From Deltaproteobacteria bacterium (GTDB lineage: Bacteria > Lernaellota > Lernaellaia > JACKCT01): 64,000 nucleotides of DNA. Both the position numbers and the translations under genes were made by a program. Positions 1-64,000 of this stretch are shown piece by piece (the first letter of the stretch is position 1; every line of letters begins with the position of its first letter). The notes beneath the pieces were generated by a model. It was not told the DNA's origin, did not search any database, and saw only the letters and a list, made by a program, of their open reading frames with translations. The stretch lies in contig JAOSJX010000002.1 in assembly GCA_027493875.1 (NCBI GenBank), positions 1 through 64,000 of the forward strand, given 5' to 3'.

Positions 1-1177
1 ACGTCGGGCGTCGTGAAACGCCAGGGCGTTGTCGGCAAAAGCGACGCGACCGCCGTCGCCCGGCTTCGCAAGGCGGGCGCCATCCCGATCGGCGTGACCA
101 ACACGCCCGAACTGTGCATGTGGATGGAGACGAGTAACCGCGTCTACGGGCAAACGAATAACCCGTACAACACCGGGCGCATCGTGGGCGGCAGTTCCGG
201 CGGCGAAGGAGCGATTGTCGGGTCCGGCGCCTCGCCCTTCGGACTCGGCTCCGACATCGGCGGCTCCATTCGTATGCCCGCGTTTTTCAACGGCGTCTTC
301 GGCCACAAAGCGACGGGCGGCGTGGTCCCCGGAACCGGCCAGCACCCGATGGCCACCGGCCCGGCCCTTCGCTATTTGACGACCGGTCCGATTGCGCGGC
401 GCGCCGAAGATATCTGGCCGCTGCTCAAAATCGTCGCGGGCCCGGACGGCCTGGACGAAGGCTGCCGCGACGTCGCCCTCGGCGATCCGTCCAAAGTCGA
501 TATGAAAGACCTGCGCGTGTTGGTGGTCGAAAGCGACGGCCGAAACGACGTGCATCGGGATTTGCGCGCGGCGCAGCGCCGCGCCGCCGACGCCCTCGCC
601 GCCAAAGGCGCGGCCGTCGAAACGCGCGAAATTACAAGACTGCGAAACGCATTCTTCATCTGGTCGTCCATGCTCTCCGCGGCCGGCGGCCCGAGCTTTT
701 CCGAAATGCTCGGCGAGGGGAACGCGGATCAAAACCGGACGCGAGTTGGTGAAGTGGATATTCGGCGCGTCGGACCACACGATTCCCGCGTTGATCCTGA
801 CGATTTTAGAACTTTTCCCCGATCTCACGCCGCGGCGCGCCGAACGGTTTGTCGAAGAGGGGCGGCAGCTCAAACAGGATCTTGTCGACGCGATCGGCGA
901 GAACGGCGTCATGCTCTATCCCCCTTACACCGCGCCCGCGCCGCGCCATCATTGGCCGGTGATCGCGCGGACCTTTCACTGGGTCTACACCGCGATCCTC
1001 AATATGATGGAGGTCCCCGCGACGCAGGTTCCTCTCGGCCTCAACGACGAGGGCCTTCCCCTCGGCGTTCAGGTCGTGGCCGCGCACGATAACGATCATT
1101 TGTGCGTCGCGGTGGCGATGGAACTCGAGCGGGCGATGGGCGGCTGGGTGCCGCCGCGCCTGGGCTCGTGGGACTGA
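1..1177 (+). CDS. Amidase-signature family amidase (5' truncated by window edge; frameshift near 720-746)
   Basis: ORFs 13..1092 and 746..1177; motif VGGSSGGEGAIVGSGASPFGLGSDIGGSIRMPAFFNGVFGHKAT; C-terminal LGLNDEGLPLGVQVVAAHDND. Confidence 0.85.
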
Positions 1178-1180
1178 ACG

Positions 1181-2071
1181 ATGAAGCGGACGATACTGGC
1201 TCTTCTCGTGGCGTCGGTGTTCGTATCCTGTGCGGGTTATCAAAAACTGCGCCGGCCGATCGCCACGCCCCTCGACAATTTGCTCGAACTTAACGTGCGG
1301 ATCATGTGGGTCGCCGCGCATCCCGACGACGAAAGCATCGCCGGCCCGATTCTTTCCAAAGCCGCCGCCTACGGCGACCCGATTTACATGCTCGTCCTCA
1401 ACCATGGCGACGGCGGCGAATGCAATCTCCCCGAAGGCTGCCTTCCAACCCTCGCGGACGTTCGCGGCAAGGAGCTTGCGAAGGTCGCCGAACTCTACGG
1501 CGCGACGCTCCAGCACGAGTGGTACTGGAACGCTCCCCTCCCGACCGAGACCTTTCCGAAGCGCCATGAGATCGCCCGGAAGTGGCGGCGCGAGGGAGGC
1601 GATCCCACGGTGGTCGTCGCCAAGGCGATCCGCGATTTCAGACCCGATGTCGTCTTTGCTCTGTCGCCCATTCGCGGCGGCACCGGTCACCCCGAACATC
1701 AACTCGCGGGACGTTTCGCGATGGCCGGGGTCCGTCTCGCGGCAAGCGGTGATGCGGATCTCCCCGGCAAGCCCTACCGCGTTCCTCACTGCTATCATAT
1801 CGTGAACAAGGCGCCGTTGTTCCGATTGTTCGGGCTGGACGATCCCCTGCCCTACACCGAGCGCTTCGACGTTCGCCAGCCGTGCAAAAACGGTATGACC
1901 TGCGCGGAAACGGGCGCTGAAAACACCAAGCCCCACCGCACGCAGATCCGGGACATGGGCGCGATGCGGAAGATTCTCAAACTCCTCGACTATCTCTATC
2001 TCTACCGCATCGATCCGTTCACCGAAGTTCTGGACCCCTACGAACCGGTCGAGGAAGGCGGGATGACCTGA
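1181..2071 (+). CDS. PIG-L/LmbE-family deacetylase, putative lipoprotein
   Basis: MWVAAHPDDESIAG (AHPDDE) motif; lipobox-like VFVSCAGY. Confidence 0.8.
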   Translation: MKRTILALLVASVFVSCAGYQKLRRPIATPLDNLLELNVRIMWVAAHPDDESIAGPILSKAAAYGDPIYMLVLNHGDGGECNLPEGCLPTLADVRGKELAKVAELYGATLQHEWYWNAPLPTETFPKRHEIARKWRREGGDPTVVVAKAIRDFRPDVVFALSPIRGGTGHPEHQLAGRFAMAGVRLAASGDADLPGKPYRVPHCYHIVNKAPLFRLFGLDDPLPYTERFDVRQPCKNGMTCAETGAENTKPHRTQIRDMGAMRKILKLLDYLYLYRIDPFTEVLDPYEPVEEGGMT

Positions 2072-2074
2072 GAT

Positions 2075-4319
2075 CTACCACGTTCGGCCGAACAGGTCGG
2101 CGCCCTTGCGGATGTACAAAGGAATCCGGTCGAGCGGCGCATCGGCCGTGACCGTCGCCGGCCCCGTGATGGTGGTGTCGGGGTCCCAATAGTCGGCGAA
2201 TTGTCCGTCCGGAATATAAACGTCGCGCTCGCGCCGTCCGATCTCCCAGACCGGCGCGACCAGAATATCCGGTCCGAGCATGTACTCGTCCCACATTTCG
2301 CGCACCGCCGGATCGTCCGGATGATCGAACACGAGCGCCCGCGCGATCGCCCGGCCGGATTCGCCCGCGGTCATCGCCAGATCGTAAAGATAGTCGACGA
2401 GCTCGTGATGCAACTCGGTGTACGTTTTGTAGATCTCGATCATCTCGGTGTCGTACGACGGATCGGTCGGCATGTCCCACGGCGCGTGCGCGCCCTGCCC
2501 GCCGATTTCCATGAACGGCGTGAACGCCGAAAATTCGAGCCACCGTGCGAACACCTCGCGGTCGCGGAATTCCTGGTAGCCGCCCGTGTCCGACATCCAG
2601 ATCGGAAAACCCATGAACGCCGCGTTGAGCACCTCGATCATCGCGCTGCGCAAGCCGAGATCCGTCGGCTGCCCGCTGACGTGTCCGCGCGTATCGCCGG
2701 CCCAGACCACACCGTATTGTTGGCTGCCGTTCCATCCTGCGCGAAATTTGTTGACGAAATCGTCGCCCCAAGCCTCTTGCATCGCCTCGAAATAACACCG
2801 CTGATAAAGAAGCGGATAATCGTTGCGGACTTCGGCACCCGTGCGTCCGTCGTGGTAAATGTTCCACCAGAACGACGGCTGCGTCTCGTCGCCGCGGTCG
2901 AGCTTCCAGCCGTGAATGCCGTTTTCCGTCACCCAGTTGTACAATTTGTTTTTCCACCAGTCGTAGGCGTCCGGATTCGTGAAATCTATATGATCGTCGC
3001 TCCCCGGCGCGTGGTAGCCGAACTGATCCGCCTCCCACCCGTTCTGCCCCGGCAGATCGCCGATCGCCCACGGCGCGCCCCATACGATCAAATGGTAACC
3101 GCGCGATACGAGCGAATCGATCATGTCGGACGCATTCGGAAACCGCACCGGGTCCCAGGAGAACTCCGCAAATCCTTGCGCCCCGGGCGTGTACGGGCGG
3201 TCGATCATGTAGTTGCCGATGGGAAACGCCAGGTCTTCGTACATCAACACATCCTCGGCCACTTCGCCGTTGATCGAATGGCCGTCCAGATCGCCGGCCA
3301 CCGGCGCGTGCTCGTCGCGCCACCGCCAATGCTTGAACGCCCATTTCGGCGGAACGTACGGCCGCCCCGTTTGCTCCGTGTACAAATCGAGAATCTCGTC
3401 GTGCGTCGGCCCGTAGGCGATGTAATACGTCAGCGCCGGATCGTAACCGGCCGCCGTGTTGAAAACGAAACGCAACCGATCATTCACCAGCGCGCCGACG
3501 TCGTGCAAGCCATAGAAGGTTGTATCCACCCAAAGTCCGTAACCGCGGCTGGAATGATAAAACGTCGTATACAAGCCGATGGTCCCCTGCACGACGATAT
3601 CGAGGATCTGTCCGCGCCGGTTGATCGAACCGACCTCTTTTGGGTTGGATTCACTCTCGCCCGGCAGACTGTTGATGCGTTCGATCAATCCGTAAATCGC
3701 TTCATCTTCGAAAAGCTGGACGTGCTGCCCCGGCCAGAGAAAACCGCCGGTGTCGTCGAGGGACAAAGCGATGCGCGAGGAGTTTGCCCGAGACGAAACG
3801 GATATTGACCCGCGCGCGCGTCCCCTCCGTCGTCATGTAATAAAACGTGCGGCCGCCCTCGCCGTCTTCCTCGTGCGCGAGAAAATTCGCAAGACGAAAG
3901 AGTTTGCCGTCGCGGTAGTAAAACAGATGGCTTTCTTCGCCATAGCGGTAGCTTTCCGTCACGATGCCTTTGTCCGGCGCGGTCAACCGGTAACCGAAAG
4001 GATTGAAGTGGACGGTCAACGTGAGGTCGCCGCTCTCGATCGTGAATTCTTCGTGCGTTGCCGGGGACTCGGCCGTGTCGTCGTCGGCCGCGCTGTCGTC
4101 GTCGCTGGAGGAATCGTCGTCGAACCCCGAATCGTCATCGGCCGCGGAATCGTCGTCGTCATCGCCGCACGAGCAAGACGCGGAAAACGACAACATCGCC
4201 GCCAGAGCGGCCAGCAACAGGGCACGCAAAATAATCCGCATAACGTCCTCCCGCCGGTGAATCGAGGGCCGCATCTTAAAACGGCTTCTTTCCAAGCGAA
4301 AGCGCGTCTGGATTTTCAA
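2075..4319 (-). CDS. Glycoside hydrolase family 31-like lipoprotein with Asp-rich linker (frameshift near 3750)
   Basis: ORFs 3702..4319 and 2075..3766; GWKLDRGDETQPSFWWNIYHDGRTGAEVRNDYPLLY; lipobox SASCSCGDDDDDSAADDD. Confidence 0.8.
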
Positions 4320-4351
4320 AGCCCCCGATTTAGCCGAAGATACGGTCTCTC

Positions 4352-6136
4352 ATGATCGTCTTCAAAAATATCCGCGTCCGCCCCGAGAAAGCGACGAACG
4401 ATCGCCCCCACGACGCCGAAGTCCGCTGCACAGTATTGACCACGACGGACGGCGCCAAACTGCGGTCCGTGCGCGCGGACCTAAGCGAGTTCGGTGGGCC
4501 CATCGAACAGGCGATGACGCTCGACGGCCGCGAGCGGCTTTCCTCGACGATGGAAGGGGAATATTCCGCCAAATTCCGGATTAACGAACTGGCCGACACC
4601 GGCACGTACGAGATTCCGCTATTCGCCCTCGACACCGAGGGGACAAGCGGCCGACGCACGGCCCGTCTCCCCGTGGAGTACCGACGCCCGAGCGGCCTCC
4701 CCCGCTTTACCGACGACAACGGTTTTTCCGCGTTGGCGAGGGCCGCCGGCGCGCGCGTCAGCGCCGTTTCGCGCGTTGAAATTCTCTGGGACGGAGACGC
4801 CGCGTTCAAACGCCGCCTGCTATTGATCGAAAACGCGAAGAGACAAATCAATATCCAAGTTTATCTGCTCGTCCCCAACGGACGAATTCGCGAGATCACC
4901 AACGCGCTGATGAAAAAAGCCGAGGAAGGCGTCGAGGTGAATCTTCTCGTCAACACCGACACGCAGCTTCCCAGCTCGCCCTTCGCCGGATTGCGTTTCA
5001 AGGTTCACCGCGTTCTCCTCGATCTCGAAAGTCTGTCGAAGACGCTCGAAAGTAAAATTGCCGCCAAAGAGGACGTGAGCGGCGAGGAGCTGCTCGATCT
5101 CGTCAAGAAACTCGGCACCGGTAAGCGCGGCGTCAATCTGGTGATGTTTTCACGCCAGTCGCTGCAGAGCTTGGGCGATCGCCGGCCATCGGAAAACGAG
5201 CATGCCGTTTGGGTCCGCAATCTCGTCGGCACCGGCGAGGTGGAAAAGGCGGTCGTCTCGACGCTCTCCGAATGGGCGTCGCCGTTTCGCGGCGCCGGCG
5301 GATTGCCGTCGCTTCCGCTCCTCGACTACGCGATTCACGACAAACTCATGGTGGTGGACGGCGAGCGCGCCATTATCGGTGGACGGAATCTCGACGAGCG
5401 ATATTTCTCCCCGTGGGTCGATCTCGATCTTTATCTCGAAGGTCCCGTTGTTCACGATATCCAAGCGGGGATCGTGCGTTCTTTGAAAGAGTTTTCGCGA
5501 TCCGGCACCACGACCCTCCCGACGCGCCTCCCGAGACCGGCGGTCTCCCCGCCGTTTTTCTGTCAGTCGCGGCCGTGGGACCGCGAGAACGCGCCGCTTC
5601 ACCTCCTCGTCCGCGCGATGCAAATGGCGCGCGAACGGCTCTTCATCAGTTCCCAGTATGTCGTCCTGCCGCCGGGGTTGCTACGCGACGCGCTGCTCGA
5701 CGCCGCGGAGCGCGGGGTGGACGTACGCCTTCTGACCAATTCCCACCGTACCGGTTCCGAAATCGGGCTCGCCACGGGTTTCCTCATTTCGCTGAATTAT
5801 TTTTCCGATCTGCTCACCGCGGGCGCGCGGATCTTTGAATTTCGCGGCACCGACAATCCGGAAGAGGAGCAACCCTACTACCACGCGAAGGAATTTCTCG
5901 TGGACGGGCGCGTCGCGATCGTCGGATCGTTCAACTTATCGGCGCGCAGTTGTTACGTGGAATCGGAGAGTCTTATCGCCATCGACGACGCGGCCTTGAC
6001 GGGGGATCTGGAACGGGCTTTTCTCTCGCGGCTCGACGCGCGCGCCGATGAAATCACGCGCGCGAAATTCACGGCGTATTGGGACGAACACCGGACGGCC
6101 GCGCAGCTCGCCAAACGCGCGGAGATTCTTTACTGA
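4352..6136 (+). CDS. Phospholipase D-family protein (cardiolipin synthase-like)
   Basis: Two HKD motifs: HDKLMVVDGERAIIGGRNLDERY and HAKEFLVDGRVAIVGSFNLSARS. Confidence 0.85.
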   Translation: MIVFKNIRVRPEKATNDRPHDAEVRCTVLTTTDGAKLRSVRADLSEFGGPIEQAMTLDGRERLSSTMEGEYSAKFRINELADTGTYEIPLFALDTEGTSGRRTARLPVEYRRPSGLPRFTDDNGFSALARAAGARVSAVSRVEILWDGDAAFKRRLLLIENAKRQINIQVYLLVPNGRIREITNALMKKAEEGVEVNLLVNTDTQLPSSPFAGLRFKVHRVLLDLESLSKTLESKIAAKEDVSGEELLDLVKKLGTGKRGVNLVMFSRQSLQSLGDRRPSENEHAVWVRNLVGTGEVEKAVVSTLSEWASPFRGAGGLPSLPLLDYAIHDKLMVVDGERAIIGGRNLDERYFSPWVDLDLYLEGPVVHDIQAGIVRSLKEFSRSGTTTLPTRLPRPAVSPPFFCQSRPWDRENAPLHLLVRAMQMARERLFISSQYVVLPPGLLRDALLDAAERGVDVRLLTNSHRTGSEIGLATGFLISLNYFSDLLTAGARIFEFRGTDNPEEEQPYYHAKEFLVDGRVAIVGSFNLSARSCYVESESLIAIDDAALTGDLERAFLSRLDARADEITRAKFTAYWDEHRTAAQLAKRAEILY

Positions 6137-7202
6137 CGTCCCGATCGTCCCCATCGAAACCGAACAACGAGAGTTCGGCCGGCGCCCGGCGTCCCTCCCT
6201 CACCGTCACGCCGCCGAGCGCGCGGAACATCACCTCGGCGTAAACCTGACTGCCCAGGTCGCTCGGGTGCACCTCGTCGATCAGGTAGTCGTCGAGCCAC
6301 TCTCCGTCGTGCGCGGCGAGCATGTCGGCGAGGAGGACGCCGTCCGTCGCGCCGACAATGCCGCGCACGAGGCGGAGCGCGAGATCGAGAACCCACGAGG
6401 CGAAATCGGCCAGATCGCCGACGTACGGCGCGATGTAGCTGCTGTTGGCGAAATTCGGGTACACCGCGTAGAGCACGTCGCAATCGGGATTCGCCGACTG
6501 AATCGCTTCCACCAGATCGACGACGCGCGGGATCACTTCGACGACGTACTGCGGGTTATCGAGAAAATTCATGAATATTTCGAGCGGATCGTACGGCGGA
6601 CCGCCGGGCGGCAGATAGATGTCCAGATCGTTCCCCCCGACGGTGATCGTCACCAGATCCGCGTCGGCCAACTCGGGAAGCAATCGATTCTCGAAGTAAC
6701 CGCGCGACGATCCCGGCAGCCAGTCCCAACTCGCGCTGCCGCCGACGTGCAGGTTGACGACCTCGGTCTCCACGATCGTGTCGAGGATCGCGCCGAGCCG
6801 CTCCGGATAGGGATCGCTTCCCGTCGCGCCGATGCTGTCGCCGACGGCGACGATCTTCACATGCCCGGAACGCACCGCGTCCATCATGCGTCGAGGATGG
6901 TTGGTCGATGTCGCTCGATAGGTGTCCGGGACATCGACGTCAAGCAGATAGCGCCCGTCGCCTACATCGGCAAACGCGAAACGACCGGAAGCGCTCGTCA
7001 CGGTCGTTCGCTCGCTTTCGAATCCGAGCAGCGCCACGTCCACGCCCGGCATCGCCGCGTCCTCGGACCCGAATTCCTGGACATACGCCGAGCGCGAACT
7101 CCCGTCCACGTCGCGGTACACGTAGCCGCCGACCGTATCGGCGAGCGTCGGAACGGCCACCACGAGCGAAACGGTAACAGCGAAGAATTTCAGATCGCGC
7201 AT
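6069..7202 (-). CDS. Secreted SGNH/GDSL hydrolase with N-terminal SdrD/Cna-B-like domain (3' end overlaps the convergent PLD gene)
   Basis: VAVGDSIGATGSDPYPERL, TITVGGNDLDIY, DEVHPSDLGSQVYAEVMF. Confidence 0.75.
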   Translation of the reverse strand: MRDLKFFAVTVSLVVAVPTLADTVGGYVYRDVDGSSRSAYVQEFGSEDAAMPGVDVALLGFESERTTVTSASGRFAFADVGDGRYLLDVDVPDTYRATSTNHPRRMMDAVRSGHVKIVAVGDSIGATGSDPYPERLGAILDTIVETEVVNLHVGGSASWDWLPGSSRGYFENRLLPELADADLVTITVGGNDLDIYLPPGGPPYDPLEIFMNFLDNPQYVVEVIPRVVDLVEAIQSANPDCDVLYAVYPNFANSSYIAPYVGDLADFASWVLDLALRLVRGIVGATDGVLLADMLAAHDGEWLDDYLIDEVHPSDLGSQVYAEVMFRALGGVTVREGRRAPAELSLFGFDGDDRDVSKESPRVWRAARPSGVRPNTP

Positions 7203-7260
7203 GGCGTGCTCTTACGCGGGATCGTATTCCAGAATTCGCGCAGCGTAAATCAGGACGCGA

Positions 7261-7475
7261 TCGGTTATTCGGCTAGCCACGCCGAAGGCGTGGTTATCCG
7301 GTTTTCCGGTTATCCAGTTATTCGGTTTTTAGGTTATTCGGTTATCCGGTTTTCCGGTTATCCAGTTATTCGGTTTTCCGGTTATTCGGTTGTTCGGTTG
7401 GATAGTTTTTCGGCTGGCCACGCCGAGTCGTGGTTGTTCGGTTATCCGTTTTTCGGTTTTTTTGCTAATTCGGTT
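7261..7475. repeat. Degenerate tandem array, ~8-nt period (GTTATTCG/GTTATCCG/GTTTTCCG), with internal 48-nt duplication
   Basis: Identical 38-nt stretch GGTTATCCGGTTTTCCGGTTATCCAGTTATTCGGTTTT at 7292 and 7340 (48 nt = 6 x 8 apart); hairpin CCACGCC-GAA-GGCGTGG at 7277-7293 and degenerate CCACGCCGAGTCGTGG at 7418-7433. Confidence 0.9.
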
Positions 7476-7684
7476 TTACCGCGGGGCGGCGAAATCCCGA
7501 TTCACGACGGAAGGACTTTTTGGCCCCGGGGCGAGTAAACCAACGCGCAAATGTGGGCGGCCGAGAGAGAAACGTCTTAAATGACAGAAAGCGCAGATTT
7601 AATGGGTGACTGTCCCCTGTTTCCTTACGGCCGCGAGCCGAGCGGCCTGTCCTTGGCGCGCCTGAACAAGGCGTTCCCGCTGGA

Positions 7685-9029
7685 GTGGGAAGAACAACGT
7701 CGGGATCTCGGTTTTTCGGAATCACCGACTCGTCCCTGAACATCCGCCGCAAGAAGTCCTTGCCCAAGCGATTTGTCTGTTGGACAATGTCGTCGAAAGA
7801 AATCTGGAGATTCTTCTTGCGCTTACGCCTCCAGTTGATTGCAGACGAATTCGCCGAAACGCTTTCAGACGAAATCCTCGCTGGTGGTCTATCTTTGGTC
7901 GATGCCATTGAACGAATTCTAGGTGACCATCTAGAAACGTCCGTATTGAACCTCTTCGGAAATCGGCTCATCAAGGCACCTAGAGCTATCGTTCACCCTT
8001 TTTATTATAAAAATCAGTTCGAAAAATATGTCCGGGCTTCGCGAGCACGGGTATCAGACGTGGTACCCAGAGGTGCATTTTTCGACTCGGAAGGGGGACG
8101 ATCTTGCCATTGAGGAAGTCGAAACAGTCGGGTTCGATCTAGGGGCGATTCAATACGGACATGGGATTGAATTGGCCCACCAATACGCTCGAAAAGAACT
8201 CAAGACACAAATAAACCATCGCGTCCGGCTGAACGAGGTCAAGCTTCCATCGGAAATATTTACTGAGACGACCAAGAAAATCGAAACAAAAGGCCTACTG
8301 AAACAGCCTTTCATCGCAAATCTCTGCGTCGGTCCACAACTCAACGGATTCCGAGTAGTTTCCTTTGACCACGTGCTGACCGGAGAGAGGCGATTTTGTA
8401 GCTGTCATATCGGTGCGCATCAAGAAATGTTAAACGATGCGCGTAAGCACCTGTCGTCCTACGCTCCAGGCTCATGGCCGCACGGGGTCATTGAACTGCT
8501 CGAAGGTGCTGTCTACGAAGATTCCATTTGCCACTTTTGCGTGGCGAGCATTCACGGTGAAGAAAGGCTTGTCGACTGGTACGGAGATCAAATCCAGACA
8601 TATTTTGATCCATACGTAGACCTGCTGATTCGAGGAGAAAAAATGGACCCTCGGACAGCTGACGCCGAGGCGAAACGTCGACTGGCGCTAAACCGGTGGG
8701 TGCGTGAAGCTGAACTGTATCGTTTAGTATCAAAATTATTTCAGTCGCAGAAAATTATGCGAGAGGCATCCCCAACATGGCTCGGTCGGCAGCGGTTGGA
8801 CATCTATTTACCAGAACTTTCGCTTGCCCTTGAGTATCAGGGAGAGCAGCACTTCCGGCCGATCGAGGCATTTGGAGGTGACGAGGCGTTCGCCAAGAAT
8901 CGAGAGCGAGACGAGCGGAAGCGAGTGCTGTGCAAGGAAAACGGTGTGACCATCGTTGACATCAGGTTCGACGAGAATTTTACGCTGGGGAGTCTACGGT
9001 CGAGATTGCGGCGATGGCTCACTGACTGA
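7685..9029 (+). CDS. Putative nuclease with C-terminal PD-(D/E)XK-like domain (frameshift near 8030)
   Basis: ORFs 7685..8113 and 8028..9029; QRLDIYLPELSLALEYQGEQHF...RDERKRVLCKENGVTIVDIRFDE; Cys pairs CSCH and CHFC; visibly lower GC than surroundings. Confidence 0.6.
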
Positions 9030-9074
9030 TGGCTGTAGGCCTTCATATTACTCTGCTTTGTGACGAGCGTTCGT

Positions 9075-9113
9075 TTTGCCACTCCGCGCGGGAGTCGAAC
9101 CGCGCCTTGGCAC
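9075..9113 (-). other. tRNA-like T-arm fragment downstream of the GIY-YIG gene
   Basis: Minus strand GGGGGTGCCAAGGCGCGGTTCGACTCCCGCGCGGAGTGGCA; TTCGACT loop with GC-rich flanks; no full cloverleaf seen. Confidence 0.4.
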
Positions 9114-9262
9114 CCCCTTTCGTAAGTGCTTGAAAAATAAGCACTCCCGTCTTGTTGACGAGTTGGCCGAAGTCACGAAGATTCAGAGAGGAGAGAGAAA
9201 AAGGGCGTTTTCGGGGGCAAATGTGGGCTTTTCGGGGGTAGACTCGTCACGCTGCGCGGTTG

Positions 9263-9550
9263 TCATTGTTTATACCTCCGACTCAACCCGTGAAGCGCGG
9301 CCACATTCCCGCTTATTAATGCTTCCTTCTTCGCTCTGGACCATCGTTTGATCTGTCGTTCGCGTCGAACTGCTGCTGTCTCACTCTCGCAAACTTCGGT
9401 ATAGGCCAATACAACCGGTCGGCGTAACCTGGTGAAATTAGCCGCTTTTCCGTCGTTGTGCGCCTGTACGCGCTGCTCGACGTCCGATGTTGAGCCGACG
9501 TAGTAGCTGCCGTCGGAGCAACGGAGAATGTAAACGTAAAAATCATTCAT
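9263..9550 (-). CDS. GIY-YIG nuclease superfamily protein (UPF0213/YhbQ-like size)
   Basis: MNDFYVYILRCSDGSYYVGSTSDVEQRVQAHNDGKAA; GIY-YIG core as VYIL...YYVGST. Confidence 0.85.
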   Translation of the reverse strand: MNDFYVYILRCSDGSYYVGSTSDVEQRVQAHNDGKAANFTRLRRPVVLAYTEVCESETAAVRRERQIKRWSRAKKEALISGNVAALHGLSRRYKQ

Positions 9551-9587
9551 GCCCTTCGATGCGCTCCCTTTGGTCGCTTACTCAGGA

Positions 9588-9659
9588 CACCATTCGACTC
9601 GCTCGAAAAGTTGGCCTGCCATGAGCGAGCGAGAACCGTTTCGAGCGAGTCGAATGGTG
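9588..9659. repeat. Perfect 21-bp inverted repeat
   Basis: CACCATTCGACTCGCTCGAAA (9588-9608) and TTTCGAGCGAGTCGAATGGTG (9639-9659), 30-nt spacer; right arm contains the CCA end of the adjacent tRNA-like sequence. Confidence 0.9.
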
Positions 9660-9740
9660 GAGGTGGCGAGAGTCGAACCATCGTCCTGTGGTCGGAGTCC
9701 AATCCGTTGGAATCGGCGTCATCGTAGGGTTCCGTGTTCA
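9655..9740 (-). ncRNA. tRNA/tmRNA 3'-domain-like sequence ending in CCA
   Basis: Minus strand ...CCAACGGATTGGACTCCGACCACAGGACGATGGTTCGACTCTCGCCACCTCCACCA; T-loop TTCGACT, GCCACCTCCACCA end; T-stem pairing is poor and no complete cloverleaf was recognised. Confidence 0.4.
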
Positions 9741-9807
9741 AGCATGAGCATTATCGTACGGCCAGTAAACTCTACGGGAACTTTTCTCGGCATTTGCTCG
9801 TGCGGGT

Positions 9808-9813
9808 ATTATA
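9808..9813 (-). promoter_or_regulatory. Candidate -10 box (TATAAT) upstream of the tRNA-like/GIY-YIG unit
   Basis: Minus strand GGTGTATAATACCCGC; no convincing -35. Confidence 0.35.
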
Positions 9814-9875
9814 CACCAAATCTCCTGAGCGAGTCGCCTGGAGCGGTTCGCGAATGCACGTATTTCCTCCACAAA

Positions 9876-10362
9876 CATCAGGTGGGCGCGGTCGACAGTT
9901 TTCAGTCAACAGTTATTGAGATTTGCATAATTAATGGCACGGTGATTTTCCATCAGGGCTTCCGCGGTGCCGGCCCCTTCGGGGGCTTCTCGATCTTCTT
10001 CGCGCTTTTCCCCAGGGCTCACCAGCCTTCGCTAAAGCTACGGCGTGGCAGGCGCCGCGGGCTACTCCCCGTCGCCGCGCAAGCGGGGCTCGCGTTCGAT
10101 CGGCGATCACGCCTCGGGGGGACGAAACGCCCGAAGGGCGTGACAGGGAATAGCCAGGCGCGTCAGCGCCTGGGATCGGATCGAAGAACAAAACAGCCCC
10201 GAAGGGGCCGGCACCGGATCGCCGCCGCGCGGATAGGATAGCGCGACGCCGGGTCGAAGCATTATTAATACAGAGGCCTATAACAGCATTCTCCGGCGTC
10301 GCGGCCGTTTTCGTCCGTGCGAGCTTTCGACTTTCGACTTTGAACTTTGAACCGTCAACCAA
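9876..10362 (-). repeat. Composite intergenic repeat, copy 1, apparently interrupted by a palindromic cassette (~9936-10258)
   Basis: Shares GTTCAAAGTCGA-AGTCGA...CACGGACGRAARCSGCCGCGACGCYGGAGAATGC and ACYGTYGACTGAAAACYGTCGACCGC with 25227-25345; interior bounded by GCATAATTAAT (9925-9935) and GCATTATTAAT (10259-10269). Confidence 0.7.
9966..10215. repeat. REP-like palindromic cassette with near-perfect terminal inverted repeats
   Basis: GGTGCCGGCCCCTTCGGGGGC (9966-9986) and GCCCCGAAGGGGCCGGCACC (10196-10215); internal hairpins CGCCCGAAGGGCG and CCAGGCGCGTCAGCGCCTGG. Confidence 0.75.
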
Positions 10363-10448
10363 GCCTCGCCGAGGACGCGCTTACGTTATTCGGGGTGTCA
10401 AGGAAATTGTGGCGTTTATCCGGCAATAATGATACCGATCCGCATTCG

Positions 10449-12448
10449 ATGGGGCGTTTTCGTGTTGGACGATTGCGTTTGACGCATTTTGCGGCGGCGG
10501 CGCTGATCTGGGCCGCCGTTTCGTCGTGCGTCGGCGATGGGCGGGAATTTATTCCGGCGCGCGAACCGCGCGTCGCGCTATCGCAGAGCGGCGCCGTTTG
10601 GGCGCTTCCCGAGCCGGGATGGGACGCCCTGACGTTTCTCGACGCGCTCCCCCTGGAGCGTCGCTTTGGAACGCACGCGGCAGTTCTCCAGCCACGACCC
10701 GACGGGCGGCAACAACGACGGCTTCGTTTTCGGAACGGAACTCTACAAAGACGAAAACGGCGAATACGTCATCTTCGACGAGTACGGGCCGGGGTGCGTC
10801 TGGCGGATGTGGTTCACCGGTCCGACGTCGTGGCTCTCGCGCCTGCGCCTTTACGTGGACGACATGAGTAAGCCGGCCGTGGACCGCCGTTTCGTGCAAT
10901 ACTTTTCCGGCCTCCACGATCCCTTTCGCTATCCGCTCGCTGCAGTTCATTCACAAGAGCAGCGGCGGATTCGTCTCTTACGTTCCCATCCCCTTTCGTC
11001 ATCGCGCCAAGATCACGATGTCGATGAAGCCCGAGTTCTACCACGTGACCTATTCGCGGTACGACGCCGACCGCCGCGTGACGTCGTTCACCGGAAGCGA
11101 GGATCCCCGCCCCGCCCTTGCGCTCATGGCGGAGGAGCGCCTCGGCGCCGATCCCAAACGTTTCGCGGCCGACCGCTTCGACGAGACGACGGCGACCGTC
11201 GCGCCCGGAGCCCGTGAGACGTTATGGTCCGCCGCGGGCGCGGGCGCCGTGTGGTCCATCGAGTTGATGCCGGAGGCCGCCCCAGGCGACGCCCTCGACA
11301 ACGCGCGGCTTCGCATTTTTTGGGACGGAGAGGAACAACCCGCCGTTGACGCGCCGTTTCCGGATTTCTTCGGATCGGATCGGGTCGAGAACTCACCGAA
11401 GGCGCTGATGATGGGCCGGGACGGCGGCCGCTTCTACGCGTTCTGGCCGATGCCGTTCCGGCAAAGCGCGCGCGTCGAGATCGAGAACCGATCGGACACG
11501 CCCATCACGATTCAGGCGCGGTTCGGTCTCGTGGACCGCGCTTATCCCGAAACCGCGGGCTACTTCCGCGCGCGATTCCGCGAGGCGCAAACGGCCGCCG
11601 GGGGCGATTATTTGCTAATGGCCGACGAAGGCGCCGGGCACGTCGCCGGCACGGTGCTGACGATGCGCTCCACGGCGGGATCGAGTTACATGGAAGGCGA
11701 CGAACGGATTTACACGGACGCGAGCCTGACGCCGCAAATCCAAGGCACCGGCACCGAGGACTACTTCAACGGCGGCTGGTATTTCCTCCTCGGTCCTTTC
11801 AGCCGCGCGCTCCACGGCGCCACGGCCTACGAACAGAACGGGAAAGAGGGCTATTCCTCCTGTTACCGCCTGCACCTGTCCGACGTCATTCCCTACGCGG
11901 CGGGCCTGCGCTTCGGCATCGAGCACGACTATCAAAACGCCCTGCCCGGCGACCGCTACCGCAGCCTCGTGTTTTATTACGCGTACCCTCGCCTCGCGGC
12001 GCGGCGCACGGACCAACTGGACGTGGGCGATCCCGAGAGCGAAGCCGCGCACTCCTACCGGGCCGCGAAAAGCGATCCGATCCCGCCCCTGACGGCCCGC
12101 TACGAGGGCGATTTCGACGACGTGGATCGCACCGACCGGGGTGACGCGGTCACCGGCATGACGCGCTTTACGATGAAGGTGGCTCCCGACAACGAGGGCG
12201 TCATTTTGCGGCGGCGTTTGGATCAGTCTCGCGGGCGCCAGACGGCGCGCGTTTTTGTGGACGGCCGGGAAGCCGGCGTTTGGTACGACGCCGCGCAAAA
12301 CGCGTCCAAGCGTTTCGCCGACAGCGATTTCCTTCTACCGCGCTGGTCTACGGTCGACGAGGATTCGATATTGATCCGCCTCGAACCCGAGGGCGGCGTC
12401 CCCTTCACGCAATTCCGCGTCGAGGCGTGGTCGATCGTGAGGAAGTAG
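10449..12448 (+). CDS. DUF2961-family secreted protein, lipoprotein (frameshifts near 10655 and 10940)
   Basis: ORFs 10347..10871, 10666..11217, 11018..12448; GFVFGTELYKDENGEYVIFDEYGPGCVWRMWFTG and TPQIQGTGTEDYFNGGWYF. Confidence 0.7.
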
Positions 12449-12495
12449 CGGTGGGAATGGGGAGCGCTTTTTTCACCGCAGAGGACGCAGAGGAG

Positions 12496-12573
12496 GAAGC
12501 AGGCGGCAGGCTACAGGCGGCAGGGGCCGGCGGCAGGGAACAGGAGACGGGCGGCGGGAGGCGGGTTATCGGG
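12496..12573. repeat. Degenerate 7-nt-period tandem array (GCGGCAG-like)
   Basis: GAAGCAG/GCGGCAG/GCTACAG/GCGGCAG/.../GGAACAG/GAGACGG/GCGGCGG/GAGGCGG. Confidence 0.75.
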
Positions 12574-12589
12574 GGTGCGGCGCCGGGGA

Positions 12590-14281
12590 TTATTTTTCGA
12601 ACGGCGAGGCGGGAACCTGCACGGTGCCGCTCGAATAGCGGCTCATGAAATCGAGCACCTCGTCGAAGAACGGATTGCGGCCCTTTTTACCGAACACGGG
12701 GTCCATATGATCCCAGTTTTGGATGTAGGTGATTTCGTATCCGTATTCCGTGCGCGGTAAATCCTGCTCGCGCACCGGCGGCAGGCGGTCGCGGTATTCC
12801 TCGTAGAAGTCGGTCTGGGAGATGAGGTGCGTTCCGAAGGCGAGGACCGGGGCGTCCATCGCAGAGGTTTTGATCGTGAAGCTATTTCTCCCGCCACGTG
12901 CCGACGGTTTCCAATTGGTCCGCCGCCGCCATGTCGAGGCCGATGCGCGCGCTGTAGTACGGATCGACCGCGTTGGAAGGGCCGAAGTACACCGAGTGCA
13001 GCAGGTCCTGCACGTCCGCGGACTCTTCCGGATCGACCTCGTCATAATTCAGCCAGTGGTACAGATGATTTTCGTCGGTCGGATAAACGCCGCCCGCGTC
13101 AACGGCCGTCGGGCCGGCCAGTTTCCCCATGTTCGCGCGGACGATGCTGACCGGGCCGGACTCCTGGTCGAGAACGAATCCCGCGAACGCCTCATTGGTC
13201 AGCGTGACGTCGAGGCCGCGAAAGAGGCTCGGCAGGAAGAGCGTGAGCGGCCCCTTGTTGCGGAAAATGCCGTCGGGCCCCAACTCCGGGTCGTTCGGAT
13301 CGCCGAAGCCTTCCGCGGACGCCATCACGAGAATTTCCATGAAGGTGTAAATGTACGGGCCGAAGGGCGGAAAGGTCACGAAGCGCGGCGCGACGCCCTC
13401 GCGCATGAGCTGAATCTGGCGCGTGTACGAGTGATCGGTCATCCACGGGCGGTAGCGTCCCTCGCCGTCGATGAAGACCAAGCCGGCGAGCTCGTCGGCG
13501 CCGAGCATGCCGTCCTCGAACTGATAGGCGGCGAAGGCGCGCGTAAAGATGACGCCGCGCGAATGGCCGCCGAGAAAGACCGTGGCCTGCCGCTGCTCTT
13601 TCGGCACCTCGTGAATGAGGCGGCGCAGGTCGTGCATTTCGAGGTCGAGCGTCCATTCGCTCATGAACGCCGATTCCTCGTCGAACGCGTCGAGAAATCC
13701 GGCGAACCTTTTGCCGTTCACTTTTTTCCGCGGTAGTAATATTTGTAGGCGAGGCGCGGATCGCCGGCCTCTTCCGCGGCGTAGAATCCGTGGAGATCCT
13801 CGAGCAGATGGTGGCGCCGATCGACCACCCACACCTCGACGCCGCCCTCCGACATCTCGACGAGGCTCTTGGCGGTGTAAACCAGCGAGTTTGCGCCGAC
13901 CGTGAATCCCGGCAGGAGAATCAGCACCGCGTGCACCGGCCTCGGCGGATCGTCGAGCGTGTCCGCGCGGAAGCGGTAGTACGGTATTTTATTGTATTCC
14001 TTCGGGGTGTTCGTGCCGGTCAGCGGATTTTTCGCGGGGACGCCGCCGTCCAGGTAGCGGTATTCCCAGGTGACGGGAAAGGAGGGCACGTCGTCATCGG
14101 CGTCGTCGTCGGTTCCGGCGTCGTCGTCCGGCGCGTCATCGTCGCCGTCCTCCGGGCCGTCGTCGCCGTCGACGGCGCCGTCGTCGGATGCGTCGTCCGG
14201 ATTGCAGACGCACGCCGCGGAACCGGCCAGAAGAAACGCCGCCATCGCGAGGAGAAAAAATCGAGCCTTCATGCGTGCCAT
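12590..14281 (-). CDS. Alpha/beta-hydrolase-like lipoprotein with Asp-rich linker (frameshifts near 12885 and 13730)
   Basis: ORFs 13718..14281, 12882..13832, 12590..13045; LLPGFTVGANS and VFLGGHSRGVIFTRAF (GHSRG); AACVCNPDDASDD lipobox. Confidence 0.65.
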
Positions 14282-14397
14282 CCCGTCGTCATCGAAAATT
14301 AAAATGAATCAATGCGTTCGAATGCGTCATTTTTAACATACCGGATCATCGTTGGAAAGCCCGAAAATCTTCGGAAAAAAAGATTTTCCTTTATTTT

Positions 14398-16737
14398 TCA
14401 GTGCCTTAGCGGACGCATCCCTGCGCCGCCTCGAGAAAGGGCGCGGTCCTCGCCGTCGAGCGTTCCGGAGCCGTCCAGGTCGGCGCCGTCGCAATAGCCG
14501 TTGCCCGGCGAGCACGCGGCGCCGTCGCCGTAGAGTGTCCACGCGGTGTCGAACAGCGTCGTGTCGTCGGCGTTCACGGCGCCGCCATCGTCCATGTCCG
14601 CCGCGACGCACCCCCGCGCCGCCCACGCACAATCGAGCGTTTCCGGCGCCATCGCGCACAGGGCCGCCTCGTTCCACAACCGGATCGATCCGAACCAGAC
14701 GTGCCGCGGATTCTCGACGGGAATCCACGTGTCCTCCGGCCCGATCGCTTCGTATCCGCCGCCCGACCGGCGCACCGGCACCGTCTGGCCGAAGCGGTCC
14801 GTGTAGCGGTCCTGAATCCACTGCTCCTTCGTGGCGAGTTTCGTGAAGATCTCGGATTCGATTTCCGGGTCGGTCAGCAGCGCCCAGGGCGCCGTGTTGC
14901 CCATGTCTTTTCGGGTTTCGATCCACGCGGTGCGCTGGTCGCCGAGATCGAATCCGCCGAAATGCTCGAGGGGCGCGTCGATGTCGAACATGCGCGCGTA
15001 GGTCGCGCCCATGTAGAGCATCTCGTCCGCGCTCGCGAGGACGGCGTCGAGCGCGCCGCCGGCCGCGGCCGCGACGGCCTCGTTGGCCGCCGCCGCGTAG
15101 ACGAGGTCGGCGAATATTTGCTGCATCCGCACCAGATTCCGCAGGTTCGCGCGCGATTCGGCGTAGAGCGGGCCGTCGCCGACGATCTCGGCGTAGTAGC
15201 ACAGGCCGACCGCGCCGAGTTCGAGTTCGACGAAATCGTCCATCATGCCGCCGAGCAGGTCGGGGATCAGATCCGGCGCGATGCGCGAGATGAGATCGGC
15301 GACGTCGTACCAGGGCACGCCGAATACCTCGAGACGCAAAATGTCGCGCCACGTGAGGCCGAAGAACGCGTCGTCCACGCTCTTGCACGTGAAGTCCGGC
15401 GCGGGAAGCGCGATGCCGAGAAGGTCGAACAGATAGGCGATCGCCGAATGCTCGATGGCGCCGGGCAGCGGAATTTCCGGGACGGGCGACGAGAGCCCGT
15501 CCTCGGACAGCGCCTGGGCGAGGTAGGCCATCGGGCAGGACGCGAGGCTGCCGAGGTCCTGCCATTCCGTGGTGCCGTCGGGACGCACCTGGCCGGCGGG
15601 CGTCAGCGTCGCGTAGCCGTGATGCTCGTCCACCGTCATCAAGATGTTGCCGTTGGCGACGGTCGTGTCTCCGACGCGCCGGCCGGCGTCCGCGGCATGT
15701 TGCGCGGCCAGGGCGAGATCGGCGGGAAGACCGGGCGTTTGCGCGGCGTCGAGCGCCGCGAGATAGCCCATGACGTAGTCGGTGAAATTATCGCGCGAAT
15801 TGTGGTTGCCCCAGAACGCACCCGTCCAATCGCCCTGCTTCGCGATCATCCACGACGAGCAGCAGTTCGAGATGCGCAGATAATTCGGGAGCTCGTCAAA
15901 GACGAAGGTGATCGCGTATTCGCCGAGTTCGTTGATCGGTTTGAAGCTGAAATAATACTCCTCCGGATCTTCGCGGTACGTGATGACAACGCCGTCGAAG
16001 AACGTGTCGAGAATTTCCTGCTCCAGCGGCGCCGGATACGTTACGGGCGGAGTCACCGGCGCGCCGTTGTGCGTTCGGGTGATCTCGTCGGCGACGCCGT
16101 CGAGCACGAGCGTCCAACCGGGCAGCGCCTCGCGCACCGTCAGGCCGTCGTGGCCGGTGACGCGCTCGCTGAAAACGAGGCCCTCGAAGAGGCGGATCAG
16201 CGTGAGTTCGAGATCGCGGCCGCCGATCGCTTTATAAAGGTTCCACGCGGTGAACGCGGACATGCCGATGGGATTGTTGTCGTTCGGGCCGGGCACGATT
16301 TCGTATTCGTCCCCGTCGCGGGCGATGTAGTATTTTCCGATCGTTGTGCCGAACGCGGCGTCGCCCGCGAGGCCGAACCGGTTGTAGCTGAGAAGCGTGC
16401 GCGCGGTGCGTTCCCGGTAGAACAAACGGAACGCGTCGGCTTTGGCGTCGGGATTGGGATCGGGCGGCCAATCCGGATCCGTGTCGTCGTCGGCGTCGTC
16501 GTCAACGTCGTCGTCGATATCGTCATCCGACGTGTCGTCGTCCGGAACATCGGTATCGTCGTCCGGCCAATCCGGGTGATCGAAGTCGTCGGTGTCGTCG
16601 TCATCGTCCGGCGCGGCGTCGTCATCGTCGTCCTCGGGAGCCGGTGTTCCGGCATCGTCATCGTCATCGTCGCCGCAGGCGGTCAAGCAGAAGAAGGCCA
16701 CCAGGATCGCCACGAATATCACCCTCGAATATCTCAT
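14398..16737 (-). CDS. Large secreted lipoprotein with long Asp-rich linker and dockerin-like C-terminus
   Basis: MRYSRVIFVAILVAFFCLTACGDDDDDDAGTPAPEDDDDDAAPDDDDD; C-terminal VAADMDDGGAVNADDTTLFDTAWTLYGD...CDGADLDGSGTLDGEDRAL resembles paired dockerin/EF-hand loops. Confidence 0.65.
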   Translation of the reverse strand: MRYSRVIFVAILVAFFCLTACGDDDDDDAGTPAPEDDDDDAAPDDDDDTDDFDHPDWPDDDTDVPDDDTSDDDIDDDVDDDADDDTDPDWPPDPNPDAKADAFRLFYRERTARTLLSYNRFGLAGDAAFGTTIGKYYIARDGDEYEIVPGPNDNNPIGMSAFTAWNLYKAIGGRDLELTLIRLFEGLVFSERVTGHDGLTVREALPGWTLVLDGVADEITRTHNGAPVTPPVTYPAPLEQEILDTFFDGVVITYREDPEEYYFSFKPINELGEYAITFVFDELPNYLRISNCCSSWMIAKQGDWTGAFWGNHNSRDNFTDYVMGYLAALDAAQTPGLPADLALAAQHAADAGRRVGDTTVANGNILMTVDEHHGYATLTPAGQVRPDGTTEWQDLGSLASCPMAYLAQALSEDGLSSPVPEIPLPGAIEHSAIAYLFDLLGIALPAPDFTCKSVDDAFFGLTWRDILRLEVFGVPWYDVADLISRIAPDLIPDLLGGMMDDFVELELGAVGLCYYAEIVGDGPLYAESRANLRNLVRMQQIFADLVYAAAANEAVAAAAGGALDAVLASADEMLYMGATYARMFDIDAPLEHFGGFDLGDQRTAWIETRKDMGNTAPWALLTDPEIESEIFTKLATKEQWIQDRYTDRFGQTVPVRRSGGGYEAIGPEDTWIPVENPRHVWFGSIRLWNEAALCAMAPETLDCAWAARGCVAADMDDGGAVNADDTTLFDTAWTLYGDGAACSPGNGYCDGADLDGSGTLDGEDRALSRGGAGMRPLRH

Positions 16738-16750
16738 CGTCCAACTCCGG

Positions 16751-17821
16751 TTATTCTTCGAACGCCGTGCGCACGACGCGGAAGCCGTTGTCCTCATCCA
16801 AACGATCGGACGCACCGAAGCGGCGGTAGGCGACGCGGCAATCCACCGCGCTGGCAAACATGGCGCCGCCGCGGTAGGGATGCCATTCGTGACCGCCTCC
16901 GCCGACGGGGTCCGTGACCGGATCGGCGGTGTAGTAGGCCTCGTGTTCCTGATCGGTGTTCCAGCCGTCCCAGACCCATTCCCAGATGTTGCCGAGCGCG
17001 TCGTACACGCCGAAGGCGTTGGGATCGAGCAACCCGACGCCGTGCTGATGGATGGCGGCGTTGCCGCAGTACCAAGCGATTTGCGGCAACAGCGGATCGG
17101 CGCAATCCGTGTCGGTGATGTCGCCGTTGTAGAAGGCGGTCGCCGTTCCGGCGCGCGCCATGAATTCCCACTCGGCCTCGGTGGGGAGGCGGAATCCGTC
17201 GCACTCCCATTCCCATTCAAATCCGCCGCCGGCTTCGGTGTAGCACGGCGTGTAGCCGAACAACTCCGAGAGCTCGTTGCAAAACTCCGCGGCGCGCGTC
17301 CAACTGACGGAGCCGACGGGATACTGTTCGGCGCATTCCCACTGGTAGATATCGATTTCGCCGGCCACCGCCTTGTAGAGCGATTGCGTGATTTCGTACT
17401 TGGCCGCATAGAAGGGCCGCGTGAGCGTCACCTCGTGCTGAACCTCCAGAGGGTCGCGCCCGAGCTCCTCCTCCGGGCTTCCCATCATGAAAACGCCCGC
17501 GGGTATCAGCACGACCTCGGGCTCGATGAGCGCGCCGACGATCTCGGGGCAGTATTCGTCATCATCGCCGGTTGTATCGTCGTCCGCGGTGTCGTCGTCC
17601 GACGTATCGTCGTCGCCGGTATCGTCGTCGGATACGTCGTCGTCATCGCCCGCATCGTCGTCCGGCGACGCGTCGTCATCGGCGACCGTGTCATCGTCGG
17701 GGGCCGCCGAGTCGTCGTCGCCCTCCCCCGCGGGATCGTTCGTCGCGTCGCCGCCGCAATTGAGCGCCGAGCCGGTCAGAAGCAAACAAGACGCCAAGAG
17801 AAAGAAGGAGAATCGCTTCAT
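16751..17821 (-). CDS. SUMF1/formylglycine-generating-enzyme-fold lipoprotein with Asp-rich linker
   Basis: VVLIPAGVFMMGSPEEELGRDPLEVQHEVTLTRPFYAAKYEITQSLYKAV; RLPTEAEWEFMARAGT; LNCGGDATND lipobox. Confidence 0.85.
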   Translation of the reverse strand: MKRFSFFLLASCLLLTGSALNCGGDATNDPAGEGDDDSAAPDDDTVADDDASPDDDAGDDDDVSDDDTGDDDTSDDDTADDDTTGDDDEYCPEIVGALIEPEVVLIPAGVFMMGSPEEELGRDPLEVQHEVTLTRPFYAAKYEITQSLYKAVAGEIDIYQWECAEQYPVGSVSWTRAAEFCNELSELFGYTPCYTEAGGGFEWEWECDGFRLPTEAEWEFMARAGTATAFYNGDITDTDCADPLLPQIAWYCGNAAIHQHGVGLLDPNAFGVYDALGNIWEWVWDGWNTDQEHEAYYTADPVTDPVGGGGHEWHPYRGGAMFASAVDCRVAYRRFGASDRLDEDNGFRVVRTAFEE

Positions 17822-17844
17822 AAAATTTCCATTCGACGGACAAA

Positions 17845-17869
17845 GGGCCCGGCGGACGCCGCCGGGCCC
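17845..17869 (-). terminator. Intergenic hairpin, candidate terminator
   Basis: GGGCCCGGCGG-ACG-CCGCCGGGCCC perfect 11-bp stem, followed by TTTG on the minus strand, downstream of the minus gene ending at 17898. Confidence 0.5.
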
Positions 17870-17897
17870 TGCATCATCGCCCGAACAGGCTTTGATC

Positions 17898-19957
17898 TCA
17901 ACTGCAACCGCAGCAGCCGCCGGTCACCTCGCCTTTTCCGGGTTCTTCCTCGATGCCGGGCTCTTCGCCGTCGTCATCGTCGCCGAATTCCGGGTCGTCG
18001 CCGTCGTCGTCATCGACGTCCGGCGCGTCCCAACAGGCGTCCGACGTTTCGTCGCACTCCTCATTGTCGTCGCACGGATTGCCGCTGCTGTAGCACTGCT
18101 CGAAGGCTTCGTTACAAAGCTCTTCGCCGTTGCAGTACAGCCCGTCGTCCTCGCAGGGAAGCGGGCCCTGGTCGCATTCGTGCGTCTGTTCGTTGCACGT
18201 CTCCTCGCCGTCGCAGAACTCTTCGTCGGCGCAAGGATTTCCGGAATGATCGCACAGGCCCGTCGTCTCGTTACAGGTTTCCGAGCCGTTGCAGAAAATC
18301 CCGTCGTCGGCGCAAGGATCGCCGGAATGCGTGCACTGGTCGAGAAATTCGTTGCAGGCTTCGAAGCCGTTGCAGAAATTTCCGTCGTCGCCGCAGGGCG
18401 GCATGCCGGACTGGCAGAGGAAATTCTCGCAGGTCTCCACGCCGTTGCAGAACTGGCCGTCGTCGCAATGCGCGTCGATGCTGCACGAACACAGGATCTT
18501 GTAGTCGACGGAGCCCGCGGCGTCGGAAACGCTTCCGCCGCCGACTTCTTTGGCGCCGATCATCTGCGCGATGTTGGTGCCGTCGAGGTACTGCGCCTCG
18601 CAGACGAGCGGGTCCGCGGTGAAGTGCACTTCGATCGTGAAGCTCGCGTCGGGGCGAGGTTCTGCCCGTAGGAAACGGTCAGGTCCGACCAGTCGATGGT
18701 GCCGTCGTCGACGTTGTTGTTGGACGCGGGATTTGAATAGAGGTATGCGAGTTGGTTCGTGTCGTACGTATCCCGGACCGGGAGGATGTCGATCGCGGTC
18801 GAGCCGATGTTGGAGACGGTGATCCGGAAGATCGCTTCCTGGCCGGCGCCGATATCGCCGGTGGGATGGGAAATCAGTTCCTTCGTGAGGTTGCTGCCGT
18901 ACGACACGTAGGTCACCTCGACGTCGGTCGGGCTGCAATACGGATTGCACGCATCGGACGCCAGGTCCTGCCGGGACCGTTCCTGCAACGTGGTCTGGTC
19001 ATAGGCGCGGATGCTGGGCGGTTTCCACCCGGCGGAGAAATAGCGGCCGACGGAGACGTAAACGAGGTTTTCGTCCGAGTTGACCGCCACGCCGCGGCCG
19101 TCGTCCCCGAGGTTGATTTTGTTTTCCACGCCGCTGCCCGTGTTGTATTTCAACAGGTAGTTGTGTCCGTCCGCCTCCGGCGGATCGTCGCTGCAATGCG
19201 CGCAAATCGACGCGGTGAACACGACCGGCGTTCCGGTTTTGTTTTCGACGGCGAGTCCCTGCGCGACCTCGGACTGCGTGAACGATCCGACCTGCGCGTG
19301 GGTGTCGATGTTGTACCAGCGGATGGTTTCCGTTCCGTCGGTGACGAAAATGACGTCCTGGCCGCCGACGTTGGGGACGACGTCGATGTCGTACGCGCCG
19401 TTTCCCGTGGGCAGGAGCCAATGACCGACCGAGCCGAAGTTCTGCGTATCGTAGACGAAGATATCCAGTTCGGTCCGGTCCACGACGAAAAGTTGTCCGC
19501 GCTCCTCCAACACGTCGATGCCCGCGATGTTGTCGGTGCCGGCCAACGTGATGGTCCCGAGCGGCGTGGCGTCACGCGCTCCGAACGCATCCACTTTGTT
19601 GCTCGCTTCGTAGCTGACGAACAGATGTTCGTAGGTGGGGTCGATCGCGAGTCCGACGGCACCCCAAGCGCGATTCGTGGGCCGAAACTCATCCGCCGAC
19701 AAAAGCTGATCGCCGTTGATCGCGTAGACCATGATCGGATAGTTGGTCCGGAAGATGGAGTCGATGGCGCCGATCACGAACAACGTGCGCGGCGGAGGGT
19801 TTTGTTGCGCCGCGGCCGGTGCGGCGAACACGATCAGTCCGAGAAACATCGCGACGATTTTGAGAGCCGATAATGTACGTCGTTGAGACCGGATCACCGT
19901 CCCGACTCCTTCCCGCCGGCAAGACCCATCAAAGCCTTCGAGGCGATTTATGAGCAT
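17898..19957 (-). CDS. Secreted beta-propeller-like protein with Cys-rich CNGxExC repeats and C-terminal Cys motif (frameshift near 18660)
   Basis: ORFs 18560..19957 and 17898..18950; repeats CDDGQFCNGVETC/CGDDGNFCNGFEAC/CADDGIFCNGSETC/CEDDGLYCNGEELC; ends VTGGCCGCS. Confidence 0.65.
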
Positions 19958-20094
19958 TGCGCGATCCTAGATACAAAAAATGCGGCTCCGAGAGCGCCGC
20001 TGCCTTTATTCGCATGCGCGATTCATTATATCATTCCCCGTTCCAGTGACAACGGCCACGCACCGGCCGCCATTCTTTTTTTGAGGGTAGTTCG

Positions 20095-21731
20095 TTGAAA
20101 AAAACAGCCCTTCTGATCGCCGTCCTCGCGCTTTTCGCGGCCGGTCCGTGGTCCTGCGCCGATTGCGGCGACGACGGCGGCGGCGAGAACGCCGCCGGCG
20201 ATGACGATACCGCGGACGACGGACGGACGACGATACCGCCCACCACGATGACGATGATACCGGTGACGGCCCGCCGCTTCCGGGCGAGCGGCCCAATATC
20301 GTCGTTTTTATGGTGGACGACCTTGAATGCCGGATTCTCAACATTCTGCTCGAAAACGACGCGATGCCGAACCTCAAGCGGTATATCATCGACGAAGGGC
20401 TTGAATTTACGGACTCTTTCGTCTCTGACCCGCTTTGCTGCCCCTCGCGCGCGACGTTTTTAACGGGCCAGTATTCCCACAACAACAACGTGTGGAACAA
20501 CAACGCGCCGCTGGGTAGCGTGGTCAATCTCGACGAGAGCTCGACGGTGGCGACCTGGCTTCAGGCGGCGGGTTACCGGACGGCGATCGTTGGAAAATAT
20601 CTCAACGGTTACGGCGATCTCACCGAACGGACGTATATCCCGCCGGGATGGGATTTCTGGTTCGTCACCGCGGCGGGCGTCTACCAGATGTACGGTTACA
20701 CGGTGAACGCCAACGGAACGCTGGTCACATACGGTGACGCGGAGGAAGACTACCAGACGGATACGTATACCGACGCCGCGGTTGATTTTGTGAACGGCCA
20801 TTTCGCGTCGGACGATCCCGATCCCTTCTTCCTCTGGGCGGTGCCGCTTCCGCCGCACGTCGAATTTCCGGAGGATTGGAGCGAAACGCTCCACGGGCTA
20901 TCGGGATGGTACGAGCTGTCGATCCGGCCCGCGCCGCGTCACCTGGGGTCTTTCGATCTCCCGATGCCGCACGATCCGTCTTTCAACGAAGAGGACATGA
21001 GCGACAAGCCGGGCTGGCTCAATTTCCGGCCCAAACTGGACGCTCAGGATTTGGCGAACGTCGAGCGGCAGTTCAACGCCATGCTCGCGTCGATGCTCGC
21101 GGTGGACGACATGATCGGCGCGGTCGTCGGGGCGGTGGAGGAGCACGGCGCCCTCGACAGCACGGTCATCATGTTCACGTCGGACAACGGCTATCTGCAA
21201 GGGCGCCATCTGATTCCGGGAAAGACCGCGGCGTACGAGGAGTCCATCCGCGTGCCGCTCTATATCCGCGTGCCGTGGGAAGAAGGAGTGCGCGTCACCG
21301 ACCGGGTCGTGCTCAACAACGATCTGGCGCCGACGATCGCGGCGCTGGCGGGTGTGCCGCCCGCGCACCTGGTGGACGGCGTGTCGATTCTGCCGGTGAT
21401 CGACGATCCGGAGATCGAAAACTGGCGAACGCGCTTTCTGATCGAACACAAGTCCTCATCCAACCTGCCGTGGGAAGTGCCGGATTACGCCGCCGTCCGC
21501 ACGTTGCCCAAGACCCTCGGGGAAGACAACCTCGCCTTCTTCCAATACTATTATCAAGGCGAACCGATCTCCGAGGAGTTTTACGATCTCGATACCGATC
21601 GCTATCAGATCGACAGCCTGCACGCCGACACGTCACCCAACCGAGTGCACCAGCGGACCAAACTCAAAACCTATCTGGAACAGTTGGCGAACTGCCGCGG
21701 GCTCGAGTGCCAGATCGCGGAGTTTCCGTAA
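20095..21731 (+). CDS. Arylsulfatase-family lipoprotein (frameshift near 20225)
   Basis: NIVVFMVDDLECRILNILL, DPLCCPSRATFLTGQYSHNNNVW (CxPSR), DNGYLQGRHLIPGKTAAYEESIRVPLYIR. Confidence 0.9.
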
Positions 21732-21868
21732 TTCGCCGATCCTTAAATTCGGCCGATTTTCGATATTCGTCATTCGGCCGCGCGTCCGCGCCCCGTAAGT
21801 AAGCGTGCCCATGGACGGGCGCCGTGTTTTTATGGCAAGGGAAGGCGCGTCAATGGAGGTCACGAAAA

Positions 21869-22174
21869 ATGGCGGCGAAATACGAGAACTTCGCGGAGTT
21901 TTATCCGTTCTATCTTTCCGAGCACAGCAACCGGACGAACCGGCGGCTGCATTTTACCGGCAGTACCGGCGTGTTGCTGCTTCTGGCCTACCTCCTATTT
22001 ACGCAATCTTGGGGGCTGCTCGTTTTTCTTCCGGTGGTCGGGTACGGGTTCGCTTGGATCGGGCATTTCTTCGTGGAAAAGAACAAGCCCGCGAGCTTCA
22101 AACAGCCGTGGTTCAGCTTCATGGCCGACTGGGTCATGTACAAGGACATCTTGACCGGCAAGATTCCGTTTTAG
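21869..22174 (+). CDS. DUF962/Mpo1-like membrane protein
   Basis: FAEFYPFYLSEHSNRTNRRLHFTGS...GYGFAWIGHFFVEKNKPASFKQPWFSFMADW. Confidence 0.8.
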   Translation: MAAKYENFAEFYPFYLSEHSNRTNRRLHFTGSTGVLLLLAYLLFTQSWGLLVFLPVVGYGFAWIGHFFVEKNKPASFKQPWFSFMADWVMYKDILTGKIPF

Positions 22175-22256
22175 TCCATTTCGTGACATTTTTATGGCGC
22201 TTCGATGACGTCCGTGCTATCGTTCTCCGCCAATTTTCGATGGGGAGACGTCGCGG

Positions 22257-23759
22257 ATGCTTACCCGAAAAACCGTTGCCATCACTGTCTTTTTCTGCCT
22301 TTTGACGGCACCCGCGGTGTTCGCGGACATTCACGCGGGACCGTGGCTCATGAACTTGTCCAAGCGCGGCGTGACCGTCAAATGGGAGTCGGTCGAACAG
22401 CCCGGCACCGTGGAATGGGGCGAGACCGAATCGCTCGGCAATACGCTGGACGCGGAATACGACGGCACCGCCATTCACAAGGCGACGCTCGAATGCCTGA
22501 AGCCTGAAACGCGTTATTACTACCGTGTTAAGTCGGGCGCGTCGCAAACAGCAATCGAATCGTTCTTCACCGGCCCGGAACGCGATACGCCTTTCACGTT
22601 CGTGGTCTACGGCGACACGCGCAACAACATGGACGATCACCAGAGCGTGGTGGATGCCATCGTCGCGGACGCGCCGGAGTTCGTGGTCCACGTCGGCGAT
22701 CTGGTCGACATCGCGATCTGGCAACCGGAATGGGATGATTTCTGGGCCGTCGCGGAATCCATGACCAAAACGATCCCGTTTTTCCCCATCATGGGCAATC
22801 ACGAGTTTTGGGGCGGGCAGCCGCTGTTCCGGCGCTACTTTTCGAACCCGCTCGCGCCCGCGGACGAAGGCAGCCGTTACGCGTTTTCGTACGGCAACGC
22901 CTATTTCATCATGATCGATATCGCGCAGCTCTTCATTCCCGGTTCGGCGCAGTACGCGTGGGTCCAATCCCAACTTCAGGCCGCGGCAGACGCGCCGGGT
23001 ATTAAGCACTGTTTCGTCTTCGCGCACTTCCCGCCGTTCTCCGCCGCGAACCACGGCGAGGACCTGGACGTGAAGTCGTTCCGCAACGCGATGACGCCGC
23101 TTTTCGAACAGTACGACGTGGACCTGGTTTTCGGGTCGCACGATCACAACTACCAGCACAGCAAGGTCAACGACATCGATTACATCGTCACGGGCGGCGG
23201 CGGCGCGGATACGTACAGCGTGCATCCGGAGGCGTGGACGGTCGTCGGTGAGGAAGTCCTGAACCACGTGCTCGTCGAAGTGGACGGCGACCTCGTGACG
23301 ATCACCGGCAAGCGGCCGAACGGCTCGGTGATCGAGACCTTTGACGTGCAAATGGATTTCGGCGGCGCCGGCACGGGCGACGATTTTCCCGAGCTTTGCT
23401 ACGACAACGATTACGACCTCGACGGGATTGTGGACGGCGAGGAATACGCCGGCTGCACGAATCCCTACGACGCGGACACGGACGGCGATACCTACAACGA
23501 CGGCGACGAAATCGACGCGGGAAGCGATCCCTGCGATCCGCTCTCCGTTCCTTCGGGTGATGACGACGCCGATGACGATGCGGACGATGATGCCGACGAC
23601 GACGCCGACGATGACGTCGACGATGACGACGATTTCAATCCGCCGGGCGACGATGATGACGATACCGCTGGCTCCGACGATGACGCCGCGGATGATGACG
23701 ACGGCACCCCCGTCACGGGCGACGACGATGACGACGGCGGCGGCGGATGCGGCTGTTAA
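22257..23759 (+). CDS. Purple acid phosphatase-like metallophosphoesterase with C-terminal Asp-rich tail ending GGGGCGC
   Basis: VYGDTRNN, HVGDLVD, MGNHEFW, GSHDHNYQHS; signal peptide; tail DDDADDDADDDADDDADDDVDDDDD...DDGGGGCGC. Confidence 0.85.
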   Translation: MLTRKTVAITVFFCLLTAPAVFADIHAGPWLMNLSKRGVTVKWESVEQPGTVEWGETESLGNTLDAEYDGTAIHKATLECLKPETRYYYRVKSGASQTAIESFFTGPERDTPFTFVVYGDTRNNMDDHQSVVDAIVADAPEFVVHVGDLVDIAIWQPEWDDFWAVAESMTKTIPFFPIMGNHEFWGGQPLFRRYFSNPLAPADEGSRYAFSYGNAYFIMIDIAQLFIPGSAQYAWVQSQLQAAADAPGIKHCFVFAHFPPFSAANHGEDLDVKSFRNAMTPLFEQYDVDLVFGSHDHNYQHSKVNDIDYIVTGGGGADTYSVHPEAWTVVGEEVLNHVLVEVDGDLVTITGKRPNGSVIETFDVQMDFGGAGTGDDFPELCYDNDYDLDGIVDGEEYAGCTNPYDADTDGDTYNDGDEIDAGSDPCDPLSVPSGDDDADDDADDDADDDADDDVDDDDDFNPPGDDDDDTAGSDDDAADDDDGTPVTGDDDDDGGGGCGC

Positions 23760-23762
23760 ATT

Positions 23763-23839
23763 AGTAGCCAGTAGCCAGTGGCCGGTAGCCAGTGGCCAGC
23801 GGCCAGTAGCCAGTAGCCGGTAGCGAGTGGCCAGCGGCC
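23763..23839. repeat. 7-nt-period tandem array (AGTAGCC/AGTGGCC), 11 units
   Basis: agtagcc agtagcc agtggcc ggtagcc agtggcc agcggcc agtagcc agtagcc ggtagcg agtggcc agcggcc directly after a stop codon. Confidence 0.95.
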
Positions 23840-23917
23840 GGTTGTCGGCGAATAGCGGCCCGCGATTTGCGGCGGCAGGATGTGGATCGAGCCGCCGGTT
23901 CGTGACAAGATGCGCCG

Positions 23918-25159
23918 ATGCTCATGCCATGGATGAGGCGGATCGGCGCCGCCGTTTTCACGATCGGCTTCCTGCCTTGCGCGTCATTCGCGCAAGAAAG
24001 TTCACCCTGGGACACGCGTATCGTCGGTGACGCCTTTCTTTCGTGGCGTTCCAACATCACGGTTTGGTACGAAAACTACGATCGGCGCCGCGAGACGACC
24101 GGAGATCAATATTTCACGTTCGATCGCCTGCGCCTCGGCGCGGAAAGCCTGAACGACGACGGCTTGTCCGTTCGCCTCTCGATGGAAGTGACACAACCCG
24201 ACGCCAGCCAGCAGGGGCGCAAAGGCGCGTACATTTCTCCAAGGGATATGGAAGAGCCGCCCGCCTGGCAACTCGCCCCGCAGGCCGCTTGGGCGCGCTA
24301 TCAGGCGGGACGGGGCTTTGCGATTTCCGGCGGGCTCGTTCCGACGTCCTACATAGGATTTCTCAATAAGGCCTGGCGTTTCCGTTTTCTGGAAAAGTCG
24401 CCCTATGAGCTGTGGCTTTTTCGCCGCGCGCCGCTCACCGACCGATTCATTGTGCTCGAAGACGCCGTCTCGCTCCGGCCGGTGGCCGATCCCCGGGAGC
24501 CGCCGACCGAGACGGACCTCGGCGTTACGATTGATGGCCGTCCGCTGGGGCCTTTCGTTGAATATCAAATCGGTTACTACGCCGGCGAAGGCAACGCCAT
24601 CGCGGAAACAAGCCCCGGCAAAGCCGGCGAGGCCCGGCTCACGCTTTACCCGCTGGCCAACGTCGATCTCTTGGAGGGGCTCTCTCTCACGGGATTTGTT
24701 CACGCCGAGAAAGTCGAACCGGACGAAGAAGAAACTCTTTTTCGCTACTGCGGGCTGTTTCACTACTCCGTCCTCACGCGGCACGGACGCTCTTTAGGCT
24801 TGGGCGCCGAATTGGATAACCAAATTTATCGGCCGCGGCGCGACGCGACGGAACACGAAATCATCCACTCCATCCTCTTTTCCTTTTTCTTCTATACGGA
24901 GACCGCCCCCGATCTCTTTCTTGTCTTCCGCCACGACCACCTGGATCCCAACAATAGGAACGGCACGCAATCGAACGGCTACAAAGACGAGCAAAGCCTG
25001 TTTCTCCTCGGCCTCGTCTACCGTTTCAACGCTCACGTTCAGGTCGGCGGAAATCTTCGTCTCATCAGCAAGCGAGAGGAAATACTGAACAACGCGCATA
25101 AAAACCGAATTTCCGATCCGGAGGGTTTCTCGTTCGTTCAGCTCGGCCTGGAATTTTAA
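23918..25159 (+). CDS. Outer-membrane porin-like protein
   Basis: Signal peptide; RLRLGAESLNDDGLSVRLSMEVTQPDASQQGRKGAYI...ARYQAGRGFAISGGLVPTSYIGFLNKAWRFRF; terminal VQLGLEF. Confidence 0.55.
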   Translation: MLMPWMRRIGAAVFTIGFLPCASFAQESSPWDTRIVGDAFLSWRSNITVWYENYDRRRETTGDQYFTFDRLRLGAESLNDDGLSVRLSMEVTQPDASQQGRKGAYISPRDMEEPPAWQLAPQAAWARYQAGRGFAISGGLVPTSYIGFLNKAWRFRFLEKSPYELWLFRRAPLTDRFIVLEDAVSLRPVADPREPPTETDLGVTIDGRPLGPFVEYQIGYYAGEGNAIAETSPGKAGEARLTLYPLANVDLLEGLSLTGFVHAEKVEPDEEETLFRYCGLFHYSVLTRHGRSLGLGAELDNQIYRPRRDATEHEIIHSILFSFFFYTETAPDLFLVFRHDHLDPNNRNGTQSNGYKDEQSLFLLGLVYRFNAHVQVGGNLRLISKREEILNNAHKNRISDPEGFSFVQLGLEF

Positions 25160-25226
25160 GGTTAGAGCGCTTCACTGTTTTTCGTAGCCGTCTATCGACC
25201 GCGTCGGTGGTTCATCGGTGCCGCCC

Positions 25227-25345
25227 GGTCGACAGTTCACAGTTCAAAGTCGACAGTCGACCCCCCCCACGGACGGAAGCCGCCGCGACGCTGGAGAATG
25301 CCGTCAACCGTCGACTGAAAACCGTCGACCGCACCTGCCTCGTCA
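25227..25345 (+). repeat. Composite intergenic repeat, copy 2 (uninterrupted): heptamer array - GC-rich core - heptamer array
   Basis: CGACAGT/TCACAGT/TCAAAGT/CGACAGT/CGACC, core CACGGACGGAAGCCGCCGCGACGCTGGAGAATGC, then CGTCAAC/CGTCGAC/TGAAAAC/CGTCGAC. Confidence 0.75.
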
Positions 25346-25378
25346 TTGTCGAGGAGATCCGTAAATTCGCGAACCGCT

Positions 25379-26540
25379 CTAGAACTGGAAGAGCACATTG
25401 CCGCCCACGATGGGGGCCTGATAGCCTTCCTCCAGCCCGTTGCGCGGCGTCTGGTAGTAGTAGTCGAAGTCGATGCCGCCCGAGACGCGCGTCGCGCCGG
25501 CGGGGAGATCTTCCGCGAGATAGACCAGCCGGAGACCGCCCAACCACGATTGAAATCCCTGGAGCACCGCGTTCGCGGGAATAATCGTCGTCCACTTCCG
25601 GGTCCGCGGCGACCGTCGAGTACGGCGAGGCAAGCTGCCGGTAGTATCGAGCGCGGGCTCTTAGCATCGTGCGTTTGCCGACGCCGAAGAACCACGCGGC
25701 CGTCCCGCTCTGCCCGTCGCACCCCCATTCGTCCCAGCCGTATTGGTAATCGGCGCGTAGCGACATCCTCTTTCGCAGATATCTGGTCACCGTGATCGAC
25801 CCGGCCGCCCGCGCCCGGTTTTCGGGAAGCTTTTCGGCGCCCACCGTCTTCGCGGCGGGGGGTGACCGCAGAATCACATCTCGCTCGGGACTTTCAAGGG
25901 CGCCGCGCTCGACGCGCGCCATGGCGGCCACGGTGGCCACCATTTTGCGGCTGAGAATCTGCTGCAACGCCAACGATCCGCCGTCCGTGTCCTTACGGCC
26001 CGGAAGATCGAGTTCCGCCTTACGCTCGTTATCGTCGGTCATGACCTTGTCAAAATTGTGGTACCACGTCGCCGCAATCGACGCGTTACGGTGGGCGAGA
26101 TACCGGCGGTACGACGCGAACGCCGTGTGACTCTCGTAAACCGACTCGTGGGAATAGATATAGCCGGCGGCCGCATCGTTTTCACCAACGAGGGCGCGGC
26201 CGAAAGCGGAAAGTTCCCGGCGTGTTCGTATCCAATTCGGCTGGCTGATCTCAAATCGACCGCGCTGCCGATTGGAGAACCCGCCAACATACGCGTCCTC
26301 GACGGTATTCCCAACCTTCGTCGACGCCGACGAAATGCCGTCGACCAGCGCTCGCGCCGTGACGGAATAGCGGCCGTTCAAGCCCTTCGTGTAATCGACG
26401 GCCCCCGTAAGAATATAATTGTTCTCGGTATCGGCGAAGATTCTAATGAGAGAACCGAGTTCATCGCTCCACGCGGCGGCGGGCGTGATAAAAGCCAGGC
26501 AGGCCGCGAGAAGGGCCGTCGCTCGGAAGCGCGAGGACAC
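25379..26540 (-). CDS. DUF3570-like outer-membrane beta-barrel protein (frameshift near 25600)
   Basis: ORFs 25212..26540 and 25379..25633 (ends GGNVLFQF, OMP-like terminal Phe); adjacent to a DUF4266-like lipoprotein, a recurring pairing. Confidence 0.6.
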
Positions 26541-26545
26541 CGGCG

Positions 26546-26767
26546 TTATTTGCAGCCGCAGCCGGCCGACGCACTCCCGGCCTTCGGGAGGCAGGACTCG
26601 CGCGTTTGCAACATTTTCTGCTCGTAAAGATCGGCGAGGCCTTCGTTGTCCTGACTCATCGCCGGGTCGGCCAGAAGTTCACGGTCGTAGGGAGCCACAA
26701 CAACGCACGCCGACGCCATGACGGCCGCGGCTATTCCCAACGCAATCCAGACCCAGAATTTTCGCAT
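26546..26767 (-). CDS. DUF4266-like small lipoprotein with C-terminal CGCK
   Basis: MASACVVVAPYDRELLADPAMS...SASAGCGCK. Confidence 0.7.
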   Translation of the reverse strand: MRKFWVWIALGIAAAVMASACVVVAPYDRELLADPAMSQDNEGLADLYEQKMLQTRESCLPKAGSASAGCGCK

Positions 26768-26827
26768 GACATGCCACCTCCAAGCGCGCGCACGTTAGCA
26801 CAAGCGATCCCGAGGCGACAATTTAGG

Positions 26828-27145
26828 TTAGCCGGCTTCGCTTTCGTAGGTCTGGCGCCAGGCCTCGAAGCCGCCGATGATGCTGTAAACTTCCTTAAAG
26901 CCCTGATCCAGGAAGTACGCGGCCCCGCCCTGGCTGACGAAGCCATGGTAGCAATAGACGAGCAGACAGCGGTTTTTATCCGCACCGTCCACAAATTCTT
27001 CGACGTTGTGATCGCCGACGTGAGCGGCGCCCGGAATGTGCGCGTTGCGGAAGGCCAACGGGTCGCGAACATCCACGAAGGTCGCGTTCCCCTCATCCAG
27101 GCGTTTTTTGGCTTCTTCAACCGTTAACTGGGGCGCCTCGTTCAT
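26828..27145 (-). CDS. Rhodanese-like domain protein (single-domain sulfurtransferase)
   Basis: FVDVRDPLAFRNAHIPGAAHV; active-site loop LLVYCYHGFVSQGGA. Confidence 0.9.
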   Translation of the reverse strand: MNEAPQLTVEEAKKRLDEGNATFVDVRDPLAFRNAHIPGAAHVGDHNVEEFVDGADKNRCLLVYCYHGFVSQGGAAYFLDQGFKEVYSIIGGFEAWRQTYESEAG

Positions 27146-27450
27146 TGCCGTTCCTCCATCCCTGAAACAGACTTATTAACGCAAACCGGACTTCGAGACC
27201 ACATTGCGCGCACGTCCACGTAATCCCGCCAACGTCTAGGGCAACCGAGACGAAGCTCCCGCGTCGCCGTTTTTTTCCGGCGCGAGAACACCCTGACGAG
27301 CATCACATAAATTGCTGTATTTTCACACGTTTATGGCAATCCCCTGGAAGCGGCGTCCCGGGAGCAGACAACGAAATCCAAAAAAAGGGGCGTCACGATT
27401 CAGTCAGGCGCAAAACATCGTCACGAAGCCGCCACATTCTTGTATGATGC

Positions 27451-28221
27451 TTGCGCCCGCCGCGTCGTGGGGAAACGATGAAAAACGGAGAAGTTATGGG
27501 GCCAAGACAATCCGCCACCCGAAACGTCCGCCGGCCTAAAGCCGCGACGCGCCGTTTTCCCGGGGCGCTTGTCGTCGTCGAAGGCATCGACGGGTCGGGC
27601 AAGAGCACGCAGCTTTATCTTCTGAAACGATGGATGGAAATCAAGGGATACCGCGTCCACTTCACCGAATGGAACTCATCGCCCATTGTCCGGTCGGCGA
27701 CGCGCCGCGGCAAAAAAAGGCAGAGTCTGACACCGACAACGTTTTCGCTTCTCCACGCCGCGGATCTCGCCGACCGGTGCGAACGGCAGATTCTCCCGCT
27801 CCTGCACGGCGGGTATATCGTTTTGGCGGACCGTTATATTTACACGGCGTTCGCGCGGGACGGCGCGCGCGGCTGCGATCCGGCGTGGATTCGCAATCTC
27901 TATCACTTCGCGCCGGTTCCCGACCTCACCTTCTATTTCCGGGCGCCGCTCGATATCTCGCTCAACCGCATCCTGATCGGACGGCCGCAACTCAAATTCT
28001 ACGAAGCCGGCATGGACATGCGTCTCTCGGTGGACCCGGTGGAAAGCTTCAAGCTGTTCCAGGGCATGATCATGGAGCAATACGATCTCATGGCCGAGAG
28101 CGACGGCTTCGTGATGATGGACGCCACGCTGCCGATGGACAAACTGCAGCAGACGATGCGCCAGATCGTCCAGACGCGGATCGACCTTCCGCGCTTTCTG
28201 CCGAAGGGCGGGCCGGCATGA
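27451..28221 (+). CDS. Thymidylate kinase-like P-loop kinase (paralogue 1)
   Basis: VVVEGIDGSGKSTQLYLLKRWM; VLADRYIYTAFARDGARG; lacks the TREPGGT segment of classical dTMP kinase. Confidence 0.75.
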   Translation: MRPPRRGETMKNGEVMGPRQSATRNVRRPKAATRRFPGALVVVEGIDGSGKSTQLYLLKRWMEIKGYRVHFTEWNSSPIVRSATRRGKKRQSLTPTTFSLLHAADLADRCERQILPLLHGGYIVLADRYIYTAFARDGARGCDPAWIRNLYHFAPVPDLTFYFRAPLDISLNRILIGRPQLKFYEAGMDMRLSVDPVESFKLFQGMIMEQYDLMAESDGFVMMDATLPMDKLQQTMRQIVQTRIDLPRFLPKGGPA

Positions 28222-28960
28222 GCACGCCGAAACGGTTTTACGGCAAGGGGCTTCCCCGGCGTCGATCCGTCGTTGCTCACGGGAACGCTGATCGTGCTGG
28301 AGGGGATCGACGGCTCGGGGCGCTCCACGCAGATCGCGCTTTTAAAAGAGTGGCTCGAGTCCCAGTGCTTCGCCGTCGAGACGATCGGATTGCGCCGGTC
28401 GAACCTCATGAAGAAGAACATCGACGACCTGGTGGCGCGCAACGACGTGACGCCGGTAACGCTGGCCCTCATGTACGCCACGGATTTTTCGACCAGCTCG
28501 AAAACGTCATGATCCCGGCGCTGCGCGCGGGCGTGGTCGTGCTGGCGGACCGCTACATTTATACGCCTCATCGCGCGGGCGGCGGTGCGCGGCCTGACGC
28601 GTAAATACCTCGAATGGATCTATCAGATCGCGCTCAAGCCGGACCTCACGTTCTGGCTGGACGTGTCGCCGAACCTCGCCTTCGAGCGTGTCTTCAAAAA
28701 GTCCCAGGCGATCAGCTTCTGGGAGTCGGGCCGCGATCTTTCGCTGTCGGACGATCTTTTCGAGTCGTTTATCCGCTACCAGACGATGGTCCGGCGGCAG
28801 CTCGTGTCGCAGTCGAAAAAGCACCCGTTCATCACTTACTCCGAACGACGGGTCCGTCGCCGAACTCAATGCCAAACTCCGCCGCCGGATCGCGTCGTAT
28901 CTGGGCATCAAAAAGATCGCGTACCGGCCTTCCGCTTCGCTCTCGCATCTTTTACGCTAG
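28218..28960 (+). CDS. Thymidylate kinase-like P-loop kinase (paralogue 2; multiple frameshifts)
   Basis: ORFs 28273..28512, 27630..28604, 28585..29334, 28688..28960; IVLEGIDGSGRSTQIALLKEWLES; VVLADRYIYT. Confidence 0.65.
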
Positions 28961-28966
28961 GGTTTC

Positions 28967-30508
28967 ATGCCCGTTCATCACGAAACCGTGGCGCTGGGCG
29001 CCGTGGACGCCGGATCGAACGCCATACGCATGGCGGTGGCGGAAGCGGCTGGGCCACGCGCGCCGGCCACGCTGCACAAGGAACGCGTGCCCGTGCGGCT
29101 CCGGGCACCGCGTCTTTACACGGCGCAATCTTGCGCGCGAGACGATCCGCGAGGCGGCGGACGTCTTCGCGCGGTTCCGCGAAATCTTCGACCGCTATGA
29201 CACCGCGCATCTCCGCGCGGTGGCGACGAGCGCCGCCCGCAACGCGCGCAACCGCAACGCGCTCGTGGACGCGGTCCGGGACGCCTCGGGCATCGAGCTC
29301 GAAATCATCGACGGCGCGGAGGAGGCCCGGCTGATCCGCACGGCGGTTCTCGCGGCGCTTCCCGACGGCGTGCAACCCCGGCTCATCATGGATCTCGGCG
29401 GAGGAAGCCTCGAATTCAACCTTCTTCGCGACGGCGAATTGGAATACACCGCGACGATTCCGGTAGGCGCCGTCCGTCTTCTGGAAATGTTCGACGCGTC
29501 GGGCGTCATCAACGCCAAGCAGGAAGCCGCGCTCCGGGCTTACGTCAACGAGGTCCTCGGGGCGCATCTCCCCGCCGGCCCGACCTGGGCGACCATCTCG
29601 TCGTCGCGTGCGGCGGCAACGCGCTAGCCCTTTCGAAAATCACGAAGACGGGTGACGACTTGGACGTGCTGCACCGGAAGGCACTTCGTAAAGAGCTTCC
29701 GGCCCTTCTCGCGCGCGATCTGGATCAACGCATCGACGCGTACGGAATCAAGGGCGACCGCGCGGACGTCATCGGCGTCGCGGCCGTCGTCTTCGATACG
29801 CTCGCCGAACGGTTGGGCATCGCGTCGTTCCACGTTCCCGACGTCGACCTCAGGGACGGGATTCTCGTCGATCTGGCGCGGCAGCAGTTCCACGCCAAGC
29901 CGCGCGTCGGCGTTCGCGGACGCGCGAAAGCGCTCCTGGCCGCCGCGCGGGAGTTCGGCGCGCGCTACGGATACGACAATCAGCACGCGGAACATGTTCG
30001 GCGGCTCGCGAAATCCCTGTTCGACCAGCTCAAACCCCTTCACCATCTTGGAACGGAAATGCGTCTGGCGCTGGAACTCGGCGCGCTGCTTCACGATGTC
30101 GGACAGTCGGTCAACTACCGTGACCATCACCGACATGGCGCGTATCTCGTCGAGAACGGGCGTCTTCCCGGCCTCAGTCCGTCCCTGCGCCACATCGTTT
30201 CATGTCTGGTGCGCTATCACGGAAAAGAAAAACCCGGCCGCAAGGAAACGGAGCTCGAAATGTTCGACGACGATAAGCGCGAGCAGGTCCGCATGTTGAT
30301 CGCCCTGCTCCGCGTGGCGGACGGGCTCGATGCCAGGCATCAACAACAGGTCGCCGGTATCCTGGTACGCGTGAACGACCAACGCGCGACGATCGGACTT
30401 AAACCGGCGGAACTTCCGGAATCGGTCGCCTGGAGCGCGGCCCGCAAGGCCAAACTTCTCGAAAAGGTATTCTCGCTGAAAATCGATTGGGACCGGTCAC
30501 CCGCCTGA
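28967..30508 (+). CDS. Ppx/GppA-type exopolyphosphatase with C-terminal HD domain (frameshifts near 29110 and 29610)
   Basis: GAVDAGSNAIRMAVAEA; LIMDLGGGSLEFNLLRDGELEYTATIPVGAVRLLEMF; LGALLHDVGQSVNYRDHHRHGAYLVEN. Confidence 0.85.
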
Positions 30509-30527
30509 CCATCGAAGGATTGAACGC

Positions 30528-31023
30528 ATGAATATTTTCATCGTCCGGCACGGTCTCGCCATCGACCGCGACGATCCGTCATGCCCCGCCGAGTCCGAAC
30601 GCTTTCTCACCCCCGAGGGGGAGAAAAACAGAGCAGGCGGCGCGCGGGCTGGCGGCGATGAAGATCGATCCCGTTCTGTGGATCACGAGCCCTTACCGGC
30701 GCGCGCGTCAGACGGCGGAAATTACGGCGCGCGTTTTCGGCCGGAACGGCGGAGTATCCGAAACGCCTTCCCTGCTTCCCACCGCGGACCCACGGCTGTT
30801 CGCAGAAGAACTGCGTTCGTCGGGAGTGGGGTCCGTCATCTGTTTCGGTCACGCGCCGCATCTGGACCTGCTCATCGCGCATCTACTCGGGTGCGCCGCG
30901 CCGTTTACGCGCCTCAAAAAAGCGGGCGCGGCGTGCGTGGAGATCGACTGGACCCGGCGCTCACGCGGGACGCTCGTCTGGCTCATGACGGCGCGCGGAC
31001 TCAGACAACTCGGGAAAAAATAA
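30528..31023 (+). CDS. SixA-like phosphohistidine phosphatase (frameshift near 30640)
   Basis: MNIFIVRHGLAIDRDDPSCPAESERFLTPEG; ITSPYRRARQTAEI; FGHAPHLDLLIAHLLG. Confidence 0.85.
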
Positions 31024-31032
31024 GAGGCCGGT

Positions 31033-32282
31033 TCACGGCCGGCGCAGAGATCCGGCGAGGCGCAGAATGTCGCTGAGAACATGGGCGGGATCGGGTTTTC
31101 GCCCGGTGGCGCGAGGCCGGCCGTTGACCGTGCCGCGAAGCATGTCCGCGAAAATTTCCCGTTCCTTTTCGTTCCATCCGGCAAACAGGGGAAACTCCGC
31201 GAGAAAGCGTTCGTCGGAGGCGTGATGGCCGGCGGCCGACGCGCCGGCGCTTTGCGCCAGCGCCGCGCATTTAAGCAACGTGCGCGCCTTGTTACCGTCG
31301 AGCGCACGGCCCGGCCAACCCTCCGCCAACCGGTCGTAGATCCAGAGGGCTTTGTTCACGACTTCCTGCGCCTGAGGCAGGTCGGCGCCTTCCGCCTTCG
31401 CCCACGTCTCCATACCCCGGACGACGGCGCCGGCTCCCTTGTCCTCGCGCGGGAGGCCCCGCCTCCATACGGCCCAAACAGAGGACCGCCCGGTGGCCAG
31501 CCGGCGATATTCCGCGAGGCGTTCGCCGCGTTCCTTTCGAATGCGCGTGCGCCAGCGGAGTCCGGCTTTCTTGGTCCAAACGTCACCCGTCTCCGGAAGT
31601 CGCGCCCACAGAACGTCCAGATCGTGCGCGTCTCCGAGAAGATCCTGGGCGCGCTTCAGACCGTCGCTCCATTCGCGGTATCGCGCCGGAAGGAAGTTCT
31701 CCACGGTGTAACGAAAACGTTTGATCCCGATGCGCAACCGGTGATACGCCGCACGCGACCGGTTTTTTCATCGCCGCGCGATGCAGCGCGCGAGCCTCGT
31801 TATACCTCTCCAGCGCCAGCCACTCGAAGATCGGGCCGTCCACGTCGAAGCGTTCCACACGCCCGGTGAGCTTCTTCGCCAGCTTGTTCCAGGCGCCGGG
31901 AGAATTTCTCAAGCGGCTTCGACAAAGCGCGAATCTGCCGGCGTTCCTGCTTTTTCAATGTCGCCACAAGGGCTTCGCGGACCGCATCCTTGTCGTCCGC
32001 CAACCGCTCGGTCCACTCGATGAGGACCTGCGTATCGCGGAGTTCACCGGAAAGCCTGAAAAGTCGCCGCGCCTGAGCGTCAAAATCGTTCCACGCGTTG
32101 TGGGGATCGACGCGGCGCATGCCGCGCGCGAGGGAGCGGCAGCGGCGCAAGGACACGCGGAGATCGTGGACCGTTTCCGCATCCGCGCCCGCGCAGGCCC
32201 GCGCGTGGAGATCCACGACACGGCGCGTCCACGCGGCGAAGCCCACGCCGCCGATCTTATTTTTTAATGTTGGTGTCATCAC
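31033..32282 (-). CDS. CHAD-domain protein (frameshift near 31770)
   Basis: AETVHDLRVSLRRCRSLARGM and MRIGIKRFRYTVENFLPA...LKRAQDLLGDAHDLDVLW. Confidence 0.85.
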
Positions 32283-32335
32283 GCGTGCCGGATCTGCTTA
32301 GGCCGAAGCACGCCGTCATGTCAAATGACGCCGAT

Positions 32336-33258
32336 TTACGACGGGCAGGCGTCTTCGAGCAAATCGAGGCCGACCGTTTCGGCAAACTCGGAACATTCCG
32401 GAATTTCAGGGATTTCCAGATCGGCTTCGGCCTCGATGACCAACTCGAATTTCTTCAGCGTCAGATGCCAGCCGAGCAGCTCGCTCGGTTCGGGGCAACT
32501 GCTGAAACTGTTCGTCGCCAGCACTTCCAGAATGCACAGGCCGAACTCCTGGATGGCGCCCGGAATATCCGCGCCATGCCCGGTGTCGGCCATGCGATAG
32601 GGCGACTGGTAGCCGACGCCGATGGAGGTGAGGTCGTTGAGCGCGGTGACGAGGTGGTCGACGTTCTCGATGGACAGCGCGATGTTCTCACCCGGCTCGA
32701 CGATGAACTGGCCGTTTTCGACTCGGTCGTCCTCAAAGGGAATCGTCACCGAATCGTCCCAATCCTCCGCCGCCTCGCCCTCTCCGAGGAAAAGTTTGAA
32801 CTCCGTCGGCACGGCGACATAGCTCTCGGTTTCGTTTTCGATTTCAAAGTTGACGCCGACGCGCGTCACCTCGACAAACTCGTTGAAGGTATCCGCGATC
32901 TGATCCTGCACGGCCACCGACAGGACGCCGGGCTGGAGGAATTTCCAGCGACGCTTCCTTGAGCACGTCCTCGATTTTTTCCGAGCGCCTTTTCCACGTC
33001 GTCCTCGTCAAAGGGATTGAGAAAGCCCAGTTCGTCGTCCACGTAGTCATAGGCGTCCTCCGCGAGCCCTTCCAACGTGATGTCGGTCGGGAAAATCGGG
33101 AGATCGAAAGGCAGCAGCGGCAACGTCACGGCGCCCGTGAGCTTACCGTCATCGAAATTGACGCCGTCGCCCTCGCCACAGGAAACGACCACAGCCAAGG
33201 AGGCCGACACCAGAAGCACCGCCAAGAGGCCGAGGGCACCGTTTTTCGTCAAACGCAT
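32336..33258 (-). CDS. Hypothetical lipoprotein (frameshift near 32950)
   Basis: ASLAVVVSCGEGDGVNFD lipobox; ORFs 32866..33258 and 32336..32917. Confidence 0.55.
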
Positions 33259-33291
33259 GAATATCCTCCAACCGGGGAAACAATGGCGATC

Positions 33292-33318
33292 CCTCCCCGG
33301 GGAAGGTCCCCGGGGAGG
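33292..33318. terminator. Perfect intergenic palindrome, possible terminator
   Basis: CCTCCCCGGGG-AAGGT-CCCCGGGGAGG; no clear U-tract. Confidence 0.35.
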
Positions 33319-33343
33319 TCGATGGCGGGATTATAGCTTCTTT

Positions 33344-35110
33344 TTACTTGATGATGAACTCGACGCGCCGGTTCTTCTGCCGGCCGTCCGGCGTGTCGTT
33401 ATCGGCGACCGGCTTGGATTCGCCGTAGCCGACCGCATTCAATTTGGCCGCGTCCAGTCCCTTCCCGATCAGGTACATCCGTACCGATGCCGCGCGGCGC
33501 TCGGAAAGCTTCTGGTTGTACGCGTCGGCGCCGACGTTGTCGGTGTGCCCTTCGACGACGACCTGCTCATATTCGCAGACCTGATTGATCTGCTCGATCA
33601 CGTTGTCCAGCGTCGCGAACGACTTCGGCAGGATCCTGTCCGGACGCGGTCGCGAAGTAAATTTCATCAAGCTTTTCGATCTTTTTGTAGAGGGCGAAAT
33701 CGACGGTGGCCGTTTCCCCCTTCTTGACGTCGATCGTTCCTTCGACCGGGCCGTAGCCGTCCGACTCGACGGTGACCGTGTAGGTTCCCGGTTCGAACTC
33801 CTGATCGGCCTTGCCTCCGGTGACGACGACTTTCTTGCCGTCGGCGAAGACGATCGTGGCATCCAACGGCTGATCGGTGCACTTGTCGCGCACCGCGACC
33901 TGGAAGGCCGTCTTGAGAATCTTGTTCAGGACGATGTCGATCGTGACCGCGCCGTTCCACGGAAGCTTCGCGTAGCCCGATCCCGGCGTATAGCCGTCCT
34001 TCGCGGCGTCGACCTTGTATTGACCTTCGTCAAGGGACGTCGTCCACAAGCCGTCGGAATCGGCCTTCTGGTAAAACGCTCCGGGGCCGGTGACCTCGAG
34101 GCCGGCGGCCAGCGGCTCGCCGTCCTGGTCGAACGTGGCGGACCGTGAGGACGCCGGGGGTGCTTTTCGGGACGGCGATAGTAGTAGTCGACGCCGCCGA
34201 GCAGGCGATAATTCGGCGCGCCGATGCCGCCGTTGACGCCCGGTCCGCCGCCGCCGACCAGCCGCGGCCCGCGTTTTCCAAACTGGTACCGCAGCGTCCC
34301 GGTCAGCTCCCGCGGCGACGTTTTCAGGCGGTCCGCGTCGTCGACATCGTAAACGCGCCCCCAGTATTCGAGACCGATGCCGAACCCGGAATCCCACGTT
34401 TTGGCAATACCGGCGCCGAACGTCGCGGCGTCGCCGATCTCCACACCCAGCAATTCATTCGGATCCTGGCGATAGAGATAGCCGCCGTTGAGACAGATGT
34501 CGAAGATGCCGAAATCGTGTTCAAGCGCCAACGTGCCGCCGCCGGTCGTCCGGCCCTCACCGACGAACAATTCGTCGTCGCCGGTCGGGAAAATAACGTA
34601 GGGAATCAGCGCCACGCCGATCCAGTGCTTGTCCTGGCGCAACGCGCGGAGTTTGGCCTTGGCCATGATGTCGCCGAGGACGACGTCCGATTCCTGGTAG
34701 TCGTCAACGGCCGCCGTCGTGGTGAACTGCTGGTCGGCGGTCGTAATATCGACGCCGGAGAGCTCCCGATACCGCATATAGTGGAGCGGGACGTGGCCGC
34801 CGATGCTGAGCCACGACCAGAGACCGAACGACAGGCCGGCATGGCCGGTATGCAGCTCACTGATGAAGTCGAAAAGAGGTTCGGTGTCGTCCTCTTTCTC
34901 GTAGTACGAGAACAGACTGTTGGCGTAATCGTAATAGAGCGAGATGCCGAAGCTTACGGCTTCAAGCGTGTCGGCGTCGTCCATGGCGATGAAATCGCCG
35001 CCGAAGATGCTCGGCCGGAACTGCTGCAAATTGATGCTGTCCTCGGCCCAAACGAGGGTCGGGACGGCCGCGAGCACGAAAATGAGTGCAATTATCCAAC
35101 GGAATTTCAT
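33344..35110 (-). CDS. OmpA-family outer-membrane protein with PEGA-like repeats (frameshifts near 33650 and 34130)
   Basis: MKFRWIIALIFVLAAVPTLVWAED; VVVEGHTDNVGADAYNQKLSERRAASVRMYLIGKGLDAAKLNAVGYGESKPV; PGTYTVTVESDGYGPVEGTIDVKKGET. Confidence 0.85.
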
Positions 35111-35199
35111 TGGTAAGGCCTCCGATTTGTTCGATGGGTTCAAACTAAGCGGGGCAAAATTTGAAGTCAAATATTTTTTTGTTAGATTCGTTACTGTTT

Positions 35200-36071
35200 T
35201 TGGATTCGACTGGACGTCAGTGCGAAAATCCGCCCTTTGCCAAACGGCAAACACATCCATCGCGGTGTTAATGGTCCAATGGACGACCATGCCGTACCAG
35301 AACGATCCGGCGCGAAGCGCGAAGACACAAAGCAACTCCGCGACGAAGATGGCGCCGAGCGCCTCCGGAAGCGGCTTCGAGGAATGGAGGATGACAAAGG
35401 GGATCATTGGAACAAAGACGGCGATGCTCCCGAGGTACCGGTAGAGCGAAAAGAGCATGTACGAACGGAAATAGAACTCCCAGCCGATAAAATAAGAGGA
35501 ACGACACACCCTCCCAAACGAGAAAAGCCTCGAGCGATCGTGTCGAACCGTGAGACAAGGGATATTTGTTGACGAAGGCGTCCGTAAAACTCACGGCGAA
35601 CGTCACGGGAATCATCACGCCGAGAAACAAAGCGGACCACCGCAAGCCGAAACGCCAGTCGCCGAGACCAAGGCCGAGTTCTCTCGGCTTACTTTTGTCG
35701 ACGAAACGCGCAATCAAAAACGCGATGACAAACAGCAAGATAAAGGTACCGATATACATCCACGCCCGCTGTCCCAAGCCGAAAAATTCGTGGTCGAAGT
35801 CGTACAACGGGCGAATCGTTTTCCGGTAAAAGCTCTTCTTGGTGCAAAAGAATTTGTAAAAAAGAATGAGGGCGGCGCCGGTAAGAAAAATACGCATGGC
35901 CGGCCAGGGCATGCCCTTCAGGAAGGCCAGCATGTCTTCGAGATCACGCCATAACGTCCCCAAAACGCCCGAGCGACCGGGGCCCGCTCGCCGGATCGGG
36001 CCGGGTGGCGGCGCATTGATCAGCACGTTGGCGTCGACCTGGATAAACGAATTTCTTTTCGGCTCTTCCAT
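35200..36071 (-). CDS. CPBP-family intramembrane protease-like membrane protein (frameshift near 35510)
   Basis: ORFs 35268..36071 and 33926..35509; WEFYFRSYML, PFVILHSSKPLPEALGAIF, YGMVVHWTINTAMDV. Confidence 0.65.
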
Positions 36072-36128
36072 GGACGGCGATACCTGTAAAGTAAGGCGGT
36101 CCCCGTTTGGCGTGATTTAGGGGTGAAG

Positions 36129-37664
36129 TCAAGGATGGGATGAAGGAACGAGATTGTTGTCGATTAACGCCCGCGCCATCGCCTCGCCGGCGATCCGGTG
36201 GCCGGTCTCGTTGTAGTGATCGTCCGCAAGGATGACCGTGACCTCGTCCCGCCCCTCGCGTTGAAAGTCCGGGAGAAGGGAAACGATGGGAAAATCAACG
36301 CTCCGCTCGCGCCGTTTAAAAAACTCGAAAATTTCGAAGAGAAAAGTGTCGTTTGTCGGTATCTGCCCCCGTAGGCGTTGACGTGTGTTACGGGGCATCC
36401 CATTTCCTTGTTGTAGTGCTGGCAGCGCGGCAGAATGAACAGGGCGTATCCGGCCCCCATGCGTTTCGCGGTGGCGGCCGCGCGTTTGACGTTCCGCCAC
36501 GTGACGTCGAGATAGCGTTCCGATTCGTCCAGAGGTTGCTGCATAAAGAAATAAAAGGAGGCAGATCACGCGGCGGCGGCGACGGCGGGCCGATTCCGGA
36601 GCCGTCGGGTTCGTCCAGACCTTCGGGCCGCTTGCCGGCGATGCCGACGCGCGGCAGGTTCTCGCCCGCCCCTCCGGGCGTGGGGAGTAGTTTCTCTTCG
36701 CGGTCGAGGCTTTCGACGAGATATCGTGGAAAGTCCTTGATGCCGAGCAAACTGCTGAAGACGACGTTCATCGCCCGAAAAATCGAGACGGATTGACCGG
36801 CCATCGGGCCGGCGCCGTCCGTGCGGCGGTCGACGAAGAGGTCGTCCCACGGATCGGTCATGTCGAAGGACTGGACCACCAGATCCGGTTTATACTTCGC
36901 GCCGATTTCCTCCAGGAGGGAGGCCTGGACCGATGGGCCTGTATCGATCCGTCCGAAATTGGCGACGACGATCCCGGCGTCGGGCAACGCGGCCTGAAGC
37001 GCGCGTTCCATGACAAAGGGGAAAGCATCCCGGCGGTCTTTCAGCTTGTCGCCCCACGCGAAGGAGTCGCCCAGGAAAATAATGTTGAAATCCTCCTCGC
37101 GGTATTCCGACGCGAGGCGGTAAGGGCTGCACCCCGTCCTCATTCGTTTCACCGGCCGACTGCAAGGGTTTATGGCTGATATCCACAGGAATCGTTTCGG
37201 CCACGTGGCTTGAGCATCACGGTCGGCCCGACAAGATGAAGCCCAAACAGGGCGATCGTCGTGGCGCCCGCGATTGTTAAGATACGGCGCCAATAGATGG
37301 CGTAACGAACAACCATGAGAGGAAGAACCAGCGGCAACCACACCGCCGCCACCTGGGCGACGTGGCGAAAGAAGATCCGCGGCGCATCGTGCGTCGCCCC
37401 GGCGAGGGCCAGCGCGCCAACGAACGACAGAACGGCGACGAGGCCGTAGTGCCGCCAGATCGGATGGGACCCCACTCGGACGCCGCGGCGCCGAAGGATC
37501 GACGGCGCCGCGAGCAACAGCGCGATGACCATCCACACGACCGCGCCGCGCAGATAATCCTGCGCCAACCCGGCGCGGTTCTTGAAAATCGCGAGCGCGA
37601 TGCCGGACGCCGCCGTCCACGACGCGAGCGCCAGCCTCGCCGGGTCCACCCATAGCAGCCGCAT
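36129..37664 (-). CDS. Membrane-anchored SGNH-hydrolase-like protein (frameshifted)
   Basis: IIFLGDSFAWGDKLKDRRDAFPFVME; VTVILADDHYNETGHRIAGEAMARAL; N-terminal hydrophobic helices. Confidence 0.6.
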
Positions 37665-37769
37665 CGTCTCGTTCCTGCTCCGCCGGGCCAGTCGTTTTCG
37701 GTTAAGAAGCTATCCCTGGTGTAATTAAGTTATCATGGCCGTTCCCGAGAGCGGCTTCAAGATCCCGCC

Positions 37770-39392
37770 GCACCGGGCACGCGCCGCGCCAACACTTCGA
37801 TCCGAATGGTCCCGTCATCCATGACGTTGAGCGAGCGAAAGAGGCTTGTGACGTCGCGGCCGCGGATGCTGATCGCCGACGATTTGCCGTCCACCAAATC
37901 GTAGTCGGGCGGGCATTGGGCTTTTATGTGTTTCGGAAAGATCCGGCGATTAAAGTCCCACTGAACGCTCTTGTCGTACAACGTCATCAGCACAATAAAA
38001 TCCACGGTTTCGGGATCGAGGGAGGGTATTGCCGGGTCGATGGACGGGTCCACCGGGTGTCGATGCCCAATTCGCGGTCGAGAAAGTATTCGCCGGCGGA
38101 CGCGAGGCAATCAGACCAAAGCACGCGGCAAACCTTGTGGCTGCGCCCGCAATGATCCGTCAACGGCGCGAGGCCGCCTCGTATCTCCTCGCGGGAGATC
38201 GGTCGAATCCCCGTGGCCAGCATTCCGGCCGTGCCTCGCGTCAGCGCCAGAACGAGCAGGAGAAGGGCGATGGCCGCCCGCCATCCCGTCCACTTCAACA
38301 CGAGCGTCAGGGCCGCCACGCCGGCCACGAGGAGAATCGGCAAGACGTAGTCGATCTGCTTGCCCGGAAAACCGCAAAGAAAAACGAGCGGCACGACGAC
38401 CGACACAATCGCGGTGAGCCAGAGGACGGAGAGGCGCATTTGTTTACGCAGCGCCACGTAAGCCGGCACGGCAAGGAGAAAAGGCCAACCATGCGTCAAA
38501 ATAAACTTAAGGTAGAGGGCGGCGGACTCGATCGTGGTCAACCACCAGGCCGGCGTTTCCAGGATGTGCGTTCCGCCGGGTTCGTGCGGGCGCCGACGCC
38601 GGCGGCTTCCTTCGCGAAAAGGCCGATGACGCGGTCCTGAAAATAGTACGGCGCGGCCATCACCAGCGCCGGCACCATCACTTGGGCCGCCCGGATCAGC
38701 AACAGCGGAATCCGCACGTCGGCGCGGCGCACGCGCAACACAAAGACCAAGGCCGCCGCGGGAAGAACGTAGAGGACGTAGAGGTAATACGTCAGCAGTC
38801 CGAATCCGACGGACAATCCGAACATCACCGTGGGCACGGCGCGGACGAAGGTACCGACGTGCGTGAGGATGCCGAGGGACAGCGCGACGGCCGCCGCGGT
38901 CGGATAGGCGACGCGAAAGTCCCCGGCGGCCTGCGTCACCGGCGCCAGTAACGCGACGGCCGCCACGACAGTCATCGCCCGGGCTCGCGGCAGTTCGCGC
39001 CGCGCCATGAGATAGATGCCGACGAATTGCGCCAGAATGTACGGGGAAAACGTAGGCGATGGTCGACAGGTAACTTCCGAAAGACGGAACAAGCCGGCGG
39101 GCGAGGACGGCAAAAACGTAAGGCGCCGGGGATAGGGGACCCGGCTGTTGATGAAAATGTGCATCGTCTCCCAAAATCCGGCGTCGTCGGGGCGCTGAGA
39201 AAACTCACGGTCGATGGCCGAGAGGACCTGGAGATGACGAAACACATCCTTGCCGTCCGGGAAAGAACCGACCCGCGCGCGGTAAAGCACGCCGACAAAA
39301 TAGGCGTCGGCGAGGGCGAAAAGAATCAGGATCGAAACGATGGCCGTTCGCGCGGTGAGCCGTTCTTTGTCCGACTTTGGCAGCGGTGGCAT
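37770..39392 (-). CDS. Polytopic membrane protein, glycosyltransferase-like (frameshifted)
   Basis: ORFs 38538..39392, 37987..39174, 37757..38110; many hydrophobic segments. Confidence 0.45.
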
Positions 39393-39537
39393 GAAGAAAT
39401 ACGTTTATAGCGCCCACCGCCAGGAGACAAGCTCTCCAATGCCTTACAGCCGCCGCGCGCCGTTCCGGCTTTTCATTTCACGGCGTACCGGGTAATTTCT
39501 TGACGAATCAACACCGCCCCGAAGCGAGGTCGACCCG

Positions 39538-40155
39538 ATGAGCTTGGAGACGACGGCCTCGGCGAACGCCGCGCCGCGTTCCGAACCGACGCTGCCGCAG
39601 ATCTTCGCGACGCTGCGAAAAAAAGAGCTGTGGGGCAATTTGCTCGTGCATGTTTTCATATTGATTCCCGCGGCCGTGGCGATGGCGTTTATGGGACGGT
39701 CGCTCGACCGCCAGTGGGGCTGGGAACCGATCGCCGCGCCGCCGTGGAACGTGGCGATCGGCATCGCGTGCTTTACGGCCGGCGGCTTTCTGGTCTGGTA
39801 CGCGTACGGCTATCTGCACATCATGGCCGGCGGCGGGAAGCCCCGGATCGCACATGGGATACACGAAAAACCTCGTGACGACGGGTATCTATTCGTGGAT
39901 TCGCCATCCTTCCGTGATCGGCAAACTGATCGGCGTGATCGGGCTCGGCGTGCTCCTGCAAACGCCGGGGTTTCTCGTCGCGATCGTGCCGATGCTTCTC
40001 GTCTATTCTTACGTGACGAACGTGCATGTTCAGGAGCGTTACTGCGTTCGGAATTTCGGGGGAAGCTTACTTGCGTTACCGCGACGAGGTGCCGATGTTC
40101 GTGCCGCGTTGGCGCCGTGTGAGGCGGTTTTTCCGGGAGCGGTTCACGGCGTGAA
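39538..40155 (+). CDS. Isoprenylcysteine carboxyl methyltransferase-family membrane protein (frameshifted)
   Basis: LVTTGIYSWIRHPSVIGKLIGVIGLGVLL...VQERYCVRNFGG. Confidence 0.7.
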
Positions 40156-40265
40156 GGAATTTTGGCTCTATATGGCGGGGCTGGGGTTCATGGTCGCGCT
40201 CGTCGCGTTTTTCGTTTACGTCGTCAGCCCCAGCTGCGGATAGAAGGAACGGGCACCGGGCCGTG

Positions 40266-41736
40266 ATGTCCTCCCCTTCCCTTCCTCGATCACCCGAAAT
40301 TCGGACGGCTCTTATTTTGTGCGTCGTTCTCGCGGCGGCGGCGCGGTTCGCGGCGCTCGCGTGGCTTCCCAACGTGGAATCCTCCGAAGCCGAGGCCTAT
40401 AGCAAGCTGCATCTATTTCTCCAGTGGATCGAATCGCCGCTCTTGTATCCCGATACGAATTTCGCGCCGCTTCACATGCCGCTGCTTTGGCTGCCGTGGA
40501 AAATCACGGGCGAGCTTGTCACGGCGAATCGCGTCCTCGGCGCGTTGATGTCGGTTGCGTTGATCGTCCCTTTCGCCGCGTTCATCCGGCGCACGCAATC
40601 CGACGAAACGGCCGCGGCCGCGGCGGGGCTCCTTATTTTTGCGCGCTGCCGATACTGGTCGGCGTCGTCACCCTGTCCGAGGGCCGTATCTTCTGGGGTT
40701 CGCGTTGACGCTGTGGGCCTTTTCGCGACTTTCCGATCCGCAAGAGCCGCTCGGCCGTGGGTTGGCGGTTTTCGGCGTCTGCGCGGCCGCGGCGATGGCG
40801 CTGCGTTTCGAGGCGTGGATGTTTCTTCCCGTGTGGCCGATCGCCCTGTGGCATAGGCGCGGCCCGCGCGCCGGTCTTCTGACCGCCGCCGTCCTGACGC
40901 CCTTCCCAATTTTGCACATGGTGGAGTCCGGCTACCGCGCCGGCCATCCGCTGCGTTTTCTGGTTCAGGCGCAGCATGTCGCGATCGCGCAGAAGGCGCC
41001 GCGCCGCTCGCCCACCGCGCGACGGGTTGGTTTCTGACCTTTATCGACGTGCTTGGGCTCCCGCTGTTTGCTTTTGCCGTCGTCGGGGGTGATCTTCGCG
41101 CTTGTTACCGGCCGCGGGCGTTTTGCGGCCGTGCTTTTTCTCTGGCACTTCGCCATCTCCGAGACGCAGGCGATCCGCGGCACGCAGGCGCCGCAACTGC
41201 ACCGGTACGCCTCGTTGATGGTGTTGTTCCTGCTGCCCGGCGCGGCGCAGATGGTGGCCGAGGCGGCCCGGCGCGCGCGTTGGACGCGGCGCCGCGCCGT
41301 GATTTCCGCGGCGGTGATGGGGATGATTTTGTCGGCGATCTCCCTGCCATATTTGGGGCGTGTTAAGGAGCAAAGTCTGTGGCAAACCGACGGGCTGGCG
41401 GCCGCGCGGGCCCTACGTGGTGCGTTGCGGCCGAGTGACCGGGTCGTCCTCGGCGGCGAGTTGCACCCGGCAATCGTCGTGGAAAGCGGCGGGCGGCGCG
41501 GACAGTTTTATCAGTTCGGCCCGCTCAACCCGAACGGCTCCGAAGCCGACCTGGAGACGATGGTGGCAGAGTACCAACCGGCTTACGTGGTGGCCTACGC
41601 GTACGATTCCGGATTTGCGGCGCTGGAACTCGAAGACAAGGGTTGCCGCGAACTTTCGATCGCCGGGGCGGATTACCAACCGGCGAACCACCACGGGTTA
41701 TGGTGCCTTTTGAGGCGCGTTTCGCCGCCGTCCTAA
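40266..41736 (+). CDS. Polytopic glycosyltransferase-like membrane protein (ArnT/GT39-like topology; frameshifted)
   Basis: VESSEAEAYSKLHLFLQWIESPLLYPDTNFAPLHMPLLWLPWKITGE; multiple TM segments. Confidence 0.5.
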
Positions 41737-41754
41737 GGATGGTAGAGTACGCGC

Positions 41755-42822
41755 ATGCCGTTATCCCCCGACGCAACCCCCAGGCTTGTGTCCCTCGGGA
41801 CCGCCAATCCGCCGGACCGTTACACGCAGGAGGAGATCCTTGCGCTCTTTCGGTGCGAGGACCCGAAGATCCGCGGCTTTTTTTTCGAACAGTCACATCC
41901 GGTCGCGGCATCTCGTGTTGCCGCCGATGGAGGACGACGGATCGGTTCCCGACGAGAACGGCACGGCCCTCCTGAAAAAACATCTCGACACGTCGCTTCG
42001 CATCGGCCGTGAAGCGGTCGAGGCGTGCCTTTCGCCGATCGGGCTCCGGCCGGAGCACCTCGACGCGCTGGTGACCGTAACCAGCACGGGCATGCTCTGC
42101 CCGTCGCTCTCCTCGCATCTCGGCCGCGCGATGGGTTTTCGCCGCAACCTTCAACGTGCGGATATCGTCGGGATGGGATGCAACGCGGGCGTGAACGGGC
42201 TGGCAACGGCGGCGCGCTTCGCGGCGGCGCATCCCGGCACGCGGTCGATGCTGCTCGCGTGCGAAATCTGCTCCGCGGCATACGTCCAGGAAATGGACCC
42301 GGTGACGGCGGTCGTCAATTCGCTTTTCGGCGACGGCGCGGTGGCCGCGCTCGTCGTTTCCGGCCCCGATCCCGGGCCCGACGCGGGGCCGAAGCTCCTC
42401 GACTTTGAAGCCTACCTATTGCACGAAGCCGCGGCGGAGATGCGCTTCGATTTCGTCGACGGTAAATTCTCGTTCTATCTCCGGGCGCGACGTGCCGTAC
42501 GCCATCGGCGAGCACGTCGGCCGACCGGTCGGCGCCCTGCTTTCGCGCCACGGATTGCGCAAACGGGACATCACCGCATTGGATCGTGCATTCCGGCGGC
42601 AAGAAGGTGATCGACGCGGTGAAATACAATCTCGGGCTGACGAGTTACGACGTGCGTCACACGGAATCGATTTTGCGCAATTACGGGAATCTTTCGTCCG
42701 CGTCGTTCCTGTTCTCGCTCCAGGAACTCGGCCGCGAGAAGATCGCACGGGAGGGCGAATACGGGCTGGCGATCGCGATGGGTCCCGGCGTGTCGATCGA
42801 AACGGCGTTGTTTCAATGGTAG
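41755..42822 (+). CDS. dpgA: Type III polyketide synthase, DpgA-like (frameshifts near 41895, 42485, 42585)
   Basis: LGTANPPDRYTQEEILALF; Cys motif VGMGCNAGVNGLATAA; His motif IVHSGGKKVIDAVKYNLGL; Asn motif NYGNLSSASFLFSLQEL; GPGVSIETALFQW. Confidence 0.75.
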
Positions 42823-42852
42823 GCGATTCCATGAAATTCGGAAACGATCCGC

Positions 42853-43585
42853 GTGGATGTTCAGGACGGACTCGTCCGGCTGACGCTCGCCGGCGAAACC
42901 ATTACCGTTCGCATGATCGAGGAATTACAATCGGTAGGCCATTGGATCGAAGACGAATCAGGCGCGCGAGCGGTGATACTACGCGGCGCCGGTCCGTCGT
43001 TTTGCCGGGGCATCGACTTTTCGGATTTCCCCATCGGCGAGAAGCCGAATGTGTACAGTTTTTCAGGAAATGGGAAAAAGCGCTTCGCGCGTTCGAACGG
43101 CTCCCCCATGGTCACGATCGCGGCGATCGACGGTGAATGCCGGGGCGGCGGCGTGGCATCTCGCGCTTGTTTGCGACGCGCGCGTCGCGACGTCACGCTC
43201 TTTTTTTCATCTGCATGAGGTGCCGGACGGTTTCCTCCCGGGCATGGCCACCTTCCGCCTCGCGAAATTCATCGGTCTCGGCCGCGCCCGCCGCATGGCG
43301 TTAAGCGGCCGGCGCGTGGATGCCGCGGAAGCCGAGCGCATCGGGTTGGTCGACCGCATTTGCGCCGATGACGCCTTGGATCAGACGGTGCGGGAAGCGC
43401 TCGACGAGTTTCGCGCCATGCCGCCGGACGCGGTGGAGCTCGCCAAGCGCCTGCTCAACGAATCGTTCGCGGCGAGCTACGAAGATTTCGTCGGCGGTTT
43501 CCTTGCGGCGCAACACCGCGCCGTCCAAACCGACACGTTCGCGGCGCAACTCGGCAAGACGAATCCGTCCAAGTCGAAGGATTAA
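42853..43585 (+). CDS. Enoyl-CoA hydratase/isomerase-family protein, DpgB/DpgD-like (frameshifted)
   Basis: ARAVILRGAGPSFCRGIDFSDF; AWHLALVCDARVATSRSFFHLHEVPDGFLPG; RMALSGRRVDAAEAERIGLVDRI. Confidence 0.75.
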
Positions 43586-43590
43586 AAGCG

Positions 43591-44342
43591 GTGGCCCTCG
43601 AGCAGCCCGGGCTCTCCCGTTTCCCATCGACGCCGCGGTTCTCCAGCGCATTCGCCCGATGCGCTCGGACGACGTGGCCGCGGTCGCGTCGCTTCACGCG
43701 CGTTACATCCGTCAGGGACTCTGGGCGCATCTCGGCGAGACGTTTCTTCGCACGATTTACGGGACGCTCCTGCGTCACCAGAGTTTTTTAGGTTACGTTT
43801 ACGTCGATGGCGATTCCGTCCTCGGATTCATCGCCGGCAGCACGGACGCCCCGGCGATGATGCGCGATATCTTTCGCCGGTATCCCGTCCGTTTTATAAC
43901 CGCCGCGGCGCTGGGTCTCCTGCGCCGTCCGTCGCTCATCGGCCCGATCCTGCAAACATTTCGTTATTTCGACCGCAGCGGCATCGCCGGCCTCGGGGAT
44001 GTCCGGGCCGAATCTCTTTTCTGCTGCTTCGAGCCGGAGTTGCGCGGCAAGCGGATTTCCGGCTTGATCAACAAAATCCTCTTCGACGAATTGGCGCGGC
44101 GCGGGCACCGCTACGTGAAGATCACGACGCGCGACGACAACGAGGGGGCCATCCGGCAATTGACGTCGTGGGGATTCGAGCGTCTTGGCACGTTCTCCTT
44201 TTACGGGCGTCCGATGATCGCCTGGCGGCTCGATCTCGTCTCTCTTCAGAGCGCGTGGAACGTTTCCCTTCCTCGTCTTCATGAGATATTCGTAAGCCAA
44301 GCGGTCGCCCCGGTGATCAACTTCCGGACGCCACGCGTCTGA
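43591..44342 (+). CDS. GNAT-family N-acetyltransferase
   Basis: IRPMRSDDVAAVASLHARYIRQGLWAHLG...FCCFEPELRGKRISGLINKILFDELARRGHRYVKITTRDDNEGAIRQLTSWGFERLG. Confidence 0.75.
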
Positions 44343-44721
44343 ATTCCCTTCGGAGACCAACCCCCGCCTGCTGAGGCTGCTGCTCGGATTCTCGCCCTTG
44401 TTTCCGGAACGCGTCCGCGGCCCGCGCCTCGAGAAGCTGTTTCACGCGCCGATGTCGTTCATGAACTCCAACGTCGGCGTGCTGTGGCCCCGCTTCGACA
44501 ACGGCAAGCTCACCGCCGACAGCGTCATGACTTGTGCCGGCGATTGCGAAATCCTCGATTACGATGTGAACTTCTCGACCGACGAAAGCCTCGGCCACGG
44601 CCTCGTCGCCTACACCTACCGCAAGCGCTTCACCCTCAACTTCTCCGGCTACCGCGACCTGTTCGAACGCGAAACGATGGAGCGCTTCCTCGACATCATC
44701 AAACGGGAGTTGCTGGCCTAA
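44343..44721 (+). pseudogene. Remnant resembling the C-terminus of a condensation/acyltransferase-fold protein
   Basis: FHAPMSFMNSNVGVLWPRFDNGKLTADSVMTCAGDCEILDYDVNFSTDESLGHGLVAYTYRKRFTLNFSGYRDLFERETMERFLDIIKREL; no catalytic half upstream. Confidence 0.4.
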
Positions 44722-45825
44722 AGGACACTACCGTCCGCGTAAAGCCAACTCGATCGCGGTGAACGCTTGGGCGAGACGACGAGCCCCGCGTGATTCGTCG
44801 GGATCATGATGTTGCGCGCCCCTTCCAAAACGCACGCGCGCGGGTCCACCACCTGGTCGTTTTTCGCCATAATGCTGACGTACTCCACGCCATCGGGCAG
44901 CGTGCCGTCGTGCAGTTCTTTGAGATACCCGCTACCGGGCGTGATCTGCTTCAGACTTTTCATCAGCCAGCCGGACCACGGCATCGTGTACAGGCTCGTC
45001 TTCGCGATCGCCGCGCCGCGGAAGGGCGTGCCGATCGACACCAGCCGCCGCACGCGCGGCGCCCCGCCCAGTTTCTTGATGTAATGCAGGCCGATGAGCC
45101 CGCCCATCGAATGGCCGAGGATGTTGATGCGGTCCAGGTGATATTCCGCGGTCATCTGATCCACTTTTTCGGCGATACGTTCCGCGGAAATTTTGATGTC
45201 GTCCACATTGAAAAGACCGAGCGACACGGAAAAGACCGGAAACCCGATCGCCTTCAGGCGCTGTTCCAACAAAAACATCGCGCCGCGCGTGCCGAAGAAG
45301 CCGTGAATCACCAGCACCGGGCGCCGATGGCCCGCGCCGGGCTGGCCGAAATCCTTACCGGGGATAAAATCGCCCCGCGGCATCAGCCGGAGATATTGCG
45401 CGATGTCGACCGCGGACTGCGTCGCAATCCGCCGCGCGCGGTCCCATTCCTGAATCTTTTCGCCGACCGTCAGGCCCTTGTGCGTGAGGCGCGTCAACGT
45501 CAGGCGTAGCCACGGTCCGTCGCCGCGCGGTGCCCCGCCTTCCTCGTCCTCGACAACGCGCGCCTCGCCCAGGTAGGGATGCGCCTCGCCGGTGAGCGTC
45601 ACCTCGAGGTCGACCAGCGCGCCCACGGGCCAGGAATCTTCCGTGCGGATGAGAATCTCGAAACGCGAGATCAACGCCTTGTCGGCGACGAGGAAGTGCG
45701 TGCCGCGTTTGATGAGCACGCGGGCTTTGATCTCGACGAGAACGTCGGGAAATTCGTCGCGCGCATCGCCGGTTCCGGCGGGCTCGCGCCCCTGAAAAAA
45801 AAGCCGAGGCGGCCGACATCATCAT
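44718..45825 (-). CDS. Alpha/beta-hydrolase lipase with N-terminal PilZ-like domain
   Basis: VLVIHGFFGTRGAMFLLEQRL; NILGHSMGGLIGLHYI; N-terminal beta-rich LISRFEILIRTEDSWPVGALVDLEVTLTGE. Confidence 0.7.
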
Positions 45826-45834
45826 GCGCGCCCG

Positions 45835-46140
45835 TTACGCCCCGTAGCGGAAAATCTCCTCGGGCGCCAGGTCCAGATCGATACCCAGAACGCGCGTGAG
45901 GATCAGCATGATCATCGACAAACAAAGAAGCAGCACCAACAGGCAGGCGAGCGACACGCCGCCGAGGATCGCCACGGTGATCAGGCTCGCGCTCGTCACG
46001 AGCACCGTGACCATCCCTTTGCCGCGAAACGGCGCCTCCGGCTCGAAAAGCACAACGGCCTTGCCGAGCTGCGTGGCGTGCTTGCGGACGTCGCCGAAAA
46101 AAGATTTTCGAGCATATCCGAGATCACGGGCGTCCCTCCT
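45835..46140 (-). CDS. Small membrane protein
   Basis: HATQLGKAVVLFEPEAPFRGKGMVTVLVTSASLITVAILGGVSLACLLVLLLCLSMIMLI. Confidence 0.45.
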   Translation of the reverse strand, partial: RRDARDLGYARKSFFGDVRKHATQLGKAVVLFEPEAPFRGKGMVTVLVTSASLITVAILGGVSLACLLVLLLCLSMIMLILTRVLGIDLDLAPEEIFRYGA

Positions 46141-46178
46141 GTCGGTCTCGCTCCAGATTACAGAAAAATGCCGCCGAC

Positions 46179-47400
46179 CTAAAGAGCCTCGCCGGCTTCC
46201 GCGCGGCGCGTCGGCGCCCAGGTGGCAAACGGCCGGCCGGTCAGAAAGCGCAGCCACGCGGCCAGAAGCGCCGTTTGCGTGACCAGAAAAAATGCCGTCA
46301 GCCGGACGATTTTGCCGAAAACGCGGACCACCGGGACGTGCCCTTCCTTACCGGCCGCGCGCGACAACACGGCCACGCCATAAAGTCCGACATTGAAAAG
46401 AACCACCTGCGCGACGAACCAAAGCAGGAAAAGCGGATGACGGGGCGACAAAAACGCGCTTGCCAGGAATTGCGCCGCCAGGAAAAACGGTCCCAGCCAG
46501 CGCAGAATTTTATGCCCCCAAATCATCGCGCGGGCCCGGTCAAGCGCGGTTCGGTCGTGCGTTTTCCAAAGCGCGGCGACGGTGAACAGCCCGCCCGTGA
46601 ACGTCCGAATCTTGCGCCGGTATTCCTGAGAGAGATCCTTCGTGCGTTTGACGTAGGCCGGCGCGCCGTCCGCGACCGTGACGCGGAATCCGCGCGAAAC
46701 GACCGAAAGCGGCACATAGAGATCGTCCACCGCCTCGGCCGGCACCTCCGGACGCAGAAAACGCCGGACCGCGAACAAGCAGCCCGAGACGCCGATCAGC
46801 GTTCCCGTCCGTTCCACTTCGAGGCGCCGAAGCTTCTTTTCGAATCCCGTGTATGCCCCCGCGCCGGCCGACGCGTCCGCGGAACTCGCCGCGCCGCTGA
46901 CGTCCTCGCCCGTTACGCATCCGATCGTCTCGTCGGAAAAACCGCGCACGAGGTGCCGGAGCGCGCCCGGACCCAACAAGACCGACGCGTCGGTAAAAAC
47001 GAGAATGTCGCCGGCGGCCTGCTCGCAGGCGAGGTTCTGCGCGAGGCTTTTTCCCCGGCGCTCCTCCTGGCGCACGAGTCGCACGCCGCGGTCTTCATAC
47101 GACCTGACGATCTCGTCCGTCCGATCCTCCGACGCGTCGGACGCCACGATGATTTCGGCCGTTCCCGGATAATCCTGCGAAAGAAGATCGTCGAGCTTCG
47201 CGCCGATGGCGTTCTCCTCGTTGTGCGCGGCAACGACGATCGACAACGACGGCCACGCCGCCGGTTCGGCCGGATCGGCATGACCGGCGCGCGGGCGGCG
47301 CTTCAGCCATAAGGGATACAACGCGAAGGGCGCCGCGAATCCCGTGAGGCACGCGAAAACAAAATCGCGAGAACGACGGCGGTCACGCGTTCTCCTTCCG
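46179..47400 (-). CDS. Family 2 glycosyltransferase, membrane-associated
   Basis: SIVVAAHNEENAIGAKLDDLLSQDYPGTAEIIVASDASEDRTDEIV; GDILVFTDASVLLGPGALRHLV; C-terminal TM helices. Confidence 0.85.
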
Positions 47401-48215
47401 GTCCGGACGGAGAAAAGCCTGCATCTCCCGAATCCACCCCGCCAACATTGCGGCGACGGCCGACATGATCCGAAAGACCAGAAAGCTGAGCCGGTCGCTG
47501 CGCGCGCGAAACAAAAAGACCGCGAATGTGAAAATGCCCCGTCTCCAAAGCGCTGACGATCGCCATTTCCGTCAGTTGCCGCGCGTGAACGACCAGCCGG
47601 CCGCGCGGCAGCGGTTCGTGTTTATTCCACCGCATGCCCTGAAACGCCACCAGATACGGCGTGGGTTCGAGCGCGCGGATATAGTCTTCCACCAGAATCG
47701 GCGACGGCCCGAACGATCCGTCGCGGTTGAGATTCCAAATCTCGATCCCGCTGAGTTCTTCGACAAGCTCGCCGTCCCGCCCGATCTCCCCTTCGTCCGG
47801 CCGCGCCCATACCGACAGCCCACCGCGCTCGCGAATGGCGTGCGCCAAGGTGGAGGCGTTGTTCGTCGCCAGCGGCTCGCGGCTCGCCAGGGCGAGTATT
47901 TTCTTCTGCCCCGGCAAGTCGTAGGCGAAGCCCGGAATGAGCATGACCTCCCTCGCTGCTCTCGCGCGCGCACCGGTCGACAAACCGGGCGAGCGCCTCG
48001 CGTGATTGCCCCGTCGCGTTCCACGCCAGGCAAACGAACCGCAATTTTCGGCCGAGCGCCTTTTCTCGAATCTCCGCGACCGTCGTCTCGGGATCGCCGC
48101 CGTCCACCACCGCAATCAATCCGGGGTAGCGGTTCTGCGCCAGGCCGAACACGTCACGCAGACCGCGCAGCGCCACGCGCAACGTATCCACCGCCAACCG
48201 TTTGCGGATCACGCG
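47380..48215 (-). CDS. PHP-domain-like protein (frameshift near 47960; N-terminal boundary uncertain)
   Basis: VMLIPGFAYDLPGQKKILALASREPLATNNASTLAHAIRERGGLSVWARPDEGEIGRDGELVEELSGIEIWNLNRDG. Confidence 0.5.
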
Positions 48216-49384
48216 GTACGGCTCCGGATCGTCGCGCGACTGGACTTCCCATCGCGTGGCCGGATCGTTGAAGTCGCGGAAGAACCGCGAGACGACCTCG
48301 ATCCGACTCGGCGCGCCCTCGCGGATCTTCATCGACGACGGCCCTTTCACCAGATACCAAAGGAGGTGCTCCAAATCGCCGAACAGCCACCGCGAACGCA
48401 CGCCGTAGCGCGGCGCGGGCGCGGACGCCGGCGCTTCCTTCAACGCCTCGCGGAGCGCGAGCACCGGAAAATCGATGCCCGCCGCCACGCCGAGCGCCAG
48501 ATTCGGCCAGAAAACCATGCCCACCGAGACGACGTGAATTTTCCCGCCCGGCAGGTCGCGCTTGCCCTTCACGATCATGGGACCGGAAAGCGCCAACTCG
48601 CCGGCGATTTTTCGCGCGTACGCCGCCAGGTCCGAAAGGGGCTCGCGCGCCTCCATCGGCGCCGGCACGCCGCCCGTCGGCGGCAGCTCCCAAACCGGCC
48701 GCTGGCCGAGTTCCGCGACGCACGTCCCTCGCGGAAAAACCCGACGTATTCTTCGACCTCGCCGAACAGCACCGCCTGCACGAGACACGGAAACGCCGAC
48801 GGCGGCATGTCGCGAACGAAGTTGACGAGTTCGTCCAGATTGTGCGCGACCTGCGAATCGATGCGCGTCAGCGCGTGCTCCAGGCGCGTCAGCTTGTACT
48901 TGGGTTTGAGAATGACGGGAAAATCGAAAGGGATATCCGGCACGCGCCGATTGGTCGGCACCACGATCTGCTTTGGGATCGGGATGTCCAGGTCGATGAG
49001 CATCGACGTCAATTCGAACTCGTCCTCGATCCGGTTCATCACGGACGGCGGCGGCAGGAGATAGGCCGCCCGTTCGCGAAGACGCGCCTCGGACCGGCCG
49101 AGCGCGGCCACGGAGTTTTCGCTGCACGGAACCACGGCGAGAACGCCGCCCGCGTTCACGCGTTCTTCGATGACCGCCGCGTAGGCGTCCGGCGCCACGA
49201 GGGGCGGCGGAACCATCATCACTTCGTGGGCGTACCGGCTGGCGAAGGCCAGCGCGTCCGTTCGCGACGCGGCCACCCCCACGGAAAAACCGGCGGCGCC
49301 CAACGACCGCGCCACCGTCAGCGCCGCGCGGGAATCGCCGTCCAGCACGATCACGCGCCCGGTTTGACGTCCCGCGCCCGTCAT
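48200..49384 (-). CDS. ATP-grasp-domain protein (frameshift near 48730)
   Basis: RVIVLDGDSRAALTVARSLGAAGFSVGVAAS; FDFPVILKPKYKLTRLEHALTRIDSQVAHNLDELVNFV; ATGA overlap with the upstream gene. Confidence 0.75.
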
Positions 49385-50403
49385 GATGCCAGTCCCGACA
49401 AGAGAAAATCGAGCGCGGCCCCGGAAAACGCACCGCCCTCGTGCATGCTGAAGCGCGGCAGCCCGAATAAATCCGTCGCCCGGTTCGCAAATCCCGTATC
49501 CACGGTCACGGCGCACAAGTAACCCGCTCGGCGGACTTCCCGCGCGACCACGTCGTCGGCGTCGCCGTTCGGGTACGCGAAGCACGTCGGCGCTTCGCCG
49601 AGCTCGCGTTCCATGACGCGCATACTGCCCGACGCCTCCGCCTGATTCTCCGCGGCCGAAAGTGTCGTCATGATGCGGTGGCTCGCCGAGTGCGACCCGA
49701 AGCGAATCCCGTCCGCCGCCATCGCCCGCACCTCGTCCCAGTTGACGATTTCCCGCGGCCCGTCGCCGTCCACGTCGCCGATCCGTTCGAGAAAGGCGCA
49801 AACCTCGTCGAACTCGCCGCGCGGCAGCACCTTCGTTTCCAGCACCGCGCGGTCGATCATCAGGGCGAGCGGCGTCTCACGAATGAGCAGTTCCTGCACG
49901 AAGGCGGCACGGGCCGGTTGGCCTTCTTCGGGATAAGCGCGCGCGAGAATATGCCGCCGCTCGTAAACGGCGCGCATCGCGCGTTCGACGCGCGACTGCC
50001 AATAAACGAGCCCTGTTCCGATATAGTCGGTCGGCAGGAAAATCGTTGCGGGAATACCCATCTCGCGAAGAATAGGAAACGCGACCTCGTAGTTATCGAG
50101 CCACCCGTCGTCAAAGGTCACAATCGCGCACGGCGCCGCGGGCACTTCGTCCGTGAGGAATCCCCGCGCGAACTCTTCGAGCGTCAAAAAGCGAAAACGC
50201 CGGCCGAGCCATTCCAAATGACGGCGAAAAAGGGCGCGCGACACCACCATGCCCGGCTGGTACGCGTCGAGCGGCCCGTCGACGACGCGGTGATAGCAAA
50301 GAATCACCGTGCGCCCGCCCGCCAGCGCACGGGACGCGCGAAACGCCCCCAGCGCGGAAAGCGGCGCGTAAGCCGCCGACTTGATCGCCCGCTTCAAACG
50401 CAC
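49381..50403 (-). CDS. Polysaccharide deacetylase-family protein
   Basis: VILCYHRVVDGPLDAY; CAIVTFDDGWLDNYEVAFPILREMGIPATIFLPTDYIG; RFGSHSASHRIMTTLSAAE. Confidence 0.9.
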   Translation of the reverse strand: MRLKRAIKSAAYAPLSALGAFRASRALAGGRTVILCYHRVVDGPLDAYQPGMVVSRALFRRHLEWLGRRFRFLTLEEFARGFLTDEVPAAPCAIVTFDDGWLDNYEVAFPILREMGIPATIFLPTDYIGTGLVYWQSRVERAMRAVYERRHILARAYPEEGQPARAAFVQELLIRETPLALMIDRAVLETKVLPRGEFDEVCAFLERIGDVDGDGPREIVNWDEVRAMAADGIRFGSHSASHRIMTTLSAAENQAEASGSMRVMERELGEAPTCFAYPNGDADDVVAREVRRAGYLCAVTVDTGFANRATDLFGLPRFSMHEGGAFSGAALDFLLSGLAS

Positions 50404-50406
50404 GGC

Positions 50407-51600
50407 TCAGGTCCCCGCGCCGAGGGTTTCGCGAACGATTTTGATGATCTCGTCGCCATGACGGCGGCGCACCGCGCCGTGCGTCGGCAGCGTTACGAGC
50501 CCGCGCGCGATTTTTTCCGCGCCCGGGAACGGGCCGAAATCGCCGCGTACCATTTCCGCCGCCTGCGGGATTTTATGAACCGGCACCGGATACATCGTGG
50601 ACGCCCCAAGCCCCTTCGTCGTCAATCGGTAAAGCGCGGCGTCGCGGTCGCCGGCGTCCTCAAAAATCGCCGGAAACCGCAGCCACGACGATTGTATGCC
50701 GGACCGCGGCGCGGGCAAGATGAGCCCGGGCAGGCCGCGGAGCCCCGCCGTCAATTGTCCGGCCGTTTCGCGCCGCCTCGCGACAAGGGCCTCGAACTCC
50801 GGAAGAAGACGCCGCACCATGGCGGCGCGTCCCGCGTCGAGACCGCCGATCTCAAAACCCGGATCGAAAACCGACGCGCCGAGCGTCACGAACGGAAGAA
50901 GGCGGACGATCGCAAAAAAACTCGGGACGAATGGAAAGCCACGCCGCCGCGGCCGACGCGCCCGACGCGAAACGAGATCTCCGCGCCGGCGCCTGCCGGA
51001 GCTTCGTCAACATCTCCGCGACCGCGCGGGTGTGCGCGATGAGAACACCACCGCCCTGCCCGCCGACCGGCTTGCCGCGTCCGAAACTCAGCAGCGACGC
51101 GTCGCCGAAACTTCCCGCCGCGCGGCCGTCGATCATCGCTCCCATCGTCTGCGCCGCATCTTCGATAAGAAAAAATGCGGTCGCGCGCCGCCGCGCGCTC
51201 CAGGCGCGCCAAGTCAGGCGGAAAGCCGAACAGGCCGGGCGAGACGGCCGCGAAAACCTCCGGCGGCGGCGCGTCCGTTTGGTCGTGGAAATCGAAATCC
51301 AACGTCGCGGGCGACACGTCGATCGGGTACGCCAGGAGACCCGCGCGCGTAAGCGCGCTGGGCACGGAGAAACAGGTGTACGCGGGCACGATGACGCCTT
51401 TCGCGCCGCGGTCTTCGGAGAGGGCCCTGAGAAAAACCGCCAGAGCCGCGCGTCCCGAGCGAAACGACACCGCGCTCTCGCCGCCAAACCGGCCGGCGAG
51501 ATCCCGCTCCAACAACGCGGCGGCATCGCCCGCCGCGCCGAACGGTGCGGAGCGCCGCACTGAACGGAACGTACGTGCCGACCGGCGGAAGGCGGCTCAT
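50407..51600 (-). CDS. DegT/DnrJ/EryC1/StrS-family aminotransferase-like protein (frameshifted)
   Basis: ESAVSFRSGRAALAVFLRAL...VIVPAYTCFSVPSALTRAGLLAYPIDVSPATLDF; SFGDASLLSFGRGKPVGGQGGGVLI. Confidence 0.8.
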
Positions 51601-51609
51601 GCCTCTCCT

Positions 51610-52652
51610 AAGGAAGCCGCCGCGCGAGCGGCGGCCCCAACACGCGCGTCACGGCGACTGGAAGGCGCTTCCACGCGCGAATGGCAAGTTGAAATTTCGG
51701 ATTCCCCGGATGCAGACCGGGGATCTCGTCCCGCGTGATCAGTTCATACGCCCACGGCAGCGGATGCACGGTCACACCCCAATATTTTTTTAAAATTCTG
51801 ATGTGACGATTCCGCCGTACTCCGCCCGAAGTCCACGAACGCGCAACCGGCGCCGCAGGCCTCCTCGATCGCCCGCCAGTTAAGCGCCTGCACCGGCGCG
51901 AAACGATGATGTTCGCGCGGCGTCGCCGCCCAAACGAACCACGCCGCCGGCGGATCGATGAAAAACATTTTCACGCCGACGGTCCGCCCTTCGCGCGTCG
52001 CGCGGTACACGCGCGTCTCGCCGGGGAAAACGCGAACGATCTCCTCGAAAAAGCGCCGCGGCAACACGGGCGTTCCCAAATCACGCACGTTACGCGCGTA
52101 AACCGAATAAAATTCGTCGAGATGTTCGTGGCCGGAGGCCACCGCTACCCCTTCCTTGCCGGCCTTGCGAACCTTGTTGCGAACGTTTTGGTGCAACCGC
52201 GCGAACACCGCCTCGGACCCGCCGTCGAGGGATATTTCGCTCGTTACCTTCCGATCCGAAATCGGAAGTTCGCCCGCCAACGCGTGCCGCTGACGAAACT
52301 CGATGTACTCGCACCCGAACGCCGTCGCCGACGCCGTCGCCGCGCCGATGAGCGCGGTTTCGGCCTCCGCGGTGTCCGCCGCGACACCGCCGATATTCAA
52401 GAACGGCATGCTCACCGCCATCCGCCCGAAAATTCCCGTCGATAAAAGGAAAAGAGGCAGCACGCCGGCGACGCGGTCGCCGTCGTAGGCGGCATGATAG
52501 GAGGGCGTGTGGCCGGTCGACCGCGCGATCACGTCCATCCAGCCCGCGCGATGAAAGAACGTCGCTTTTGGATTCGCGGCCACATAGGCGTCCCAGACGC
52601 CGCGCGACGCGTCCGTGAACCCCTCAACGCGCACGCGCCGTCTCCTCTTCAA
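51610..52652 (-). CDS. FemAB-like GNAT-fold protein (PEP-CTERM/EPS-associated type; C-terminal frameshift near 51785)
   Basis: ATFFHRAGWMDVIARSTGHTPSYHAAYDGDRVAGVLPLFLL...LHQNVRNKVRKAGKEGV...EACGAGCAFVDFGRSTAESSHQNFKK. Confidence 0.8.
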
Positions 52653-54060
52653 GCGCGTGATCGGCGCGCGAAAAGTCCTGCGCCACGCGGAGCAAGATCA
52701 TCGTCATCGCGGAAAGGATATAGATGTGCGGATAATATAAAACCGATAAAAACGCGCCCGAAACCAGCAGGCCGACGAGCCCGGTCGTCAGCGCGTCGCC
52801 GAAAAAATGTATCTCTTTCTGCGTCTGCGGATCTTTGAGCGCGTATTGATGAACGCGTCTCTGGTCGCGGAACATCAGGAAAAATAATCCCAGCAACAGA
52901 CCGAATCCCGTCACGCCGAGTTCGGAGAACGTCTGAACGTAAAGGCTATGCGCCTCGCGCCAGTTGGCCGCGACGGCGTCGAAAGGTTTGTACTTTCGCC
53001 CGTACGCATCGGAAAACGCGCCCGCGCCGACGCCCAGCAGCGGCCGGTCCTTCAACATTCTCAGCCCGGCGCCCCAGGCGTCCAAGCGGCCGAGCGCGCT
53101 TTCGTCCTCCTCGTAGTCCTGAATGCCGCCCATGCGGTCGGTGAACGTCTTCGGGGCGAGCGCAACGATCGTCAAGCCGCCGATGACGGAAACGACGACG
53201 GCGATCGTGATGCCTTTGACCCATTGCCGCGTGCGGAGCATGTAGAAAAAAGTACGTCATGCCGAAGACCGCGATGGTGCCGAGGAATCCGCCGCGGCTG
53301 TACGTCGCGACGACGGACGCAACGAACGACACGATGACGAACAACGAGAGAAATTTAATCTTCCAGCTTCGGGTGGACATGAATTGAAATATCGCGATCG
53401 GCAGCATGGTGTTCAGCGCGAGCGCGAAATCGTTGCCGTCGCCGAGAAACCCGCCGGACATGCCGCCGGAGCCGCCGTTGTCAACCACTTTTTGCCCGGT
53501 CGCCCACTAGCTGAAATTCATGGACGCCAGATACGACAACGACAACAGGATCGACCACGCCATGATTTTGAGCTTTTGAAATCGTCCACGATGTGCACCA
53601 CGAGCACCACCATCAGCAGAATGCGCGCCATCTCCTGAAATTTCGCGAGCGACGCCGACCGGTAGAACGAATCGACGATGGACAGACCGATCAGACCGAG
53701 CAGCGTGATGATGAAGATCAATTGCGCGTTGCGCAGAACGCGCAGCGTCCGAAAAACCAGGACGCGAAGCAGAAACGCGCCGCCCATCAGCGCCACGATG
53801 AGCAGAATGAGCCGAAGCTTGTCGAGAAAGGGGTAGACGTCTCCGGGACGCAGATAGAGAAGCATGTAGTAAATCGGGACGCACGCGAACGGGAAGCTGA
53901 TCAGAAAGTAGGCGGCCGCCAGGCCCGCGAGGCCCGCGACGATAAACAGGCCGTTCACCTTCAACATCGCCGCGCCCAGAACCGCGCACAGGAGGGCGAG
54001 CATGGCGATGGCGGCGGGCCGGTTCCGGCCCAGGCTGGCGAACGCGTCGGAAATCGGCAT
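52624..54060 (-). CDS. O-antigen ligase/Wzy-like polymerase (frameshifts near 53240 and 53570)
   Basis: RMLKDRPLLGVGAGAFSDAYGRKYKPFDAVAANWREAHSLYVQTFSELGVTGFGLLLGLF; many TM segments. Confidence 0.8.
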
Positions 54061-54074
54061 CGGGCGCGGTTCCT

Positions 54075-55502
54075 CTAGGCGGTCTTTCGCTTGATGATAC
54101 TGCGCGCGGTGGCCACGATAAAAGGCTCCCGCGCCGCGCCCGTGATCCACGCGCCCGCCGCGTAAACGACGATGCCCAAGGGGATGACGGCATAGAGCGG
54201 CCACGCGCGGCCCCACCAGACCGCGCCTCCCATGATGAGCGCCGAGAGGAAAACCCCCGGATGCGCGAGGCGCGGCGTGATCGGCATGATCTCGCGGTGG
54301 ACGGGTACGATCAAAACGCAGATGTAAATCGATTCGCTGATGACCGTCGCCAGCGCGGCGCCGAAATAATCGTACGTCGGAATCAGCACGAAATTGGCCG
54401 CGATGTTCGCGATCAGCGCGGAGATATTCGCGCGGAGCACGACGTTCAACCGTTCGCGCGCCGTCATGGCCCACGAAAGTCCCATCGTCAGAAACCACAA
54501 CAGCAGGCACGACGAAAGCAAGGCCAGCGTCGGCGCCGAGCGCGTGTACTCCGAGCCGAACACCAGTTCGATCGCCGGAACGGAAAGGATGGCCATGCCC
54601 ACGCCCGCGGGGACGCCGATCAAAAAGAAAAGGCGCATCGCTTTCTGAAGCATGTCCGCGTCCGTCCCCGCGACCTTGGCACGCGATAACGCGGGGAAGA
54701 GCGCGCGGGTACACATGGTCGGCAATACCAGCAACAGTTCGAACAACGTGTACGCCGAGCCGTAGTAGCCGACGCTGACCTCGTCGCGCAGTTTAGAGAG
54801 CATGATCATGTCCACACGGAATGCGACGGTCCACACCATGCCGATCACGAGGTAAGGCAACGCCTCGCGGAGGTAAGCCTTCCACGCCGTGACGGCGAAG
54901 CGGGGAACCGCGCGGACGAAGAAACGCGCCGTGACGGTCTCGAACATCAGCCAGCCGACCACGTAGTGCGTCAGGTACGCGCCGATGATGCCGTAGAGTC
55001 CCCACCCCTTCCAAAGGGCGACGGCCACGCCGGCGAGCAGCACGACGCTGCGCCCGAAATCCGCGATCGCCCCGACTTCCATGCGTTGTTTGCCGTCGTA
55101 GAACGCGCCGTGCGTTCCGGACAGAGCTTCCGCCGGAATGGCGAGCGCCATCATGACGATCGCGTAGAACGTGTGGGAGCGATAGCCGAAGAGGGCCGCG
55201 GCGATCGCCGTCAAGACGAAAACGGCGAAACCCAAGACAATTTTCAGCCCTTGGATTTCGCCCAGCAGCTTGCGTTCATCCTCGCGGCCCGTGGCGACGC
55301 GGCGGGTCAGCATCGGCGTGATGCCGAACTGCGCGAGAACGAGAAAAATCACGAGAAAAGAACCGGCCAAGCGAAAGACGCCGAATTCCTCGACGCCGAG
55401 CGCGCGGGCGATCAGCGCGTAGATGACAAACGCCATCCCCCGCCGAACCGCTTCCGAGCCGATGAGGATGAGCGAATTGAGGCCGACGCGCGCGCCGCTC
55501 AC
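54075..55502 (-). CDS. Polysaccharide flippase (Wzx/MOP-family)
   Basis: GLNSLILIGSEAVRRGMAFVIYALIARALGVEEFGVFRLAGSFLVIF; 12-14 TM-like pattern. Confidence 0.85.
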   Translation of the reverse strand: MSGARVGLNSLILIGSEAVRRGMAFVIYALIARALGVEEFGVFRLAGSFLVIFLVLAQFGITPMLTRRVATGREDERKLLGEIQGLKIVLGFAVFVLTAIAAALFGYRSHTFYAIVMMALAIPAEALSGTHGAFYDGKQRMEVGAIADFGRSVVLLAGVAVALWKGWGLYGIIGAYLTHYVVGWLMFETVTARFFVRAVPRFAVTAWKAYLREALPYLVIGMVWTVAFRVDMIMLSKLRDEVSVGYYGSAYTLFELLLVLPTMCTRALFPALSRAKVAGTDADMLQKAMRLFFLIGVPAGVGMAILSVPAIELVFGSEYTRSAPTLALLSSCLLLWFLTMGLSWAMTARERLNVVLRANISALIANIAANFVLIPTYDYFGAALATVISESIYICVLIVPVHREIMPITPRLAHPGVFLSALIMGGAVWWGRAWPLYAVIPLGIVVYAAGAWITGAAREPFIVATARSIIKRKTA

Positions 55503-56605
55503 AAAACTTCCTCATACAGAGCCGTGTAACGTTCGACCATGCGTTCCACGCTGAACCTCTCGCGGTAAACGGCCTCGCCTTCCCGTCCCATCGCACGGGC
55601 TTTCAACGGGTCGGCGGCCATGCCCGCCATGGCCTCGGCGAGCGCGGCGGCGTCGCCGGGTGGAACGAGCTGGCCGTTTCGGTGATGCTCGACGGCGGTC
55701 GGAATGTCGCCCACCTGCGTGGAAATCACGGGCAGACCGGCGCTCATTCCCTCAAGAACGGACATCGGCAGACCTTCCCAACGACTTGAAAGGACAAGGG
55801 CATTCGCCGCGCGGTAAAAAAAGGCCGACGTCCAGCCGCTTCCCCGTGACGGTCACGAGCCCTTTCAAAGCGGTATCGGCCGCCCGCCGGCGCAGATCCT
55901 CTTCCAAACTTCCTTTTCCGACGAGGAGAATGCGTGCGTCGAGGCCGCGCTCGGCCAGCAAATGCGCGGCTTGGAAGAGCACGTCCAGACTTTTTGGGCC
56001 TCATAGCGAGCCACGCAGAGAAAAACGAACGACCGGTCGTCGATCCGGAATTCGTCGCGAAGCGCGCGCAGCCGGTCCGGCGGCGCGTCCGCAATCGGCG
56101 CCACGCCGTTGGGAATGACGCGAATCCGTTCGGGCGGAATCCATAGATGTTTGGAAAGGCGCGTCCGATTCTCCTCGCTGACCGACACGACCGTCACGGC
56201 GTGGGAAAGGGCCCATTCGATCGCGCGCACGCGGAAGCGATCCGCATAGGGACGTGAATGGTCCGTCACCACCACGGGGCCGATCCGCCCGGCCAGGGCC
56301 GCCAGGGTTCCGGTGAACCACGGGCCGGAATTGTGCGCGTGCACAAGAGATACGCCTTTTTCCTTGAGAAACCGGGCGAGCCGTCGGAATAGGAAAGGCG
56401 CTTTTCCTTCACGTTTCCCGAGCGCCAGCACCTCGACACCCTCGCGCTGCGCCCAATCCGCGTAATCGCCGCGAATCGTCAGGCAGATAATGAGCGGCCG
56501 GTAACGGTGCCTCGGAAGTCCCGCGGCGAGCTGGACGGCCACGCGCTCCATGCCGCCGACCTCCAGGCTGTGAACCACCTGCGCGACGCCGATCGGCTCG
56601 CTCAT
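55499..56605 (-). CDS. Glycosyltransferase family 4 (frameshift near 55860)
   Basis: VVHSLEVGGMERVAVQLAAGLPRHRYRPLIICL; PNGVAPIADAPPDRLRALR; SVLEGMSAGLPVISTQVGDIPTAVEH. Confidence 0.9.
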
Positions 56606-56790
56606 TTCGTCTGTCCCGGGTGCAAGGCGGCGGCATTCTACAAGAAAGGTCCGACCCGCGCCACGAAATCAGGACAAACCGCTCCCCTACGGTCGCTCAT
56701 CCGATTTCCTCCCCCATCCTTATTGACAATCGTCCCCGCGAAGGCTTATGTAAGTGCCTTGAAAGTCCAATATATTTCAAGAGGTTTGGT

Positions 56791-57307
56791 ATGAGCCTCC
56801 CCTTTCGCGCCCTCGCTCTTTGTCTCGTTTTGCTGGTTCCGCCGGCGCTGTCATGCGCCCCGACGGACGAGGATCAGGGCGGCTCCGAATCCGACGCCGT
56901 GGCCGTCAACATCGTGGTGGATCACGACAATTACCTCGGCTTTTTCGGTGGACCGCATCATCGGCGATATCTGGTTCTCGGACTCGGTCGGCATCATCGG
57001 CACGCCGGTGGACGTGGTCGTTCAGGTCAAGGAGCAGGATTTCGCGCGGTTCAGCGACGAATTGGTGGTCGGAACCATCACGCTGCGAAACCCGGAAATC
57101 ACGAAAGGCGGCCAGGATGTCATCGAGTTCACCCTCGACAGCCGGCGCGAGGAATTCGATTTCGTCGTGCCGCAGGTCGAAACGGTGCCGGCCGTGCTGA
57201 CCTATGACGTCCTTCTTTATGTGGAAAATCCGGGCGATGCCAACGAGTATTTCGAGGCGTCGCTCGTGTATCAGTTCCTCGTGAATCAAGGAACGCCCGC
57301 CACCTGA
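56791..57307 (+). CDS. Hypothetical lipoprotein (frameshift near 56950)
   Basis: LVPPALSCAPTDEDQGG lipobox; beta-rich ORF 56948..57307. Confidence 0.55.
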
Positions 57308-57336
57308 TCGGCTCGCCGAGGCCGCGGAGATTGCCA

Positions 57337-58268
57337 GTGGCCCGTCTTTCCGCCGTCGTCCCGTGTTTCAATGAGGAAGGCTCGCTGCCGTCGCTGACGG
57401 AAAAGCTGACGGCCGCCCTCGAAGCGACGGGCCGTGAATTCGAGATCGTTTTCGTCGACGACGGCAGCACCGACGGCAGTTTCGGCGTCATCCAACGCGC
57501 GTGTCATCGCGACAAGCGGATCAAGGCCGTCCGTTTCCGGCGCAATTTCGGAAAGAGCGCGGCGCTCATGGCCGGATTCGAGGAGACGTCGGGAGACGTC
57601 GTCATCACCCTCGACGCCGATCTCCAGGACGACCCCGACGAAATCCCCAACTTTTGGCGCGTCTGGACGAGGGGTACGACCTCGTCACGGGGTGGAAAAA
57701 GGACCGCCACGATCCGCTTGAGAAAAAAATCCCTTCGCGGTTTTTCAACGGCATCACGGCGCGCCTCACCGGCATTCCGATCCACGATTTCAACTGCGGA
57801 TTCAAGGCTTACCGGCGCGAGGTCTTGGACGAAATCGAGATTTACGGCGACCTTCACCGCTACATTCCCGTCCTCGCGCATCAAAAAGGATTCCGCATCG
57901 GGGAACTCGCCGTGCGACATCATCCGCGACGGCACGGCCGCTCGAAGTACGGTGTGGAACGCTACCTGCGCGGCGCGTCGGATCTCGTGACGATTCTTTT
58001 TCTGACGCGTTTCTTCCAACGCCCCGGCCATCTTTTCGGCGGCGGCGGCATCTTCTTCGGCTCGATCGGATTTCTGATCTGCCTCTACATGAGCTTCCTC
58101 TGGTTCATCGGCGAGCGGCCCATCGGCAACCGTCCGCTCCTTCTGCTCGGCATTCTCCTTCTCATCACGGGCGTCCAGTTCGTCTCGATCGGCCTCCTCG
58201 GCGAGATGCTCGCCAAAAACGCCTCGCGCCGCAGCCGCGCGTATTCGGTCCAAGAGAAAATTTCATGA
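57337..58268 (+). CDS. Glycosyltransferase family 2, polyprenyl-phosphate hexose synthase-like (frameshift near 57660)
   Basis: LSAVVPCFNEEGSLPSLTEKLTAALEATGREFEIVFVDDGSTDGSF; VITLDADLQDDPDEIP; C-terminal TM pair. Confidence 0.9.
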
Positions 58269-59192
58269 AGAACCGGCCGTGGATCGCGGCGCTGCGCTGG
58301 ATCGCCGCGCTCGGCATCCTGGCGTTTCTTGTCGCGGCGCTCGCGGGGCAGTGGGACGCGCTCGATGCGCGGCGGATTCACATCCATCCCGGATTTTTTT
58401 CTCATCGCCGTGGTGTGGAATCTCGTATTTTTTTCAGCTTCAGGCGGCGGTCTTCACGCGCGTTCTGGCGCGCCGGGGACACGCGCTTCCGCTCACCAAA
58501 TCCTTCGCCGCGTGGTCGGCCTCGCAGGTCGCCAAATACGTTCCCGGAAAAGTCATGCTGCCCATCGTCCGCATCGGATTGTGCGAACGCGCCGGCGCGC
58601 CGAAATCGGCGACCGTTCTCGCGCTGTATGTCGAGATCGTTTTTGATGATCGCGACGAGCGCCATCGTGTTCGTCACGCTGGCCGGTTCCGTCTCGCGCG
58701 AAGTTGCGGGATTCGATTGGCCTCCCTATTTGCCGGCGCTCATCGCCCTGGCGGGGGTCATCGCGCTGCATCCGCGCGTCCTTGGCGGCGCCGTCAATCT
58801 CGCCCGCCGGACCGCCAAAAAAAGAATCGATCGATCTTAATCTCGGATACGGCGTCTTGATCGGCTCCGCCGCGCTCCTGGCCGCGGGCTGGCTGGCGCA
58901 CGCCTTTGCCGCGATCGCCACCGTCCGCGCCGTCGGCGTCACGCCGACGGCCGGCCTGGCGCCGCACGCCTCGCTTTTTCGCGCTGGCCTGGTTGGTCGG
59001 TTTTCTCTCGTTCTCACGCCCGGCGGCCTCGGCGTCCGCGAAGGCGTCCTCGCCGTTGTTCTCGCGCCGATGTATCCGTCCGGCATCGCCATCGCCGTCG
59101 CCCTCGTCGCGCGCCTCGCGTGGATGGCGGCGGAAGGCGTTATGGCCGCGGTTTTCTTTCCGTTTCGGCCCAAGGCGGAGGCCGGCGCATGA
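58265..59192 (+). CDS. Lysylphosphatidylglycerol synthase TM-region/UPF0104-like membrane protein (four frameshifts at homopolymers)
   Basis: AAVFTRVLARRGHALPLTKSFAAWSASQVAKYVPGKVMLPIVRIGLCERAGAPKSATVLALYVE; LTPGGLGVREGVLAVVLAP. Confidence 0.8.
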
Positions 59193-60705
59193 GCCTCGTC
59201 GAACGCCTGGCCGCACCGGCCGCCGCGCGCCGCGCCCTCTTGCTCATCACCCTCGCCGCCGTCGTCGTGCGTTTGCCGTATCTCACGGCCCCGATCGCCG
59301 ACCGGCACTCCTGGAACCAATGCTCCACGGCCACCGTCATCCGAAATTTCGCGACCGGCGGTTTCGACCTTCTCCATCCCGAGTGGGATGTTCTCGATCC
59401 CGGCCCGCCGGCGCGCAACATCGAGGCCGAGGAGGCGCCGATCTACTCCGGCGTTTCCGCTTTCCTCTACGTTCTGTTCGGGGCATCGCACGCGTGGCCG
59501 CGCCTCCTCTCGATTCTCGCGATGGCCGTCGGCGGCTTTTTTCTGTTCCGTTTGGCCGGACGCCTCTTCGATCCCGCCGCCGCGGTCGCCGCGGTTTTTC
59601 TATGGCACTTCTCCCCCTATCCCTGGTACTTCGGACGCACCATCATGTCCGACCCCTGGATGCTCGCCTCCGGCGTGGCGGCGGCGGACTACTTTCACCG
59701 ATGGCTCCAGGACGACCGCACGCGGGACCTCGCCTTGGCCGGCCTTTGGACCTGCCTCGCCGGATTGTTCAAAGCCTTCGCGCTGCACATCGGCGTTCTG
59801 TTCGCGCTGGCGCTGCTGGCCCGACGCGGCCCGCGCGGTGTTCTCGACAAGCGCTTGCTCTGGTTCGCCGCGCTGTGCCTCGTGTTGCCCGTCGCGTGGA
59901 TCGCCTACGCCGCGAAAATCGGCAGCCTCGGCAATGTCCTGACAAAACCCGGCGATGCCGTCGTCGCGGCGCCGCATCTTTGGGGCGACCCGGCGCTTCT
60001 TCTGACGCCGAAATTCTGGCTGAAAATTCAGTCGCGCGTTTTTGACCGCGCCATGACGCCGCTCGCGACCGCCCTCGTGGTGGCGGCTTTCTGGTTCGCC
60101 GACGTCCGCCGTAAAACGCATTATCCTCTCTTCTGGCTCGTCGCGGCGCTGGTCTATGTGGCCATTGTCCGGTCGGGAAATTACGAGCACAACTATTACC
60201 AGCTTCCCTTCGTCCCCGGCTTCGTCCTGATCGCGGGCGCCGGGGCCGCGGAACTCGTGCGCCGCGCCAGAACGCGCCTTGACCCGGACCGCGCGCTGAT
60301 CGGCGGCGCGCTGGCGTTTCTCGCGCTGTCGCTCGTCTACGTCCGTGCCGAATACCGCCAGGATTTGAGCAGCGTCCGGGCCGCGGAGATCGCCGCCGAG
60401 GTCACGCGGCCGGACGATCTGCTGCTCGTTCTCGACCCCGGCGCCACCAGAAAAATCAGGTGCTCTACCACGCCGGCCGGCGCGGCTGGCATGTCCGCCG
60501 TCTTGACGCTGAAATCGTGGAGCAGTACAGGCGTTGGGGCGCGGACGCGGTTGTCTTGTGTTTGTCGGACGATCAGCGCGCCCTGGGCGCGGACGTCATC
60601 CCTTATTTGCGGGCGAAATACCGATGGATGAAAAGCGGCGCCGCGGCCGGCGATGGCCGGGCGCATCTCATTCAAGTCTACTCGCTGGCCGATGGACCGT
60701 CCTGA
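59189..60705 (+). CDS. Glycosyltransferase family 39-like (frameshift near 60450)
   Basis: VRLPYLTAPIADRHSWNQCSTATVIRNFATGG...LYVLFGASHAWPRLLSILAMAVGGFFLFRL. Confidence 0.75.
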
Positions 60706-63092
60706 TCCTTCCGGCCATCGCCGTGCTCGGCTTTGGCGCGTGCGCCGGCGACCACGATCCGCCCCGCCGCAAATGGCTGACGCATAGTCTCGTCCTCACC
60801 GCGCAGGAACAGGGGCTTCGCGTCGCGCCCACGATCGCCGGGCGCCTCATTCATTTTACGGAGGAGTACGAAGCCGTCGCTCTCGATACGGAAGAAACCG
60901 ATGTCGAGCGCTCCGCGACGATACGGGTCGGCCCGGTGGCCGACGGATCGAGCCTCCGCTTTTCGTATTTCGCGCCGCCCCCCATTCTGCGGGCCGGGCC
61001 CGTCGAAATCGCCGTCGAATTTCTCGACGCGGCCGGGGCCGAACAGCGGCGCGCGTCATTCACGGTCAAGCGAAACCGTGTCCGCGAGATCCTGAACCGT
61101 ATTCGCGAAAGCTGGCAGGTCGACTACGAGTACATCGATTTCTACCGCCATTTCGACGTGCCCATCGACGCGCCGCCGGAGACGCCGTTGTCGATCCGCT
61201 TCCGCGTCCGGGCCGAACCCGAGGATCAGACGCATCGCGACGAGTACGAAAAACGCGCGGGCACGCCGATGCCGTCGCCCTTTCTCATCGCCGATCCCCG
61301 GCTCGTCGCGCCCCCGCCCGACAACCCGCCGCGCGCCTTTAACGTCCTTGTCGTGATCGTGGACGCGCTGCGCGCCGATGCGGTCGGCGCCTACGGATAC
61401 GGGCGGCGTACCACGCCCAATATCGACGCGCTGGCGGCCGAGGGTTTGCTCGTTGAAAGAGCTTACGCGCCGTCCAACTTCACGCGCGGATCGGTCACGG
61501 CGTTGTACACGGGCCGCTACGCGTCGACCCTCGGCATCCCGCTCGCCCGCTGGGATCTCTCCGGCACGGAGAAAGCCGCCTTTCGCCGCCTGACGACAAG
61601 CGGCGAACCGGCCGATCTCTTTATGGATTCACTGCCGCGCCGTCTCGCGCGGCGCGGTTACGTTACCGCGCACATCGGGTCGAATCCCTTCATTCAAGAG
61701 GGCACCGACATCGGCGCCGCGCTCGGTTTCTCTCGCACCGCGAGCTTCAACCTGCGCCGTTTCGATACGGAGGCGATCGCCTCGCAAAGCCTGGAATTCA
61801 TCCGGCGCAACGCGCTGCGCCCGTTTTTCCTCGCCATCCATTTCAACAACGGCCACGGACCGCTCCAACCGCCGGCGCGCTACGCCGAAAAATTCACCGA
61901 GGAAATCACGAACGATCCGCGCGTCTGGCCCCAACCGTACGACGCGGAAATCGCGTACGCCGACGAAAAAATCGGCGCCCTCGTCCGCGCCCTCGACCAT
62001 CTCGGCCTCGCCGACCGCACGCTCGTCATCGTGTGCGCCGACCACGGTGAAGGTTTCGAGCCGGGCCACCCCAAAGGACACGCGCACAGCCTCTATGAAG
62101 GCGAAGTCCGAGTGCCTCTCATCCTCCGCCTTTCGGGACGGTTGCCCGCGGGGGTTCGTATCCCCGGACCGGCGACTCTTCTCGACGTGGTGCCCACGGT
62201 GGGCGCGTTGATCGGAGAGGATACGGCGAACGGACTTGACGGGGAAAATCTTCTGGCGCACGTCGGCGCGCCCGACGATACCCCCGCGAATCCCGTTTAT
62301 TTGGAAGGCGCGGGCGTCTGGGCGATTTCCGACGGAGAGGACAAACTGATCGTCAAAGAAGGACCCTACGAACGCATGAATGGCAGACACCCGGCCGACG
62401 GCGGGCGGTTCCTGGAATACTACGATCTCGCCAAGGAGCCGCGCGAAAGGGCCAACATGGCCGGAACGCATCCGCCCTTCGAAACGCACCTCGCCGACAT
62501 GCTCTACGAGAAACGCCTCCAACTCGCGCGTTATCGCCAAAGCCAACTAGACGCTCTCGCCGCGACCGTCGAAAATGTGGAACACCTCTACCCGCACCGC
62601 TTCGCTGAAACCGTCAACGTGATGTTCGCCGCGGGCGAGCACGACCGCCACTTTTTCGGAACCGTTCGCTGCGCGGAAAGTCTGCTGTCGCTTCTCGGCG
62701 CCGATCTCGAGCCGGACGACGAACTCTATCCCTGGGAAAGCCGCATCGGTTTGTCCTACTCCATCGCGGTCCCGGCCGGCGAAACGCGCCGCTTCGGCTT
62801 TACGCCGTGGCCACCCGACGCCGAATTCGTCATGACCTTCCAGGATCAAACCGGCTCGCTGCCCGCGAACCACGTTTACGCCGGGCCGTATACGCTGGCG
62901 TATCCCGGCAATCCGGCGCGCCTCGGCGGCAAACGCGACGTGAAACTCCTGGCTTCGCCGTCTCCGCCGCCGGTCGACGCCGAGGTCGATTTCGGGGCGT
63001 TCATCTGGTACACGCCGGCGTCCACCAAGGCGGGCACGGCGATGGGCGGTCAGGTCAAGGATGCGCTCAAGGCCTGGGGTTACGTGAAATGA
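60690..63092 (+). CDS. Sulfatase-superfamily lipoprotein/exoprotein
   Basis: NVLVVIVDALRADAVGAYGYGRRTTPNIDALAAEGLLVERAYAPSNFTRGSVTALYTG; VIVCADHGEGFEPGHPKGHAHSLYEGEVRVPLILR. Confidence 0.85.
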   Translation, partial: RWTVLILPAIAVLGFGACAGDHDPPRRKWLTHSLVLTAQEQGLRVAPTIAGRLIHFTEEYEAVALDTEETDVERSATIRVGPVADGSSLRFSYFAPPPILRAGPVEIAVEFLDAAGAEQRRASFTVKRNRVREILNRIRESWQVDYEYIDFYRHFDVPIDAPPETPLSIRFRVRAEPEDQTHRDEYEKRAGTPMPSPFLIADPRLVAPPPDNPPRAFNVLVVIVDALRADAVGAYGYGRRTTPNIDALAAEGLLVERAYAPSNFTRGSVTALYTGRYASTLGIPLARWDLSGTEKAAFRRLTTSGEPADLFMDSLPRRLARRGYVTAHIGSNPFIQEGTDIGAALGFSRTASFNLRRFDTEAIASQSLEFIRRNALRPFFLAIHFNNGHGPLQPPARYAEKFTEEITNDPRVWPQPYDAEIAYADEKIGALVRALDHLGLADRTLVIVCADHGEGFEPGHPKGHAHSLYEGEVRVPLILRLSGRLPAGVRIPGPATLLDVVPTVGALIGEDTANGLDGENLLAHVGAPDDTPANPVYLEGAGVWAISDGEDKLIVKEGPYERMNGRHPADGGRFLEYYDLAKEPRERANMAGTHPPFETHLADMLYEKRLQLARYRQSQLDALAATVENVEHLYPHRFAETVNVMFAAGEHDRHFFGTVRCAESLLSLLGADLEPDDELYPWESRIGLSYSIAVPAGETRRFGFTPWPPDAEFVMTFQDQTGSLPANHVYAGPYTLAYPGNPARLGGKRDVKLLASPSPPPVDAEVDFGAFIWYTPASTKAGTAMGGQVKDALKAWGYVK

Positions 63093-64000
63093 CCGACGAC
63101 GCCCGCCGCCTTCGTCCCGTCCTCGCCGCGTTCGCCGGCGGCGCGGCCGCGTGGCTGATCGCGTTCGGCGCGTCCCTGGCGCTGGCGGCCGGTTTCCGCG
63201 TCATGGGTGTCGAGGACGACCGGATCACGGGCATCGTTTCCCGCCATTTTACCGGCGACGCGGTCCGATTCCTCGCCTTCACGGCCGTCGCGCATCTGGC
63301 TTTCGGACTGTGGTTCGCCGTTCCGGTCGCCGCGCTCAAGAAACCGTCGTTCGGCCTCGCTTTCTTTTTCGCCCTCGGCGCGTCGCTCGCTCTTCTCGGC
63401 TACGGCGCGGGTTATCGCCCCGCGCTTTATTCGTCCTGGCTCTACGATCGCGGCGGCCCCGCCGCGCTTGTTCATGTTTTCCTGACGCGAAATCCCGTCG
63501 CGGCGTTGGCCCTCGTGTTGCCCGCCGCCGCGGTGGTCGTCGCGCGCGCCGTCAAATCCCGCGACGCCGTTGCGTTGTTCGCCCTGATTCTTTCGCTGAC
63601 CGGCGCCGGCGCCATGGTGTTCTACCGCCCGCCGTCGCGACCCGTCGCCGCGCCGGCGTCGGCCGACAAGCCCGATCTCGTCATTCTCGCGGCGGATTCG
63701 CTTCGTCCCGACCGCCTCGCCTGCTACGGCGGAAAGCGAGCCGTGACGCCGAATATCTCCGCCCTCTGCGACGGCGCGACCATGTTCGAGGAAGCCTTCG
63801 TGCCCACCGCACGAACGTTTCCGTCCTGGGCCTCCATCCTCACCGGCCAACCGCCGTGGGTGCACGGCGTCCGCAATATGTTTCCCGATCCCGAACGCGC
63901 GACGCTCGAGGAAGCGCTGCCGCGCCGGCTCGCGCTGGCCGGCTATGAAACCGCCGTTTTCTCCGACTACGCCGGGGACGTTTTTCCGCGCATGGACGCC
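63089..64000 (+). CDS. Membrane-anchored sulfatase-superfamily protein (3' truncated by window edge)
   Basis: Frame open to the window end; TM segments then DLVILAADSLRPDRLACYGGKRAVTPNISALCDGATMFEEAFVPTARTFPSWASILTGQPPWVHGV; ATGA overlap with the upstream sulfatase. Confidence 0.8.
   Translation, partial: MTDDARRLRPVLAAFAGGAAAWLIAFGASLALAAGFRVMGVEDDRITGIVSRHFTGDAVRFLAFTAVAHLAFGLWFAVPVAALKKPSFGLAFFFALGASLALLGYGAGYRPALYSSWLYDRGGPAALVHVFLTRNPVAALALVLPAAAVVVARAVKSRDAVALFALILSLTGAGAMVFYRPPSRPVAAPASADKPDLVILAADSLRPDRLACYGGKRAVTPNISALCDGATMFEEAFVPTARTFPSWASILTGQPPWVHGVRNMFPDPERATLEEALPRRLALAGYETAVFSDYAGDVFPRMDA

Follow-up and report, generated by a model that had tools for sequence, protein, structure and literature searches.

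Among T-even phages, the free-standing GIY-YIG homing endonuclease SegB is encoded near tRNA genes of many isotypes and cleaves within tRNA genes, its motif being RAWTSGAAC, as given in the excerpts of its description available to us (PMC13096335). REP/REPIN palindromes are accompanied by a dedicated nuclease gene, also occur as gene-less copies and are dispersed in some genomes, with the RAYTs being tyrosine transposases of the HUH type (excerpts of PMC3116915 and PMC3733652). For islands that target tDNAs, the excerpted Islander paper (PMC4383910) takes a displaced 3' fragment of the tDNA as the scar of an island, has ssrA as a favoured target and notes that targeting of tDNAs is not known for serine recombinases. 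As far as these excerpts go, SegB is the nearest described behaviour to that of the locus studied here, and REPIN/RAYT comes closest where palindromes with their own nuclease are concerned. The locus matches neither in full, and we claim likeness, not membership.

The locus lies in the window, our term for the whole analysed stretch of 64,000 nt. We read it as two nested mobile features and not as a tmRNA gene, namely an island scar at the 3' end of ssrA and a hairpin/GIY-YIG unit sitting on it, and give this reading a probability of about 0.7. All features are on the minus strand unless stated otherwise. The tRNA/tmRNA-like 3' domain GACGATGGTTCGACTCTCGCCACCTCCACCA described by the sequence-only reading was recovered both by reading the minus strand and with the tools, and it ends at 9655. 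The last 32 nt of the intact ssrA of the same genome (contig C6) match window positions 9686-9655 at 91%, with 24 of 25 positions identical over T arm and acceptor. Therefore, this domain is a detached 3' end of ssrA, comprising T arm, acceptor strand and CCA.

The perfect 21-bp inverted repeat reported from the sequence was confirmed, with its left arm at 9639-9659, its right arm at 9588-9608 and a loop of 30 nt (single-strand DNA fold, z -5.2). The left arm begins 5 nt inside the tmRNA 3' end, so that the tmRNA CACCA makes up the first 5 nt of this arm, and the right arm ends in the complementary TGGTG. Within the loop region, 9613-9626 holds the conserved core of the unit, GCTCATGGCAGGCC, a pattern that recurs at tRNA 3' ends elsewhere. 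A second palindrome-like piece (CCTGAG ... ATCGAAGGGC; 9551-9586) stands directly ahead of the start codon, and the motif CCTGAGC...GTCGAAGGGC precedes the GIY-YIG ORFs of relatives.

The intact gene that follows (9550-9263, 95 aa) encodes a GIY-YIG nuclease, as had been proposed: it matches PF01541 with 74.2 bits (cut-off 22.6), and the invariant catalytic residues Y17, R27 and E64, as well as the invariant G19, are kept in an alignment of 14 proteins. Residues 4-80 are alike to the UPF0213 structures 1zg2 and 1ywl (E = 1e-17 and 2e-15). No recognisable DNA-binding domain was found beyond the catalytic one, and the protein had no PHROG match. The gene is followed by a conserved ssrA 3'-flank segment that lacks its terminator part (9256-9065). 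The second T-arm fragment noticed earlier does exist but had been placed at 9113-9080, 4 nt off its true place at 9117-9084; motif count and alignment identify it as the end of the flank segment, with the T-loop GGTTCGACTCCCGC at 9101-9088. Allowing up to one mismatch, GGTTCGACTCNCGC has two copies in the window versus 0.35 expected from shuffles, and at least two copies were seen in 4 of 100 shuffles of the window.

On the plus strand, a homing-endonuclease-like gene (8028-9029; PHROGs 559 and 9084) lies beside the island end and matched no Pfam, NCBIfam or PADLOC family. The flank segment thus stands between two unrelated nuclease genes. On the other side of the locus, we observed an Acido-Lenti-1 RNA at 10126-10173 (minus strand; 40.7 bits, above its cut-off), enclosed by a 34-nt, 82% inverted repeat with arms at 9965-9998 and 10183-10216.

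The sequence-only reading had considered a circularly permuted or two-piece tmRNA gene with the nuclease ORF in its intervening region. The order of the pieces fits such a gene, GGGGGTG is able to pair with CACCTCC as an acceptor stem, and the real ssrA of the genome also begins with GGGGGTG. However, that intact, one-piece ssrA lies elsewhere (G000:C6:43121-43476, 193 bits), so the window locus is not the only ssrA of the genome. On the window locus, the tmRNA covariance model reached only 6.2 bits (E = 5.6), an Rfam scan of 8900-10300 with E up to 5 gave no tRNA or tmRNA match, and ARAGORN detected neither anywhere in the window. The GGGGGTG is not conserved either: among 10 aligned copies of the segment the window alone has it, and G006 has GGGGTG. 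Moreover, the supposed 5' piece follows complete, one-piece ssrA genes in relatives. The 149-nt leader between TATAAT and the ssrA scrap folds no better than shuffles (z +0.8), a further point against a permuted gene. A tag reading frame found there by eye (ANAEKSSRRVYWPYDNAHA) was dropped, as no tmRNA structure lies behind it. TATAAT itself is present at 9813-9808, but it has no -35 partner, and no sigma-70-type site was found in 9000-10300, so it shows no sign of being the gene's own promoter. An intact ssrA elsewhere with no model match at the locus is what the sequence-only reading had itself named as decisive against a permuted gene. We conclude that this interpretation is wrong, and we leave it practically no chance.

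A displaced 32-nt end of ssrA is the kind of fragment by which islands in tDNAs are recognised, and the flank segment points to the same history. It has two more copies in the genome, at C6:27920-28055 (86%) and at C6:42994-42819 (74%), the latter beginning 127 nt past the intact ssrA. Matches were found in four of the six other genomes of the phylum searched, and in G006 the segment is 93% identical and directly follows ssrA. An intact ssrA was present in six of seven genomes of the phylum, and all six carry a recognisable flank segment. Behind each of these ssrA genes (G000-G004 and G006; L001, L161-L165), the conserved segment of about 190 nt comes after a terminator-like spacer and comprises a pyrimidine tract and, in most copies, a T-loop at its end. 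This T-loop (TTCGACTC or TTCAACTC) occurs in five of the six ssrA-linked copies and is absent from G003. Detached flank copies preceded by a scrap of the ssrA 3' end were found in G003 (L039; 32 nt, degenerate) and in G005 (L040, CCCGCCGCCTCCACCA; L038, CTCCACCA), and a weaker one in the window's own genome (L029). Evidence for an RNA structure of the segment was weak (covariation term 0.02; double changes in 4 of 23 pairs), and we make no such claim.

A large serine recombinase with Resolvase, Recombinase and zinc-ribbon domains, together with a small partner protein with a weak ParB match under its cut-off, adjoins the segment at L030, L036/L165, L037/L163, L029 and L040, and neither protein was found at L161, L162, L164, L038 and L039. 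The pair stands beside the ssrA flank at 28-43 kb of G000:C6 and at L036, L037 and L040, with ssrA scraps elsewhere. At the window copy we found no integrase on board: no recombinase match was obtained in the window, and only a remnant of the partner protein is present, its last 29 aa (7629-7715, plus strand; 69% identity, E = 1e-7). We rejected the view that the segment is nothing but the terminus of a serine-recombinase element, since G001, G002 and G003 also carry it behind ssrA, with no recombinase found in the stretch examined. It can be regarded no less as a conserved flank of ssrA than as a recombinase-element end, and it had no plasmid match. We take 7629-9686 to be the degraded end of an island associated with ssrA, and a large serine recombinase may have done the targeting. 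In the excerpted paper on tDNA islands (PMC4383910), the displaced tDNA 3' fragment and the preference for ssrA are as at our locus; a difference is that several ssrA flank copies here adjoin a large serine recombinase with a putative targeting role, and the ssrA-linked recombinase may be an exception to the statement made there on tDNA targeting. The two T-arm pieces accordingly do not bound a single unit: on the left is the ssrA scrap at which the unit sits, on the right the end of the ssrA-flank/island segment.

A protein search returned 33 loci from many phyla. Using ARAGORN and scripts, we found a tRNA or tmRNA gene at most 700 nt upstream on the same strand in 17 of them (tmRNA, 4; Val, 3; Ala, Ser and Leu, 2 each; Arg, Asp, Asn and Gln, 1 each). 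Of the 30 loci returned as a second set when 294 genomes were searched (97 had a match), 11 are RNA-gene-adjacent, including 4 with tmRNA; L103 of this second set is the same place as L045. The gene is thus found, as is segB, beside tRNA genes of many isotypes. An opposite-strand tRNA in the same interval was found at none of the 63 loci. L057 has a convergent tRNA-Ala downstream, whose 3' end bears a hairpin of its own. The earlier idea of a mobile GIY-YIG unit with tRNA-like ends is therefore supported in part: such units do stand at the 3' ends of tRNA and tmRNA genes in different phyla, but the unit does not have the two T-arm pieces as its two ends. In an altered and wider form of that idea, the GIY-YIG/hairpin unit is probably mobile with a preference for tRNA 3' ends. 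Repeated partial tRNA-Val or tRNA-Asn pieces surround the GIY-YIG genes at L072, L073 and L079, much like the tRNA amplification that has been reported for SegB in phages, and L073 has the end of a second GIY-YIG copy upstream.

Adjacency to RNA genes followed the protein phylogeny. In a tree of 64 rows, retained after exclusion of short-alignment matches and of five duplicate places (L081, L082, L086, L103, L088), the tRNA-adjacent label required 5 changes versus 21.4 when shuffled, and none of 500 shuffles was as low; the tree rests on 88 columns, with many forks unresolved. Twenty-nine rows are tRNA-adjacent, among them three at relics (the window, L075 and L046), and 35 of the 64 proteins have no tRNA beside them. 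Adjacency is thus a heritable habit that clusters on the tree. The window protein pairs with L075 (98/88) and is next closest to the tmRNA-adjacent proteins L061, L043, L101 and L106. In G004, L075 likewise stands behind an isolated tmRNA-like end, some 22 nt long, and the intact ssrA of that genome lies elsewhere.

The hairpin is fixed to the RNA end as well. Anchored at most 7 nt from the RNA 3' end, perfect arms of 9 nt or more were present at 23 of 31 loci, whereas random places gave 0.7 of 31 on average; L081, L082, L086, L103 and L088 were left out of this count as the same places as L046, L048, L045, L045 and L102, respectively. At 17 of the 31 loci the arm begins at or inside the RNA end, and eight adjacent loci lack an arm of that length. 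Other tRNA ends in the DNA examined had such arms in 8 of 46 cases, or in 4 of 42 after removal of three unit loci (L089, L057, L083) and an artefact caused by N bases (L046). In loci with an arm that extends 5 nt into the RNA, the right arm fits the respective target, with TGGTG for CACCA in the window, L042, L043, L061 and L106 and TGGAG for CTCCA in L101 and L075, which makes seven fitting cases in all, a small number.

Searching by the hairpin pattern TTCGACTCGC...GCTCATGGCAGGCC, which contains no tRNA gene sequence, gave five matches in 21 host genomes and, slightly relaxed, four in 392 genomes (412 genomes in total, one being shared); the pattern read backward gave none. Each of the nine matches begins where a tRNA ends, after A73 or CCA, eight at tRNAs called by ARAGORN (with an overlap of one base at L083) and one at a decayed tRNA-Ser recognised by eye. 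Four of these places (L081, L082, L086, L088) were also found by protein. The other five (L080, L083, L084, L085, L087) showed no GIY-YIG match in the stretch examined, which at L080 is near a contig end, and hairpins without the gene therefore exist at five of nine pattern places. One of them, L084, lies between tRNA-Ile and tRNA-Ala. In G020 there are three such hairpins, two of them at tRNA-Ala genes and the third at a tRNA-Ile gene. Since most of the sampled hairpin-bearing genomes have one hairpin, copy number does little to support mobility. Relatives of the gene that are not adjacent to tRNAs are often found among dispersed palindromes: TTCGACNNGCTCA occurred 820 times versus 137 for the control in 26 genomes, with an at least 5-fold excess in 13 of the 26. 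This signal is weak in the phylum (91 versus 54 in 7 genomes), and the window's genome has 17 versus 5. A viral origin was rejected, as the hairpin pattern was absent from viral contigs, the protein had no PHROG match and the flank had no plasmid match.

One empty site was observed. The genome has a second, divergent GIY-YIG unit (L010, G000:C15) that abuts tRNA-Phe, and its hairpin (CATCCGCCTTCGCTC / GAGCGAAGGCGGATG) differs from that of the window. The orthologous tRNA-Phe in G002 is empty of the unit, with upstream DNA 77% identical over 1073 nt and no GIY-YIG match in that genome at E up to 0.001; this comparison concerns the L010 unit and not the window type. No unit was found at five ssrA genes of relatives, nor at the intact ssrA of the genome itself.

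Under the reading of two nested mobile features, an island associated with the ssrA 3' end would have left a scar made up of the terminal 32 nt of ssrA, with the body of the gene missing, of the flank segment with its T-loop and of the tail of the partner protein. The unit of hairpin and GIY-YIG gene would then have come to sit at the 3' end of the ssrA scrap. We propose that the nuclease cuts tRNA-like 3' ends or DNA close to them, the putative target T-loop TTCGANTC resembling TTCGACTC at the unit's own left end, and that repair from a unit-bearing copy would set hairpin and gene beside the RNA gene. Hairpin-only copies could have been moved in trans. Since the unit starts after A73 or CCA, the RNA would stay intact and the site would be a safe haven. 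Position, conservation, hairpin, tree clustering and one empty site are observations, whereas cutting, mobility and the order of events are inferred. The window unit itself may be inactive, because it is located at a relic.

The unit could instead carry a short tRNA/tmRNA 3'-end copy, from T arm to CCA, and spread with it, in which case it would not have landed on an island scar. This would account for the window and L075 each holding only the last 22-32 nt, each closest to the ssrA of its own genome, and for L116 (G039), where a full tRNA-Leu is followed by a second 3'-end copy interrupted by a palindrome and then by the GIY-YIG ORF. However, similar ssrA scraps occur in G003 and G005 beside the same flank segment and without a GIY-YIG unit, so that islands suffice to explain the scrap in the window, and we regard a carried 3' end as distinctly unlikely. 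The hairpin could also be resident at tRNA genes and serve their 3' processing or termination, with the nuclease as a passive neighbour or domesticated gene; the five gene-less hairpins and the pairing of the arm with the RNA 3' end speak for this. The unit, however, has no terminator-like site, and the hairpin was rejected as an intrinsic terminator for want of a T-run. Related hairpins follow many isotypes across phyla and are sporadic, occurring four times in 392 genomes of one phylum, and related genes without tRNA neighbours sit amid dispersed palindromes. We therefore consider a resident element unlikely, and retain the mobile unit on an island scar. More tentatively, and at somewhat under even odds, such units could be widespread hairpin-ended miniature mobile elements in which a GIY-YIG nuclease replaces the transposase, targeted to exact tRNA/tmRNA 3' ends, with gene-less copies moved in trans and a right arm that matches the 3' end of each target (CACCA/TGGTG, CTCCA/TGGAG).

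By our own comparison with the excerpted SegB description, the reverse complement of RAWTSGAAC, GTTCSAWTY, looks like a tRNA T arm. SegB differs in being phage-borne and, in those excerpts, has no hairpin abutting the tRNA 3' end, whereas the window unit is cellular and encodes a protein of 95 aa with putative cutting activity. The gene of the unit is of the GIY-YIG type only, unlike the HUH-type RAYTs of the excerpted REP papers, and within the genomes searched its tRNA-type hairpin is rare and occurs at tRNA 3' ends only. In the open-access PMC literature we found no description of GIY-YIG hairpin units at cellular tRNA ends, an absence that is unproven. If the units move, they would form a nuclease-driven element family at tRNA and tmRNA ends across phyla that leaves the RNA unbroken. 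They would be the cellular equivalent of phage SegB, would parallel REP/RAYT with another nuclease fold, and would explain palindromes directly behind tRNA genes in environmental genomes.

Follow-up and report, generated by a model that had tools for sequence, protein, structure and literature searches.

Heptameric units are favoured among the long simple sequence repeats of prokaryotes, which, as the survey of Mrazek et al. (2007) is reported in PMC4679880 and PMC4692102, are intergenic and occur sporadically among genomes. Polymerase slippage is the explanation for the heptamer preference that the same two papers report from that survey, and why bacterial intergenic repeats prefer seven bases has been an open question since 2007. 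Arrays of GGGAATC in Xanthomonas and of GGGGA(C/T)T in Nostoc are mostly intergenic, include some inverted pairs, and vary in length and sequence between related genomes, those of Xanthomonas sitting close to the end of the 5' neighbour (PMC4692102). Direct repeats of TAACTGA, the function of which is not known, occur in many sets per genome in marine Beggiatoaceae, cyanobacteria, and some Bacteroidetes; they lie just upstream of start codons and have an invariant unit, and related heptamers are rare (MacGregor 2015; PMC4679880). Finally, the P6b stem-loop of the Nostoc trnL intron contains the degenerate heptamers TDNGATT and NNTGAGT, the arrays of which are complementary on its two arms and change by gain or loss in steps of 7 (PMC4476775).

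The arrays described here share their 7-nt unit and intergenic location with the repeats surveyed in 2007 but are degenerate, fall into several genome-private families, and have fixed variable columns, whereas the earlier surveys, as these two papers present them, counted repeat classes. Xanthomonas and Nostoc each carry one G-rich family per genome; here there are at least six families, mostly not G-quadruplex-like, and the run of three or more G that marks G-quadruplex heptamers does not occur in the main cores (AGTNGCC, CCTGNNN, GTAGGTN, AAGGAYG, CCTCGYA, and GGTTNNN). As with TAACTGA, many sets of one heptamer are present per genome and the distribution across phyla is patchy, but our arrays have mosaic units and are enriched near stop codons rather than placed at start codons. 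A constant core with variable positions is common to our arrays and to trnL P6b, although the latter is confined to one structured intron whereas the former occur at many intergenic sites and mostly lack a partner arm. An analogy to the heptameric STRR arrays of cyanobacteria, drawn in a preliminary description of this locus, is apt. The arrays are a rich new example of known intergenic heptanucleotide repeats, not a new kind, and the 7-nt preference, having already been published, is not itself new. What they offer is a combination (a common period, genome-private sequences, two-copy seeds that are not in excess, and vocabularies that differ between genera) that turns the question posed in 2007 into testable parts, because the expansion step, seen in the period, becomes separable from the dispersal step, seen in the vocabulary. 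Studies of single heptamers could not make this separation.

Sample and array scoring

The assembly comprises 5.21 Mb in 28 contigs (approximately 78% complete, approximately 62% G+C), and the window, meaning the whole stretch of DNA under study, covers the initial 64 kb of C2. We scanned 2.06 Mb, consisting of all of C2 and parts of C1, C12, C22, and C23, in which genes were called approximately by a simple codon-usage caller trained on the sample. Segments were scored at lag p, with a score of at least 13 defining an array, and scores in the window were compared with six order-3 shuffles of the 0.45 Mb of intergenic DNA. Relatives G001-G006 were used for comparison; G002 belongs to another genus of the same family, and its vocabulary was compared by pattern only.

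Arrays in the window

7292-7400, minus strand: period-8 array of the same mosaic kind, 13 units of the AACCGGAT family, plus strand reading GGTTATCC (TRF)
10324-10360, plus strand: array of CTTTCGA/CTTTGAA, about 5 units, score 17.5
12499-12565, minus strand: degenerate array of the CCTGNNN family, plus strand reading GGCAGGC / TACAGGC, score 15.0
22257-23759, plus strand: gene preceding the focal array, encoding a calcineurin-like phosphoesterase whose Asp-rich C-terminal tail ends in GGGGCGC
23763-23839, plus strand: focal array, 11 units of AGTNGCC (N is A or G here), lag-7 score 35, of a family that recurs at many loci of the genome
23918-25159, plus strand: signal-peptide gene ending ...LGLEF and a stop codon, downstream of the focal array
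25232-25261, plus strand: array of 4 units, ACAGTTC/ACAGTCG, score 13, lying between convergent genes (gap 25160-25378)
25302-25330, minus strand: weak stretch of CGTCAAC/CGTCGAC, score 4.5, alone not significant as an array

Six period-7 sites had been claimed in the window. Four of these (beginning at 23763, 10324, 12499, and 25232) stand, their scores being unmatched in six order-3 shuffles of the 0.45 Mb of intergenic DNA, while the remaining two, at 25302-25330 (4.5) and 9893-9914 (4.0), are at chance level, about 21 segments with such scores being expected by chance in the intergenic DNA of the window. The focal array contains a 35-bp higher-order duplication with a 94% match (TRF), and exact CCTGNNN x4 is present at 12500-12524 within the array at 12499-12565. 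The sites had been called unrelated in sequence, which is incorrect: the 23763 array is of the AGTNGCC family and the 12499 array of the CCTGNNN family, the 25232 array and the 9893 stretch resemble each other (CAGTTGA-like), and these families are found again elsewhere in the genome. Judged by a 13/18 match, the stretch at 25302-25330 may be a degenerate inverted partner of the array at 25232-25261. Folding of this pair (25232-25330) is no better than that of shuffles (z -0.48). A constant period had also been proposed, and 7 nt does dominate, but the period-8 array at 7292-7400, missing from the original list, means that the period is not strictly constant.

The intergenic placement of each site, in contrast, is upheld. 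The focal array begins 3 nt past the stop codon of the phosphoesterase gene. An ORF on the minus strand seems to span the 25232 array, yet its match to DUF3570 stops well short of the array and another frame ends ...VGGNVLFQF with a stop codon at 25379, which places the array in the convergent gap. This DUF3570 barrel gene (25212-26540, minus strand) is frameshifted, with its proper end (...VLFQF, stop) in the other frame, and resembles the result of an assembly indel. The product of the gene at 23918-25159, which has no Pfam match, looks like an outer-membrane barrel. The intergenic region that holds two of the claimed sites also contains, at 10126-10173 on the minus strand, a match to the Rfam family Acido-Lenti-1 RNA (RF01687) that exceeds the gathering score, at 40.7 bits.

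The 7-nt period across the genome and in other phyla

The expectation that period 7 would be enriched genome-wide is borne out. Intergenic DNA (0.45 Mb) contains 63 period-7 arrays with scores of at least 13, compared with 0.0 in shuffles. Period 8 has 8 arrays and period 13 a single one, and arrays of periods 4, 5, 10, and 11 are absent. Periods 6, 9, 12, and 15 occur more often in coding DNA, and 13 period-7 arrays are found in 1.6 Mb of called coding DNA, in which some gene calls are doubtful. Beyond this genome, AGTNGCC x4 is present in at least 118 stretches in GTDB genomes of many phyla, with hosts that include Streptomyces, Scytonema, Hymenobacter, Clostridium, Treponema, Acidobacteria, and Planctomycetes, and non-AGTNGCC arrays at 118 loci of other phyla comprise 115 of period 7 versus 14 of periods 8-13. 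The 7-nt preference is real and is seen in many phyla. The idea that AGTNGCC is a special pan-bacterial signal was rejected because composition controls in viral contigs show no privileged status for this heptamer (54 stretches for AGTNGCC x3, 42 for the reversed pattern, 50 for a variant with N elsewhere, and 17 and 21 for two scrambles); that the vocabularies of other phyla do not match the one found here also counts against it.

Heptamer families private to the genome

Six core families account for 90 of 109 arrays, some of which come from stretches picked for AGTNGCC, so that the following counts per family are no census:
AGTNGCC: 20 arrays
CCTGNNN: 24 arrays
GTAGGTN: 19 arrays
AAGGAYG: 10 arrays
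CCTCGYA: 6 arrays
GGTTNNN: 11 arrays

Core columns are mostly more than 90% conserved, and the variable columns are identical across loci of one family. When consensus units from C22 and C12 were compared with those from C1, C23, and C2 in a split-half test on unbiased contigs, 45% matched exactly (5% for permuted units) and 86% matched within one mismatch (28% for permuted units); a corresponding test against the vocabulary of other phyla gave no sharing beyond chance. AGTNGCC x3 is absent from relatives G001-G006, GTAGGTN x4 is present in this genome only when compared with these relatives, and CCTGNNN x4 occurs 172 times in this genome, 6 times in G002, and once in G004. CTCRATC x3, with 186 occurrences in G002, has 0 in this genome. 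On these pattern counts, the vocabulary is private and is replaced between genera of one family while the period is kept. The common mechanism that had been suggested for the arrays is supported to the extent that the period survives this replacement and that 7 nt is also favoured in unrelated phyla.

Arrays of AGTNGCC in other phyla are mostly homogeneous, a single N base being used in 73 of 129, whereas all 16 of 16 examined here mix N bases. Likewise, the likeness of neighbouring units has a lag-1 z of 0.3 here versus 13.8 in other phyla, and a lag-2 z of 3.1 here. Hypervariability at N as a universal feature was dismissed because of this homogeneity elsewhere; mosaics do exist in some other genomes, such as the Planctomycetota genome G033. 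A near-perfect array of 19 x AGGCTAC at C23:128491-128625 contrasts with the mosaic arrays of the same genome, showing that homogeneous arrays occur here as well.

Paralogous arrays and two-copy heptamers

Steady growth from doublets by 7-nt slippage should leave an excess of two-copy 7-mers, and there is none outside the arrays (33 versus 44 expected); a threshold model, in which take-off occurs from rare chance doublets only, would be compatible with this count. Among array pairs with flank homology, the majority share a single flank, implying that homology ends at the array, although one-sided homology is in part expected anyway where the shared flank is coding. The arrays at C24:164448 and C12:25595, the flanks of which are 95-97% identical, differ at 6 of 10 N positions and at 0 of 60 core positions, as counted by eye. 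Those at C12:410078 and 411225 have identical first seven units and then diverge, to 16 and 32 units, and another paralogous pair has 13 versus 15 units. As read from their sequences, such pairs point to units that are replaced quickly around an unchanging core. The idea that blocks of units are exchanged between loci (p ~0.03 for CCTGNNN, none for AGTNGCC) was set aside because the support is weak. Loss of mismatch repair as a cause was also rejected, since both MutS and MutL are present. The MutS gene (C1:283000-286000) is split across two frames with several switches, and these breaks resemble assembly indels; frameshifted genes such as this one and the DUF3570 barrel gene may account for the low completeness of the assembly.

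Position of arrays and the ends of genes

Divergent gaps are depleted of arrays (8 of 70 arrays versus 233 of 1223 gaps) and convergent gaps are enriched (16 of 70 versus 187 of 1223). Moreover, a stop codon is no more than 15 nt away for 20% of arrays, compared with 8.4% expected, while no excess is seen within 15 nt of a start codon (9.7% versus 8.8% expected). An inverted partner within 150 bp is found for 18 of 83 arrays, compared with about 7% in the null, and several such pairs flank terminator-like hairpins (for example, C22:64861-64974 and C12:41637-41743). The idea that all arrays act as terminators or hairpins was rejected, given that the folding of array-adjacent DNA does not surpass that of random intergenic DNA. 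In G002, CTCRATC arrays often form opposite-strand pairs about 90-110 bp apart (C16:264-441, C44:2777-2924, C69:28406-28549), which resemble the inverted pairs of this genome. At C12:399787-400128 a unit of about 122 bp is repeated in tandem, and every copy contains arrays of CGAATGA and ACCTACC with a GC-rich hairpin between them.

Asp-rich linkers ending ...GGCGC or ...CCGC characterize a large class of proteins that look secreted, with 47 members in the sample including the product of 22257-23759, and these ends resemble a C-terminal sorting tail. In the contiguous sample an AGTNGCC-like sequence starts 0-3 nt past the stop codon in 4 of 26 CGC-tailed genes versus 2 of 1763 others (p 5e-7, an optimistic value because the tail pattern was picked after seeing cases); with extra loci selected for their arrays, the count is 9 of 47 CGC-tailed genes, three being tandem paralogs. 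It is conceivable, if quite improbable, that lineage-specific copying, more than slippage, spreads private heptamers to the 3' ends of genes, the arrays acting as recombination junctions that graft an Asp-rich ...CGC sorting tail, stop codon, and AGTNGCC array onto new genes while each genus builds its own vocabulary. Were arrays indeed recombination junctions at gene ends, this would bear on the spread of C-terminal sorting tails.

Origin of the arrays

We lean towards an explanation in which arrays are copied within the genome and their units turn over fast, with expansion generally biased to 7 nt. Tandem expansion in DNA free of coding constraint would be biased generally to a 7-nt step, with 8 nt second, perhaps as a property of the polymerase or of slippage, and this bias would set the period. 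A small private set of heptamers would then have been copied to many intergenic sites by duplication and recombination, with junctions often in arrays; recombination would probably be responsible instead of a dedicated element. Within arrays, gain, loss, and reshuffling of unit blocks would turn units over quickly while the core stays, which would be why paralogous arrays differ both in length and in how their unit variants are ordered. No function would be necessary to explain the arrays, most of which are probably neutral. Against this explanation, many loci vary at one and the same column of the unit and adjacent units lack clonality, neither of which is predicted by simple slippage. The weak support for block exchange between loci also counts against it, as does the one-sided homology that coding flanks would partly produce in any case. 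Fixed variable columns and absent neighbour clonality go beyond what copying and turnover alone provide, so that selection may also act on the core.

Independent birth at each site, by 7-nt-biased replication slippage from a chance doublet of arbitrary unit wherever intergenic DNA tolerates it, corresponds to the slippage hypothesis of Mrazek (2007) as reported in PMC4679880. It would fit the dominance of period 7 in unrelated phyla, the near confinement of arrays to intergenic DNA, and the homogeneity and strong neighbour clonality that slippage predicts and that arrays of other phyla display. Lag-1 clonality is missing in this genome, however, the units come from a private vocabulary, and doublets of 5-nt and 6-nt units arise by chance far more often, yet period-5 arrays are nil. 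Taken with the absence of a doublet excess and the replacement of the vocabulary in a relative, this shared vocabulary favours copying, and we consider independent births unlikely. The preliminary description had argued for birth rather than descent, a view that the private vocabulary, the homology usually ending at arrays, and the doublet count speak against. Selection offers another route, in which the cores would be DNA or RNA recognition sites or parts of 3'-end structures, the free positions would drift, and inverted pairs would be extended terminator stems. Conserved core columns and fixed free columns at independent loci are consistent with this proposal, as are the placement near stop codons and in convergent rather than divergent gaps, the inverted pairs around terminator-like hairpins, and the AGTNGCC starts just past the stops of CGC-tailed genes. 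That no family keeps to one array strand with respect to adjacent genes, that most arrays lack an inverted partner, that neither array-adjacent DNA nor the window pair folds unusually well, and that the vocabulary is swapped between genera make selected elements decidedly unlikely.

A mobile element that contains or moves arrays, for example a Y1 (IS200/RAYT-like) transposase acting on hairpin-flanking arrays, is very improbable in our judgement. Y1_Tnp matches are unusually numerous (23 in this genome versus 1-7 in six relatives) and many short interspersed repeats adjoin arrays, yet the transposases are not tied to arrays, and the shared flanks vary from pair to pair with no common ends. REP/BIME elements are a fixed imperfect palindrome linked to Y1; here Y1 is abundant, but the majority of arrays are unpaired and share no flanking sequence in common. 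Two insertion-sequence-like repeats are each present as two copies that are 98-99% identical (L038:468-760 / L046:6170-6460 and C12:61560-61860 / L047:10000-10360). Each copy abuts a heptamer array, but the array family differs at each copy, so that insertion beside existing arrays is more likely than transport of arrays by the element.
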